DNA from: an uncultured Prevotella sp.
Lineage (GTDB): Bacteria > Bacteroidota > Bacteroidia > Bacteroidales > Bacteroidaceae
Assembly (NCBI GenBank): GCA_905236815.1
Contig: CAJOPE010000026.1
Location: 26,403 to 90,402, forward strand
Direction: 5' to 3'
Length of the DNA: 64,000 nt
In this document: in pieces, positions 1 to 64,000 of the stretch
Layout of the letters: each line of letters opens with the position of its first letter
Position numbering within the stretch: position 1 is the stretch's first letter
Program-made: the position numbers and the translations under genes
Notes under the pieces: model-generated
Seen by the model: only the letters and a program-made list of their open reading frames with translations
Database searches by the model: none
Told to the model about the DNA's origin: nothing

Positions 1-2314
1 AAACAGCCTTAAACGAACCTGCTCCTTTCACTTCAAAAGAGAGGGCATCATCAGCAGAAGGCACCTCTACTCCATTCTTGTCGATAATCGAGATGGTGAT
101 GTAAACTAAATCCTCGCCATCAGCTTTCAGACTAGATCGATCGGCTTCCATCTTTATCGCATTTGGCTTTCCTGCAGTCTTTACCACTTGTTCGCCAGCC
201 TTGTTGCCTTGCGAATCATAAGCTACTACTTTCAGTTCACCTGGCTCGTATTTTACATCCTTCCACATCAGCCTATAGCGGGCAGCACGGCGTTCTGCAT
301 CAGCAGGTTTAGCTGCCTTTCCACAGAAAATCTCTCCATCATTCTCAACTTTTTGCTTTGAAATTCTGCCTTGTGACTTGCCATTCACAAAAAGCTCTGC
401 CGATGGATAATCTGTATAACAGAAAACAGGCGTTACTTTTCCTATACGATCTGGCCATGTCCAATGAGGCAACAAATGAAGGGTATGCTCTTGTGTATTC
501 CATTTTGAGCGATAGAGGTAGTAGCGATCCTTTGGAAGTCCTGCAAGATCGACAGCACCAAAATAGCTGCTTCGGCTTGGCCAATACTCATCGTATGGAG
601 TAGGTTCACCAAGATAATCAATACCCGTCCAGATGAATTGGCCGATATAGTATGGAGCATCGTCCTCAGCGATAAAATCTTCCTCAGGAAGGTTACTCCA
701 ACTGCACCATTGAGTATCGTAGCTGCTTAGCTGTCCATCAGGATAAGTCTTGCTGTTATTCCATTCTAATGGGAATTTGTAAATACCTCTACTACTTACA
801 GTTGATGCTGTTTCGGAGCCTAAAAGGAAGGCCTTAGGCAGCTGTTTGATGTTGCGAGGATATTTATAAACACGATAGTTGAAGCCCGGAACATCCATTG
901 TCTGTGCAAAGCCTGATTTCAAGGCTGATTCCGCCCTATCCATTCCTTGAGTGACAGGTGTGAGTGGGTCGAGTGTGTGACAAAGATTTTGCAATCTCTC
1001 AGCAATCTTTCGACCTTCCTCACTCCACTGTTCTGGAATTTCATTTCCAATACTCCACATCACAAGACTTGGGTGATTGCGGTTGGCAAGTATCAGGTTG
1101 GTGATATCCTTGTCGGCCCACTCCTTGAAGTTTCGGGCATAGCCATTTTTGCATTTTGGATAAATCCACATATCGAAACTCTCTGCCATCACCATCATGC
1201 CAAGGGAGTCATAAACTTCCATCTGCATCTGACTAGGCATATTGTGAGAAGTTCGAATGGCATCTGCACCCATATCTTTCATCAACTTAACTTGACGAAT
1301 TAGTGCAGCTTTGTTGATAGCAGCACCTAAAGGTCCTAGATCGTGATGTAAGCAGACTCCCTTGATACGGCGACTCTTTCCATTGAGTTGGAAACCATTA
1401 ATGCTATCAACCTTTATAGTGCGCAACCCCACTTTCTTAATGAGTTTATCAACCACCTTGCCGTCTTTTCCTAGAAGCTGGAGTTCCAAGGTATATCGGT
1501 AAGGATCTTCAGGAGACCATAGGTGGGGCTTACTAACAAAAAAGTTATAATGATCGGCTACATTTTTTGCTGGAACATCTGTAGCTGCATTCTGTATTTT
1601 CCCATTATCATCCTTTAGGCAGATATAAGTGCGGTAATCTTCATTTTCAGGATTTTCGATTTTGAAACTGACATTTAAAAATGCAACTTCCTCATCCGAC
1701 CATCCACCTCCATTTGTGCGATAGTGGCCTATGCTATCTGTTCGAACAGAAAGTCCCCATTCGTCAAAATGCAATTTTGGTAAACTTGCAACAGTAACAG
1801 GACGATAAAGTCCGGCGCCAGGATACCATCTACTGCTCTCTTCACGATTTTTAAGATGTACCACCACTTCATTTTTGCCTTTATGCAGATAAGTAGAAGC
1901 ATCTATGCGGAAAGCATTATATCCATAGGCCCAATATCCAGCTTTTTCTTTATTAATATAAACAGTTGGCTCCGACATTGCACCATCAAATTGCAGTTGA
2001 TGAAAAGGCAATTGATTATCGATGTTAAGGGTAGTACGATACCATCCCTCGCCTATCCAAGGCAATGCGCCAGATCGACCCGACTTCTCTGTGGCGGTCT
2101 TTTCGCCATTTTGTACAATAGCAACATTCTGCAAGTCCCATTTCTTGTCGAATGGTCCTGAGATAGCCCAGTCATGTGGTATCGATACTTTTTCCCAATG
2201 GATGCTATCACGAGAGAATTCCCATTGTTTCAGGGAAATAACGTTTCTTGTCTGTGCATTTAGCGCAGAGGAAGCCCCCATTGCAAAATATAAACTTATC
2301 AGTCGAAGATTCAT
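1..2314 (-). CDS. Glycoside hydrolase family 2 beta-galactosidase-like protein (C-terminus beyond window edge)
   Basis: Manual translation from ATG at 2314: MNLRLISLYFAMGASSALNAQTRNVISLKQWEFSRDSIHWEKVSIPHDWAISGPFDKKWD...GVCLHHDLGPLGAAIN...DMGADAIRTSHNMPS...NHPSLVMWSIGNEIPEQW; signal peptide and GH2 motifs. Open to the window start, so absent from the ORF track. Confidence 0.93.
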   Translation of the reverse strand, partial: MNLRLISLYFAMGASSALNAQTRNVISLKQWEFSRDSIHWEKVSIPHDWAISGPFDKKWDLQNVAIVQNGEKTATEKSGRSGALPWIGEGWYRTTLNIDNQLPFHQLQFDGAMSEPTVYINKEKAGYWAYGYNAFRIDASTYLHKGKNEVVVHLKNREESSRWYPGAGLYRPVTVASLPKLHFDEWGLSVRTDSIGHYRTNGGGWSDEEVAFLNVSFKIENPENEDYRTYICLKDDNGKIQNAATDVPAKNVADHYNFFVSKPHLWSPEDPYRYTLELQLLGKDGKVVDKLIKKVGLRTIKVDSINGFQLNGKSRRIKGVCLHHDLGPLGAAINKAALIRQVKLMKDMGADAIRTSHNMPSQMQMEVYDSLGMMVMAESFDMWIYPKCKNGYARNFKEWADKDITNLILANRNHPSLVMWSIGNEIPEQWSEEGRKIAERLQNLCHTLDPLTPVTQGMDRAESALKSGFAQTMDVPGFNYRVYKYPRNIKQLPKAFLLGSETASTVSSRGIYKFPLEWNNSKTYPDGQLSSYDTQWCSWSNLPEEDFIAEDDAPYYIGQFIWTGIDYLGEPTPYDEYWPSRSSYFGAVDLAGLPKDRYYLYRSKWNTQEHTLHLLPHWTWPDRIGKVTPVFCYTDYPSAELFVNGKSQGRISKQKVENDGEIFCGKAAKPADAERRAARYRLMWKDVKYEPGELKVVAYDSQGNKAGEQVVKTAGKPNAIKMEADRSSLKADGEDLVYITISIIDKNGVEVPSADDALSFEVKGAGSFKAV

Positions 2315-2343
2315 ATAATTCTATTCATAAGGTTTTGTTACTA

Positions 2344-2376
2344 CAAAATTACATCAAAACAATCGTTTGCGCAAAC
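2344..2376 (-). promoter_or_regulatory. Putative promoter (-7 TAATTTTG at 2344-2351) with overlapping LacI-type operator palindrome GTTTGCGCAAAC (2365-2376)
   Basis: Perfect 12-bp palindrome in the upstream half of a Bacteroidota-type promoter for the GH2 gene. Confidence 0.5.
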
Positions 2377-2452
2377 AAAACATTAAAAATTTACTAAATT
2401 TAAAAATTGTGTTCGGACACAGATAGAAAATCAAAAAAAAAGTTTATCAAAA

Positions 2453-2485
2453 GTTTGGTGATGATAAAAAAAGCCTTTATATTTG
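2453..2485 (+). promoter_or_regulatory. Bacteroidota-type promoter TTTG-N~20-TATATTTG
   Basis: TTTG near 2453 and TATATTTG at 2478-2485. Confidence 0.55.
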
Positions 2486-2489
2486 CAAC

Positions 2490-2580
2490 TGTTATCCTGA
2501 AAACAATCTTTTTACCTTAAAAAAACTAATACCTATTGAAGATTTGGAGCGGTCACCTGTGAAGGTCATCGCTTTTTTTT
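2490..2580 (+). ncRNA. Putative short transcript between an orphan promoter and a terminator hairpin
   Basis: Promoter just upstream; AGCGGTCACC-TGTGAA-GGTCATCGCT hairpin (2548-2573) followed by 8 T; no credible ORF inside. Confidence 0.35.
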
Positions 2581-2755
2581 ATGCATTTTATGAATAGACT
2601 ATTTATGAAAAATGTATTCTTTTTTTGTGATAATTCTTTCTTTAGTGTGAACTCAATGAGATATTGATAAGAAACTCGTTGTATCATTCACAGAAAGGAA
2701 AGTTCTATTCCTTTGATTATATATGACTTAATCAAGGAAATAAGCCTTATACATA

Positions 2756-2824
2756 ATATGAAACGATCGTTTGACATTATGTGAAACGGTCGTTTAACAT
2801 TATATGAAACGGTCGTTTCATATT
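2756..2824. repeat. Three tandem 23-bp units with palindromic core GAAACGrTCGTTT
   Basis: ATATGAAACGATCGTTTGACATT / ATGTGAAACGGTCGTTTAACATT / ATATGAAACGGTCGTTTCATATT. Confidence 0.85.
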
Positions 2825-2935
2825 GTAAAAACAAGCCTTCTTAATGGAATATAAATCAATAATGAGAACGGAATTCTGTAGCTTTGAAAATAATAAAGTC
2901 CCTCCTTATCAATTTCTTTATGGACCATATACAAA

Positions 2936-2969
2936 AAATCCTCCATCAAATCGAATTGATGGAGGATTT
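2936..2969 (-). terminator. Rho-independent terminator downstream of the TPR gene
   Basis: 14-bp perfect stem AAATCCTCCATCAA-ATCGAA-TTGATGGAGGATTT with T run on the minus strand. Confidence 0.85.
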
Positions 2970-2987
2970 ATATTATTATGTTATAAT

Positions 2988-4202
2988 TTACATATCAGCT
3001 TTTGCAGCCTGAGTCTTAGGATCATTCTCACCATATCTTGCATAGTAAGAATTGTAACGGAAACGGCCCCAAGAAACCTTCTGCTGATCAGGATCTAGCT
3101 CCTTAGCCTTTTCGTAGTTCTTAATAGCCTCTTCCAACAATACATTTGCTGTAGTCTTTGCTGGTGCATCAGAAGCACGGTTCTGGAAACAAGCGCCAAT
3201 GTAGAAGTATGGGAATGGGCTCTCTGGATCTGCCTCCTGTGCCTTCTTGAAGGTAGCAATAGCATCCTGCCATGCACGCTCATCGAACTGAGAGTTACCC
3301 TTCAAAATCAATGCAACAAAATTCTTTGGATCCTTTGCCAAAGTCTGGTCGAGCAAAGTTTTTGCAGCTGCAAGACCATCAAGTTTCTTAGTTACATTAT
3401 AAAGGTTCTCCAAAACAACCTGGTTAGTTGGATTCTCCTCGAAAACCTGAATAAGGTTGTTCTTATACTTTATAGAGTCTTCTTTTGATGTAAGACCCTC
3501 GCTCATTGCAGCGATCTTAAGATCGAAAGCTTTTTTCTTATATTCCTGATCCTGCATAGCGAATTCTGCGTACTTTCCTACCAAATCAAACTTCTTCTGC
3601 TGATAAGCAAAAGCAGCTGTATAGAAAGCAACCTGACCAAGGAACTGCTTCTCATTCTCACTGCTGTAATCCTTGAAGAAAGGCTCGTTCTTTGCATCAA
3701 GATAACTACCCCAATACTTCAAAGCCTTTACTTGGTCGCCTGAGATAGCATAAGGATTACCACATAAAATCAGGTTCTCAAAAGCTGGCTTAACTCGCTC
3801 AAAGTTATTTGCGAATCTTGGCTTGATTTTGCCTTTTGAATTTGGTTCGTTATCATAAAGAAAACACTGCTCGGCTGCCTTAATAGCATTGATAGCTGCA
3901 TCACCCATAGCAATTGTATCAATAGCTTCTACTTTGTCTTTCTGACCCTGCTGAATAAGGAATTGATTTGTACCAATCTTTGATGCCTGTGCTTGATAAT
4001 CAGCAAGCGCAATATCTACAAGATGGTTATAGGCTGTGGCCTTCTCCTCTGATCCCTGAAGATCTTCCATTGCAGAATTAAGTACATCGAGGCATTCAGC
4101 ATAGTTCTTAGAGCCAAGGATAGCTTTCAGAGCTGGACTTACACCTGCAAACGCGGCAGATGTGCTTAACATCACTAAAGCCGCAACAAATAGCTTTTTC
4201 AT
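2988..4202 (-). CDS. TPR-repeat secreted/periplasmic protein
   Basis: 404-aa ORF, signal peptide, TPR-like repeats (KNFVALILKGNSQFDERAWQDAIATFKKAQEADPESPFPYFYIG). Confidence 0.85.
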   Translation of the reverse strand: MKKLFVAALVMLSTSAAFAGVSPALKAILGSKNYAECLDVLNSAMEDLQGSEEKATAYNHLVDIALADYQAQASKIGTNQFLIQQGQKDKVEAIDTIAMGDAAINAIKAAEQCFLYDNEPNSKGKIKPRFANNFERVKPAFENLILCGNPYAISGDQVKALKYWGSYLDAKNEPFFKDYSSENEKQFLGQVAFYTAAFAYQQKKFDLVGKYAEFAMQDQEYKKKAFDLKIAAMSEGLTSKEDSIKYKNNLIQVFEENPTNQVVLENLYNVTKKLDGLAAAKTLLDQTLAKDPKNFVALILKGNSQFDERAWQDAIATFKKAQEADPESPFPYFYIGACFQNRASDAPAKTTANVLLEEAIKNYEKAKELDPDQQKVSWGRFRYNSYYARYGENDPKTQAAKADM

Positions 4203-4322
4203 ATAGTTCTTTATTTAATTAGGTTATTCTATTATATTATAATCGGGCACAAAGAAATGATAATTATTTGATTTATCATTATCTTTGCCCGATTTTTTAG
4301 GATATTTTACACATTTAACGGC

Positions 4323-6953
4323 TTATTCGAAGTCGGTATTGGTTGTAAATGCATTTTCGTCGGTAGAATCGAAGTCAACATCCTCTTCAGGTGTCTCTAC
4401 CTCTGGCAGTGCCTCTACGGCTGTGTCTTCGGTAATTTCCTCGCTCTTCTTCTCAAACGCTGTTCTACTCTCCTCCTCTGCTGTTGCTTCGAGTTCACTG
4501 CTCATTACCTTGCAGACACTTGCGATGACATCAGCTTTCTTCTCAAGATTGATGAGACGAACACCTTGTGTAGCACGGCCCATTACACGGCAATCAGCAA
4601 CTGCAAGACGGATAGTAATACCACTCTTGTTGATAATCATCAAGTCGTTCTCGTCAGTAACATTCTTAATTGCTACTAAGCGACCGGTCTTCTCTGTAAT
4701 GTTGAGGGTCTTAACACCCTTACCACCACGATTGGTAACACGATATTCTTCTACCTGTGAACGTTTACCATAACCCTTATCGCTGACAACCATGATGGTT
4801 TCCTTATCAGCATCGTTTACAGTAACCATACCAACTACAGCATCGTCATCACCCTGGAGGCGCATACCACGCACACCAGTAGAGGTACGACCCATTGTGC
4901 GGATGGTGCTTTCGTTGAAGCGAACAGCACGACCATTTCTATCAGCGATGATCAACTCGTTAGAGCCATTGGTCAATCGAACATCTACTACCTCATCGCC
5001 TTCAGCAATGTTGATGGCGATTACACCATTTGCGCGTGGACGAGAGTATGCCTCAAGACAAGTCTTCTTCACAGTACCATTGGCTGTAGCGAAAATGATA
5101 TAATGGTTGTTTACAAACTCGCTGTCATTCAAGCCACGAATTCTAAGCATTGCACTGATAGAATCGTCCTTTTCAATATTAAGGAGGTTCTGGATAGCAC
5201 GTCCCTTAGAGTTGCGGTCACCCTCAGGTATCTCATAGCACTTCAACCAATAACAACGTCCCTTCTTGGTGAAGAATAACATTGTCTGGTGCATAGTAGC
5301 TGGGTAGATATTCTCTGTGAAGTCTTTGTCACGAGTACGAGCACCCTTGCTGCCTACACCACCACGAGCCTGCTCACGGAAATCAGCAAGTGGAGTACGC
5401 TTGATATAACCAAGATGGCTAACAGTGATAACTACAGGATCATTTGGATAGAAGTCTTCAGGGTTAAACTCATGATCGTCTGGCTTGATACGTGTACGAC
5501 GAGCATCGCCATACTTCTCCTTTACCTCGATCAATTCGTCCTTCATTACCTTCTTGCAAAGCTCTGGATCATTTAAAATCTGATTCAAGTACTCAATTTC
5601 CTTCATCAGTTCATCGTATTCTGCATGTAACTGCTCCATACGAAGACCTGTGAGCTGACTGAGTCGCATATCTACGATAGCCTTAGACTGAATTTCATCT
5701 AATTCAAAGCGTTCCTCCAAGTTGTGCTGAGCATCTGATGGAGTTTTGCTGGCACGAATGATGTGTACAACCTCATCGATATTGTCACAAGCGATGATCA
5801 AGCCTTCGAGGATATGTGCACGCTCCTGTGCCTTCTTCAAATCGTATTTGGTACGGCGGATGGTTACATCATGGCGATGCTCTACAAAGTACTGAATGCA
5901 CTCCTTGAGGCTCAGCAAGCGAGGACGTCCCTTAACCAAAGCAATGCAATTCACAGAGAATGAGCTCTGGAGAGCTGTCATCTTGAACAATTTGTTCAAA
6001 ACAACATTTGCATTGGCGTCTTTCTTAACGTCGATAACAATACGCATACCCTGACGGCCAGACTCATCGTTAGCATTGCTGATACCATCGATCTTGCCTT
6101 CCTTAACCAATTCTGCAATATACTCGATGAGCATCTGCTTGTTTACACCGTAAGGAATCTCTGTGACAACGATTTTATCATGGTTTTCGTCGCTTTCAAT
6201 CTCAGCTGTAGCACGAATAATAATTCGGCCACGGCCAGTCTCGTATGCATCGCGTACACCCTTGATGCCATAAATAGTAGCTCCTGTTGGGAAATCTGGA
6301 GCAGGGATATAATGCATCAAACCATCGAGATCGATGTCTGGATTGTCGATGTATGCGCAGCAGCCATCAATTACCTCGCCCAGGTTGTGGGTAGGAATAT
6401 TAGTTGCCATACCAACAGCAATACCATTACCACCATTTACAAGGAGGTTAGGAATCTTTGTAGGCATTACGCTAGGCTCCTTCAATGTGTCATCGAAGTT
6501 GTTGGCCATATCGACTGTATCCTTCTCAAGGTCATCCATGATGTGCTCACCCATTTTACTGAGTCGGCACTCGGTATAACGCATAGCTGCAGGAGAGTCG
6601 CCGTCGACAGAACCGAAGTTACCCTGGCCATCTACCAGTTTATAGCGCATATTCCATTCCTGACCCATACGAACAAGCGCACCATATACAGAAGAGTCAC
6701 CGTGTGGGTGATATTTACCAAGAACATCACCTACAACACGCGCACATTTCTTGTATGGCTTGTCACTAGTGTTTCCAAGACCTTGCATGCCGAAAAGAAT
6801 ACGGCGATGAACTGGCTTGAAACCATCTCGAACATCAGGAAGGGCACGAGCCACAATAACCGACATAGAATAGTCGATATAGGATGACTTCATTTCTTCC
6901 TCAATGTTGATTTTCATAATGCGATCGTTATCGATCGTCTGATTTTCGTCCAT
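4323..6953 (-). CDS. gyrA: DNA gyrase subunit A
   Basis: 876 aa; [50 protein letters not shown], GyrA C-terminal repeats. Confidence 0.98.
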
Positions 6954-7310
6954 TGTTTATTTGTTGTTTTAATTAAAATTCGTTCTTTAAGAAGAAGTCT
7001 ATTTAATAACTAAATGTCCATAGACCCACGAAATTTTCGATTTAAGCGCTTTAGGTGCTCAAAATCCCGACAAATTTACAAAAATAATTTGAGATAAAAA
7101 AGGCTTAAATCGAATATTTTTGGCCTTAAATCGAATTTTTAAGTTAAAAAGAGTTGATTGGTAAGTATGCGTGAAAATATGGGCTTAGATAGTAAAAATG
7201 ACATTTATATATTTATTGCAATGCCTTGTTTTGTACACTGCAAGGCATTGTAATTTTTTAAAGAATGCTATTTATGGCATTATCTTCAAATTGAATACTC
7301 ATCCATAATC

Positions 7311-7928
7311 CTAGAAGAATTCTATCAGGTCTTTCAGCGCTGACTTTGCCATTCTTTCATAGACAATACCCAATTGAGCAAATCTCTGTGCGCAATTCGC
7401 TGCTGCATGCTTTACGCCCATATTGTCACCCTGAAGCGCTACTGCCGCCTGATCAAGAAACTCGTTGATACCTCGCTCGTTAGGCTCTTGTCCCTTCATA
7501 AAAAGACGACCAAGGATAGAATAGCCTGTAATCTGATAAAGATTATCATCTGAAGCAATCCACTGATAAGCAAGAACTGGAGCAAATTCCACATTTTGAA
7601 GGAGGTTGAAGGCGATTAGCTCTGCCATTTCCTGTGTGCGCACGCTTTCCATCCAGACATCAACTATTTCAGGAAGCATCTTTTCGGCAGGCATAATCAT
7701 TGTAGCAAGAATCTTGCATTCACGAATGTCCTCTTTCCATAATTCAATGGCCAGTTCATAATCTTTTCCATATTCTTCTGCCTGTTGTTTTAAGGCAATA
7801 AAAGGTACACCCCAGTTAATTTTGTAGGCAATTCCTTTGTCCTTCATCGACTGTGAAGTCGGACCATTCATCAGCAGACGAAAACTTTGCTTTATTTCTT
7901 TTAGCTTATTATGAGTTTCTTCTTTCAT
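7311..7928 (-). CDS. DNA alkylation repair (AlkD-like HEAT repeat) family protein
   Basis: 205 aa; IELWKEDIRECKILATMIMPAEKMLPEIVDVWMESVRTQEMAE is AlkD-like. Confidence 0.65.
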   Translation of the reverse strand: MKEETHNKLKEIKQSFRLLMNGPTSQSMKDKGIAYKINWGVPFIALKQQAEEYGKDYELAIELWKEDIRECKILATMIMPAEKMLPEIVDVWMESVRTQEMAELIAFNLLQNVEFAPVLAYQWIASDDNLYQITGYSILGRLFMKGQEPNERGINEFLDQAAVALQGDNMGVKHAAANCAQRFAQLGIVYERMAKSALKDLIEFF

Positions 7929-7981
7929 CTTATCAAAAATTATCCTCGTCGAAATATTGTCCGACGAGGAATATTAATTAG

Positions 7982-9934
7982 TTACAAAGTACTATATTCG
8001 TCGGAGTAGCGAAGATTCTGATGTTCAAAGGTTTCAGAATAATCGAGTTCAATATCCTTGATATTCCCCATTTCATCGAATACAGGTTTCATCCAAGGAT
8101 TAATAAAGCCTTTGTAAGGAGCGATGTTCAATTTCTCGTATCTGTCAAGAATTTCCTTATGAAGATCAGGTTGGATCTTAACAGCATATTTTTCAACGAG
8201 GTTGCGTGCTGCCTCAAAATCACCTTCACTCTTTATACGCTGGATTTCAGCTAATTCCTTGCCAAATACCTTGCGAAGTTGATCGTAGTTGTTTATCTTT
8301 ACAAAGTGTTTATTATCCCGTTCTATAATCTCTACAGCCTCTCCTGCAAGGTCGAGTGCCCACCATGAAATCAGAGCACGATTACGCATATGTGCCTCCT
8401 CGATATTATCTCCTAGTTTTATGCGCATGGTTTGGGTGAGCAGACCATTCATCAAATAGCTGTAATATTGTGCCTTATATGCATCATCGTTTGGTAAAAG
8501 TCCTAACTCTACCAACTTTGGGTCTGCCATATAGTACAAGCCAAAAAGATCGGCTCTCGCCTCTTCTATCGTATTGCCATAAGCCTTAAGAGCGTCAGGA
8601 TCGGTACCAGGAAGTAATTGTCCACTTCCATGTCCAAGACATTCATGCAAATCAGTATGCAGATCATCGGTTTTGTCACCATACGCATTAATAAGGTCCA
8701 ATGTTTCTTTATCAATGACGAATTCATCGCGAAAACCATTTCCTTGTGCAGCCTTATCGTATGCTTCGGTCAAGTTGCCAATGGTGACACTCTTGCTGCC
8801 ATGTTTCTGGCGAATCCAGTTAGCGTTAGGAAGGTTGATACCAATAGCCGAAGCAGGATATTCGTCACCAGCCAGCATAGCGGCACAAATAACATTGGCG
8901 ATAACGCCTTTTACTTTCGGCTTGCGGAATTTTGGGTCAACAGGTGAATGATCTTCAAACCATTGAGCATTTTCGCTAACAGTACGAGTTCGTTTAGTAG
9001 CTTCTTCGTCCTTGAATTCCACAATGCCTTCCCATGTGCCTTTCATGCCTAATGGGTCGCCATAAACTTCAATAAATCCATTGATGAAATCAATCATTCC
9101 ATCGTTTTGATTTACCCATTCAATAGAATATTGGTCGAATACCTTTAAGTCGCCTGTACGATAGTACTTTATTAAAAGTTCAATTACCTTTTCCTGCTGC
9201 TCATTCTCCACATACTTAAGGGATTCTTTCAGCCAATGAACAATGAGCTTGATAGCCTCGCTATAGAGACCATCCTCTTTCCATACCAATTCAGTGAGTT
9301 GGTCTCCCCTTTTGATAAGTTTAGAATTCAAGCCATACGAGATAGGTTCCTCGCTATTGCCCTCTTCCTTCATTTTATCATAGAAGGCTTCCACTTCATC
9401 TTGACTAACCCCTTCATAGAAATTACATGCAGAAGTCTTAACCAGATCCTCGCCATCTGCTTGATTTACACGCTTTGGCAATACCATAGGATCGAAGATA
9501 ACCTCCACGAGCTTATTAATGAAATCTTCCTTGCTTTCTCCTTTTCTTATTGGAAGTTTTGCAATAGGAATTTCATTTATCTGAGTACGGAAAAACTCTT
9601 CGGAAAATTCAGGTTTGAATTTCTCGCAACCATAATGATGGTGAATACCACTAGAGAACCAGGTTCTCTTTAAATAGACTTCAAGGGCCTCGAAATCTTT
9701 ATTATTTCGCGACCCTTGATAGTTAGTGAAAATCGCCTCTAAAGTCTTTCTTAAACAAAGATTGTATTTTCCTTGCTGATCGAAGGTAATGTCTCTTCCA
9801 AAGAGAACGGATTTCGAAAGACAATAGATAAACGCTTTCTGACTACATGTCAATTTTTCAAAACCATTCAGACGATAGCGCAACATTTGAATATCTGCAA
9901 ATCTTTCGTCTGAATAGTTGAATTCATTTTGCAT
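7982..9934 (-). CDS. M49-family dipeptidyl-peptidase III-like metallopeptidase
   Basis: HECLGH (HEXXGH) and EEARAD motifs. Confidence 0.9.
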   Translation of the reverse strand: MQNEFNYSDERFADIQMLRYRLNGFEKLTCSQKAFIYCLSKSVLFGRDITFDQQGKYNLCLRKTLEAIFTNYQGSRNNKDFEALEVYLKRTWFSSGIHHHYGCEKFKPEFSEEFFRTQINEIPIAKLPIRKGESKEDFINKLVEVIFDPMVLPKRVNQADGEDLVKTSACNFYEGVSQDEVEAFYDKMKEEGNSEEPISYGLNSKLIKRGDQLTELVWKEDGLYSEAIKLIVHWLKESLKYVENEQQEKVIELLIKYYRTGDLKVFDQYSIEWVNQNDGMIDFINGFIEVYGDPLGMKGTWEGIVEFKDEEATKRTRTVSENAQWFEDHSPVDPKFRKPKVKGVIANVICAAMLAGDEYPASAIGINLPNANWIRQKHGSKSVTIGNLTEAYDKAAQGNGFRDEFVIDKETLDLINAYGDKTDDLHTDLHECLGHGSGQLLPGTDPDALKAYGNTIEEARADLFGLYYMADPKLVELGLLPNDDAYKAQYYSYLMNGLLTQTMRIKLGDNIEEAHMRNRALISWWALDLAGEAVEIIERDNKHFVKINNYDQLRKVFGKELAEIQRIKSEGDFEAARNLVEKYAVKIQPDLHKEILDRYEKLNIAPYKGFINPWMKPVFDEMGNIKDIELDYSETFEHQNLRYSDEYSTL

Positions 9935-9942
9935 AGGTTCTT

Positions 9943-10419
9943 TTACTCTTTTTCTGTTTTTGGTTTACGGCCACGCTTTTTAGGACGTTCACCTATAGCT
10001 GGGTGAAGCTCAATGTTACGAAGCTTGTAATCGCGTGGAGTAATTCCATTAAACTTATAGAATGAAGCATAAAAACTCTGTCTATTTGCGAATCCTACCA
10101 TATCGGAAATATCCTCCATGTTCAGATCTTGATAACGTCTGTCGCAAAGCAGTGTCATTGCTTCTTCGATTCTATACTTGTTAACAAACGAAGTGTAATT
10201 CATGTGAAATTTCACATTTACAACAGCGGATATGTAACGAGTATTCGTTCCAAGATCCTCAGCAAGTTTTTTTGCTGAATAATCTTTGTCCTTATATCGC
10301 TTTTCAATGAGAATAATCTTCAGGATTTTCTCCTTCAGCTCATCCATAAGCTTAGGACTTACGAGACTCCTGTAAGCAGCCTTTTTTTCCTTTTTCTCTG
10401 TAATATTATACTTTGCCAT
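9943..10419 (-). CDS. AraC-type helix-turn-helix domain protein
   Basis: AKKLAEDLGTNTRYISAVVN and IEEAMTLL...DISDMVGFANRQSFYASFYKFNGITPRDYK. Confidence 0.85.
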   Translation of the reverse strand: MAKYNITEKKEKKAAYRSLVSPKLMDELKEKILKIILIEKRYKDKDYSAKKLAEDLGTNTRYISAVVNVKFHMNYTSFVNKYRIEEAMTLLCDRRYQDLNMEDISDMVGFANRQSFYASFYKFNGITPRDYKLRNIELHPAIGERPKKRGRKPKTEKE

Positions 10420-10539
10420 AGTCCTTAATGTTTAAGTTTTTACCTTCTTTCGTTGCAAATATATAAACTTTATTTGAAATAATCAAGTTATTTTGGTAAA
10501 AAATACTAAAAAAGAAGTAACTTTGCGGGAAAATTCAAT

Positions 10540-12357
10540 GTGATGAGTCCTAAAGAATTATTAAAGCAATATTTCGGATATGAAAATTTCCGTCCAAATC
10601 AGGAGGAAATTATTAACGATGTAATGAATGGTAAGGATTGTTTGGTACTCATGCCAACGGGCGGTGGAAAGAGTATGTGTTATCAAATTCCAGCACTCGC
10701 CATGTCAGGTACGGCAGTCATTGTATCTCCCTTGATTAGCTTGATGCACGACCAGGTAGAGAGCCTAAAGGCTAATGGTATTCCTGCTGAAGCTCTTAAT
10801 AGTGGAAATGATGAAAATGATGAGGTTATCATTCGAAGAAGATGTATGTCGGGTGATCTCAAACTAATTTATGTTTCACCTGAAAAATTGTTGAGTGAAA
10901 TCCCTTTTTTGTTTAGTAATATTAAGGTAAGTTTTTTTGCAATTGACGAGGCACATTGCATTAGTCAATGGGGACATGATTTCCGTCCAGAGTATTCACA
11001 ACTTGGATTGTTGCATGAAAAATTTCAAAATGTCCCAGTTATCGCTCTTACGGCTACAGCAGACAAAATCACGCGCGAGGATATAGTTAGTCAGCTTCAT
11101 TTGAATGGAAAAACTTATATCAGTTCTTTCGACAGACCTAATCTTTCGTTGAAGGTAATTCGAAATTATAAGAAGCCTGACAAAATTCGTTACATTTCCA
11201 ATTATATTTTTAATCATCCTGGCAATGCAGGAGTTGTTTATTGCCTTTCACGAAAGAACACGGAAACAGTAGCAGAGGATCTTCGTAAGAGGGGCATCAA
11301 TGCCGCTGCTTATCACGCTGGTTTAAGTAATACAGAAAGAGCATCCGTTCAGGAACGTTTTAAAATGGACCAAATACAGGTGGTTTGCGCTACAATTGCT
11401 TTTGGTATGGGTATTGACAAGAGCAATGTTAGGTTTGTTTTCCATTATAATATGCCTAAATCTATAGAGAGCTTTTATCAGGAAATTGGCCGAGCTGGCC
11501 GAGATGGTGCTCCTGCAGATACGGTACTCTTCTACTCTATCGCTGATATTATACAGCTACAGAAATTTGCCGAGGACAGTGGACAGAAGGATGTGAATAT
11601 GGAAAAACTTCGACGGATGCAAGAATATGCTGAAAGTCGTGTGTGTAGGCGACGTATATTGTTGAATTATTTCGGAGAAACTTCGGATATGCATTGCGAC
11701 AATTGCGACGTTTGTAAGAATCCTCCTAAGACTTTTGATGGTACAATAATCGTACAAAAAGCATTGAGCGCTATTGTTCGTGCCAATGAGAAAATCCATG
11801 TTGGAACTACGATCGAAATACTTAGAGGAATGACCTCATCGACAGTACTCCATAATGGCTACGACCAATTGAAGACTTTTGGTGCGGGCAAGGATGTTGC
11901 CGTGAAGGATTGGCAAGATTATATGCTGCAAATGCTTCAGATGGGTTTCTTTGAGGTTGCTTATAATCAGAATAATGCCATTCATGTAACTCCTTTAGGT
12001 TGGGAAGTTTTGAAGGGACAGAGAACAGTTGATCTTGTTGAAATCGATAGAAGTCAGCAAGAAGAAAAACCAGTACGTCGGTCAAGAAGGTCTGCTATCC
12101 CTGAGGCTCGTCTTGCCAATGTTGCTGTTATGGCAGGTAATGAAGACGCTAACCTTTTTGAGCGTCTAAGAAAATTGCGTATGCGTCTAGCAAACGAACA
12201 AGGCTTCCCTGCTTATATAGTATTATCCGACAAAGTTTTGCATTCTCTTGCAACCATCCGTCCCCATACTATCGATGAATTCGGCGAAATTCCTGGTATT
12301 GGAGAATTTAAGAAGCAAAAATATGGAAAAATATTCGTTGATGAGATAAATAAATAG
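10540..12357 (+). CDS. recQ: ATP-dependent DNA helicase RecQ
   Basis: FGYENFRPNQEEII, LVLMPTGGGKSMCYQIPAL, DEAHCISQWGHDFRP, HRDC-like C-terminus. Confidence 0.97.
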   Translation: MMSPKELLKQYFGYENFRPNQEEIINDVMNGKDCLVLMPTGGGKSMCYQIPALAMSGTAVIVSPLISLMHDQVESLKANGIPAEALNSGNDENDEVIIRRRCMSGDLKLIYVSPEKLLSEIPFLFSNIKVSFFAIDEAHCISQWGHDFRPEYSQLGLLHEKFQNVPVIALTATADKITREDIVSQLHLNGKTYISSFDRPNLSLKVIRNYKKPDKIRYISNYIFNHPGNAGVVYCLSRKNTETVAEDLRKRGINAAAYHAGLSNTERASVQERFKMDQIQVVCATIAFGMGIDKSNVRFVFHYNMPKSIESFYQEIGRAGRDGAPADTVLFYSIADIIQLQKFAEDSGQKDVNMEKLRRMQEYAESRVCRRRILLNYFGETSDMHCDNCDVCKNPPKTFDGTIIVQKALSAIVRANEKIHVGTTIEILRGMTSSTVLHNGYDQLKTFGAGKDVAVKDWQDYMLQMLQMGFFEVAYNQNNAIHVTPLGWEVLKGQRTVDLVEIDRSQQEEKPVRRSRRSAIPEARLANVAVMAGNEDANLFERLRKLRMRLANEQGFPAYIVLSDKVLHSLATIRPHTIDEFGEIPGIGEFKKQKYGKIFVDEINK

Positions 12358-12384
12358 TAATTTTGCACAAAACCATTTTTGAAT

Positions 12385-13125
12385 ATGAAATTTATTGGAA
12401 TTATACCAGCAAGATATGCTTCTACTCGCTTTCCAGGCAAACCATTGGCTATGCTTGGTGGGAAGCCAGTCATTCAGAGAGTTTATGAACAAGTAGCTAG
12501 TGTTTTGGAAGCAGCCTATGTTGCTACCGACGATGAACGCATATATAATAAGGTAAAGGAATTCGGCGGAAATGTCGTCATGACACGTAATGATCACAAA
12601 AGTGGAACTGATCGCATTGAAGAAGCGATAGAGAAAATTGGTGGTGATTGGGATGTTATTGTAAATATTCAAGGCGATGAGCCTTTTATCCAGAAATCGC
12701 AGATAGAAACGGTATGTCACTGTTTCGATGATCCTTCTACTCAGATAGCAACACTTGGTAAACCATTTACGGAGATGGATGCTGTGAAAAATCAGAATTC
12801 ACCGAAAATTGTACTTGACAACAATAATTTTGCGATGTATTTCAGTCGCAGCGTAATTCCATTTGTGAGGAATGTTGATGAGTCAGAATGGCTTACAAAA
12901 TATCCATTCCTAAAACATTTGGGTATTTATGCTTATCGCAAGGAAGTTCTTGCTAAGGTAACTAAACTTCCTCAAAGTAGTTTGGAAATTGCAGAAAGCC
13001 TTGAACAACTTCGTTGGTTACAGAATGGTTATAAGATAAAAGTAGGCTTCACCAATGTCGAAACTGTAGGTATTGATACACCTGAGGATTTGCAAAGAGC
13101 AGAGGAATTTTTACAGAATGAATAA
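12385..13125 (+). CDS. kdsB: 3-deoxy-manno-octulosonate cytidylyltransferase
   Basis: MKFIGIIPARYASTRFPGKPLAMLGGKPVIQRVYEQ; ATG at 12385 preferred over TTG at 12379. Confidence 0.97.
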   Translation: MKFIGIIPARYASTRFPGKPLAMLGGKPVIQRVYEQVASVLEAAYVATDDERIYNKVKEFGGNVVMTRNDHKSGTDRIEEAIEKIGGDWDVIVNIQGDEPFIQKSQIETVCHCFDDPSTQIATLGKPFTEMDAVKNQNSPKIVLDNNNFAMYFSRSVIPFVRNVDESEWLTKYPFLKHLGIYAYRKEVLAKVTKLPQSSLEIAESLEQLRWLQNGYKIKVGFTNVETVGIDTPEDLQRAEEFLQNE

Positions 13126-14497
13126 AATTGAAGAATTCATCGAGCAACAGCATTTGCTTGATAGAACAAAGAAATATATTGTAGCGCTATCAGGAGGAGC
13201 TGATAGCGTTACTCTTTTATTGTGCCTTCATCGTTTGAACTATCAGATTGAGGCTGCACATTGCAATTTCCACTTACGTGGCGAAGAGTCTAATCGCGAT
13301 GAAATCTTTTGTGAAGATCTCTGTAAACGTGAATCTATCCCGTTTCATCGTGTTCACTTTGACACTAAGACTTATGCAGAGCTTCGTCATATAAGTATAG
13401 AGATGGCTGCTCGCAACCTACGTTACCAATATTTCGAACAGTTGCGAAAGGATATTGAAGCTGATGGTATTTGCGTTGCTCATCATCAGGACGATAATGT
13501 TGAGACGATTCTCTTGAATCTTGTTCGTGGAACAGGTATCAAGGGATTAACAGGAATGGCTCAAAGAAATGGTAACATAATCAGACCAATGCTGGGTATA
13601 ACTCGTTTGGAAATAGAAGATTATCTAAAATCGAATAAACAAGATTATATTACAGACAGCAGTAATTTAGTTGATGATGTGAAGCGCAATCAAATTCGTT
13701 TAGACATACTTCCTCTTTTGGAGAAGATGAACCCGGGTGTTAAAGAAAACATTGCAATGACTGCCCGCCATCTTTCTGAAGCTTCAAAAATTATCAACAA
13801 TAGTTTGGATAGTTATTGGAAGAGAAAGACCGAGATTATCACTTTCCTCAGCAATGAGAATGCTCCAGGCAATGTAGATGAACTAGAAACAAGTGCTTCT
13901 ATTGGTATCTCGACAATTAAGGACTATGCTAGTCCTGAATACCTTCTTTTCACAATTTTGGAAAAATATGATTTCAACGGAAAGCAGGTTCAACAAATTT
14001 ACGATTCTATCGACAATGCTCAAGGAAAGTTATGGACATCACCTACCCATGAGCTGATTATTGATCGTGGATATTTGCAAATCCAACGAGTGAAATCAAA
14101 GAAAATCTTAGAAAAACGAATTCCGGAAGAAGGCAACTATGTACTGAATGACCAACTGAAGTTAAAAGTATATATCGATGAAATCGATGATACTTTTAAA
14201 ATTAGTAAAGAAGTTCATCGCGTTACCCTTGATGCAGCTAAAGTAAAATTCCCGATAATAGTCAGAACCATTAAAAATGGCGATAAATTCACTCCTTTTG
14301 GAATGAAAGGCAGTAAACTAGTAAGCGATTATCTTACTGACATCAAGAAGAATGTCTTTGAGAAAAGAAAGCAGTTGGTTGTGGAAGATGCTGAAGGAAA
14401 AATTATCTGGCTCGTAAATGAAAGAACCGATGAAAGGGTGAAAATCACCAATTCATCGGCTCAGGCGCTTATTCTACATATAATACCAAACCTTTAA
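13118..14497 (+). CDS. tilS: tRNA(Ile)-lysidine synthase
   Basis: IVALSGGADSVTLLLCL PP-loop; ATG at 13118 overlaps the kdsB stop (ATGAATAA). Confidence 0.95.
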   Translation: MNKIEEFIEQQHLLDRTKKYIVALSGGADSVTLLLCLHRLNYQIEAAHCNFHLRGEESNRDEIFCEDLCKRESIPFHRVHFDTKTYAELRHISIEMAARNLRYQYFEQLRKDIEADGICVAHHQDDNVETILLNLVRGTGIKGLTGMAQRNGNIIRPMLGITRLEIEDYLKSNKQDYITDSSNLVDDVKRNQIRLDILPLLEKMNPGVKENIAMTARHLSEASKIINNSLDSYWKRKTEIITFLSNENAPGNVDELETSASIGISTIKDYASPEYLLFTILEKYDFNGKQVQQIYDSIDNAQGKLWTSPTHELIIDRGYLQIQRVKSKKILEKRIPEEGNYVLNDQLKLKVYIDEIDDTFKISKEVHRVTLDAAKVKFPIIVRTIKNGDKFTPFGMKGSKLVSDYLTDIKKNVFEKRKQLVVEDAEGKIIWLVNERTDERVKITNSSAQALILHIIPNL

Positions 14498-15650
14498 GAT
14501 ACTCTCCTTCTGGATGGTAGATGTTTATCGGATGATCGGCAGGCTGATGTAGCTGATGCAGAATTCTTACACGGCGTTTTGCCTGTGCTGCAGCTGTGAA
14601 GACAGCCTGTCGGAATTGATCTTTGTTTACAGCTTGTGAACAACTGAATGTAAACAAAATACCTCCGTGTTTAATACGGCTTAATCCCTTTAAGTTCAAA
14701 CGGGTATATCCTTTCAAGGCATTGCGTAGGGCACTGCGGTGTTTTGCGAATGCAGGAGGGTCAAGAATGATAAGATCATATTTATCATCGTGCTCATCCA
14801 AATACTTAAATGCATCCTCGCAGAATTCTCCATGACGAGAATCACCTGGGAAATTCATTTCAATATTTTGGTTTGTAAGTTCAATAGCCTTTGCAGAACT
14901 ATCAACACTATGTACCTCCTTGGCACCACCTCTCATTGCGTAAACCGAGAAACCACCTGTATAGCAGAACATATTAAGAACACTCTTTCCCTTAGAATAC
15001 TGTTCCAGTAATTTTCTGTTTTCACGCTGATCAACAAAGAAACCTGTTTTCTGGCCCTTTAGCCAATCTATGTGGAACTTTAAGCCATTCTCGACAGCAA
15101 CATCATCGGCATTCCCACCATACATAAATCCATTCTCCTGACCAAGATCAGCCTTGAATGGTAAAGTCGTCTCACTCTTATAGTATACATTCTTAATGCG
15201 ATCGCCCATTACCTCAACAAGTGCTTTAGAAACGGCCTCGCGATTTACATGCATTCCTACAGAATGTGCCTGCATAACAGCTGTGTCGCCATAGCAATCA
15301 ATGACCAAACCAGGAAGATTATCACCCTCACCATGTACAAGTCGGAAAGTGTTATTCTCGGGATTGTCAGCAATACCAATAGCCAAACGCATCTGAAGAG
15401 CTACTTCCAAACGAGACTTCCAAAAATCATTGTTGATTTCGATGTCCTCAAAGGAGAGAACTCTTACGGCAATACTTCCTATCTGGAAATGGCCAACAGC
15501 AATAAAGTCATTGCTGTTAGTGAATACCTTAACAATATCACCCTCCTCAATGCCCTCATCCATACGGTTGATAGCACCACTGAATATCCAAGGATGAAAA
15601 CGCTTAAGGGATTCTTCCTTTCCTCTTTTTAAATATATAGACTTATACAT
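14469..15650 (-). CDS. Class I SAM-dependent rRNA methyltransferase (RlmI-like)
   Basis: N-terminal PUA-like RFHPWIFSGAI; VLNMFCYTGGFSVYA; LIILDPPAFAK. Confidence 0.92.
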   Translation of the reverse strand: MYKSIYLKRGKEESLKRFHPWIFSGAINRMDEGIEEGDIVKVFTNSNDFIAVGHFQIGSIAVRVLSFEDIEINNDFWKSRLEVALQMRLAIGIADNPENNTFRLVHGEGDNLPGLVIDCYGDTAVMQAHSVGMHVNREAVSKALVEVMGDRIKNVYYKSETTLPFKADLGQENGFMYGGNADDVAVENGLKFHIDWLKGQKTGFFVDQRENRKLLEQYSKGKSVLNMFCYTGGFSVYAMRGGAKEVHSVDSSAKAIELTNQNIEMNFPGDSRHGEFCEDAFKYLDEHDDKYDLIILDPPAFAKHRSALRNALKGYTRLNLKGLSRIKHGGILFTFSCSQAVNKDQFRQAVFTAAAQAKRRVRILHQLHQPADHPINIYHPEGEYLKGLVLYVE

Positions 15651-15656
15651 AATATT

Positions 15657-16349
15657 CTAATCTTCAATTTCTGGTGTTTGTGCAACTTCCTCAGCCACTT
15701 CTACTACCTTAGGCTCTGGTTCAGGAACTTTGATTAAGTCAAAATCCTTGGTTGAAACTAAACGAATCATCTCCTCATATAAATTAATACAAGTCCAAGC
15801 GTCTGTAGCAGCATATAGTTTCTGACTATCCTTGAGGATATCCGTTTCCCAATTGCTTAGTCGCTGAGTCTTGCTGATTTTCTGTCCAAAGAGATTTGCA
15901 TAAAGTTTCTGTAGGCTCATATCCTCGATACCCACTTTTGGTGCCACATCCTGAAGTTCTATGAAATTACCAGGAATAAAACTTGCACGCTCGTGGAGCA
16001 TATGAATATCATCATGCCAGGAAAGTCCTACTTTTGGAACATTCCTGTCTTCGAGTAAACGTATGATAGCTGGGGTCATACCTGTAAGGTGCAACCTAAA
16101 TAAGAAACAAGTGTCGTGTGTACTAACCTGAAGAAGGCAAACCTTATAGTGCTTGCCTTTATGGAAAGATGGTCTTGTTTCTGTATCTACCCCTAAAATG
16201 CTTTGACTAAGCAGATAATCAACGGCTTTCTCTGTCTCACCTGGAGAGATGATCGTGATGATTCTTCCAGGGAAAGTAACCCGAGGCAAAGCAGCGATAG
16301 CATGCTTATCAAACTTGTTGTATATCGTTTTCTTCATTACCGTTTGCAA
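15657..16349 (-). CDS. 3'-5' exonuclease, RNase D-like DEDD domain
   Basis: LGVDTETRPSFHKG...LQDVAPKVGI...LSNWETDILKDSQKLYAATDAWTCINLYEEM. Confidence 0.88.
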   Translation of the reverse strand: MQTVMKKTIYNKFDKHAIAALPRVTFPGRIITIISPGETEKAVDYLLSQSILGVDTETRPSFHKGKHYKVCLLQVSTHDTCFLFRLHLTGMTPAIIRLLEDRNVPKVGLSWHDDIHMLHERASFIPGNFIELQDVAPKVGIEDMSLQKLYANLFGQKISKTQRLSNWETDILKDSQKLYAATDAWTCINLYEEMIRLVSTKDFDLIKVPEPEPKVVEVAEEVAQTPEIED

Positions 16350-16467
16350 AATTAGAAAAAAAATACCGAATAATTGGTTACTTTTGAAAGATTTTCGCTA
16401 ATTTTGCACAAAATAGAAAAAAAAGAGGGTTATGAACACGGCCCGAACAAATTAAACGCATCTAAAA

Positions 16468-19014
16468 ATGGCAAAGAAAAAGTCTTCACGTCAACCTAAG
16501 AACTTAGGTGAAGCGGTAGGTTTCCAAAATATTTTTAATAATGAAAAAACAGATTTCTTCCTAGGAATAATTCTGTTTTTATTCTCTGTATATGTTATTA
16601 TAGCCATGGTTAGTTTCTTTATGACGGGAACTGCCGACCAGAGTATTCTTGAGGATCTTCGTCCTGGTGAATGGATGAATGCTAATCAGGAATTCCAAAA
16701 CTATTGTGGTTCGTTTGGAGCTATTACTTCTTATTGGCTTATGGCTATAAATTTTGGTATTCCAGCTTTCCTCATTCCTCTATTTGGTGTGATTTGTGCA
16801 TTGCAGCTGATGCGCGCCTATCACATTAATTTATGGAAGTGGTTCTTTGGAATGGCTTTCGTGATGGTATGGTGTTCTGTTACTTTCGCGAAGTTCCTTA
16901 CACCTCTTTATGATTGGACTGTATTTAATCCAGGAGGTCAGCATGGCGTATTCTGTGTTCAGCAGTGCGAAAATGTTATAGGTCCTCCAGGCCTTACCTC
17001 TATATTGTTCCTTACAGCAGTAATTTTCCTCACCTTATTAACTAGCGAAACAATCGTTGTAATTCGTAAGGCGCTTAATCCTATTGGCTACATTTCCAAG
17101 AAGGTTACCTTTGAGATCACTAATCATAAAGGAAAGCAGAGCCAGGAGGATATTAAGGAAGAATTTGTTGATGATACAAAGGAACCTGAAGATATTAATG
17201 AGGAACCTGAAGATAGTTCCGAAGTTGATGAGCCTGATGATGGGAACTTGAAATCAGGAGTGGTAGATCTTGACCAGAAGGACACTATTGAAAATGGTGA
17301 GCCTGAAGAGTCAAATATTCATGAGACTCAGCCTGAAAGTCTGATAGCTCAACAGCGCTTAGCTCGTTTAGCGTCAGAGGAAGCTGCAGCAGCCGCAGCA
17401 GAAGTTTCTGCCAAGGTTGGAATGGATATCAGTGTTGCAACAGATGGCGAGAAAGCATCAAGTAACACGGTAGCAGATCTTGGAGATATCAATACTCCTT
17501 ACGATCCAAAAGCTTCACTTTCAAGATACAAGTACCCTACTCTAGACCTCTTGAAAAAATACGATAATGACGGTTGTCCTAATATTGATGAGGAAGAGCA
17601 AATTGCTAATAAAAACCGAATTATTGAGGTTCTAGGTAACTTCGGTGTACAGATCAAGACTATTCGTGCAACTGTTGGTCCAACCATCACTCTGTATGAG
17701 ATTCAGCCTGCTGAGGGTGTTCGTATTTCAAGAATCAAGAACTTGGAAGATGATATTGCTCTAAGTTTAGCTGCTTTGGGTATTCGTATTATCGCGCCAA
17801 TTCCTGGTAAGGGAACAATTGGTATTGAAGTGCCAAATGCAAAGCCAAATATTGTCTCTATGGAGAGCATCCTCAACTCAAAGAAGTTTAAGGAAACAAA
17901 GATGGATCTCCCTATTGCTTTGGGTAAGACTATTACTAATGAGGTGTTTATGTTCGACCTTGCCAAACAACCACACTTGTTGGTTGCAGGTGCCACAGGT
18001 CAGGGTAAGTCTGTTGGTTTGAATGCCATCATTACCTCTTTACTATATAAGAAGCATCCTGCAGAGCTGAAGTTTGTGCTTATCGACCCTAAAAAGGTTG
18101 AGTTCTCAATCTACTCAAAAATTTCAGACGACTTCATGGCTGTTGTCGATCCTGATGATGAAGCAATCATCACAGATGTGAAGAAAGTAGTTCGCACCTT
18201 GAACAGTCTGTGTGCTTTGATGGATCATCGTTATGATTTGTTGAAATTGGCAGGTGCTCGTAACATTAAGGAATATAATGCCAAGTTCCGTGAACGCAAG
18301 TTGAATCCTGAGAAGGGGCATGAGTTTATGCCATACATCGTAGTTATCATTGATGAGTTTGGTGACTTGATTATGACTGCCGGCAAGGAGGTAGAACTTC
18401 CAATCGCTCGTATAGCTCAGTTGGCACGTGCAATTGGTATTCATATGGTTATTGCTACCCAGCGCCCTACTACCAGCATTATCACTGGTAATATTAAAGC
18501 AAACTTCCCTGGCCGTATTGCTTTCAAGGTGAGTGCCGGAATTGATAGTAAGACTATTCTCGACCGCACTGGTGCTCAGCAGTTGATTGGACGTGGTGAT
18601 ATGCTTTATTTGAATGGAAATGAACCTGTCCGTGTACAGTGTGCATTCGTTGATACTCCAGAAGTTGAGCGCATCAACGACTTTATCGCTGACCAGCAGG
18701 GATATGATATGCCATTGCTTCTTCCAGAACCTCCTGCAGAAGGTGTGGATGGTGCAGCCAATGCTGGCGGTATGGATGCGCGTAGCTTGGATCCTTATTT
18801 TGAGGAAGCAGCTCACGCAATCGTATTAAGTCAGCAAGGAAGTACAAGTATGATTCAGCGTCGTTTCAGCATTGGTTATAACCGAGCTGGTCGCTTAATG
18901 GATCAATTGGAAGCTGCAGGTATTGTTGGACCTGCAATGGGTTCAAAGCCTCGCGATGTTCTTATTCAAGATGAGAATTCATTAAACCAGCTGATAGCTC
19001 AGCTGCATAGTTAA
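16468..19014 (+). CDS. ftsK: FtsK/SpoIIIE-family DNA translocase
   Basis: N-terminal TM segments, acidic linker, HLLVAGATGQGKSVGLNAI, C-terminal gamma domain. Confidence 0.97.
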   Translation: MAKKKSSRQPKNLGEAVGFQNIFNNEKTDFFLGIILFLFSVYVIIAMVSFFMTGTADQSILEDLRPGEWMNANQEFQNYCGSFGAITSYWLMAINFGIPAFLIPLFGVICALQLMRAYHINLWKWFFGMAFVMVWCSVTFAKFLTPLYDWTVFNPGGQHGVFCVQQCENVIGPPGLTSILFLTAVIFLTLLTSETIVVIRKALNPIGYISKKVTFEITNHKGKQSQEDIKEEFVDDTKEPEDINEEPEDSSEVDEPDDGNLKSGVVDLDQKDTIENGEPEESNIHETQPESLIAQQRLARLASEEAAAAAAEVSAKVGMDISVATDGEKASSNTVADLGDINTPYDPKASLSRYKYPTLDLLKKYDNDGCPNIDEEEQIANKNRIIEVLGNFGVQIKTIRATVGPTITLYEIQPAEGVRISRIKNLEDDIALSLAALGIRIIAPIPGKGTIGIEVPNAKPNIVSMESILNSKKFKETKMDLPIALGKTITNEVFMFDLAKQPHLLVAGATGQGKSVGLNAIITSLLYKKHPAELKFVLIDPKKVEFSIYSKISDDFMAVVDPDDEAIITDVKKVVRTLNSLCALMDHRYDLLKLAGARNIKEYNAKFRERKLNPEKGHEFMPYIVVIIDEFGDLIMTAGKEVELPIARIAQLARAIGIHMVIATQRPTTSIITGNIKANFPGRIAFKVSAGIDSKTILDRTGAQQLIGRGDMLYLNGNEPVRVQCAFVDTPEVERINDFIADQQGYDMPLLLPEPPAEGVDGAANAGGMDARSLDPYFEEAAHAIVLSQQGSTSMIQRRFSIGYNRAGRLMDQLEAAGIVGPAMGSKPRDVLIQDENSLNQLIAQLHS

Positions 19015-19031
19015 ACATAAACTTGACTAGT

Positions 19032-19649
19032 ATGAAAAGATTAAGAATTCAATATTTGCTGGTAATGCTTGTTATGCTAGGCATTACTGGCAGCAGTTTT
19101 GCACAGACAGCCACACAGATTCTAGACAAGACCGCAAGTGTGATAGGAAGAAAAGGTGGTGCTGCTGCTAATTTCAAGATCAACTCAACAAAGTATGGAT
19201 CTACCTCTGGCACAATAGCCATTAAGGGAAACAAATTTCAAGCCACCACTCCACAGGCAATTATCTGGTATGATGGTAAGACACAGTGGAGTTATTTGAA
19301 GCATACCAACGAGGTAAATGTAAGTAACCCTAATCAGGCACAACAGATGTCGATGAACCCTTATACTTTTATCAACATCTATAAATCTGGCTATAAGGCT
19401 ACTGTTACTTCCAAGGCTGGAGCCAACTATACTATTCGACTCTATGCAAACAACCAAAAACGCACAGTTCAGGAGATGTACATTACCATCAACAAGAAGA
19501 GCTATATACCTTCTGTTGTAAAGATGCGTCAGGGCAAAACATGGAGCACAATTACAGTCAGCAATTTCAAAGCAAAGAATCAACCAAATAGTGTTTTTGT
19601 TTTCAATAACAAAGATTATAAAAGTGCTGAAGTTATAGATCTAAGATAA
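19032..19649 (+). CDS. LolA-like outer-membrane lipoprotein carrier protein
   Basis: Signal peptide then GTIAIKGNKFQATTPQAIIWYDGKTQWSYLKHTNEVNVSNP; sits after ftsK. Confidence 0.85.
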   Translation: MKRLRIQYLLVMLVMLGITGSSFAQTATQILDKTASVIGRKGGAAANFKINSTKYGSTSGTIAIKGNKFQATTPQAIIWYDGKTQWSYLKHTNEVNVSNPNQAQQMSMNPYTFINIYKSGYKATVTSKAGANYTIRLYANNQKRTVQEMYITINKKSYIPSVVKMRQGKTWSTITVSNFKAKNQPNSVFVFNNKDYKSAEVIDLR

Positions 19650-19652
19650 ACT

Positions 19653-21173
19653 ATGAACAATAGAGAGATTTTTAAGGAGTTACTGAAACATCGTAAATTA
19701 GCAAATAAAAGAAGTTTGGCTTATGGCTCAGAACAGAAAGCCAAACTTTTTATGTATATTATTGGAGGCATTATAGCATTTTACTTGCTATTTGCCTCCA
19801 TTATGTTTGCAATGTTAGTCAATGATGATAGGCATCTTCATCCTGCAGCATTCTTACTTGCAGGTGCACCACTAATTTTCGCCATTGATTTTATGATGCG
19901 ATTTATAAGTCAACAGACACCATCTCAGCTTATCAAACCTTATTTGATACTTCCTATTCCAAGGTATCTTTGCATTGACACCTTCATCTATCGATCTATT
20001 TTCAACCTTGAGAATTTCTCATGGATGATAATGTTGGTGCCGTATGCGATTATGTCGATCGTCTTCAGAAATGGCATATTCACAGCGTTAGCCTTTCTCC
20101 TCGCCTATCAGTTAATAATCTATACCTGCAGTCAGTTCTATCTCATCTGTCGTAGTTTCCTCAAGGATAGTATAGCATATATTGTTCTTCCAATAGTATT
20201 TGTAGCATTGATGGCTCTTCCCGGAATTGTACCAGAGTTGAGCATCGAGCATTTCTTCAAGTTCTACTATGCCTTTGGCGATGGCTTGATGAATGGTAAT
20301 TTGCTCTACTGGGCAATTTTGGTTGCACTTCTTTGCTTAAGCATCTTTGTGAACAGAAAAGTGCAATATAACCATGTGATGGCTGAAGCAAGTAGATTAA
20401 CTACCACCAAGATCAATCATCTCAGCAGTTTTTCTTTTTTTGATAAATTGGGTGAGATTGGTGAGTATATGAAGTTAGAGATGAAACTCATTTTGAGAAA
20501 TAAGCAGCCACGAAGCTCACTCATCCTTATATGGAGTTGTGTTATTATTATGTGGCTATCTTATAGTATTTTTATGCCAAATGCAGCAGATATCTATGGT
20601 AATACTGGCAATTTCTTTTGGTGCTTTTATTGCTTTGCTTTCCCTGGAATCATTACTCTTCAGCGTTTGATGGCATATGAGGGCAATTATATAGACTGTT
20701 TAATGGTTCATCATGAGAATCTGTTAAAGCTATTTACCGCAAAATATTATTTCTATACGATTGTTTTGATATTGCCATTTATTATGGGCATTATTAGCGT
20801 AATCGCTGGTGAGAGTTGGACTCTACTTATGGTAATTGCCTGCTTACTTTATACTGCTGGTCCTATTATGTGTATGACATTCTTCCTATGTCTGTTTAAT
20901 AAGAACACAATGCCATTAGATGCAAGTTTCGCTCACCATACTGGAGCAGATATGAAATGGCTTCCTAATGTGCTGATGATGGGAGCTATCGGTTTGCCTG
21001 TCCTGATCTGTTGGATTCTCACATCCTTATTGAGTGGAAACATTTCTTATATTGTGATAAGCGTGTTGAGTGTTCCTTTCATCCTTTGTCATAGAATCTG
21101 GCTACGTTATATTTATAGACGCTTTATGGCAATTAGATACGAAAATATGGAAGGACTAAGATCTTCCCGATAA
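19653..21173 (+). CDS. Multi-pass membrane protein, probable DUF5687 family (ABC permease-like)
   Basis: 506 aa with about 10 hydrophobic segments. Confidence 0.7.
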   Translation: MNNREIFKELLKHRKLANKRSLAYGSEQKAKLFMYIIGGIIAFYLLFASIMFAMLVNDDRHLHPAAFLLAGAPLIFAIDFMMRFISQQTPSQLIKPYLILPIPRYLCIDTFIYRSIFNLENFSWMIMLVPYAIMSIVFRNGIFTALAFLLAYQLIIYTCSQFYLICRSFLKDSIAYIVLPIVFVALMALPGIVPELSIEHFFKFYYAFGDGLMNGNLLYWAILVALLCLSIFVNRKVQYNHVMAEASRLTTTKINHLSSFSFFDKLGEIGEYMKLEMKLILRNKQPRSSLILIWSCVIIMWLSYSIFMPNAADIYGNTGNFFWCFYCFAFPGIITLQRLMAYEGNYIDCLMVHHENLLKLFTAKYYFYTIVLILPFIMGIISVIAGESWTLLMVIACLLYTAGPIMCMTFFLCLFNKNTMPLDASFAHHTGADMKWLPNVLMMGAIGLPVLICWILTSLLSGNISYIVISVLSVPFILCHRIWLRYIYRRFMAIRYENMEGLRSSR

Positions 21174-21207
21174 TTTTAAGGATTATTTTTTTCATATATA
21201 TAAACAG

Positions 21208-21240
21208 AAAAGGGCCGAAACTTAATAGTTTCGACCCTTT
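21208..21240. terminator. Bidirectional terminator hairpin
   Basis: AAAGGGCCGAAACT-TAAT-AGTTTCGACCCTTT. Confidence 0.7.
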
Positions 21241-21468
21241 CTTGCTAATTAACTCTAGTTTTTGTTTTCTTTCTGAAGTGATTATTTTGGACTGATATTG
21301 ATTAATATCTGTAGAAAGAAAAATCAATTTTACTTGATAATCGACTTCCCTGCTGGCCTCCTTTCTTTTATTATTAACCGTTTAAATTGGTTGATACCTA
21401 AATTGTTAAACTTAATATTCATAAGTTCTTAATGAACTTTGTTTTTTAAATTATAGTAGTAACAGTTA

Positions 21469-21508
21469 GAGAATTATACGTCTCTTTTTGTATAGACGTA
21501 TAATTCTC
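21469..21508 (-). terminator. Hairpin downstream of the phosphohexomutase gene
   Basis: 15-bp perfect inverted repeat GAGAATTATACGTCT / AGACGTATAATTCTC, 10-nt loop. Confidence 0.6.
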
Positions 21509-21516
21509 AATATAGT

Positions 21517-23265
21517 TTAATCTAAGCCAAGACTTTTCTTGATAGCAGCAACCTTCTTGCTTGCTTTTTCCTCAAGAGCAGGATAATCAGAAGCCTCCTT
21601 CAAAGAATCCTTAATCTCAATATAGAACTTAATCTTTGGCTCAGTACCTGAAGGACGAACACTTACCTTTGTACCATCCTCACAGAACCACTGAAGTACA
21701 TTACTTGTAGTAGGCATTTCGAGCTTAGTTACATTGCCCTCAGCATCTTTAGCTGTAAGGTCCTTGTAATCCTTTGTAAGAACAACCTTGCTACCTGCGA
21801 TCTCAGGAACACCATTTTCGCGGAAGTTGATCATCATCTGCTGAATCTCATCGGCACCAGCCTTACCAGGACGCTCAACATTGATAAGAGTCTCGTGGCT
21901 GTAGCCATACTCCTTATAGATATCCATCAAGACATCATAAAGAGTCTTTCCATTATCCTTTGCATAAGCACAGATCTCAGCGAGCAATGAGCAAGCAGAA
22001 ACTGAGTCCTTATCACGAACGAAATCTTCTGCGAGGAAGCCGTAGCTCTCTTCACCACCACCGATATACTGCTGCTTTCCTTCAGATAGAGCAATCTCGC
22101 GAGCAATCCACTTGAAACCAGTGAAGCAGTCGCGCATCTCAATATTATTCTTATCAGCAATCTTCTTGATTACCTCAGTTGTAACAATAGTCTTAACGAT
22201 GAAATCTGTTGGTTTCATCTTTCCTACAGCCTTGCGGTTAGCAATGATATACCACAAGAAGATCATACAGGTCTGGTTACCGTTGATAAGTACCCACTCA
22301 CCCTTGTCGTTCTTGCAAGCCATACCAATACGGTCTGCGTCTGGATCTGATGCCATAAGGATATCTGCATCAAGTGCCTTAGAGTCACGAAGACCCAATG
22401 TAAGAGCTTCAGCGAACTCTGGGTTTGGACGATCTACTGTAGAGAAGTTGCCATCCTTTACCATTTGCTCCTTAACACAATGTACATTGTCGAAGCCCCA
22501 CTGCTTCAAAGAACGAGGAATCATAGTCATACCTGTACCGTGAAGAGGAGTATAAACAATGCAAAGATCGTGCTGGCGCTTGATCACTTCAGGATCGATG
22601 CTCAAAGTCTGAACCTGGTCAAGATAGATCTGGTCGATTTCCTCACCGATAATCTCGATAAGCTCCTTGTTGCCCTCGAACTTCACATCCTCAACAGTTA
22701 CCTTGTTAACCTCGTCGATGATACCCTTGTCGTGAGGAGGGAGTACCTGAGCACCATCCTCCCAGTAAGCCTTGTAACCGTTATATTCACGTGGGTTGTG
22801 GGAAGCAGTGATATTAACACCACCCTGACAGCCGAAGTGACGGATTGCGAAAGAACACTCTGGAGTTGGACGCATATCCTCGAAAAGATAAACCTTGATA
22901 CCATTAGCAGAGAAAATGTCTGCAACGCTCTCAGCATACTTGCGAGAGTTGTTACGGCAGTCGTGGCATACAACCACAGAAATCTGCTCTTTGTCCTTAA
23001 AGTTTATCTTCAGATAGTTGGCGAAGCCCTGAGTAGCCATGCCAACTGTGTAAATGTTCATACGATTTGAACCAGCGCCCATAATTCCGCGCAAACCACC
23101 AGTACCAAACTCCAGGTCTCTATAGAAACACTCTATGAGTTCTGTTTTGTCGGCTGCATCAAGCTTAGCCTGAACATCCTTACGTGTTTCCTCATCAAAA
23201 GAAGGAGATAACCACTGTTTAGCTTTTGCTTCGCACTGAGCGATAAGTTCTGCGTTATTTGCCAT
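21517..23265 (-). CDS. Phosphoglucomutase/phosphomannomutase family protein
   Basis: GTGGLRGIMGAGSNRMN, GVNITASHNPREYNGYK, DPDADRIG. Confidence 0.95.
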   Translation of the reverse strand: MANNAELIAQCEAKAKQWLSPSFDEETRKDVQAKLDAADKTELIECFYRDLEFGTGGLRGIMGAGSNRMNIYTVGMATQGFANYLKINFKDKEQISVVVCHDCRNNSRKYAESVADIFSANGIKVYLFEDMRPTPECSFAIRHFGCQGGVNITASHNPREYNGYKAYWEDGAQVLPPHDKGIIDEVNKVTVEDVKFEGNKELIEIIGEEIDQIYLDQVQTLSIDPEVIKRQHDLCIVYTPLHGTGMTMIPRSLKQWGFDNVHCVKEQMVKDGNFSTVDRPNPEFAEALTLGLRDSKALDADILMASDPDADRIGMACKNDKGEWVLINGNQTCMIFLWYIIANRKAVGKMKPTDFIVKTIVTTEVIKKIADKNNIEMRDCFTGFKWIAREIALSEGKQQYIGGGEESYGFLAEDFVRDKDSVSACSLLAEICAYAKDNGKTLYDVLMDIYKEYGYSHETLINVERPGKAGADEIQQMMINFRENGVPEIAGSKVVLTKDYKDLTAKDAEGNVTKLEMPTTSNVLQWFCEDGTKVSVRPSGTEPKIKFYIEIKDSLKEASDYPALEEKASKKVAAIKKSLGLD

Positions 23266-23385
23266 AGTTATTATATATTTTAAATGTAATATTCTCTCGC
23301 AAAGATAATAATTATTTTTGTTTTAGGACACATTAATGGACATTTTTTTGTATTTTTGCAAATCAAATAATTAATAGGAGAAGAT

Positions 23386-23706
23386 ATGGAACTACACTAT
23401 ACTGGCGTAATCATTGCAATCAGCACCTTTTTGGTTATTGGTGCGTTTCACCCTGTTGTCATAAAAACAGAGTATTATTTTGGTACTAAACCATGGTGGT
23501 TGTTTCTTCTTGGTGGCTTAGTCTGCCTTTGTTTCGCCTTTTTAGTGTCCGATATTTTATGGTCTTCTATTCTTGGAGTTCTTGGTGCTTCCTTCCTTTG
23601 GTCGATAGGTGAACTTTTCGAACAGAAGAAACGTGTTGAGAAGGGCTGGTTCCCGATGAACCCCAAGCGTAAAGATGATTACACTAAATCAGAAAATAAG
23701 GGATAA
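23386..23706 (+). CDS. DUF4491-family small membrane protein
   Basis: MELHYTGVIIAISTFLVIGAFHPVVIKTEYYFGTKPWWLF. Confidence 0.8.
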   Translation: MELHYTGVIIAISTFLVIGAFHPVVIKTEYYFGTKPWWLFLLGGLVCLCFAFLVSDILWSSILGVLGASFLWSIGELFEQKKRVEKGWFPMNPKRKDDYTKSENKG

Positions 23707-23710
23707 CAAT

Positions 23711-24181
23711 ATGAAAACAGAACTGATATTGGTTGGAAAGACTGTTAACAAACATTTTGTGGCAGGCATCAAGGATTATGCTGAGCGCATCACGCACTAT
23801 ATGCCATTTGAGATTAAGGTGATTCCCGAAATTAAGTTTACAAAGTCGCTTACAGAAGAACTTCAGAAAACAAAGGAAGGTGAATTGATTCTCAAACAGA
23901 TACAACCATCCGATACTGTTGTTCTTTTGGATGAACATGGTAAGGAATATCGCTCAATCGAGTTTGCCGATTGGTTGCAGAAGAAGCAGAACACTGCCCG
24001 TCGACTCATCTTTGTAATTGGAGGTCCCTACGGTTTCTCCGAAGAAGTTTATAAGCGCGCCAACGAGAAAATTAGTCTTAGCAAGATGACTTTCAGCCAC
24101 CAGATGGTGAGAATGATATTTACAGAACAAATCTACAGGGCCTGCACTATTATCAAGGGCGAGCCTTATCATCACGAATAA
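23711..24181 (+). CDS. rlmH: 23S rRNA (pseudouridine1915-N3)-methyltransferase
   Basis: [11 protein letters not shown]...[18 protein letters not shown]...[17 protein letters not shown]...[15 protein letters not shown]. Confidence 0.97.
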
Positions 24182-24188
24182 ATATATT

Positions 24189-27101
24189 ATGACAAAAAAT
24201 ATAGAGAATAATACGATTGAGATACACGGTGCCCGTGTGAACAATCTTAAAAATATATCCGTAAACATTCCTCGTGACAAATTTATAGTTGTATGTGGTG
24301 TTTCCGGTTCTGGTAAGTCATCATTGGCTTTCGATACACTCTATGCTGAGGGACAGCGTCGATATGTAGAATCTCTCTCCTCTTATGCCCGTCAGTTCCT
24401 GGGTAGAATGAGCAAGCCTGAGTGTGATTTCATTAAGGGTCTTCCTCCAGCAATTGCTATTGAGCAGAAGGTTATTTCTCGAAACCCTCGCTCTACAGTA
24501 GGTACTTCTACTGAGATCTATGAGTATCTTCGCCTGCTTTTCGCCCGTATAGGAAAGACCTTCTCGCCTATTAGTGGCGATGAGGTGAAGCGTCATACTA
24601 CTGATGATGTGCTAAAATGTACACAACAGTTCTCCGAAGGCACTAAGTTTGTACTTCTCGCTCCTTTTCATGTAGCTGAGGACCGCACTTTGCGCCAACA
24701 AATGGAGATGTATAATAAGGAGGGGTACAGCCGAATATATGTAGATGGCGATTTTCAGCGTATTGAAGATTTGATGGATTCTCAGGATCCAGATACTCTT
24801 GAACTGCTGGAGAAAAATGGAAAGGAGTATAATGAGATGCTTTCCGATGGTGGTGCAGAGAACCTTAAGGGTTATTATCTTGTTATTACTCGTTCGGCTG
24901 TATCTTCAGCTAAAGACCAGATTTCACAGCTCATAGATTCTGCCGAAACTGCATTTTACGAAGGTGATGGCGAGTGCAAGCTTTTATTCTTGCCTTCTAA
25001 GCAGACTTTTGATTTTTCTACTCGATTTGAGGCCGACGGTATCAAATTCGAGGAGCCTAATGATAATATGTTCTCGTTCAACTCTCCATTAGGCGCTTGT
25101 CCAACGTGTGAGGGCTTTGGAAGTGTTATCGGCATTGATGAGCATCTTGTCATTCCAAACTCTAGTCTAAGTGTCTATGATGGTTGCGTACAATGTTGGC
25201 ATGGCGAGAAAATGGGTGTATGGCAAAAGGAATTCTGTCGCCGTGCAGCTAAGGACAACTTCCCTATTTTCAAACCATATTATGAGCTTACTCGAAAGGA
25301 GAAAGATATGCTCTGGCATGGTTTGCCTTCCGATAAAAATAGTGCAGAGCCTGTGAGTCTTGACGCTTTCTTCCAAATGGTGAAGGAAAATCAATACAAG
25401 ATTCAGTATCGTGTGATGCTGAGTCGTTTTCGCGGTAAGACTGTCTGTCCAGATTGTCATGGTACTCGATTGAAGAAGGAAGCCAACTATGTGAAAGTTG
25501 GTGGTATGAGCATCACAGAACTAGTGGAGATGCCGATACGCAACCTTGAAAAATGGTTCCTTGACTTGCAACTTGATGAGCATGATGCTGAGGTGAGCAA
25601 GCGACTTCTTACAGAAATCCGCAATCGTCTGCACTATCTTGTAGAGGTAGGTGTAGGCTATCTCACACTCAACCGCCGTTCTAATAGTCTTTCTGGTGGA
25701 GAAAGTCAACGCATTAACCTTACCACTTCGCTCGGAAGTAGTTTGGTGGGTAGTCTTTATATTCTTGACGAACCAAGTATCGGTCTTCATAGTCGCGATA
25801 CCGATCGCCTTATCCGTGTTCTCCGTGAGCTTCAGGAGTTGGGCAACACTGTGGTTGTAGTCGAGCATGATGAGGAGATTATGCGTGAGGCCGACTACAT
25901 TATTGACATAGGTCCTGATGCAGGAAGACTAGGTGGTGAAGTTGTTGCTGAGGTTTCAGGATTTGAAATCCGAGAATTCAAGGATTCTAAAGATAAAGGT
26001 ATCGAGAATAATCTTCTCGAGAGATTCCCGAAATCCCATACCATAAAATATCTCACAGGCACCGAGACTATTGATGTGCCAAAGTCACGTCGTGCATGGA
26101 ACCTTTCCATTGAGTTGAAGGGTGCTCGTATGAACAATCTTCGCGGAGTGGATGTAAAGATTCCATTGAATTGTTTCGACGTGGTTACTGGTGTTTCAGG
26201 TTCGGGTAAGTCGTCACTTATCAAGGGCATCCTCTACCCTGCTATGAAGCGTCACCTAGATGAAGTTAGTGATGCTCCAGGCGAATACACCTCATTAGAG
26301 GGTGATTGGAAGGCCATTAAACATGTGGAGTTTGTTGACCAGAACCCAATCGGAAAATCATCACGAAGTAATCCTGCCACTTATGTAAAGGCGTATGATG
26401 CAATCCGTCAGGTATTTGCAGAACAGCCACTGGCCAAACAGCTTAGTTTTACTCCTCAATTCTTCAGTTTCAATGCTGAAGGTGGAAGATGCGAAGAGTG
26501 CAAGGGTGCTGGTGTCATAACCGTGGAGATGCAGTTCATGGCCGACCTGGTGCTGGAGTGTGAGGCATGTCACGGACAGCGTTTCAAGCGTGATGTACTT
26601 GAAGTACGTTATCACGAGAAGAATATCAATGATGTACTCAATATGACGGTGAGCGAGGCGATTGAATTCTTCGGACAATATGGCGAGAAGGCTATCATCA
26701 GTCGACTCAAGCCTTTAGAGGATGTCGGACTGGGCTATATCAAGTTGGGCCAGAGTTCTTCTACCCTTTCAGGTGGTGAGAATCAACGTGTTAAGTTGGC
26801 TTATTTTATTGGTCAAGAGAAAGCAGATCCAACACTCTTCATCTTCGATGAGCCTACAACAGGCTTGCATTTCCACGATATCAAGCGATTGCTGAAGGCA
26901 TTCGACTCATTGATTGCCAAAGGACATACCATTCTTGTAATTGAACACAATCTTGATGTTATCAAATGTGCCGATTATGTGCTTGATCTTGGTCCAGATG
27001 GTGGAGACAAGGGGGGTAATCTTGTGGTTGCAGGAACTCCTGAAGAAGTTGTTGCCTGCAAGGAGAGTTTGACGGGTAAATACTTGAAAAGCTACCTTTA
27101 A
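24189..27101 (+). CDS. uvrA: Excinuclease ABC subunit UvrA
   Basis: [38 protein letters not shown], two ABC modules, zinc-finger CxxC pairs. Confidence 0.98.
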
Positions 27102-27160
27102 CCCACCTCCAGTTTCTCCAATAGGGAGGAAAGATTGATTAGTTTAACTCAAAAATATGT

Positions 27161-27184
27161 AGGGGCGGAATTTATTCCGCTCCT
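27161..27184. repeat. Dispersed palindrome AGGGGCGGAA-TTTA-TTCCGCTCCT (copy 1), also a likely uvrA terminator
   Basis: Same architecture as 39088-39111. Confidence 0.75.
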
Positions 27185-27344
27185 ATTTTTTTATATATAA
27201 ATCAAAAACGCAATGATTTTCACCCATACAAATATATAAACCAACCAAAATATGCCTTGAATTTCTAACTTTTTATAAAGAACTACCATAAATATGCTAT
27301 GAAATTGCCAACTTTGTGGTATTTCGTAGATGGAAATTTCGCCG

Positions 27345-27352
27345 TATCTTTG
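27345..27352 (+). promoter_or_regulatory. -7 element TATCTTTG upstream of an orphan transcript
   Basis: TAnnTTTG match; no good -33 element. Confidence 0.35.
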
Positions 27353-27357
27353 CATCA

Positions 27358-27489
27358 GAAATCAAACAAAGATTTACAGCGGTACATCCGGAATGATTCC
27401 ATAGCACATAGATTGAATTTATAATGTTTTTGTATTTGAGTTAGAATGATGCTCAGATTGCTTGCAGAAAGCAGTCTGAGCATTTTTGT
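27358..27489 (+). ncRNA. Putative small RNA ending at a strong terminator
   Basis: -7 element upstream; terminator stem ATGCTCAGATTGCTT-GCAGA-AAGCAGTCTGAGCAT (27449-27483) then TTTTTG; flanking genes do not use it. Confidence 0.4.
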
Positions 27490-27519
27490 TTGATACTTAT
27501 GCAGTACTGATATAAATAA

Positions 27520-27948
27520 TTACTTTGTATTAATTTCAAGTAAAGAATCCGGACTAGCAATTTCTAGAATCTCAGAATTATCAACTTTCCACATATCTAA
27601 CTCGCAAAGATTCTGGTTAGAATCTATTAGCAAATAGACACAAACTTCTGTACCATCAGCATCATAATAATAACTATCTGTAATAAGACGACCTCCCCGC
27701 TTTAACAGAATTGGCAAACTTATATTTATAAGTCTGATAGATCCAATCCGCACATCATCAATAGGTTGAGCCAAGATTTTTTCCATCCAATTTGGTTCAA
27801 GATTATAATTTGCTTTTTTAGCAAGTGCCTCTATTAATTCAAGTTCTTCTTTTGTACAGCGCCTAACAGGTCTTTGCCCGATAATATTATTATTCATGTG
27901 TCTTATCGTATTGTTATCAATCCATCTTTGACGCAATATCAAGTACAA
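27520..27948 (-). CDS. Hypothetical protein, possibly DUF6984-like (start may be ATG at 27897)
   Basis: RPVRRCTKEELELIEALAKKANYN...GSIRLIN; family call from memory only. Confidence 0.5.
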   Translation of the reverse strand: MYLILRQRWIDNNTIRHMNNNIIGQRPVRRCTKEELELIEALAKKANYNLEPNWMEKILAQPIDDVRIGSIRLINISLPILLKRGGRLITDSYYYDADGTEVCVYLLIDSNQNLCELDMWKVDNSEILEIASPDSLLEINTK

Positions 27949-27969
27949 TAAATATTTTTCCCTGTACTT

Positions 27970-28482
27970 CTACTCCATTCTTCCGTATTTCATTTCTTCT
28001 CCCTCCTTATCGTACTGTTTGCGTTTGCCGGTAATCTCAGTAAGCGTAATTCGAACAACAGCAGTGCGAGATAAGGAACGAGCAATAGCCTCGTCGAATG
28101 CATCCATGTGTTTAGGAAGAAAACGTTCACTTATTAACCGAAGTCCCTTTATCTTTTCTGTATCCTCAGTAATAAGTTCAGCTTTTCCATAGGCGATTGC
28201 AGATTTGAACTGAAGGGTGAAGCTTCCATCCTTTGGACCTACTGTTGGAGTACATCTACTTACAGCAGAAAGGCAAACCTCCGGATGAGCTTTAATGGCA
28301 TCAAGTTTCTTACCCTCAAGAGCACCGTGGAAATACCAATGAACATCGTCATCGGAAGCAAGTGAAAGTGGCAAGCCATATGCCTTTCCTTCTGTGTCTA
28401 TGAAACTCACGGTAACATAGGGTGCCTTATGCAACACTTCCAATGCCCACTCTCTATCCATTTCTCTTGATATCTTTCTCAT
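27970..28482 (-). CDS. Pyridoxamine 5'-phosphate oxidase-family FMN-binding protein (NimA-like split-barrel)
   Basis: APYVTVSFIDTEGKAYGLPLSLASDDDVHWYFHGALEGKKLDAIKAHPEVCLSAV. Confidence 0.85.
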   Translation of the reverse strand: MRKISREMDREWALEVLHKAPYVTVSFIDTEGKAYGLPLSLASDDDVHWYFHGALEGKKLDAIKAHPEVCLSAVSRCTPTVGPKDGSFTLQFKSAIAYGKAELITEDTEKIKGLRLISERFLPKHMDAFDEAIARSLSRTAVVRITLTEITGKRKQYDKEGEEMKYGRME

Positions 28483-28489
28483 AATACTT

Positions 28490-29176
28490 TTATTTAATTT
28501 TCTTTATACGATCAAAAAAAGGTTTCAATGCACCTGGATGAATGCCCATCTTCACAAGTTCTTGATAATCAGCCATAGCATCTTTCTTGCGATACAGAAG
28601 AATGCGAAGTTCCATTCTATTCACCCAGTAATCAGTTATCGTTGGATCTTTCTCAATAGCCTTGGAATAGTCGAATTCTGCCAAATCAAGCATATTCCTA
28701 CCCTTTTCAATACCGCCACGGGCAGCATAAGCCTCGGCACTATCCGGATATTGCTCTATCAAACTATTAATCTGATCCATGGCCTCAGTCTTATGCTTAT
28801 CTTTTTCGTTGAGAAGAGCCAAACCGAGTTGGGCTTCAAAATTTCCGGGAACTAAAATCAACAGATTCTGATAGTCTAATCGTGCAAAATTAAATCGGTT
28901 CAGTTTCTCGTTTACATAAGCACGATAAAATAAACCAGCAATATTCTTATTGTCAATATATAGAACTTTGTCAAGGTCATCCTTGGCATATTCCCATTGT
29001 TTAAGTTCTATGTTCCATGCCACTTTTTTCAGTCGTAAGTCGATGCTGTCAGGGTGAAAGGCAAGCTGATGAGTAGCTTGCGCCAAAGAATCACGCAAAG
29101 CTTCTGGTTTGGTCTGAGCTGAAAGGTTCCCTGAAAAAACAGAGAACACTAGAAGGGCTGTATATATCTTGTTCAT
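28490..29176 (-). CDS. Secreted TPR protein
   Basis: Signal peptide; TPR repeats (AEAYAARGGIEKGRNMLDLAEFDYSKAIEKDPT). Confidence 0.8.
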   Translation of the reverse strand: MNKIYTALLVFSVFSGNLSAQTKPEALRDSLAQATHQLAFHPDSIDLRLKKVAWNIELKQWEYAKDDLDKVLYIDNKNIAGLFYRAYVNEKLNRFNFARLDYQNLLILVPGNFEAQLGLALLNEKDKHKTEAMDQINSLIEQYPDSAEAYAARGGIEKGRNMLDLAEFDYSKAIEKDPTITDYWVNRMELRILLYRKKDAMADYQELVKMGIHPGALKPFFDRIKKIK

Positions 29177-29435
29177 ACAGCAAAGGTACGATAAAATTCA
29201 AAAAATCAAAAATTAATAAATTCAAAAAATTATATTGAATGCTAATTTCAAATAAATTTAAGCTATTATCGCAGAATATAGAGATAATGATATAAATAAA
29301 ACATTTCTAACTGATGAAAATTACCATCCTTTCACTTTGATGCATAATAGTCAACATATTTTACCAATTCAGAAATAGCCTTAATTGAGTGCTAAGAACA
29401 TATATATGAGGTGCCAATATCCTATGTTCTGGAAA

Positions 29436-29475
29436 GTCTGCCTCTAGGCAGACTATAATCTGCCTAGAGGAAGAC
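29436..29475. repeat. Nested palindrome with two alternative hairpins
   Basis: GTCTGCCTCTAGGCAGA / TCTGCCTAGAGGAAGAC (16/17) containing GTCTGCC-TCTA-GGCAGAC. Confidence 0.8.
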
Positions 29476-29618
29476 GAAGGATTCTTTTGCCCTTCATCCA
29501 GCTTAAAAGCAGAAATGAGGATTTAACTCTATACCATCATCCATCGATTTTAGAGGCTGTAGATTTTCACCTTCATGTGATTTACACAAGTACAGATGAA
29601 ATCAAATAAAAGCATTTT

Positions 29619-29685
29619 AAAAAGTTCCTCCATAGTTAATTCTATAATATACAATGACTTATCTAAAAATATGGAGGAACTTTTT
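29619..29685. repeat. 16-bp perfect inverted repeat spaced 35 nt
   Basis: AAAAAGTTCCTCCATA ... TATGGAGGAACTTTTT. Confidence 0.8.
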
Positions 29686-29841
29686 TGAATTAAACAAAAA
29701 ATATAATATGCTTTTTCCATCAACATAACTTTAAAAAAGCTAGAAATCGATATGCTTACGCCTAATTTCTATATCTTTTTTCTCGCTTTGGTATATGGAT
29801 TCCTATTATGATGTGAATTGCGTTATATTTGTAGAAAAAAA

Positions 29842-29880
29842 AATAATGCAAAAACTCCACAAGGGAATTTCTGCATTATT
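29842..29880 (-). terminator. Terminator of the leu operon, downstream of leuB
   Basis: Minus strand: AATAATGCAGAAATTCCC...TTTTTGCATTATT followed by a T run. Confidence 0.65.
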
Positions 29881-29906
29881 AAATTATTGAGTGTTTAAGT
29901 TTACTC

Positions 29907-30968
29907 TTAAGCGTTCTTGATGTAGTTAACGATCCACTCGCCTACTTCAGTTGTGCCATACTGAGCACCACCCTCAACCTGGATCTCAGGTGTACGAACA
30001 TTAGCATCGAGAGAAGCATCAACAGCCTTGCGAATCATTGCACCTTCCTCGTTCAAGCCAAAGTGCTCGAGCAACATTGCTGCAGAGAGAATCTGAGCTA
30101 CAGGGTTAGCAAGATTCTTACCTGCTGCCTGTGGCCATGAACCATGAACAGGCTCGAACAATGGTGTATGCTCGCCGAGAGAAGAAGAAGGCTGAAGACC
30201 CATTGAACCTGTGATACAAGATGTTTCATCGGTAAGGATATCACCGAAAGTATTCTCTGTTACAATTACATCGAAGAATGTTGGTTCTGTCAACACACGC
30301 ATAGAAGCATTGTCGATGAACATATAATCAACTGTAACCTCTGGGAACTGAGGTTCCATCTCCTTTGCAATCTGGCGCCACAAACGTGAACTTGCCAAAA
30401 CGTTAGCCTTATCAACTACAGTGAGGTGCTTATTGCGCTTCATTGCGAAATCAAAAGCAACCTTGAGGATACGCTCAATCTCTGGACGATAGTAGATATC
30501 TGTATCGTATGCCTTGTCATTGTCCTGATACTTCTCACCGAAGTACATACCGCCTGTAAGCTCGCGAATTACTACGAAATCAGCACCCTTCAGCAACTCA
30601 TCCTTCAAAGGACTCTTGTGAAGAAGGCAATCGAATGTTGCAACTGGACGAACATTAGCGAACAAACCGAGTTTCTTACGCATTGCAAGCAAGCCCTGCT
30701 CAGGACGAACCTTGGCTGTAGGATCGTTATCGAAACGAGGATCACCTACTGCTGCGAACAATACAGCATCAGCATCCATACAAGTCTGGAATGTATCCTC
30801 AGGGAAAGGATCGCCTACAGCGTCAATACCATGAGCACCGCAGATAGCCTCCTTATATGTAAAGTTGTGACCAAACTTGGCTGCAATAGCGTCCATTACT
30901 GCAATACCTTGTTTCATAATCTCAGGTCCAATTCCATCACCAGGAAGGACTGCAATCTTTAAATCCAT
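29907..30968 (-). CDS. leuB: 3-isopropylmalate dehydrogenase
   Basis: [47 protein letters not shown]. Confidence 0.96.
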
Positions 30969-30984
30969 ATCTTTTTAATTTAAT

Positions 30985-32592
30985 TTAAAATCCATTCTTT
31001 AAACTATCAAACTTCTCTTTGTGAAGTTCTGGTGTGAGCACCTCTCTATCGTCTTCGGATACTTGTGAAGCATATTCCAACATATTCAACATTTTTACTG
31101 TTGCCTTGATAGCTGCCTCAGTCTGGTCTGCATCGAGTCCCTTGGTGCGCAAAACACTGCCATCATCCTTTCGCCAGGTAATGATAGTCTGCACCAAAGC
31201 ATCTGTACGACCACCTGGTGGAATACTTACTGCATAGTTGTCCAAACGAGGGAACGTGCGATTGAGGTTCTCCTTGTAGATCTTGCGAAGTGCCTTTACA
31301 AAGGCATCATACTGACCATCTCCTGTAGAATCAGCTTCATACTGATTTCCATCGATCTCTACTTTAAGACTTGCTATAGGCTTCAGACCATAAGAGGTTG
31401 ATACCATATAACTTATGAGCTTAACCTTATCCTCAGGAGTATTGTGCTTGAGCACATCACTTACAATGTATGGAAGATCCTCCTGAGAGATGAGTTCCTT
31501 GCGATCGCCAAGTTCTGTGATACGTTTGGTAACAGCCTTTGTCTGTTCCAGTGTAAGCTGTAAGCCGAGGTCATTAAGATTCTGAATGATGTTGGCCTTA
31601 CCCGAGTTCTTACCCAGTGCATACTCACGCTTACGGCCGAAACGCTCAGGCTTCAGGTCGTTGCTATAAAGCTGACCTTTCTTGTCGCCATCCGCATGAA
31701 CACCTGCAACCTGAGTAAAGACATTCTCGCCTACCACCGGCGCATTAGCAGCTACGGCAATGCCACTATATCCCTCAACGAGATGAGAAGCATCTACCAT
31801 ATAATTCTCATTGATATTGGTCTTTACACCTAGCATATCGTGCAGCATTACCTGCACAGAAGCCATTGGTGCATTACCACAGCGCTCACCTAATCCGTTC
31901 ACTGTAACATGCAGGCCATGAACACCTGCTTTCACAGCTGCCAGAGAGTCGGCCACCGCCATATCATAATCGTTGTGTGCATGGAAGTCGAACAAGCAGT
32001 TTGGCCACATCTGCACCATCTTTGTGATGTATTCATCCACCTCGAGAGGATTCAGAATACCTAAAGTATCTGGCAGCAGAAAGCGATGGATGTTCGCACC
32101 ACTCAAGGCATTCATTACCTGCTCCACGTATTCAGGAGAATTCTTCATACCTCCCGACCAGTCCTCAAGATAGAGATTCACCTTCATACCTACCTTGTCA
32201 GCATAATCAAGTACTCGGAAAATGTCCTCGATATGCTCACGTGGAGTTTTCTTCAACTGCTGAGAGCAGTGACGAAGGCTACCTTTGGCAAGCAGATTGA
32301 TTACCTGACCGCCACATTCACGAATCCAGTCGATAGACAAGTTTCCATCTACAAATCCAAGAACCTCGACCTTGTCAAGTTTTCCTTCTGCATCTGCCGC
32401 CTGGCAGATCATCTTTACAGCATCCTTCTCTCCCTGAGAGACACGTGCTGAAGCTACCTCTATTCGATCCACCCCAACATCGTGGAGCAGATAGCGGGCA
32501 ATCATCAGTTTCTCGTGTGGGAGAAAGGATACGCCATTGGTCTGTTCTCCATCCCGAAGGGTGGAATCCATTATTTCTACTGAACTATTCAA
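30985..32592 (-). CDS. LeuA/CimA-family acyl-CoA condensing enzyme (alpha-isopropylmalate/citramalate synthase-like)
   Basis: STLRDGEQTNGVSFLPHEKL, HAHNDYDMAVA, C-terminal LeuA-dimer-like regulatory domain. Confidence 0.9.
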   Translation of the reverse strand: MNSSVEIMDSTLRDGEQTNGVSFLPHEKLMIARYLLHDVGVDRIEVASARVSQGEKDAVKMICQAADAEGKLDKVEVLGFVDGNLSIDWIRECGGQVINLLAKGSLRHCSQQLKKTPREHIEDIFRVLDYADKVGMKVNLYLEDWSGGMKNSPEYVEQVMNALSGANIHRFLLPDTLGILNPLEVDEYITKMVQMWPNCLFDFHAHNDYDMAVADSLAAVKAGVHGLHVTVNGLGERCGNAPMASVQVMLHDMLGVKTNINENYMVDASHLVEGYSGIAVAANAPVVGENVFTQVAGVHADGDKKGQLYSNDLKPERFGRKREYALGKNSGKANIIQNLNDLGLQLTLEQTKAVTKRITELGDRKELISQEDLPYIVSDVLKHNTPEDKVKLISYMVSTSYGLKPIASLKVEIDGNQYEADSTGDGQYDAFVKALRKIYKENLNRTFPRLDNYAVSIPPGGRTDALVQTIITWRKDDGSVLRTKGLDADQTEAAIKATVKMLNMLEYASQVSEDDREVLTPELHKEKFDSLKNGF

Positions 32593-32604
32593 AACGTAAA
32601 ATCT

Positions 32605-33198
32605 TTATTTGTTAGCTGCTTCCCAAGCCTCTACCTTATCGCAGTTCTGCACGAGGAAGTCTACATCATCAAGACCATTCATCAAGCAATGCTTTTTATA
32701 GCCGTTGATTTCGAACTTCTCGCTCTTGCCTGTTGCAAGATTTGTAACAGTCTGGTTAGGAAGATCCACCTTTACCTGCATAGCATGATTGCCGTCGATG
32801 CTTTCAAAGAGTTCCTTGAGGAAATCTTCACTTACAACTACAGGCAACACAAAGTTGTTCAACTCATTATTCTTGTGGATATCTGCAAAGAATGAACTGA
32901 TAACCACACGGATGCCATAGCCTGCAATTGCCCAGGCAGCATGCTCACGAGAGGAACCTGAACCGAAGTTCTTTCCTGCTACAAGGATAACAGACTCCTT
33001 GAAGTCTGGATTGTTAAGCACGAACTCCTTCTTTTCGCTGCCGTCGTTGTTGAAACGCCAATCGTGGAAAAGATAAGGTCCAAAGCCATCCTTCTGGGTG
33101 AGCTTCAGATAACGTGCAGGGATAATCTGGTCGGTATCTACATTCTCTAATGGAAGAGGAATGCAGGTGGATGTTATAACGTCAAATTTCTGTTTCAT
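32605..33198 (-). CDS. leuD: 3-isopropylmalate dehydratase small subunit
   Basis: PLPLENVDTDQIIPARYLK; GKNFGSGSSREHAAWAI. Confidence 0.97.
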   Translation of the reverse strand: MKQKFDVITSTCIPLPLENVDTDQIIPARYLKLTQKDGFGPYLFHDWRFNNDGSEKKEFVLNNPDFKESVILVAGKNFGSGSSREHAAWAIAGYGIRVVISSFFADIHKNNELNNFVLPVVVSEDFLKELFESIDGNHAMQVKVDLPNQTVTNLATGKSEKFEINGYKKHCLMNGLDDVDFLVQNCDKVEAWEAANK

Positions 33199-33208
33199 TG
33201 CTTTAAAA

Positions 33209-34600
33209 TTAAAGGGTTCTTGGATCGGTAATCTTACCTGTCAATGCGGCAGCTGCTACTACAAGTGGAGAAGCAAGGATGGTACGTGAACCTGGTCCCT
33301 GACGACCCTCGAAGTTACGGTTGCTGGTAGATACAGAATACTTGCCTGCAGGAATCTTATCGTCGTTCATTGCCAAGCAAGCAGAGCATCCTGGCTGACG
33401 AATCTCGAAGCCTGCTGCCTCTACGATCTTGTCGATACCCTCGTCCTTGATCTGCTTTGCTACGAGGTGTGAACCTGGTACTAACCAAGCTGTTACGTTG
33501 TCTGCCTTCTTCTTTCCCTTTACTACTTCAGCGAAAGCGCGGAAGTCCTCAATACGACCATTGGTACAAGCACCGAGGAATACATAATCGATTGGATGAC
33601 CCAGAAGTTTCTCGCCTGGTTCAAAGCCCATATAGTTAAGAGATTTCTTGAATCCAGGAATCTCGTTCTCAGGAATCTGATCCAATGTAGGAATAGTCTC
33701 TGTGATACCGATACCCATACCAGGGTTAGTTCCATAAGTGATGCGTGGCTCGATGTCGGCAGCATCGAAAGTGATTTCCTTGTCGAAAACAGCATCGTCG
33801 CCACTCTTCAGAGTCTTCCAATAAGCTACTGCCTTATCCCATTCCTCACCCTTAGGTGCATACTCGCGACCCTTGATATATTCGAATGTTGTCTCGTCTG
33901 GTGCGATGAATCCACCACGAGCTCCCATCTCGATAGAGAGGTTGCAGAGAGTGAGACGTCCATCCATACTCATATTCTTAATAACATCACCTGCATACTC
34001 TACGAAATAGCCAGTTGCACCAGATGTAGAAAGCTTGCTCATCATGTAAAGAGCAACATCCTTAGCGGTAACACCAGCCTGAAGAGTACCTGTGAAGTTG
34101 ATGCGCATAGACTTTGGCTTAGACTGGAGGATACACTGAGAAGCGAGTACCATCTCTACCTCTGATGTACCAATTCCGAAAGCCACAGCACCCATCGCAC
34201 CGTGAGTAGATGTATGTGAGTCACCACAAACAATAGTCATACCAGGAAGAGAAAGACCCTTCTCTGGACCAACTACATGGATGATACCATTATCCTTCGT
34301 ATTGTATTTGAATTCGGTTACACCAAATTCAGCACAGTTCTTGTCGAGGGTCTCAACCTGATGACGACCAACTGGGTCTGCAATAGGCTGATCCTGATCG
34401 TGAGTCTGTGTATTGTGGTCAGGCATTGCGAAAACATGGTCAGGACGGAAAACCTTCAGTCCTCTTGTGCGCAAACCTTCGAAAGCCTGGGCTGTTGTAA
34501 CTTCGTGGCAATACAAGCGGTCGATATAAAGCTGTGTAGGACCATCTTCGACGATCTGCACAACGTGCTTGTCCCAAATCTTATCAAATAATGTATTCAT
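33209..34600 (-). CDS. leuC: 3-isopropylmalate dehydratase large subunit
   Basis: [41 protein letters not shown]. Confidence 0.97.
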
Positions 34601-34626
34601 ATAATATGTATCTTTTTATCCCTTCA

Positions 34627-34650
34627 TTCCCCCTCTTTTGGTGAGGGGAA
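34627..34650. repeat. Hairpin TTCCCCCTC-TTTTGGT-GAGGGGAA between leuA and leuC
   Basis: 8-bp stem with one bulged C; resembles C/G-rich dispersed palindromes. Confidence 0.6.
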
Positions 34651-34661
34651 TTGGGGGAGGC

Positions 34662-36161
34662 TTAATTTCTAAATTTGTTTATACAATCAATATATGCTTC
34701 TACAGAAGCGGTTACAATGTCGGTGTCGGCACCAAATCCATAGTAGAGATGACCATCGTATTCCACCTGCATGTGTACTTTACCTACATCATCAGATCCC
34801 TTGTCGATAGCCTGAATTGTGAATTCCTTCAAGGTCATGTTCTTTGTGATGATCTTCTTCAAGGCACTGATAGCTGCATCTACAGGACCATTGCCGGTTG
34901 ATGAATCCTCAAATTTCTGTCCTGCGATATCCAAACCGATAGAAGCTACACTCTTGAAGCCCTTTCCTGTTGTAACCTGAAGATAGTCGAGTGTAACAGC
35001 ATGAGTATCAGCGTTATTGGCACCAGCCAACATCAATACGTCATCGTCAGTTACTTCCTTCTTCTTGTCGGCCAATACAAGGAACTGCTTATAGAGCTTG
35101 TCAAGCTTCTCATCATCCTCGATCTTCACACCATTTACTTCCAAACGGTATTTCAAGGCTGCACGACCAGAACGAGCGGTCAATACAATTGCGTTGTCAT
35201 CCAAACCAACATCCTTTGGATCCATGATCTCATAGGTCTGAACATTCTTCAGCACACCATCCTGGTGAATACCACTTGAGTGAGCAAAAGCATTTCTACC
35301 TACGATTGCCTTGTTTGGCTGAACAGGCATGTTCATCAAACTAGACACCATACGAGAAGTTGGAACAATCTTAGAGGTATTAATATTTGTATCAATGCCG
35401 ATGTGCTTGTGGCACTTCAGAATCATAGCAATCTCTTCAAGAGAAGTGTTACCCGCACGTTCACCAATACCATTGATAGTAACCTCAACCTGTCGTGCGC
35501 CATTCAGCACACCCTGAAGGGTATTGGCAGTAGCCATACCAAGGTCGTTATGGCAGTGGGTAGAAAGAATAGCCTTGTCCACACCATCCACATGCTCCAT
35601 CAGATACTTAATCTTATCGCCATACTCATCAGGCATACAATAGCCTGTAGTATCTGGAATATTCACAACAGTAGCACCCGCCTTGATAACGGCCTCAACC
35701 ACTCTTGCCAGATACTCATTGTCGGTACGACCAGCATCCTCAGCATAGAACTCTACATCCTCAACATACTTCTTTGCATATTTTACCGCAGCAACAGCAC
35801 GCTCGATAATCTCCTCACGATTGCTATTAAACTTATATTTAATATGACTGTCGGAAGTACCGATACCTGTATGAATTCTCTTACGCTTGGCATACTTTAG
35901 CGCCTCTGCAGCACAATCAATATCCTTCTCTACTGCACGGGTTAGAGCACAGATAGTAGGCCATGTAACAGCCTTGGAAATCTCTACTACAGAATTGAAG
36001 TCACCAGGACTTGAGATAGGAAAACCAGCCTCGATAACGTCGACACCTAGTTGCTCAAGTTGCTTAGCCACCTGAATTTTCTCCACTGTGTTCAACTGAC
36101 AACCTGGTACCTGCTCGCCATCGCGAAGCGTGGTATCAAAAATGTAAAGTCTATCGCTCAT
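34662..36161 (-). CDS. leuA: 2-isopropylmalate synthase
   Basis: [55 protein letters not shown]. Confidence 0.97.
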
Positions 36162-36191
36162 TTGTCTCTCAATAAATTAAGTCCAACTAAA

Positions 36192-36224
36192 AAGGCTTTC
36201 ACACTTCGGAAGTGAGAAAGCCTT
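36192..36224 (-). terminator. Attenuator terminator upstream of leuA
   Basis: Minus strand AAGGCTTTCTCACTT-CCG-AAGTGTGAAAGCCTT (one T/T mismatch) followed by TTTAG; 31 nt upstream of the leuA ATG. Confidence 0.85.
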
Positions 36225-36244
36225 AATATCATAGTTCATCAGAG

Positions 36245-36331
36245 CTACACGCATACTTTCTTACTTCCGGCCACTCGTTGCAGTCGAATTCGAATAATAA
36301 TACCTAGTAGGCTCTGTGAATTAATAGTCAT
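36245..36331 (-). CDS. leu operon leader peptide, MTINSQSLLGIIIRIRLQRVAGSKKVCV
   Basis: Manual translation of a 29-codon ORF between a canonical promoter and the attenuator terminator; 11 of 28 residues are L/I/V with CTA CTA and ATT ATT ATT runs. Confidence 0.8.
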   Translation of the reverse strand: MTINSQSLLGIIIRIRLQRVAGSKKVCV

Positions 36332-36359
36332 TTTTATTCTTTTTATTTATTTTCGACTG

Positions 36360-36391
36360 CAAAGATATACATTTTTCACGAATTGAACAAA
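36360..36391 (-). promoter_or_regulatory. leu operon promoter TTTG-N20-TATCTTTG
   Basis: Minus strand TTTG (36388-36391) and TATCTTTG (36360-36367), spacer 20 nt, about 30 nt upstream of the leader ATG. Confidence 0.8.
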
Positions 36392-36524
36392 CAATTCATA
36401 ACTTTTTTGTAGAATTTTGTTTCGAATTCGTTATTTTGTTTGCGAAAACAATTGTAATTCATAATCTGATAGAGAGTTTATTGTTGTAATCTGAAATGTT
36501 TAAAACGAAAATTTATTTAAATAG

Positions 36525-36570
36525 AAAGATGAGAGAAGTTCTGGCTGACAGATCTTCTTTCATCTTCTAA
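36525..36570 (-). terminator. Hairpin downstream of dnaB
   Basis: AAGATGAGAGAAG ... CTTCTTTCATCTT (13-bp stem with one G/T). Confidence 0.5.
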
Positions 36571-36580
36571 ATAAAATATC

Positions 36581-38104
36581 CTAGAAAGGAAGTGGACCAT
36601 CAGGACCTCCCATTGGCGGAATTGCTGTAAGGTCTGGACCGGGATCCCCTCCTCCATTCATCTTCGAACCAAGAATCTCTCCACCCATATCGCCTGGCAT
36701 TGGAGAGAGGGCTGCATCCTCTGGATTCTGGAAACGAGTAAACTCACCACGGAAGTTAAGCAGCACATCACCAGTTGCACCCTTACGATGCTTAGCGATG
36801 ATAATCTGCGCCATACCGTGAAGGTCGTTACCCTTCTCGTCCTGGAAGATATGATAATATTCTGGTCGATGCACGAAAAGTACCATATCGGCATCCTGCT
36901 CGATGGCTCCAGACTCACGCAAGTCGCTCAACTGTGGACGCTTGCCGTCTATACCCTCACGATTCTCAACCGTACGGTTCAACTGAGAAAGAGCAAGGAT
37001 TGGAATACCCAACTCCTTAGCAAGTCCCTTCAACGAACGCGAAATAGTAGAAACCTCCTCCTGACGGCTACCAAATTTCATACCATTGGCATTCATCAAC
37101 TGAAGGTAGTCGATCATGATAATCTTCACACCTTTCTCTCTCACCAATCGACGAGCCTTAGTACGCAATTCGAATACACTCAAACCTGGAGTGTCATCTA
37201 CATAAATAGGTGCATCCTCCAGCTTTCGTATGTTGGTATCAAATCGGTTCCAAGCTGCCTGATCCAATTGTCCGCTCAGAATGTCGTGACCCGAAATCTC
37301 ACATACATTGGAGATCAAACGGTTGACAAGCTGAACGTTACTCATTTCTAGAGAGAAGAATCCGATAGGCTCTCGATAATCAACAGCAATGTTCTTGGCA
37401 AGACTCAACGCAAATGAAGTTTTACCCATGGCAGGACGTCCGGCGATAATAACAAGGTCGGCAGGCTGCCAACCGGATGTCATATTATCCAAACCTGTGT
37501 AACCTGTTGGAATACCCGTAAGACCACCCTGGTTCTCGGCAGCAGCCTGCATTGCACGCTGAGCCTCTTTGATTACTGGTAATACCTGGGTATAGTCCTG
37601 CTTCATATTCTTCTGCGAAAGCTGGAAGAGTGAACCTTCTGCTTCCTGCATCAGTTCATCTACATCAACTGTGTCGTCAAACGCCTTCGTCTCAATCTCA
37701 CTAGCATAGTGAATGAGCTGTCGGGCGGTATATTTCTGAGCAAGAATGCGAGCATGGAATTCAATATGAGCTGCAGAAGCTACATGCTCAGAGATTTCGA
37801 GCAAGTATGGAGCACCACCAATATCATCGTAGGTACCTTCCTTCTTCAACTCCTCGGTAAGTGTCATAATATCTACAGGGTCCTCATTCATATTCATAGT
37901 CTGAATGGCCTCGTAGATCTTTTGATTTCGGGGATCGTAAAATGTTTCTGGATGAAGGATTTCACTTACCATCGAGAAGGCATCCTTATCGATCATAAGC
38001 GCTCCTATCACCAACTGCTCAATACCCGTGGCCTGAGGCTGCACGTGAGCATAGGTTGTATCTATCGGCGCACTGCTGCGCTTTCTTTTATTATTTTCTG
38101 GCAT
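36581..38104 (-). CDS. dnaB: Replicative DNA helicase
   Basis: LVIIAGRPAMGKTSFALSLAKNIA; IMIDYLQLM; start at MPENNKRKRSS preferred over the longer ORF. Confidence 0.97.
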   Translation of the reverse strand: MPENNKRKRSSAPIDTTYAHVQPQATGIEQLVIGALMIDKDAFSMVSEILHPETFYDPRNQKIYEAIQTMNMNEDPVDIMTLTEELKKEGTYDDIGGAPYLLEISEHVASAAHIEFHARILAQKYTARQLIHYASEIETKAFDDTVDVDELMQEAEGSLFQLSQKNMKQDYTQVLPVIKEAQRAMQAAAENQGGLTGIPTGYTGLDNMTSGWQPADLVIIAGRPAMGKTSFALSLAKNIAVDYREPIGFFSLEMSNVQLVNRLISNVCEISGHDILSGQLDQAAWNRFDTNIRKLEDAPIYVDDTPGLSVFELRTKARRLVREKGVKIIMIDYLQLMNANGMKFGSRQEEVSTISRSLKGLAKELGIPILALSQLNRTVENREGIDGKRPQLSDLRESGAIEQDADMVLFVHRPEYYHIFQDEKGNDLHGMAQIIIAKHRKGATGDVLLNFRGEFTRFQNPEDAALSPMPGDMGGEILGSKMNGGGDPGPDLTAIPPMGGPDGPLPF

Positions 38105-38218
38105 TTTGCAAAAATACAAAAAAAGTTGGTGAAACCTTCCCTCATTCTCATTTAATTTTTGTAAATTTGTAATGTCGAACGAAAGTTCTATGTACAACTT
38201 TAAATATTCAATACGAAA

Positions 38219-39058
38219 ATGATAACTTTTCCTTGTGCCAAGATTAACCTTGGACTAAATATAACCGGTGTTCTTGAAAACGGCTATCACACTTTAGAAA
38301 CGGTTTTCTACCCTGTTCCCCTATTTGATGCATTGGAAATAAAGACAATGGATGAGAAATTTCCTTCGGATGTTCCATGCGACCTTAAGATTTCGGGGGA
38401 TGCTGTGGATTGTGACGAACAGAAGAATCTCGTTGTGAGAGCTTATAATCTATTGGCCGAGGATTACGAAATGCCTCGTGTTCACGCACATTTGGTGAAG
38501 CGCATTCCTTCTCAGGCTGGTTTGGGAGGTGGATCTAGTGATGCTGCCTATATGATTCGTCTGCTCGATGAACGTTTCCGTTTAAATATTGGCAATGCGG
38601 AGATGGAGCGCTATGCTGCTAAGTTGGGTGCTGATTGTGCTTTCTTTATCACCTCTGAGCCTAGTTATGCTACTGGTATTGGTGAGATTCTCGAACCTGC
38701 CGATGGACCAAAGGGAAATCTCAATGGCTATTATATTGCCATCGTAAAGCCGGATGTGGCAGTAAGCACTAAGGAGGCATATCAGGCTATCGAGCCTCAG
38801 AAGCCGGCGAAATGCTGCAGAAATGTGGTACATCAGCCTATTGAGACTTGGAAGGAAGATTTGAAGAATGATTTCGAGGCTCCTATTTTTGCACAGCATC
38901 CTGAATTGGCTGCTATTAAGCAGAAACTCTATGATTTAGGAGCAAGCTATGCCCAGATGAGCGGAAGTGGCAGTGCACTCTTCGGTATATTCAAGGAAGA
39001 ACCTAAGAATATTGATACTACTTTCCCTAATGAATTTACATTTGTAGGAAAGTTATAA
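38219..39058 (+). CDS. ispE: 4-diphosphocytidyl-2-C-methyl-D-erythritol kinase
   Basis: MITFPCAKINLGLNITGVLENGYHTLETVFYPV; KRIPSQAGLGGGSSDAAYMI. Confidence 0.96.
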   Translation: MITFPCAKINLGLNITGVLENGYHTLETVFYPVPLFDALEIKTMDEKFPSDVPCDLKISGDAVDCDEQKNLVVRAYNLLAEDYEMPRVHAHLVKRIPSQAGLGGGSSDAAYMIRLLDERFRLNIGNAEMERYAAKLGADCAFFITSEPSYATGIGEILEPADGPKGNLNGYYIAIVKPDVAVSTKEAYQAIEPQKPAKCCRNVVHQPIETWKEDLKNDFEAPIFAQHPELAAIKQKLYDLGASYAQMSGSGSALFGIFKEEPKNIDTTFPNEFTFVGKL

Positions 39059-39087
39059 TTTCGATAAAATCATTCATTCAATGTGGA

Positions 39088-39111
39088 AGGGGCGTAATTT
39101 ATTACGCTCCT
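39088..39111. repeat. Dispersed palindrome AGGGGCGTAA-TTTA-TTACGCTCCT (copy 2)
   Basis: Differs from 27161-27184 by a paired G:C to T:A change. Confidence 0.75.
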
Positions 39112-39202
39112 ATATTTTAAGTTAAAGTTGTTGATATATTCACATTTAAAAATGTAATAACCTAAACTCCTACAATAGGAGTTATATCAAAGAGATCTTA
39201 AT

Positions 39203-39700
39203 ATGAAGGACAATCAATACGAAATATTTCCAATTGTAGATGAAGAAGGTCATTTCAAGGGCACAACCTCACGAGGACATGCTCACGATGGCTGCAAAGT
39301 GCTTCATCCTGTAGTTCATTTGCACCTCTTTAATAATAAAGGTGAACTCTATCTGCAAAAACGACCTGAGTGGAAAGATATTCAACCGGGCAAATGGGAT
39401 ACTGCCTGTGGTGGGCATGTGGATATCGGCGAAAGCGTTCAACAAGCTCTGCATCGGGAAGTATCAGAAGAGTTAGGAGTCAAAGACTTCCAGGCCATCC
39501 CTATGGGACATTATGTTTTTGAATCTAAACGTGAGAAAGAGTTGGTGAATGTATTCCGCTGTGAATATGCCGGTGAGGTGAATCCAAGTAAGGATGAACT
39601 TAGTGATGGTAAGTTCTGGAGTCGTGAGGAGATTCTCGCCAATATCGGCAAAGGAGTATTTACTCCAAATTTTGAAAGTGAATATCAGAAATACTTCTAA
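39203..39700 (+). CDS. NUDIX hydrolase (Idi-like)
   Basis: GHVDIGESVQQALHREVSEELGV Nudix box. Confidence 0.92.
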   Translation: MKDNQYEIFPIVDEEGHFKGTTSRGHAHDGCKVLHPVVHLHLFNNKGELYLQKRPEWKDIQPGKWDTACGGHVDIGESVQQALHREVSEELGVKDFQAIPMGHYVFESKREKELVNVFRCEYAGEVNPSKDELSDGKFWSREEILANIGKGVFTPNFESEYQKYF

Positions 39701-39718
39701 GATTAAGCAAGCGAATAA

Positions 39719-40279
39719 ATGAAAGATAGTTACGAATATAAATGGAGCCCTTATGACTTGTTATCATGGTTATTTCTTACAGCACTAATCTTTATGTTAT
39801 TTGGTAAATACAAAAACGAATTTAGCATGTGGGTTGCTATGATTTTTTGTATGTGCATCGCATGGGCTATCACGCTGCTTATTGAGTTTCGTAATCCCCA
39901 CGACAAGTTATTGATTGATAGAAACGGAATTAAAATAAAGGGAGAAGAAGAAAACGGAATTCTTTGGGAAAATGTGGAAAGATGCGAAATGAAACCTGAT
40001 TATTTATACAAAAGATCCTTACACTATGAAATGAAACTTTATATCTTTCTAAAAGACAAGTCCAGTTCTCCGTTTGAGATTAATCTCCATGATTTCCGCG
40101 GGCCTTGGTGGAGGAAGAAGCAAATAATAGAATCATTTATTGGCAAAGAAGACGAATATGGAAATAAAATGGTATTCGTATCTAATGGAACTAAATTTAT
40201 TGTAATCTTGTTTACTATACTTTGGACAATATTTGTTCCCCTCTTATTTTTGGGAATTGCCATTTTACTAGTATTGTAA
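39719..40279 (+). CDS. Hypothetical membrane protein, possibly with PH-like fold
   Basis: 186 aa; hydrophobic pair at N-terminus and another at C-terminus; LLIDRNGIKIKGEEENGILWENVERCEM. Confidence 0.65.
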   Translation: MKDSYEYKWSPYDLLSWLFLTALIFMLFGKYKNEFSMWVAMIFCMCIAWAITLLIEFRNPHDKLLIDRNGIKIKGEEENGILWENVERCEMKPDYLYKRSLHYEMKLYIFLKDKSSSPFEINLHDFRGPWWRKKQIIESFIGKEDEYGNKMVFVSNGTKFIVILFTILWTIFVPLLFLGIAILLVL

Positions 40280-40395
40280 TTTTCAAAGATTTAAATTATA
40301 ATCATAAAGATCAGACTATCTATTTGAACGGAATTCTTATTTATTAAATAAATTCACCCCAAGGCCAAGATAGTGCAAGGCTTTGGGATGATTTT

Positions 40396-41229
40396 TTATT
40401 TTATTGGCAAACCGATTTCTTTCTTTATCCGTTCTAATTCTCTGTCATCCTGCATAATTTCTATCGCATCATTGCTTCTATGGTTTATCAGATATTGTAA
40501 CCTTTCAAAACGATAACTGGTAAACTTTGAGTGATTATCATTATACCATTGCCTTATTTTATTAAGTTGCTTTTCAGATACAGGAAGAATGTAGATTCCG
40601 TAATTAATTTCCATATCAAGCACTCCAAGAGAAGCTAAGAATTGATTGAAAGCACTATTTCGAAAAAGATAGCCATCCCTCTCTTTCTTTGTTTTAGAAA
40701 GATTTACCTTAAAGTAATTATCAACATCAAATAGTCCAACGAGCGTATCTGTTGGAAATAAATACCGGCAAGATTCTCTTAAACTAGCAATAGTTGAAGA
40801 TTCAAATCTTGCATCAGAATAATATAAATTCTTCGGAAGATAATTATATGGGGTAAAAATTTGACTATATGGGGTTCCTTCAAAAGAGTTCTTACCTTTT
40901 AAATTACTTTTTTTAAACCATTGCCTAAGTATAATACTAGATACTGGTTGGGGAAATAAGGATTGGGAAACCAAAACATTACAATTTTCTACACCTCCAA
41001 CAATTTGACAAAAATTTACGAAATGAAGTCCATTATAGCTTCCCCAATCATAGTAATTATGCCTCCATGTATCTACATTTATTTTACCTTCAATAATTTT
41101 TTCATCATTTTCTATCATTTTTATATTTGCCTCGAACATAGAGTCGATATTACAATAAAATGTATAGTCCTGAGCATGAAGAAGTGCAGAAGGAAATATA
41201 GCGAAGATAGTTAAAAGCAAATTTTTCAT
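40396..41229 (-). CDS. Hypothetical secreted protein
   Basis: 277 aa with signal peptide MKNLLLTIFAIFPSALLHAQ; no recognised family. Confidence 0.7.
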   Translation of the reverse strand: MKNLLLTIFAIFPSALLHAQDYTFYCNIDSMFEANIKMIENDEKIIEGKINVDTWRHNYYDWGSYNGLHFVNFCQIVGGVENCNVLVSQSLFPQPVSSIILRQWFKKSNLKGKNSFEGTPYSQIFTPYNYLPKNLYYSDARFESSTIASLRESCRYLFPTDTLVGLFDVDNYFKVNLSKTKKERDGYLFRNSAFNQFLASLGVLDMEINYGIYILPVSEKQLNKIRQWYNDNHSKFTSYRFERLQYLINHRSNDAIEIMQDDRELERIKKEIGLPIK

Positions 41230-41349
41230 CTTGGTTAATAGTTAAAACAATATTGTAATTACAAAAAAACTGCTGCAAAGATATAACTATTTTCTGATAG
41301 CTGCAACCCTTTTCCGACAACATCGAAATGTTAAAAAAGCTAACTCAAC

Positions 41350-41413
41350 GGTTTAGGGATGCTAAACCTACGGTTTACGACCTCTAAACGGCCTATTTAG
41401 AGATCGTAAACCG
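41350..41413. repeat. Hairpin cluster GGTTTAG-GGATG-CTAAACC then CGGTTTACGACCTCTAAA / TTTAGAGATCGTAAACCG
   Basis: 7-bp stem followed by 18-bp inverted repeat (17/18). Confidence 0.8.
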
Positions 41414-41520
41414 ATTAAATAAAATGGAAAGATATCTGATAGGTTGTTTGTTGATTGATAGATATTATTTGAGAAGTGCTAAATGCATTCATTTTAGGGA
41501 TTAATAAAGTCCTGTTAAAA

Positions 41521-42576
41521 TTATTTTTCCTCGAAAATCGACGCAATCTTTGCTTTCAATCGATCACCGTAAATATGACGGGCACACACTGTACCATTAG
41601 GGGCAAAAAGAATCGTATGAGGTAAGGCGTCAATACCATATAATTTTGCTGGTATTTCTTGAGCATTGATAATTTGCGGATATGCAATCTTGAGTTCATC
41701 AATCAGTTTCTCTGTTTGTTCAGGCTTGTCTTTAACAGCAATGCCAAGTACAATAAGCCCCTTATCCTTATACCGTCTGTAAATATCTGAGTAATCGGTT
41801 ATTTGCTCTCGACAAGAGCCACACCAGGATGCCCAGAAATCTACAAGCACATACTGTCCCTTGCCAACGTAGTCGCTCAGCTGGCTTACTTTTCCATTAT
41901 ATTCTACAGCAAAGTCTTTATATGGTTTTCCCACCCATGTGTTTGAGCAGATTTCCATTTTCTGTTTTTCCTGTGAAAGATGTCTTGCTAACTTGGGATT
42001 TTTGCTGAATTCCGAACTCATTCCTTCTAATAACTCAAGCCATTTAGCTGGTGGCAGAGTCACCGATGCCATGCCTGTCAGCATTCTCAGTCCCAATACA
42101 TCTGTGTTATGTTTGCTTATAAGTGTTGAAATAAGTGAACAGTTTATCGAATCTGCATCCTCCTCATTTCTCTTTCCATTTTTCACTTCATCATTATTCT
42201 TCTGTATAGCGAGCTTGAAATTGTTCAAGTCATCAGAAACAGGAGTTCCACTCGACAGCAATTCACCATTACTATCGCATCCATTTAGTTGGGTAGTTCC
42301 TGACTCGATGTAAAGTGGAGATCGCATAAAACTTCTGTCATTAGCGACAATTCCGCATAGTAACATAGAATGTGTCGTTCCTTCTATAGCATGCATTATT
42401 CCGTTTTCAACTTGCCCGGTAGCTACTGTATCTCTTGTCATCATATCTATTATGAGCACGCTTCCAGTGTAATTAGGCTGACCGATATTTCCTTCTATTC
42501 TAAATTTGGATTCTCCTCCGTATCCGATGCTCGCAACCATTAGGAGGATAAGTGTGGTAATTGTTTTTTTGTTCAT
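41521..42576 (-). CDS. TlpA-family thiol:disulfide oxidoreductase, probable DUF4369 N-domain
   Basis: YVLVDFWASWCGSCREQITDY; start at MNKKTITTLILLMVASIGYG. Confidence 0.88.
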   Translation of the reverse strand: MNKKTITTLILLMVASIGYGGESKFRIEGNIGQPNYTGSVLIIDMMTRDTVATGQVENGIMHAIEGTTHSMLLCGIVANDRSFMRSPLYIESGTTQLNGCDSNGELLSSGTPVSDDLNNFKLAIQKNNDEVKNGKRNEEDADSINCSLISTLISKHNTDVLGLRMLTGMASVTLPPAKWLELLEGMSSEFSKNPKLARHLSQEKQKMEICSNTWVGKPYKDFAVEYNGKVSQLSDYVGKGQYVLVDFWASWCGSCREQITDYSDIYRRYKDKGLIVLGIAVKDKPEQTEKLIDELKIAYPQIINAQEIPAKLYGIDALPHTILFAPNGTVCARHIYGDRLKAKIASIFEEK

Positions 42577-42667
42577 AATGCTTAAAGTTTTAATAATGTA
42601 CAAAGATAAACAATTATCAGATTTATATCGTTTGTTTACAAAATAATCCTTTATATATTAACGAACT

Positions 42668-42999
42668 TTAAGATACGAAGGTTGAAAAATGTGTATTCTT
42701 GTCAAACATAGAATATACACCTGTTTTATCACCGTCCTTATCTTGAATCTTTTCTAGTATTTCATTTGCTTCACGTGCATATTCTGGTTTATTCCATTTG
42801 TCGGCAGCCAGCAACAATGCTGTTACAAAATAGATTTCTCCATCCGAGGCATTGCTATACCCGAAAGCAGTTCCATCAGGTTTGCACTGCCAATAGAAAT
42901 AGCCATCCCATACTAAATCTTCAGTATATGCCATATATATCTTGGCCCAACGCCACAGTTTGTCAAATTCCGCGTGATGATTGAGTTGCACGCATATTT
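42668..42999 (-). pseudogene. Internal fragment of a GH8 (Rex-type exo-oligoxylanase-like) enzyme
   Basis: VQLNHHAEFDKLWRWAKIYMAYTEDLVWDGYFYWQCKPDGTAFGYSNASDGEIYFVTALLLAADKW...VYSMFDKNTHFSTFVS resembles the middle of GH8; both ends missing. Confidence 0.75.
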
Positions 43000-43030
43000 C
43001 GCAATTAATAAAGAAGAAGTAACATAAAAA

Positions 43031-43091
43031 AAAACTATTCACCTCTAATCAACTTTGCAAAAAGCAGTATGTTTAAAAGGTGAATAGTTTT
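43031..43091. repeat. 14-bp perfect inverted repeat spaced 33 nt
   Basis: AAAACTATTCACCT ... AGGTGAATAGTTTT. Confidence 0.75.
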
Positions 43092-43136
43092 ATATATATT
43101 CTAAATGCAGAGCATCTATATTTTTATATTAGCTTA

Positions 43137-44689
43137 TTATGGATGCTGCTTCTTGAATTGATCAAGCTGAGTAAAACAGTGTCGGTTAATGATTTCCTCC
43201 AATTTCCGATCTAAGTTGTTGCAGATGTAGCAACGATGATCGAACACCATCATTTCTCCATTCTGGGGTGAATATGACTTCCAAGGAGAAAGACCAGGAA
43301 TATTCGGATTACCAGTCTTTGCAAAATGAGCCCATACATCACTCATCGTATTTGCCAAAGCCAAATCTTCCTTAGTTGGATTTGGTACAATATTCTTCGC
43401 CTGATGAAGTCGATTGAAACAGAAAGGCAATTCATTTCCATGCACAGATCCCTTACTTACTGGTGAGCGCCAGGTAAACATGTAAACATAAGTCTGTGCC
43501 AGACGGTGCTTGGATATATAATCGGCCGTGAGGATAGTCTTTGGCCGGAATAACCAGTCGATACTCAGCAAATCCTGTGGAGTGCAATCCTCATAGGCTT
43601 CCTCGAAGGCCTTGATATAATCATAAGTATCTTCTCCAAAGGTTTTCTCTAACTCTTCACGTGCCTGAACTTCAGATATGTCCTTCTTGTATTTAAGTGG
43701 CTGAAGCTCATTGAAAGTAGTTCCTATTAAAAGAGGTATATAGTCGCTGAAACTTGCAAAACCTGGTTGAAAGGTTGTTGTACCAAATCCTCGCCATCGG
43801 GAGTAGGACCAAATCCCCACATCATAGGTGTACCTGGTTTACGAGTGCCTATGCTTGCAGACATTGCTCGATTTCCGGCTTCTACGAGTTTATCATAAGG
43901 TACTTTCTGAATGCTATCAATATTAGTCTCATCGATACCCAATTCCTTTAATACCGCTTTGCCCAATGATTGGGTCATTTCCTTAGTATTAACATTCAGG
44001 ATGGTACCACTCATTATAATTGCTTTGTTAAAAAGACCGCGGGCCTTAGGCATACAAAGCAGAGTGCCTACTTTGCCTCCACCACCCGATTCTCCAAAGA
44101 TGGTTACATTATTTGGATCACCGCCAAATTGGCGGATATTGTCGCGAATCCATTCCAAGCCCTGAATAATGTCGAGCATTCCCACATTGCCGGAATGCTT
44201 ATATTTTGGAGATACTCCTGAAAGATCGAGAAATCCCAATATATTAAGTCGGTGATTTAAACTAACTACTACTACATCCTTCTTGGCAAGCTGCTGACCT
44301 GGATCCCATTCTGAAGTACCCGAATGAAAGCCACCACCGTGCAACCATAGCATAACAGGCTTATGAGCCTTCAAGTCGGTTGTCCATACATTTAGTACGC
44401 AGGAGTTTTTTTCAGACATTTGTTCCTCTGTCATTGGCTGTGCGGATGGCTGCATCGCTTGAGGTCCCCAATGATCGCATTTTCTGATACCTTTCCATTT
44501 TTCAGCAGGCAATGGAGGTAAGCATCGCTCTACCTTGGCATAAGGTATTCCAAGAAAAGCCATTGTTCCTTCTTGAACCGTTCCACTTACCTTTCCTGAA
44601 ACGGTGCTCACAACTGTTTCGGGAACAGCTTCCTGCGCACTCAAGGAGAGAGTAAACATTGTGGTCAAGAGTAAAATTATTCGTTTCAT
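43137..44689 (-). pseudogene. Carboxylesterase type B, disrupted by a single frameshift near 43765-43775
   Basis: N-part (ORF 43727-44689) ends GEDLVQQPFNQVLQVSATIYLF*; C-part (ORF 43137-43820) resumes at PGFASFSDYIPLLIGTTFNEL. Confidence 0.85.
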
Positions 44690-44989
44690 TTCTAGCGCAT
44701 TATAATTTCTTAGTTCTTAGATTGCAAAAGTAACAAATAATATTCAGATGGAAAAGAAATCTGACAATTTTTTATTTAAACTTTCAAAAATTACTGATGG
44801 ATGAATCATTCCTGCAGTAATCAGGGCCTGAAAGAATGAAAAAAGACATCTCACTTTCCGAAAGCCACAAGCATCACGGCTATTGAGGAGTTATAGTTAT
44901 TTTGGGATATGAAAGCATGAGTGGAAGGTTTGCTTCACACTCATGTAAGTTAGCATTTAATTTGATTAAAGAATATTAATCTGTAAATA

Positions 44990-45415
44990 TCACATAATAC
45001 GAAAATAATCTGAGTACTTTTTCAATACATCATTTTCACTTTTCGAAGTAATATTATATATAAGTCTATATGTTATTTTCCGCTTAAATATCTTTGAATT
45101 TACTGGTATAGAGATGACTTCATTTACAGAAGATGATAATGGTATAAAAACAACGGACTTGGAAAAAGCACCAAACCCCCTCATATACCCTAGTATATCA
45201 GGTATCCACCATACTATTTTCTTTTTTAAATATCCTTCGAGAGAGATTGTTACCTTGACATTCTCTGATGAAGAATTATTTAATGATAACTTAATAGTAT
45301 CATTCGTACAGTATACTTTAGATATTTTTTCAACCTTTATGCTATCTATCATTCTTTGAGCATTGATATTAAAAGGGAAAAAAGCAGCAAACATTATTAA
45401 CAAAAGATTTTTCAT
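44990..45415 (-). CDS. Hypothetical secreted protein
   Basis: 141 aa with signal peptide MKNLLLIMFAAFFPFNINAQ; no recognised family. Confidence 0.65.
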   Translation of the reverse strand: MKNLLLIMFAAFFPFNINAQRMIDSIKVEKISKVYCTNDTIKLSLNNSSSENVKVTISLEGYLKKKIVWWIPDILGYMRGFGAFSKSVVFIPLSSSVNEVISIPVNSKIFKRKITYRLIYNITSKSENDVLKKYSDYFRIM

Positions 45416-46088
45416 CTATCAGTTCCTCCATATGTTAATTGTTAAACCTTTTTTAGAATCATGCATATATTCCTTGTCATTATACTTGAATTTCTGGAAG
45501 GATGGATTGCAGAAATATGGGATAATGCTAATTCTCATTCACGCTTACATTTGATTTACAAAGACAAAAATAAACAAAATATCGCATAACTGAGAATAGT
45601 TTGCTTATTATTTTCATTTTTTGTGATAGTTGCAGGCAGAGGACAAGAATATCATAGCAGCAGAGGTATTTAGACGTCCGCGATAGCATGTAACCAGCCT
45701 GTATAATATTTAACTAACTCACAAAAAGCTATCATGCGTTACCCGATTGAGAACAGCAAAATGATTTCTGATAAAAGCAGTCGGGTCAGTATAGAAAGTA
45801 TCCGAGTTTTGAATAATGCTGAATGGGTGCTAATATTCTAGGGAATTGTCTGTTGAAAAAGGAAGAAACTTACATTTCTCCCTGCCTAAAGCATCATAGA
45901 TAACTAAGGAATACGCAGAGCTAGAATTGATGACAGAAAGCCGCAGAAAAGGATTATTCTAAACTCATCGAACTCACATTATATTAATGTTTTAATGTTC
46001 TTAAAATTAGTAAAATGAAATAAACAATGCAAAAACCCTAATTCTTTAAAGGAAGTTTTTATTTAAAATTCATTTTTTTGGCACAACT

Positions 46089-46119
46089 TTTGCATTATAC
46101 AAGAAAAGAGTTATATTTG
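46089..46119 (+). promoter_or_regulatory. clpC promoter TTTG-N19-TATATTTG
   Basis: TTTG 46089-46092, TATATTTG 46112-46119. Confidence 0.7.
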
Positions 46120-46154
46120 CATAGTAAAAAGATTAAAAGAAAGGAATTATATAT

Positions 46155-48701
46155 ATGACGAGTCAGTTTTCACCAAAGGTATCTGAAATTCTGGCATTCA
46201 GCCGTGAAGAAGCTTCACGACTGGCTAGCAGATCCGTAGGCCCTGAGCATCTATTGCTAGGACTGATGCGCGAAAAGAATGGCATCATCACAAGTCTGCT
46301 CGACCGATTTCAGATCAACAAGAAGTCGGTGAAGGAGAAACTTGAGCAAAGGGTTCGGGAAGATGAACTTCAGGAGCCTGTTATTGCATCCGATTTAGTG
46401 TTAAACGAAAAAGCTAGCAATATTCTGAAACTCGCTGTACTTGAGGCACGTATACAACGTACAACCACTGTGGATACCCAGCATTTGCTGTTGGCTATTC
46501 TCCATGATCAAGTAAACAATGGAGCGAAGGAAGTGCTTGAAATGAATAATATGAATTACGAAGATACTCTTACCTATTTAAAACAGATGGCAGGTCACCC
46601 TCATGACGGTTTGTCACTTCCAGACGACGACATCGATGACGAGGAAGAAGATAGTTCTATGAGCCATTCTCAAAGTGGTAACAGTTCATCCAAACAGTCT
46701 ACAACAACTACAGCAAGTAAGTCGGGCAACGGAAAAACTCCAGTGCTCGATAATTTCTCTACCGACCTTACAAAGGCTGCAGCAGAAGGAAAACTAGACC
46801 CTGTAGTAGGTAGAGAGAAAGAAATTCAGCGCGTTACTGAGATTCTTGGACGCCGAAAGAAAAACAACCCTATATTAATAGGTGAACCGGGTGTTGGAAA
46901 GAGTGCCATTGTAGAAGGATTGGCACAACTCATCGTGAAGCATCAAACATCCCCTATCCTATTTAATAAGCGTGTGGTAAACTTGGACATGACAGGCATT
47001 GTGGCTGGAACCAAGTATCGTGGTCAGTTCGAAGAACGCATACGTGCAATTATCAAGGAGTTGGAACAGAATCCTGACATCATTGTATTCATCGACGAGA
47101 TCCATACTATCATCGGTGCTGGTAGCACTCCAGGAAGCATGGATGCCGCAAATATTCTGAAACCTGCATTGGCAAGAGGTACTATTCAGTGCATTGGTGC
47201 AACAACCCTCGATGAATATCGCAACAGTATCGAGAAGGATGGCGCTTTGGAACGTAGATTCCAGAAGGTTATAGTTGAGGCCACTACACCAGAGCAGACA
47301 CTTCAGATTCTCGAGAATATCAAAGAAAGATACGAGGCACACCATCATGTCAGCTATACTGACGAAGCTTTAAAATTGTGTGTCAAATTGACAGATAGAT
47401 ACGTGACAGATCGTTTCTTCCCTGACAAAGCAATCGATGTTCTCGATGAAGTTGGTTCTAGAGTTCACTTACAGCATGCCACTATTCCACCTGAGGTGAC
47501 AGAATTACAGAAACAAATTGAGGAGGTGAAGCTGAAGAAGCAATCTGCCGTACAGAATCAGAATTTCGAACTTGCTGCAGGTTTCCGCGACAAGCAAACA
47601 GAACTAGAACAGGAGTTGAAACATCTTGAAGAATCATGGAGCAAGGGTGAAACTGGTGATCGTGAAGTCATTGACGAGAATCAAGTTGCCGATGTGGTGA
47701 GCATGATGACTGGCGTTCCTGTTCAACGTATGGCTGAGGCTGAGGGCGCAAGACTCCGCAATCTTGGCAATGTTCTCAAGGGAGATGTAATTGCTCAGGA
47801 TAATGCTATCGACAAGATGGTGAAGGCTATTCAGCGAAATCGTGTAGGATTGAAAGATCCAAATCACCCTATTGGCGCATTTATGTTCCTCGGTCCAACT
47901 GGTGTCGGAAAAACTTATCTGGCAAAGAAACTAGCAGAACAGTTATTCGGCAGTGATGAAGCACTTATCCGTGTGGATATGAGCGAATATAGCGAGAGCT
48001 TCAACACATCTCGACTGGTAGGAGCTCCTCCTGGATATGTAGGCTACGAGGAAGGTGGACAGCTGACAGAGAAAGTACGTCGCCACCCTTATTCAATCGT
48101 TTTGCTGGATGAGATCGAGAAAGCACATAGCAATGTATTCAATATGTTGCTTCAGGTACTCGATGAAGGACGTCTGACAGATGGCAATGGTCGTTTGGTT
48201 GATTTCCGAAACACCATCATTATCATGACCTCTAATGCCGGTACCCGTCAGTTAAAAGAATTTGGCCGCGGCGTAGGTTTTAATGCAGGAGGCACTACTA
48301 ATGGTCTGGCCTTGAATGACCAGGACAAGGAGTATGCACGCAGCATTATCCAAAAGAGTCTGAGCAAGCAATTCTCTCCAGAATTCCTTAACCGTCTCGA
48401 TGAGATAATCACCTTTGACCAGCTCGACCTTGAGGCTATCAAGAAGATAATCGACATAGAACTTCGTGGTCTTTTCAAACGAGTAGAAGGAATGGGTTAT
48501 CACCTAACAATCACCGACAAGGCGAAAGAATTTGTGGCAACAAAGGGATATGATGTGCAATTTGGTGCCCGTCCTTTAAAGCGAGCTATTCAGAATTATA
48601 TCGAGGATGGCGTATGTGAGAGACTCCTCGATGGACTTCAGCCAGGAGAGACCATTTCCATCGGCAAGAATCCAAATAAAGACGAACTAACATTTAAATA
48701 A
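46155..48701 (+). CDS. clpC: ATP-dependent Clp protease ATP-binding subunit ClpC
   Basis: Clp N-domains, [18 protein letters not shown]-like middle region, [16 protein letters not shown]. Confidence 0.96.
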
Positions 48702-48710
48702 TGTGGAATG

Positions 48711-48769
48711 TTGGATGTTGAGTGATGAATAATGAATATTTACTGCTCGACATTCAACATTTAAAATTT
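48711..48769 (+). terminator. Hairpin downstream of clpC
   Basis: AATGTTGGATGTTGAG ... CTCGACATTCAACATT (16 bp with two G/T pairs) then a T-rich tract. Confidence 0.6.
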
Positions 48770-48831
48770 TTCTAAGTAATAATTTTGCAGATAAGCAAAA
48801 AAGCATTATCTTTGCAAGTGCTTTTGAAAAA

Positions 48832-48904
<73 letters not shown>

Positions 48905-48946
48905 CATTAGTGTGAAAAACTCATCTACGCTTTTCAACCTCTACTT

Positions 48947-49019
48947 GCGGTAATAGCTCAGTTGGTAGAGCATTGGCTTCCCAAGCCGAAGGTCACGGGT
49001 TCGAGCCCCGCTTACCGCT
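48947..49019 (+). tRNA. tRNA-Gly (anticodon CCC)
   Basis: GCGGTAA...TTGGCTTCCCAAGCCGA...GGTTCGAGCCCC...TTACCGCT. Confidence 0.94.
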
Positions 49020-49047
49020 CCATTGAAACATTAAATCTATTAAAATA

Positions 49048-49860
49048 ATGAATGAGCTTTTTAATGTAAAGGATTACGTGGTTGTAATCACTGGTGGTAC
49101 AGGTGTTCTTGGTCGTTGCATCGCTAAGTATCTTGCTAAGCAGGGTGCAAAGATTGCTATCCTCGGTCGTAAGGAAGAGGTTGGCAATGTGATTGTTGAA
49201 GATATCAAGAAAGAAGGTGGTGTTGCCAAATTCTACAAAACTGACGTTATGGATCAGGCAGTTGTAGAAAAGAATTGCGAGGATATTCTTGCTGATTTCG
49301 GTCGTGTTGACACTCTCCTGAATGCTGCTGGTGGAAATATGGCAGGTGCTGTTATCAGCCCAGAGCAGACTTTCTTCGACCTCGATCCTGCACAGTTCCA
49401 GAAAGTACTCAGTCTAAACCTCACAGGTACAGTAATCCCTACACAGGTATTCCTTCGTCCTATGGTTAAGCAAGGTAAGGGAAGCATCATTAACTTCTCT
49501 AGTATGGCTGCTTTCCGCCCTATGACACGTGTATGTGGCTATGCAGCTGCTAAGGCTGGCATCAGTAACTTCACAGCATATATGGCTACAGAAACAGCAA
49601 AGAAATTTGGTGAGGGTATCCGTGTTAATGCCATCGCTCCTGGTTTCTTTATCACAGAACAGAATCGTGACCTTCTCACTAACCCTGATGGCAGCTATAC
49701 ACAGCGTGGTCAGGATGTTATCCGCCAGACTCCATTCGGCCGTATGGGTGAGCCAGAGGAACTTTGCGGAACTATCCAGTATTTGATGAGTGACGCAGCA
49801 AAATTCGTTACAGGTACTGTAGCTGTTGTTGATGGTGGCTTCAACAGTTTCGCTATGTAA
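49048..49860 (+). CDS. SDR-family oxidoreductase, probable D-mannonate oxidoreductase (fructuronate reductase)
   Basis: VVITGGTGVLGRCIAKYLAKQGAKIAILGR; GYAAAKAGISNF; next to uxaB. Confidence 0.88.
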   Translation: MNELFNVKDYVVVITGGTGVLGRCIAKYLAKQGAKIAILGRKEEVGNVIVEDIKKEGGVAKFYKTDVMDQAVVEKNCEDILADFGRVDTLLNAAGGNMAGAVISPEQTFFDLDPAQFQKVLSLNLTGTVIPTQVFLRPMVKQGKGSIINFSSMAAFRPMTRVCGYAAAKAGISNFTAYMATETAKKFGEGIRVNAIAPGFFITEQNRDLLTNPDGSYTQRGQDVIRQTPFGRMGEPEELCGTIQYLMSDAAKFVTGTVAVVDGGFNSFAM

Positions 49861-49885
49861 TATCGCATTTATTTAGAATCAAGAT

Positions 49886-49917
49886 AACTCCTCCGAAATT
49901 CCGGAGGAGTTTTTTTG
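49886..49917 (+). terminator. Rho-independent terminator
   Basis: AACTCCTCCG...CGGAGGAGTT then T run. Confidence 0.85.
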
Positions 49918-50077
49918 TATATCACCTATCGAAAATGCTTCATTCTTTAAATTATGAAACACATTACGCAAACCTTTACGCAAAGTTTTCGTATGTTTTA
50001 TGGTGATTCTATCGCTTATTTTAGTATCTTTGCACTGCAAACTAGAAATGTAATAACTAAAACATTATAAACAAACT

Positions 50078-51568
50078 ATGTCTGAATTAAAATCATTGAA
50101 CAAGCTTACTGCTCCTAAGAGCGTAATGCCTGAAAGAATCATTCAGTTTGGTGAGGGTAACTTCCTCCGTGCATTCGTTGACTGGATCATCTTCAACATG
50201 GACCAGAAAACTAACTTCAACTCTTCTGTAGTTGTAGTTCAGCCTATCGATCGTGGTATGGTAGAGTGGCTTAACGGTCAGGATGGTCTTTATCACGTAA
50301 ATCTCCAGGGTAGAGAGAATGGTCAGCCTGTCAACTCTTTGACACGTATCGACGTTATTTCTCGTGCTCTGAATCCATATTCTCAGAACCAGGCTTTCAT
50401 GGCATTGGCTGAGCAGCCAGAGATGCGTTTCATCATCTCTAATACAACAGAGGCTGGTATCAACTTCGATGATACATGTAAGTTCACAGATGCTCCTGCA
50501 GCTTCTTACCCAGGTAAGTTGGTTCAGCTCCTCTTCCACCGTTACAAGTATTTCAATGGTGATCCTTCTAAGGGTATGATCCTCATGCCATGTGAGTTGA
50601 TCTTCTTGAACGGTCATCACTTGAAGGAGTGCATCTATCAGTATATCGAACTTTGGAAGGAAGACCTCGGCGCTGACTATCAGGGCTTCAAGGACTGGTT
50701 CACTAACTATTGCTACGTATGTGCAACATTGGTAGACCGTATCGTTCCAGGTTTCCCTCGTGACACCATCAAGGAAATCCAGGAGAAGGTTGGTTATAAG
50801 GATAACTTGGTTGTTAAGGCTGAGACTTTCCACCTCTGGGTTATTGAGAAGGCTGAGAACATGACAGTTGAGCAGATGAAGGAGGAATTCCCTGCTGAGA
50901 AGGCTGGTCTTCACGTTCTCATCACAGACAACGAGAAGCCATACCACGCACGTAAGGTTACATTGTTGAATGGTCCTCACACTGTTCTCTCTCCTGTTAC
51001 ATACTTGAGTGGTGTTAATATTGTTCGTGATGCTTGCAACCACCCAGTTCTTGGTAAGTATATCCACAAGGTACAGTTTGATGAGTTGATGCAGACTCTC
51101 GACCTCCCTATGGATGAGCTTCAGAAGTTTGCTGCTGACGTTCTCGAGCGTTTCGACAACCCATTCGTAGATCATCAGGTAACTTCAATTATGTTGAATA
51201 GCTTCCCTAAGTTCGAGACTCGTGACCTTCCAGGTTTGAAGATCTACTTGGAGCGTAAGGGTGAGCTTCCTCAGGGCTTGGTATTTGGTCTTGCAGCAAT
51301 CATCACTTACTACAAGGGTGGTAAGCGTGAGGATGGTGCAGAAATCGTACCAAACGATGCTCAGGAGATTATGGATCTGCTCAAAGAGCTTTGGGCTACT
51401 GGCGATACTCGCAAGGTTGCTGAGGGTGTACTTGGTGCTACAGATGTTATCTGGAAGGAAAGCAAGGAAGACCTCAATAAGGTTCCTGGTTTGACTGATC
51501 TCGTTGTTAAGTACCTCGACCTTATCCAGGAGAAGGGTATGCTTGAGGCTGTTAAGACAATTCTGTAA
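50078..51568 (+). CDS. uxaB: Tagaturonate reductase (altronate oxidoreductase)
   Basis: PERIIQFGEGNFLRAFVDWII; KVTLLNGPHTVLSPVTYLSG. Confidence 0.93.
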   Translation: MSELKSLNKLTAPKSVMPERIIQFGEGNFLRAFVDWIIFNMDQKTNFNSSVVVVQPIDRGMVEWLNGQDGLYHVNLQGRENGQPVNSLTRIDVISRALNPYSQNQAFMALAEQPEMRFIISNTTEAGINFDDTCKFTDAPAASYPGKLVQLLFHRYKYFNGDPSKGMILMPCELIFLNGHHLKECIYQYIELWKEDLGADYQGFKDWFTNYCYVCATLVDRIVPGFPRDTIKEIQEKVGYKDNLVVKAETFHLWVIEKAENMTVEQMKEEFPAEKAGLHVLITDNEKPYHARKVTLLNGPHTVLSPVTYLSGVNIVRDACNHPVLGKYIHKVQFDELMQTLDLPMDELQKFAADVLERFDNPFVDHQVTSIMLNSFPKFETRDLPGLKIYLERKGELPQGLVFGLAAIITYYKGGKREDGAEIVPNDAQEIMDLLKELWATGDTRKVAEGVLGATDVIWKESKEDLNKVPGLTDLVVKYLDLIQEKGMLEAVKTIL

Positions 51569-51661
51569 AACTATCGAGATCTCTAAACAGATCTTTATAT
51601 ACAAAGGATGAATTTCAATTATTTTGGAGTTCATCCTTTTTTACTTTCAAATACGAGAAAT

Positions 51662-52306
51662 ATGAAAAAACTTCTAGTTATCATAGCTGCTCTGTTTATG
51701 GCAGCAAGTGCAAATGCACAGATTTGTCATAAGCACAAGAAAGTTCATACAACTTGCTGTAAATCGGATTCTTGTGCAATCGTTGAAAAATGGTTGGATT
51801 CTAATGTATGGAGAAATGGCTTCACTAAGGCTAGTCCTGCCAAACAAGTTGACTTGATGAATTTCTATCACCAGTATAATAAAAATCAAGAACAATGGAA
51901 TGCTTTATTCAACTGGCTCCAGAATACCGACCTCCTTTCTATCGAAAAAGGAAAGTATCCCATTGAAGGTACTTCATTAGTAGCAAGTGTTGAGGATTCC
52001 TCAAATGGAGATTTAGAAAAACGAAGATCAGAAAGTCATCGGAGAAAAATTGATTTCCAGTATGTGGTTAAAGGTATCGAAGGCTTTGCCCTACTCGATC
52101 ACAAATCTAGTAAAGAAGGAAAGTATGATACTAAAAAGGATGTCATACACTATGACTATGATAAGTCAAAGACAAACTTCTTTAAAAGTGTTCCAGGTAG
52201 TTTCAATATCTTTTTCCCTAGTGACTGGCATATTGCTAAAGTTGCCACAGAGGAAAAAGATCAGAATATTCGAGTAATCGTTATAAAAGTTGATTACAAG
52301 GATTAA
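51662..52306 (+). CDS. YhcH/YjgK/YiaL-family protein with N-terminal signal peptide
   Basis: MKKLLVIIAALFMAASANAQ then IDFQYVVKGIEGFALLDH, GSFNIFFPSDWHIAKVA. Confidence 0.8.
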   Translation: MKKLLVIIAALFMAASANAQICHKHKKVHTTCCKSDSCAIVEKWLDSNVWRNGFTKASPAKQVDLMNFYHQYNKNQEQWNALFNWLQNTDLLSIEKGKYPIEGTSLVASVEDSSNGDLEKRRSESHRRKIDFQYVVKGIEGFALLDHKSSKEGKYDTKKDVIHYDYDKSKTNFFKSVPGSFNIFFPSDWHIAKVATEEKDQNIRVIVIKVDYKD

Positions 52307-53532
52307 CGATTCTTGTTCTTAACATACCAGTTATGAACAAACATATTGTAAATCGAAAGACTTGCAACTAATAAGATAAGGCTGACTATCATAGTCAGCT
52401 TTACTTGTTGATTATCTATCAGCTGAATTTCAGATTCCGTTGCAGTAAGAACAGGCTGTCTCAACAATCCAATCCCAACAAACAATCCAATTGCTATTCC
52501 AGTTTCCCAACCAAGGAAGAAAGTACTATGACTTGTACCACGCTGACAATGATCGGCAAGTTTAATAAAGAACAAAAGGAATCGGCTGCCAATAATTCCA
52601 ATACCAAAACCAATTAATACTGGAGCAACAAAAACAATACCCGAGATATTACGAGTATAATAATGAATAAGTATGGCTGCTCCCATTGAAATAATACCAG
52701 TAATTACCTCACTCTTCAAATCGGCATTGGCAAAAGCGAATTTCTCAGCTAATAAGGCAAGGACAAATCCTATGAATATCATTCCAAAGAACATATCGCT
52801 ACGAGGTAGTGATATCATTAATCCTATAACGGTTGTAATCAGAATTAAATTGAAAAACAACCACATTCCCTGAGGCATAAAGAATCTGTCGAAACAGAAT
52901 CTTTTCATGTTCTCGCTTGGAGCCTTAAATGGGAATTTAATCATATTGATTAAACAGATGGCTATCAGAGAAAGTGCTATCGCAGAGAACAATACAATAT
53001 TATAAGAATGTGAGAGTTGGAAGACTCCCAAGGATAATAATGGTCCAAAAGATAACGCAAACCTCGAAAACCAAGCAGCTATATGATTAGCTTCTGTTCG
53101 TTGGAAACTCTCACAAGTATCAATTATCAATGTACTAGACAATGTCATCTGTGAAAGACCATAAAAAGCTCCCATTAAGAATCGTATAACCAAAATCGCA
53201 TAGAAACAATATTGGGCTGGAACAAACTTGTCTAAATAGTTTAACAGAAGTATTGTAACATCCACCCCCAGAATGGAATATATGCAGACTTTGTTTCGGC
53301 GATACTTCTGGATATAATAAGAAACAGAAGGTCCAAAAGCAAAAATACCAACACCGAATACACCCATAGCCAAAGCGGTTTGGATTGGTGAAAAACCACC
53401 CAAAAACATGTGAGGTGGAATGGCTGGAATAAGCATATATACACTCATTGTAATGAGCAAATTAGCAATTGCCATCAGCCAGAACTCGCGATGCCAGAGC
53501 TTTATGTGTACAGGTGTATTCTGTGTATCCAT
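52303..53532 (-). CDS. MFS transporter
   Basis: 409 aa, about 12 TM helices; MAIANLLITMSVYMLIPAIPPHMFLGGFSPIQTALAMGVFG. Confidence 0.9.
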   Translation of the reverse strand: MDTQNTPVHIKLWHREFWLMAIANLLITMSVYMLIPAIPPHMFLGGFSPIQTALAMGVFGVGIFAFGPSVSYYIQKYRRNKVCIYSILGVDVTILLLNYLDKFVPAQYCFYAILVIRFLMGAFYGLSQMTLSSTLIIDTCESFQRTEANHIAAWFSRFALSFGPLLSLGVFQLSHSYNIVLFSAIALSLIAICLINMIKFPFKAPSENMKRFCFDRFFMPQGMWLFFNLILITTVIGLMISLPRSDMFFGMIFIGFVLALLAEKFAFANADLKSEVITGIISMGAAILIHYYTRNISGIVFVAPVLIGFGIGIIGSRFLLFFIKLADHCQRGTSHSTFFLGWETGIAIGLFVGIGLLRQPVLTATESEIQLIDNQQVKLTMIVSLILLVASLSIYNMFVHNWYVKNKNR

Positions 53533-54350
53533 TAATAACTTTCGCTTTCGTTAGGGAAAGTGGTGTCCTTTACACTCTTGATGTACTCTTGAACACCATC
53601 AGTCATGCACTTATTTACATCAGCAAAATGACGAAGGAACTTAGGTTTGAAACCTTGTGTCATTCCTAATGCATCAGCATAGACAAGAACCTGTCCATCT
53701 GTTTCATTTCCAGCGCCAATTCCGATAGTAGCGGCATTCACTTCACGTGTAACTTCTGCGGCAAGTTTTGCAGGAACTTTTTCCAAAGTTATTCCAAAAA
53801 CTCCCGCTTCATCAAGTGCCTTTGCATCAGCAAGTAGTTTCTCTGCTTCTGCCTCTTCCTTCGCACGCAAACCATAGCCTCCAAATTTATGAATGCTTTG
53901 AGGAGTGAGACCAAGATGACCCATAACAGGAATACCTGCATCAACGATACCTTTAACAGTATCAGCTATTTCTACTCCACCTTCCATTTTTACAGCATCC
54001 GCTCCACTCTCCTTGATAATTCGGATAGCATTACGAATACCCTCCTCACGACTAACCTGATAGCTGCCTAAAGGCATATCACAGATAACGAGGCAATGGT
54101 TACATGCACGTGCTACAGAACGAGCATGATAGATCATCTGATCCATAGTAATTGGTAATGTATCTGCGTTACCAGCCATTACATTTGAAGCAGAGTCACC
54201 AATGAGTATTCCATCAATTCCTGCTGCATCTATAATGCCTGCGGTCGTATAATCGTAAGCAGTTAGCATAGTGATTTTCTCACCTGCATTTTTCATTTCA
54301 ACGAATGTATTCGCTGTAATTTTTTTCTTGTCGGTTGTTAAGTATCCCAT
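53532..54350 (-). CDS. panB: 3-methyl-2-oxobutanoate hydroxymethyltransferase
   Basis: KITMLTAYDYTTAGIIDAAGIDGILIGDSASNVMAG. Confidence 0.97.
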   Translation of the reverse strand: MGYLTTDKKKITANTFVEMKNAGEKITMLTAYDYTTAGIIDAAGIDGILIGDSASNVMAGNADTLPITMDQMIYHARSVARACNHCLVICDMPLGSYQVSREEGIRNAIRIIKESGADAVKMEGGVEIADTVKGIVDAGIPVMGHLGLTPQSIHKFGGYGLRAKEEAEAEKLLADAKALDEAGVFGITLEKVPAKLAAEVTREVNAATIGIGAGNETDGQVLVYADALGMTQGFKPKFLRHFADVNKCMTDGVQEYIKSVKDTTFPNESESY

Positions 54351-54389
54351 TTTTTAATTTGTCTTTTCGAGATGCAAAGTTACTAATAA

Positions 54390-55037
54390 TTAATGAGAAG
54401 AGGCAACTATTTCGCACAATTTTGTATAATCCAGGCCTTTATAGTCCTTGATTATATAATCGCAATAATCTTTTATAGACTCTTCAGAATTAGTTGTTGC
54501 AAGCCCCATAGTAAACTCACCCGCTGCTCTAACAGCCTTCAAACCATTGAAGCTGTCCTCGAAGCCAACGCATTCCTCTGGTTGAACACCGAAAATTGCA
54601 GCACCTTTTAAATAACAATCAGGATCTGGCTTACTTTTCTCAAAATTCTCACTGGTAAGAACGCGGTGAAACAAACCAAGGAATTCAGGATGTGCATCAT
54701 ATACACTCTTCATCTTAGCACGGTTGCTACTTGTTACTACAGCGCACTTTACACCATTTCGCTTCAAGCTATTCACGAAGTCAACCAAACCATCAATATA
54801 CTCGAATTTCATGTTCTTTTCAAACGCATTTAAGCGTTCGGTAATCTTGGATTGTTCGTCCTTTGCATCAGCAAAATGTTCCTCGTAAATCTGAACGAGT
54901 GTCTTACCTTTTATTTTCTTGTACATATCCTTGATTTCAGGATGATACAACTCACACTGTTCCTTCCAGAACACATCATATTGACTTTCGGTATCAAAAA
55001 CAACACCGTCAAGGTCAAATAAACCAGCTTTAATCAT
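54390..55037 (-). CDS. HAD-superfamily hydrolase (beta-phosphoglucomutase-like)
   Basis: AGLFDLDGVVFDTE; SKPDPDCYLKGA. Confidence 0.9.
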   Translation of the reverse strand: MIKAGLFDLDGVVFDTESQYDVFWKEQCELYHPEIKDMYKKIKGKTLVQIYEEHFADAKDEQSKITERLNAFEKNMKFEYIDGLVDFVNSLKRNGVKCAVVTSSNRAKMKSVYDAHPEFLGLFHRVLTSENFEKSKPDPDCYLKGAAIFGVQPEECVGFEDSFNGLKAVRAAGEFTMGLATTNSEESIKDYCDYIIKDYKGLDYTKLCEIVASSH

Positions 55038-55133
55038 CTTTTTACCTTATTTACAATTTCAGATTGCAAAGTTACAAAAAATAATTCGTACCTTTGTAAA
55101 ATATTTAAAGAATAAACATTAAAAAGAATTAGC

Positions 55134-55760
55134 GTGACAGAACTAATAACAAAATATTTCCCTCAGCTTAGCGAGGAACAGAAAAAACAATTTGAGGCAC
55201 TCGATGGTCTTTACCGTGATTGGAATGCTAAGATTAATGTGATCAGCCGTAAGGATATTGATAATCTTTATGAGCATCACATTCTCCATTCATTGGCTAT
55301 TGCTATGGCTATTCGCTTCAAACCGGGAACTGAAATTCTCGACTTTGGTACTGGTGGCGGCTTCCCTGGTATTCCTTTGGCTATTATGTTCCCTGAGGTG
55401 AAGTTTAAACTTATCGATGGAACGGGCAAAAAGATTCGTGTAGCCACTGAAGTTGCAAATGCTATCGGTCTGAAAAACGTGAACGCCGTGCATCTCCGTG
55501 GTGAGGAGGAAAAAGGGAAATATGATTTTGTTGTTAGTCGCGCTGTTATGCCTCTGGGCGATTTAATGAAGATTATCAAGAAGAACTTCAAGAAAGATTC
55601 AAAGAATGCCCTTCCTAATGGATTGATATGCCTGAAAGGTGGTAACCTCATTGAAGAGTTGAAAGACTATAGCAAGGTTGCTGAGATTACTCCTTTAGAG
55701 ACTTTCTTTGAGGAGGACTGGTTCAAAGAGGATAAAAAACTCATTTACGTTCCAGTTTAA
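55134..55760 (+). CDS. rsmG: 16S rRNA (guanine527-N7)-methyltransferase (GTG start)
   Basis: WNAKINVISRKDIDNLYEHHILHSLAI; ILDFGTGGGFPGIPLAI. Confidence 0.96.
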   Translation: MTELITKYFPQLSEEQKKQFEALDGLYRDWNAKINVISRKDIDNLYEHHILHSLAIAMAIRFKPGTEILDFGTGGGFPGIPLAIMFPEVKFKLIDGTGKKIRVATEVANAIGLKNVNAVHLRGEEEKGKYDFVVSRAVMPLGDLMKIIKKNFKKDSKNALPNGLICLKGGNLIEELKDYSKVAEITPLETFFEEDWFKEDKKLIYVPV

Positions 55761-55785
55761 CGCTAATTCAAAAATTTCTAATACA

Positions 55786-56430
55786 ATGCTGAATATACAA
55801 AAGTTTGAAGTAAACCCTATCCGTGAGAATTGCTATGTGGTAAGTGATGAGACCAAAGAAGCAGTAATCATCGATTGTGGTGCATACTATGAAGAAGAAA
55901 GACAAGCTATTGTCGACTATATAACAGAAAATGACTTAAAGCCAAAACATCTTCTAGCTACCCATGGCCATTTAGACCATAACTTTGGTAACAATACCAT
56001 TTTCGACAACTATGGCTTAAAGCCTGAAGTTTCTGATGGTGATGAAGAGTATATGCTTGGTCTAAAACAGCAGGCATCAGATATGTTTGGCATGGATATC
56101 GATTATGATTTTCCTGCCATCGATCATTATTTTGAGGATGGAGAAACTATCAAGTTCGGCTCTCATGAGTTTTCTATTATCAAAACTCCCGGCCATACAA
56201 ATGGATCGGTAGCATTCTATTGCAAGGAGGAGAAGGTAATGTTCACTGGAGACACCTTATTTAAAAGTAGCATTGGCCGAACTGATTTCAAGGGAGGAAG
56301 CAGTTTTATGATTATGCTAAGTCTCAGAGAATTGGCACAACTTCCAGACGATACTATCGTTTTACCAGGACACGGGGAACAGACTAGCATCGGCTATGAA
56401 TTAGCTTCTAATCCATATATGGACCGATAA
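55786..56430 (+). CDS. MBL-fold metallo-hydrolase (glyoxalase II-like)
   Basis: [28 protein letters not shown]. Confidence 0.92.
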
Positions 56431-56453
56431 TATCAAACACAAACAACTGGACA

Positions 56454-57020
56454 TTGAACTTAAAGGAAAAGATAATATTAGGCATAGACCCGGGTACTAA
56501 CGTTATGGGATATGGCGTGATCAAGGCTGTAGGCAACAAAGCCCAGTTAGTGGTCATGGGCATTATTGATATGCGTAAGGAAAAGGATCCGTATCTGCGT
56601 TTGGGCAAAATATTTGATCGGGTTACAGGTATTATTGACGAATATCTTCCTGATGAGATGGCTATTGAGGCACCTTTCTTTGGCAAGAACGTACAATCTA
56701 TGCTGAAATTGGGAAGAGCCCAAGGCGTTGCTATCGCAGCAGCCATTCATCATAGCGTGCCAATTCATGAGTATGCGCCTTTAAAGATCAAGATGGCAAT
56801 TACAGGACAAGGACAGGCATCAAAAGAGCAAGTAGCAGGAATGCTTCAGAGGCTCTTGAATATTAGTGATGAGGATATGCCTAAATTTATGGACGCTACA
56901 GATGCCTTGGGTGCTGCTTATTGTCATTTCCTTCAGTCGAATGCACCAGAAACCAATGCCAAGCACTATGGCAGTTGGAAAGATTTCGCACTGAAAAATA
57001 AAGAGAGAATTAAACGATAG
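56454..57020 (+). CDS. ruvC: Holliday junction resolvase RuvC (probable TTG start)
   Basis: [52 protein letters not shown]. Confidence 0.96.
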
Positions 57021-57074
57021 ATGTTATTAGCAGTCAAAGAAACAACTAATACATCTGTATAAATGTAAAGAGAG

Positions 57075-58559
57075 ATGCAGAAGATTATTAAAATTGAAAA
57101 TGGTGTGCCACGTATGCCTCAGTGGAGAATGGCAGAACCAGTAAACTTTGAATCATGCGAAGGTGAGCATATTGCTGTAGTTGGCCCTAATGGGGGTGGC
57201 AAGTCAATGCTGATTGATATCATAGTGGGACGACACCCATTATTGATGCATGATCCTGAATACGATTTTGCGCCAAGCACCAAGGAATTGGTAAGCGACA
57301 ATATAAAATACATAACGTTCCGCGATAGCTATGGAGGTGACAATGACCGCACCTACTATCTGCAACAGCGCTGGAACCAGATGGAAATAGATAAAGAGAC
57401 TCCTGTTGTAGGAGACAAATTGGAAGAGGCTTTCAAACTATCTGGTGAGGATACTACAGAGAGACGTGAGTTACAGAAACATATCTATGATCTCTTTCAC
57501 ATGGAGCATCTGTTAGATAAGTATGTAATCTTACTTTCCAGTGGTGAACTTCGAAAGTTTAAACTTGCCTCTACCCTCTTTTCTGAGCCTCGCGTGCTTA
57601 TCATGGATAATCCTTTCATCGGATTAGATGCTGATACACGTGATCAACTGAAGGAATTACTGAAGATAATCTCTAAAGAGCGTGCACTTCAGATTATCCT
57701 TGTGCTGAGTAAGAGTGATGATATACCTGACTTTATCACACATGTGGTGGAAGTGAAGGATATGAAGGTTCTGCCAAAACTGACGAAAGAGGAATTTCTC
57801 GCAAATCGTCCTCCATTCCCAACTCGCGTGTTGAGTGCGGAAAAAGAAGAGGCTATTATTAATTTGCCGTATAAGGATGAAGAGTATCACACAGAGGAAG
57901 TCGTAAAGATGAACAAAGTGAGAATACAATATGGTGAACGCACCATCCTTCAAGACCTTGATTGGACAGTATTAAATGGTGAACGCTGGGCATTAAGTGG
58001 ACAAAATGGTGCAGGTAAATCTACTCTTTTGAGTTTGGTGTGCGCTGACAATCCACAGAGTTATGCTTGTGATATCACCCTTTTTGGTAATCAAAGAGGA
58101 AGTGGCGAAAGTATCTGGGATATAAAGAAACATATTGGCTATGTTTCACCAGAGCTTCATCGTGCATATCAAAGAGATATGCCTGCTATCAGAATTGTCG
58201 CTTCTGGCTTGAAAGATTCTGTAGGACTCTATGTAAAACCATCAGAAGGCGATTACGAAAAGTGCAGATTCTGGATGAGTATGTTTGGACTTGAGGGACT
58301 TGAGGAAACTACTTTCCTGAAACTTTCCAGTGGAGAGCAACGCCTCGTCTTATTGGCACGAGCATTTGTGAAAGACCCTGAATTGCTGATTTTGGATGAG
58401 CCACTTCATGGATTGGACAACAGCAATCGTCGTTTGGTAAAGGATGTTATAGAGGCATTCTGTAAGAGAAAGAATAAGACTATGATCATGGTAACTCACT
58501 ATAAAGAAGAGTTGCCTGCATGTATAAATAATAGTATATATTTAAAACGTCACATATAA
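57075..58559 (+). CDS. ABC transporter ATP-binding protein with two ATPase modules (ModF/PhrA-like)
   Basis: VVGPNGGGKSMLID and ALSGQNGAGKSTLLSLV; two LSSGE(L/Q)R signatures. Confidence 0.9.
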   Translation: MQKIIKIENGVPRMPQWRMAEPVNFESCEGEHIAVVGPNGGGKSMLIDIIVGRHPLLMHDPEYDFAPSTKELVSDNIKYITFRDSYGGDNDRTYYLQQRWNQMEIDKETPVVGDKLEEAFKLSGEDTTERRELQKHIYDLFHMEHLLDKYVILLSSGELRKFKLASTLFSEPRVLIMDNPFIGLDADTRDQLKELLKIISKERALQIILVLSKSDDIPDFITHVVEVKDMKVLPKLTKEEFLANRPPFPTRVLSAEKEEAIINLPYKDEEYHTEEVVKMNKVRIQYGERTILQDLDWTVLNGERWALSGQNGAGKSTLLSLVCADNPQSYACDITLFGNQRGSGESIWDIKKHIGYVSPELHRAYQRDMPAIRIVASGLKDSVGLYVKPSEGDYEKCRFWMSMFGLEGLEETTFLKLSSGEQRLVLLARAFVKDPELLILDEPLHGLDNSNRRLVKDVIEAFCKRKNKTMIMVTHYKEELPACINNSIYLKRHI

Positions 58560-59077
58560 TGAAGAAAACACTTTTGTTACTTGCGATGGCTAGCCTGTTT
58601 ACAATGGCAGCTCCCGCACAAGAGGTGCTCAAGGAAATTGAGAAGACGGCAAAAGCCATCAAGAATGACACGACAAAGGACTTGACAACCCGTCGTGTTG
58701 CTTCTTTCAAGGTAGATGCTATTACGTATCTGCGTCAGAAAGTTACGCCATCAATTCTTACTGCGCTAAATTCAAATCCCCAGGATATGAAGTCTTATAA
58801 CGAGAATATTAAGCTCCTCAACGAGCAGGCTCTCGCTATGTATGAGTACGTTAACCTTTATATCCGCCGTTTGGATGATAGCAAAAAGAAGAACCGAGCT
58901 ATGGTGACTTATTTCTTCCAGCAGGCAACTGTTGAGAATAGTCTGTTCCATGATACAGATACAGAATACGTTCTCTCATGGTTTAACCGTCCTGATTATC
59001 TAGTTCCTTTCTCTTTGGATTGTAACTGGAAAAAGGCACTTGCCTTTATGCGAAATGTGGATTGGAGTGACAAATAA
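58559..59077 (+). CDS. Hypothetical secreted protein
   Basis: 172 aa, signal peptide MKKTLLLLAMASLFTMAAPAQ; overlaps the upstream stop by 1 nt. Confidence 0.75.
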   Translation: MKKTLLLLAMASLFTMAAPAQEVLKEIEKTAKAIKNDTTKDLTTRRVASFKVDAITYLRQKVTPSILTALNSNPQDMKSYNENIKLLNEQALAMYEYVNLYIRRLDDSKKKNRAMVTYFFQQATVENSLFHDTDTEYVLSWFNRPDYLVPFSLDCNWKKALAFMRNVDWSDK

Positions 59078-59095
59078 CTTTTATCTCTATAAAAT

Positions 59096-59129
59096 AAAAA
59101 AGCCTCTCTTTTTACAGAGAGGCTTTTTT
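59096..59129. terminator. Bidirectional terminator
   Basis: AAAAAAGCCTCTC...GAGAGGCTTTTTT. Confidence 0.9.
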
Positions 59130-59141
59130 ATTCAATAATAA

Positions 59142-60635
59142 TTATTTTTTCTTGACTTTCAACTTAGGAATCTTGATAGTCTGTCCTTCAGTTACTGAAG
59201 TACCATTCAAAGCTTCTAAATAACACTCCATGCCAGGACCAAGATAAGCCTTACTCAAGCCCTTGATAGTTTGACCCTTTTTTGCCTTTATCGTTTTATC
59301 AATACCGACAATTATATAAGCTCCATGGCGAATTCTCGCATCAGTATTGTATTTTGCATAAGCATCGGCTGGATTATTATCAACTTTTTGCTCTACAGTT
59401 TTTGAGGTTTTAGCTACTTCTGGCTTTGTTTCAGCTTTTACTTCAACATTCTCTGTAGCTTCCTCTTTTTCCTTAGCTTTCTCAGCTTGCTCTATAGCAT
59501 CAGCAGGAGCTTTCATTCTATCCGCATCTTCCTTTGCTTTTTTCTCTATCACTCTTTGTTGTTGAGTAGCAATACTATTTTTAAGATGCTGATTCTCCGT
59601 TTTCAACTGTTCCAGTTGACTTTCTGCTTTACTATAACTTGAATAGAAGTAGATACATCCAATTATTAGAGCAACAATTACTGCACCTCCAATATAGGCA
59701 AAATATTTTTTTATCGTAAATGAGAAAGAATCATCCTCCTCATAATAATAAGGTTCTTCTGATTCCTCATCCTCATCATCTTCCTCTTCTACAACACTGC
59801 CATTCTCTTCTTTGTTATCAGACTCGGCAGTAAGAGTTTCTTCTCTTGTAACTTCACTTGTTTCTGAAACAAAAGATTCCTTTTGGGGAGTTTCTATTAC
59901 CTCATCTAATTCATCCTCTTCACCTGAAGCAGAATCTTCAGGAACAAGATCATCGGTTGATGAACTTTCTGTATTTTGGACTCCCTCGGAAAGTATTACA
60001 TCTTCTGCATCATTTTCAGAGTTGATTGTTTCATCTGTTGCTTCCTCAATACTGCTTATCACTTCATCTGCTTCGTCTTCAAAAGTATCTTCTCTTGATT
60101 CTTCTACAACAGGAGTTTCCTCTACAATATCTTCTTTATCTTCAACTTCCTTAACTTCATCTTGAGGTGTTTCTTTTACAGTATCAAGTATTTGATCTGA
60201 AGTATTAACATCACCACCCTCATTGGTTACTTCTGAGTCGAATACAGAATCTTCCTCTACATCGGAATCTTCTTCTGTAGTATCAGTGTCATATTTTTCA
60301 TCTATAACATTGAAATCTACCCCATCATTTACCTCTACAGTTTCAAACTGAGCAAATGGACGGTTTACAATTTCCTTGATGATTGTATCTGGAGTAAAAG
60401 TGATTTTTTCTCGACCTTCGATAACAATTCGCTCACCAGTATTCACATTGATGCTTTCACGGTCCTTAGTCTTTAAAATTTTGAAAGTACCAAGTCCCTT
60501 GATTTTCACCTGCTTGTCATTCTTCAGTCCTTCGGCAACCACCTCGAACATCATCTTGGCAAAAATATCAGCATCACTTTGCTTAAGGCCATTCTTCTCG
60601 ACAAGAATTTTGGCTATATCAGAAATTCTACTCAT
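59142..60635 (-). CDS. Membrane-spanning HU-family DNA-binding protein with acidic linker and LysM-like C-terminus
   Basis: N-terminal HU domain (MSRISDIAKILVEKNGLKQSDADIFAKMMFEVVAEGLKNDKQVKIKGLGTFKILK...INVNTGERIVI), D/E-rich linker, TM YFAYIGGAVIVALIIGCIYFY, K/E/Q coiled coil, C-term LysM-like IKAKKGQTIKGLSKAYLGPGMECYLEALNG. Confidence 0.88.
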   Translation of the reverse strand: MSRISDIAKILVEKNGLKQSDADIFAKMMFEVVAEGLKNDKQVKIKGLGTFKILKTKDRESINVNTGERIVIEGREKITFTPDTIIKEIVNRPFAQFETVEVNDGVDFNVIDEKYDTDTTEEDSDVEEDSVFDSEVTNEGGDVNTSDQILDTVKETPQDEVKEVEDKEDIVEETPVVEESREDTFEDEADEVISSIEEATDETINSENDAEDVILSEGVQNTESSSTDDLVPEDSASGEEDELDEVIETPQKESFVSETSEVTREETLTAESDNKEENGSVVEEEDDEDEESEEPYYYEEDDSFSFTIKKYFAYIGGAVIVALIIGCIYFYSSYSKAESQLEQLKTENQHLKNSIATQQQRVIEKKAKEDADRMKAPADAIEQAEKAKEKEEATENVEVKAETKPEVAKTSKTVEQKVDNNPADAYAKYNTDARIRHGAYIIVGIDKTIKAKKGQTIKGLSKAYLGPGMECYLEALNGTSVTEGQTIKIPKLKVKKK

Positions 60636-60918
60636 TTTCACCTCCGTTCTTTAATTGTTCCTTGACAGATGCCACAGGGCGGAAGCCCAAAACAAGTTTA
60701 GGTGGAACTAACATTCTTTTCTTTGTGGTAGGATTTACCACAATACGCTCCATACGCTTCTTCACATCAAAAGTTCCAAACCCAGGAATTCCAACAGCCT
60801 CACCCTGCTCAAACTGAAGAGTCATTGCATCGATTACATTGCGCACCAGTTTCTGGGTATCCTCCTGTGTATACCCTGAGCGGTCGGCTAGTTCACTTAT
60901 GTACTCTTTGTTATTCAT
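60628..60918 (-). CDS. HU/IHF-family DNA-binding protein
   Basis: 96 aa; DAMTLQFEQGEAVGIPGFGTFDVKKRMERIVVNPTTKKRMLVPPKLVLGFRP. Confidence 0.94.
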   Translation of the reverse strand: MNNKEYISELADRSGYTQEDTQKLVRNVIDAMTLQFEQGEAVGIPGFGTFDVKKRMERIVVNPTTKKRMLVPPKLVLGFRPVASVKEQLKNGGENE

Positions 60919-60958
60919 AATAAAAACACAACAAATGATTTGTTTGGCTAGTTTATTT

Positions 60959-62287
60959 TTATTTTACGACAGATCCGAAGAGATCGAATTCATCGCTGTT
61001 TTTCATTTTCACATTATAGAAACTTCCCACTCTGAGCTGTTTCTCTTTTACTGGTATCAGAACTTCTGGATCTACTTCAGGAGAGCAGAACTCTGTTCTA
61101 CCAACATAATATTCGCCTTCCTTTCGGTCGATAATCACTTTCATAGTCTTACCAACCTTTTGTGCCTCTATGTCTGTAGAGATTTCCTCTTGTATAGCCA
61201 TCAACTCATCCAAACGAGCTTGTTTTACAGCCTCAGGAACATCATCTTCGTAATGTTCTGCACTGTATGTACCTTCCTCTTCAGAATATGCAAAAGCACC
61301 CATTCTTTCGAACTTAGCCCATTTTATGAATTCCTTTAGTTCCTCAAAGTCTTCATCTGTCTCTCCAGGGAAACCTACCATTAAAGTAGTACGCAAATGA
61401 ATACCAGGTACTCGTTCACGAATAGCATTAATAAGTTCCATAGTTTCCTGCTTTGAAACATGACGATGCATTCGATCTAACATATGGTCACTGATATGCT
61501 GAAGTGCAATATCAAGATAATTGCAAACATTTTGCTTTTCTCGCATTACATCCAACAACTCCATTGGGAATTGATTAGGATAGGCATAATGGAGACGAAT
61601 CCACTTTACGCCAGGAATATCAGCCATCTTAGAAATCAACTCTGCAATACGAGTCTTTCCTCCGTAGAGGTCTATACCATAATAGGTCAATTCCTGTTCA
61701 ATGATTTGGAATTCCTTTACTCCTTCAGAAGCCAATTGCTTAACTTCATCAAGAATATCTTCCATAGGACGGCTTTGATGCTTTCCTGTAATCAGTGGTA
61801 TGGCACAATATGCACAGTGACGGTCACATCCTTCTGCAATTTTAATATAAGCATAATGATGTGGGGTTGTTAAATGACGAGAAAGAGATGAACGCTGCTC
61901 ACTGAAAGAAGCAGTATCCTTGCTGTCAGCTGCTCCTAGATCGGAGAGCAACTGCTTATAATTGAACTTACCATAGAATTTATCCACTTCCGGTATCTCA
62001 TTCTCCAGTTCGTCCTTATAGCGTTGAGAAAGACATCCCATCACGAAAAGTTTCTTCAGTCTGCCTTCGTTTTTTGCTTCAACAAATTCAAGTATGGTGT
62101 TAATACTTTCTTCTTTAGCCGTTTCAATAAAGCCACAAGTATTAATTACCGCAATTTCTCCTTGTGGGTTCTTACTGTCATGCACACAATGGTAACCTTG
62201 TTCTTCAAATTTACGCATCAGTGTCTCAGAATCTACAAGATTCTTAGAACACCCCATTGTGATAATATCTATCTGATTTTTCTTCAT
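60959..62287 (-). CDS. rimO: Ribosomal protein S12 methylthiotransferase
   Basis: IDIITMGCSKNLVDSETLMRKF; EGCDRHCAYCAIPLITGKHQSRP. Confidence 0.96.
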   Translation of the reverse strand: MKKNQIDIITMGCSKNLVDSETLMRKFEEQGYHCVHDSKNPQGEIAVINTCGFIETAKEESINTILEFVEAKNEGRLKKLFVMGCLSQRYKDELENEIPEVDKFYGKFNYKQLLSDLGAADSKDTASFSEQRSSLSRHLTTPHHYAYIKIAEGCDRHCAYCAIPLITGKHQSRPMEDILDEVKQLASEGVKEFQIIEQELTYYGIDLYGGKTRIAELISKMADIPGVKWIRLHYAYPNQFPMELLDVMREKQNVCNYLDIALQHISDHMLDRMHRHVSKQETMELINAIRERVPGIHLRTTLMVGFPGETDEDFEELKEFIKWAKFERMGAFAYSEEEGTYSAEHYEDDVPEAVKQARLDELMAIQEEISTDIEAQKVGKTMKVIIDRKEGEYYVGRTEFCSPEVDPEVLIPVKEKQLRVGSFYNVKMKNSDEFDLFGSVVK

Positions 62288-62302
62288 TAAAAAACTCTTT
62301 TT

Positions 62303-63256
62303 TTACTTTTTAAAGAGTGAATCTACAAATTCTCGTTTATTAAATAGTTGAAGGTCTTCCATACCCTCACCAAGTCCGATATATTTTACAGGAACTTTCA
62401 ACTGATCACTAATACCAATAACGACACCACCTTTGGCAGTACCATCAAGTTTAGTGATAGCCATAGAGTCTATACTAGTAACGGAAGCAAACTGCTTTGC
62501 CTGCTCATAGGCATTCTGGCCAGTACTTCCATCAAGAACCAACATTACCTCATCAGGAGCCTGAGGAAGAACTTTCTTCATAACCTCCTTAATCTTCTTC
62601 AACTCATTCATCAAGCCTATTTTATTATGCAAACGGCCAGCAGTATCAATCAATACTACATCAGCGCCATTTGCCTTGGCACTCTGAAGCGTATCAAATG
62701 CCACAGAAGCAGGATCACTACCTTGTTGCTGTTTGATTACAGGCACGCCTACACGCTCACCCCAAATTGAAATCTGCTCAACAGCAGCAGCACGGAAAGT
62801 ATCTGCAGCACCTAAATAAACCTTTTTACCAGCTTTCTTAAACTGATATGCAAGTTTACCAATGGTTGTAGTCTTGCCCACACCATTTACACCTACAACA
62901 AGAATAACATAAGGCTTATGATCAGAAGGAAGCTCCCAATTATCATTGTCTTCGCTATGATTCTCGGCTAAAAGGTTAGCAATCTCATCACGAAGAATAC
63001 CGTTTAGTTCAGAAGTAGATACATACTTGTCGCGAGCCACACGCTCTTCAATACGGCGGATGATCTTCAGTGTTGTGTCAACGCCAACATCTGATGTAAT
63101 CAAGATTTCCTCAAGGTCATCCAGCACATCATCATCTACCGTTGATTTACCAGCAACAGCACGAGCAATTTTACCAAAAACACTTTCCTTGGTCTTTTCA
63201 AGACCCTTGTCTAGAGTTTCCTTTTTGTTTTTATTGAAAAAGCCAAAAATTCCCAT
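62303..63256 (-). CDS. ftsY: Signal recognition particle receptor FtsY
   Basis: VILVVGVNGVGKTTTIGKLAYQ; LIDTAGRLHNK; TKLDGTAKGG. Confidence 0.97.
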   Translation of the reverse strand: MGIFGFFNKNKKETLDKGLEKTKESVFGKIARAVAGKSTVDDDVLDDLEEILITSDVGVDTTLKIIRRIEERVARDKYVSTSELNGILRDEIANLLAENHSEDNDNWELPSDHKPYVILVVGVNGVGKTTTIGKLAYQFKKAGKKVYLGAADTFRAAAVEQISIWGERVGVPVIKQQQGSDPASVAFDTLQSAKANGADVVLIDTAGRLHNKIGLMNELKKIKEVMKKVLPQAPDEVMLVLDGSTGQNAYEQAKQFASVTSIDSMAITKLDGTAKGGVVIGISDQLKVPVKYIGLGEGMEDLQLFNKREFVDSLFKK

Positions 63257-63352
63257 AATCGATTATTGTTTCTGCAAAGATACAAAAAAGAAAAGAGATG
63301 AAAGGTTACAAATGTTAGATTTTTCGTGAATTTCTCACAAAAACAACAAAAA

Positions 63353-63381
63353 AAGGCCGCAAATAGTTAATTTGCGACCTT
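63353..63381 (-). terminator. Terminator downstream of the ribosomal protein/DUF4295 cluster
   Basis: Minus strand AAGGTCGCAAAT...ATTTGCGGCCTT then T run. Confidence 0.85.
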
Positions 63382-63406
63382 AATTATCTAGTTTAAATAA
63401 ATCGGC

Positions 63407-63562
63407 TTACTTAAAGAAGTCCTTAACAGCCTCATTAGGAACCATGCGCTCATCGAAAACATAAGCACCAGTCTTAGGGCTCTTAACCATCTTGATTACC
63501 TTTGAATATGCGCGACCATCCGTTGAACCTTCGTGGAGGGTAGCGACCGCTTTCTTTGCCAT
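63407..63562 (-). CDS. DUF4295-family small protein
   Basis: Manual translation MAKKAVATLHEGSTDGRAYSKVIKMVKSPKTGAYVFDERMVPNEAVKDFFK (51 aa, not in ORF track). Confidence 0.88.
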   Translation of the reverse strand: MAKKAVATLHEGSTDGRAYSKVIKMVKSPKTGAYVFDERMVPNEAVKDFFK

Positions 63563-63586
63563 ATCTTATATGTCTTTAAAACGTTA

Positions 63587-63775
63587 TTACTTAATCTCCT
63601 TGTGAAGAGTCATCTTCTTGAGGATAGGATTGTACTTCATGAGCTCAAGACGCTCAGGAGTATTCTTACGATTCTTTGTAGTTACGTAACGGCTTGTACC
63701 AGGAAGACCTGAGTTCTTCATTTCTGTGCACTCAAGAATAACCTGTACTCTATTTCCTTTAGCTTTCTTTGCCAT
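63587..63775 (-). CDS. rpmG: 50S ribosomal protein L33
   Basis: [44 protein letters not shown]. Confidence 0.97.
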
Positions 63776-63780
63776 GATTA

Positions 63781-64000
63781 TTATTCTCCTATAACTTTAA
63801 TGTCCTTCCAATCAACGTATCCTTTAGCAACAGCCTGCTTCAGGGCAGCGTCAAGGCCGACCTTATTAATAAGACGAAGACCAGCTGCACTGATCTTAAG
63901 GCTAATCCAGCAACCTTCTTCTACATAGTAGAATTTCTTGCTGAAGAGGTTAACGTCAAAGCTTCTCTTTGTACGGTGCTTTGAGTGAGACACATTACAA
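63781..64000 (-). CDS. rpmB: 50S ribosomal protein L28 (5' end beyond window)
   Basis: [52 protein letters not shown]; real N-terminus lies past 64000. Confidence 0.95.

Follow-up and report, generated by a model that had tools for sequence, protein, structure and literature searches.

A single gene in an uncultured Prevotella sp. joins an HU/IHF-type domain to an acidic linker, one transmembrane (TM) helix and a predicted LysM domain, and a gene for a soluble HU protein lies directly upstream of it. This HU-LysM fusion with its adjoining soluble HU suggests that chromosome and cell wall are directly linked in gut Bacteroidales and in one further bacterial family. Both genes lie on the minus strand of the window, the 64,000-nucleotide stretch of DNA that was analysed, which contains the following features.

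59096..59129, minus strand: terminator-like inverted repeat with a terminal T run, 3' of the fusion gene, found by eye
59142..60635, minus strand: HU-acidic linker-TM-LysM fusion gene, 497 aa plus stop, ATG at 60635
59154..59345, minus strand: predicted LysM domain, residues ~431-494, first strand extended, near-invariant Cys471
59346..59645, minus strand: helical/low-complexity spacer, predicted periplasmic, residues 331-430, variable in relatives (alignment, AlphaFold2)
59646..59702, minus strand: single transmembrane helix, residues 312-330, Kyte-Doolittle mean 2.34
59721..60311, minus strand: acidic disordered linker, residues 109-305, 197 aa, 81 D/E versus 8 K/R
60312..60368, minus strand: conserved post-HU segment VNRPFAQFETVEVNDGVDF, residues 90-108, near-invariant in relatives
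60363..60635, minus strand: HU/IHF domain, residues 1-91, arm tip INVNTGER
60628..60635, minus strand: 8-nt overlap ATGAGTAG between the partner HU stop and the fusion start
60628..60918, minus strand: soluble HU partner gene, 96 aa, directly upstream of the fusion, Pfam PF00216 at 8e-23
60959..62287, minus strand: rimO, upstream neighbour, kept in many Bacteroidales and not in family f47
62303..63256, minus strand: ftsY, in the same operon context as rimO

The open reading frame starts at ATG 60635, as the original prediction had it, and encodes 497 residues, the predicted length of 498 having included the stop. The HU domain, acidic linker, single TM helix and LysM-like tail named in that prediction were all borne out by Pfam, AlphaFold, Foldseek and conservation, and the observed domain layout of the frame (59142-60635) is real. 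An AlphaFold (AF2) model of the full protein was built with 53 aligned sequences, and relatives were found by an alignment-based search of genome contigs, a single-sequence search of those contigs with the fusion having given no match. The same layout is present in 124 related proteins from many Bacteroidales families and one family (f47) of another class, although counts over these proteins are not independent events because the proteins are related. Since the whole layout is kept across the phylum, a chance origin is excluded, and a chance or frameshift artefact was ruled out by the retention of the reading frame over its full length in relatives. Named genome records supplied 76 of the fusion frames, each with one TM segment, and included Segatella, Prevotella, Hoylesella, Leyella, Xylanibacter, Palleniella and others, together with three plasmid-collection records. 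The terminator-like repeat at 59096..59129 was absent from the output of the automated scan.

At the N-terminal end, residues 5-91 of the fusion matched Pfam PF00216 (E=2e-17, 63.6 bits against a cut-off of 22.4), a sequence search of the PDB returned an IHF/HU match at 8e-12, and the head was modelled at a pLDDT of ~90-95. Foldseek with the full model likewise returned IHF/HU matches (best 5e-8), such that sequence and fold match the HU/IHF superfamily across the entire domain, with IHF-alpha as the best NCBIfam match. The intercalating proline at the arm tip, which is typical of the superfamily rather than universal, is replaced by valine in the window; across the sample this position is Val/Ile in all Bacteroidales fusions but one and Pro in the f47 fusions. 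Since 4/18 other soluble HU paralogues also lack this proline, its loss does not exclude HU/IHF membership. The alignment of relatives showed that basic residues of the fused HU have been kept, with K44, K46, K52 and R59 invariant and K77 conserved in >90%, as would suit a head that binds DNA. Past the end of an ordinary HU sits a further segment with the consensus VNKPFSQFETVxLNDGVDF, conserved to the same degree as HU itself. It probably offers an additional surface for contacts, which the partner HU may use.

The C-terminal end was harder to recognise from the window sequence alone, which gave no match to Pfam LysM (PF01476) even at E=10. The same profile matched the C-termini of 13 of 19 relatives (best 6e-8), including one relative (L066) above the cut-off at 2.8e-6, and members from Bacteroides, Parabacteroides and f47 matched the LysM region of PRK11198 at 2e-6 to 1e-7. 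A family profile of the C-terminus matched the LysM structure 4uz2 at 1e-4. AF2 modelled this domain at a pLDDT of 95-98 within the full fusion and, in isolation, as a beta-alpha-alpha-beta fold with a mean pLDDT of 90.6. When the C-terminal model was compared with the PDB using Foldseek, the best matches were nearly all LysM proteins (Ecp6, Kbp, MltD, NlpC/P60), with probabilities of 0.90-0.99 for the top matches and E-values (0.05-0.5) that the small size of the domain keeps modest. The solved structure of one close LysM relative, E. coli Kbp, shows a potassium-bound form (7pvc), a point against the tether proposed below. The fold and family matches thus rule out that LysM was an over-reading, even though the window sequence alone fails Pfam; the C-terminus is, by these models, a LysM fold, and the check proposed with the original prediction, that both HU and LysM folds should be predicted, came out positive in AlphaFold with agreeing PDB matches. 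Peptidoglycan binding would be the expected activity of such a domain.

Several observations concern this LysM subfamily in its own right. Cys471 (window 59223-59225) lies in an MxCY motif in 69/77 proteins and is the single near-invariant cysteine of the domain; such a residue is unusual for a periplasmic domain and could form an intermolecular disulfide. After LysM, the f47 members (L121-L144) carry a conserved helical tail with a TPR-like look, e.g. KLAKATKLVSEAYAKSGNSERAKEYSRFAAKYE, while several other Bacteroidales families have a different tail, YGIDxxxPxSVxKAKxLxxKIL. In a relative, an 887-aa multi-TM O-antigen-ligase-like protein (L254:1649-4312) closes with two domains of this LysM subfamily, set apart by simple repeats. 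A genome with a regular HU-LysM fusion also encodes a second acidic-TM-LysM protein (L255:1-612), truncated at its 5' end by the contig edge, near an HU-SPOR-type gene.

Between the two ends, exactly one TM helix was found in 124/124 related proteins, none of which had a second hydrophobic segment above threshold, and a hydrophobicity scan of the window fusion detected no N-terminal signal-like segment. K/R residues are more numerous before than after the TM helix in 86 of the 124 proteins and fewer in 13, and this excess favours an orientation with HU inside by the positive-inside rule. The predicted topology, with HU in the cytoplasm and LysM in the periplasm, thus has three lines of support: the modelled folds, conservation and the positive-inside rule. 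In the AF2 model, a helix spanning residues 308-373 includes the TM segment and runs beyond it. The linker has a pLDDT mostly below 50 and is net negative in 124/124 relatives (median charge -36), with a length that varies from 30 to 421 aa (median 145). The suggestion that this linker mimics DNA found no specific support, as acidity is the one property retained by a linker that is otherwise free to change in sequence and length.

The partner gene appears to be as much a part of this system as the fusion itself. The original prediction contained neither this gene, nor the missing arm-tip proline of the fused head, nor the HU-TM-SPOR protein of the same genome. A soluble HU lies directly upstream, overlapping the fusion gene or a few bases apart from it, in all 20 of the diverse loci drawn from Bacteroidales and f47 and in 71/76 named-record loci; in the window, the 8-nt overlap makes translational coupling likely. 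A tree of HU domains placed the upstream partners in one clade (98/99) and the fused heads in a second (99/96), each separate from ordinary HU, and a Bacteroides fusion (L237) belongs with the fused heads; the inner order of this tree is weak because it was built from 100 columns. The window partner retains the intercalating proline and the VPPK motif, and all 21 partner HUs have the arm-tip proline. IHF and HU are soluble proteins with an intercalating proline in both arms. The pair has the same fold, and two paralogous subunits per complex are proposed for it as well, but the Bacteroidales fused arm lacks the proline, unlike both arms of IHF and HU. A Pro-bearing partner beside a mostly Pro-less Bacteroidales fused head looks like an IHF-like division of labour between two subunits, from which we infer that the partner HU and the fused HU form a heterodimer.

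Given these features, we propose, with about an even chance of being right, that the two genes encode a transenvelope HU complex that tethers nucleoid DNA to the cell wall. The partner HU and the fusion would be made together from overlapping genes, and the partner and the fused head would most likely pair in the cytoplasm as an IHF-like heterodimer and bind DNA. One helix would hold the fusion subunit in the inner membrane, and the long acidic disordered linker, like-charged to both membrane and DNA, would act as a spacer, extending the reach of the HU head and holding it clear of the acidic membrane surface. With the periplasmic LysM holding peptidoglycan, the whole complex would be a physical nucleoid-to-wall tether that positions or anchors the chromosome. 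The alignment showed the pattern that a tether should have, with sequence conserved only in LysM at one end and in HU plus the segment next to it at the other, and unconstrained linkers in between. Thus, of the nucleoid-to-wall tether originally predicted, the layout and topology are supported, and the tethering role is the best reading of them. Whether the pair is also an ancient Bacteroidota module, in which a dedicated HU heterodimer bolts the chromosome to peptidoglycan directly and without an adaptor protein, we put more tentatively, at somewhat less than an even chance.

If the HU head binds DNA only locally, the outcome could be regulation instead of anchoring. The pair might be a membrane-bound regulator, with LysM as a sensor of the condition of the wall and the HU pair acting on transcription or DNA topology at chosen loci. 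With a TM region and a predicted DNA-binding domain in one protein, the fusion falls within the definition of transmembrane transcription regulators, for which a single TM and a cytoplasmic DNA-binding domain are a fit (PMC10269533), and an IHF-like heterodimer could be sequence-specific, as the IHF-alpha match of the fused HU would allow. However, the main text of that survey contains neither HU-like/IHF domains nor LysM, a flexible acidic linker of ~200 residues would transmit a signal poorly, and the sequence specificity needed is usually missing in HU domains. We therefore consider regulation unlikely, if the most credible of the alternatives.

The distribution and surroundings of the genes bear on both the proposed tether and a second alternative. 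Bacteroides finegoldii and Parabacteroides distasonis carry the same fusion gene, labelled only 'HU family DNA-binding protein' in their records, in the gene order ftsY-rimO-HU-fusion-MoxR-DUF58-Bat. A survey of the order found the fusion in many families and about 24/149 genomes, and a survey of the phylum found it in about 41/49 genomes of f47, which we guess to be Balneolaceae (Rhodothermia); among the matches listed, none came from other sampled families of f47's class. The check for conservation across Bacteroidota was thus answered by many Bacteroidales families and a family of another class, in a distribution that is patchy, since most sampled families of the class do not have the fusion, and that implies no universal need for anchoring. 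The f47 loci read have other flanking genes, with neither ftsY nor rimO beside the pair. The HU pair itself is thus the conserved unit, and functional coupling to ftsY/rimO was down-weighted.

These neighbours would nonetheless suit a pair whose HU fold is inactive on DNA and which serves as a membrane protein (or RNA) scaffold, for example in envelope assembly or co-translational targeting. A scaffold-type role was once suggested for eukaryotic CCDC81, and such a function is compatible with two features of Bacteroidales: the kinking proline mostly missing from the fusions, and the adjacency of ftsY and rimO. Set against this are the basic residues retained in arm and body (K44, K46, K52, R59 and K77), the proline and basic residues retained in the partner HU, and the f47 pair, which adjoins neither ftsY nor rimO. 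A scaffold inactive on DNA consequently seems improbable to us.

Slightly less probable still is a landmark for division or for the pole, where DNA binding would place the envelope protein at the nucleoid or away from it, in a manner resembling nucleoid occlusion, rather than hold DNA: the Mycobacterium tuberculosis nucleoid-associated protein Rv3852, which has a C-terminal TM helix and is linked to cell-wall synthesis, steers the wall scaffold Wag31 (PMC8233713), and the division proteins YneA and DipM are among the LysM profiles matched, but no division gene adjoins the pair in the loci read. Rv3852 differs from the fusion in that it is not an HU protein, has no LysM and acts through Wag31.

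Returning to the proposed tether, a membrane-anchored HU had been predicted to fall outside the standard picture of HU, yet a precedent for it exists in the same genome, which encodes an HU-CCDC81 (two HU domains)-TM-SPOR protein (L112:1324-2376, G000:C146). Membrane HU proteins with wall-binding domains thus come in two kinds in this one genome. HU-CCDC81-TM-SPOR proteins of Bacteroidota were reportedly described by Burroughs and colleagues in 2017, with a predicted role in chromosome partitioning. Both kinds (PF18174/PF18175 plus SPOR in the known one) have HU inside, one TM and a peptidoglycan-binding domain outside; the known kind has two tandem CCDC81-type HU domains and SPOR, whereas the fusion has one classical HU, an acidic linker and LysM. 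Membership of the fusion in the HU-CCDC81-SPOR group was ruled out, as a Pfam search of the window protein gave no match to PF18174/PF18175 at E<=1 and its C-terminus is LysM, not SPOR; its relatives gave PF18175 matches below the cut-off only. The HU-TM-SPOR protein could do the same job as the fusion.

Other proteins resemble parts of the fusion. HU-TM-LysM fusions very likely fall within HU_bacL, a clade of Bacteroidetes HU proteins whose C-terminal extensions are long and charged (Kamashev et al. 2017, PMC5683647). The main text of that paper compares the tail to lysine-rich PAKKA tails; it refers neither to a membrane nor to LysM or peptidoglycan and, unlike our findings for the HU-LysM fusion, describes no partner gene. 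Vibrio cholerae HubP shares with the fusion a periplasmic LysM, a single TM and an acidic cytosolic part, and modulates the placement of the chromosome 1 origin via ParA1, its LysM being necessary and sufficient for polar placement (PMC8789113). However, HubP has the opposite domain order, a TPR tail and no HU, and reaches DNA through ParA1; with its reversed order and HU instead of TPR, the fusion lies outside the HubP/FimV/TspA layout, so that the likeness is one of functional analogy only. By that analogy, the HU head would replace the adaptor step of HubP.

An iron-stimulon paper lists a gene of the HU family and, separately, a LysM gene, and does not describe an HU-LysM fusion (PMC10434189). 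In our literature search, whose partial coverage makes it weak evidence of novelty, the HU-TM-LysM layout or its partner gene was found described nowhere. Joining a membrane HU to a wall-binding domain is thus a known idea, since the same genome carries the HU-CCDC81-TM-SPOR type; on that weak evidence, the HU-TM-LysM layout and its partner gene are apparently new.

How bacteria attach their chromosome to the envelope has long been asked, and the links known so far mostly run through adaptors (HubP-ParA) or transertion. In the fusion, a DNA-binding end and a wall-binding end, both functions being predicted, are placed in one conserved polypeptide. Its hosts are gut bacteria that are genetically tractable and medically important, and the gene pair makes the idea of a tether between their chromosome and cell wall testable.
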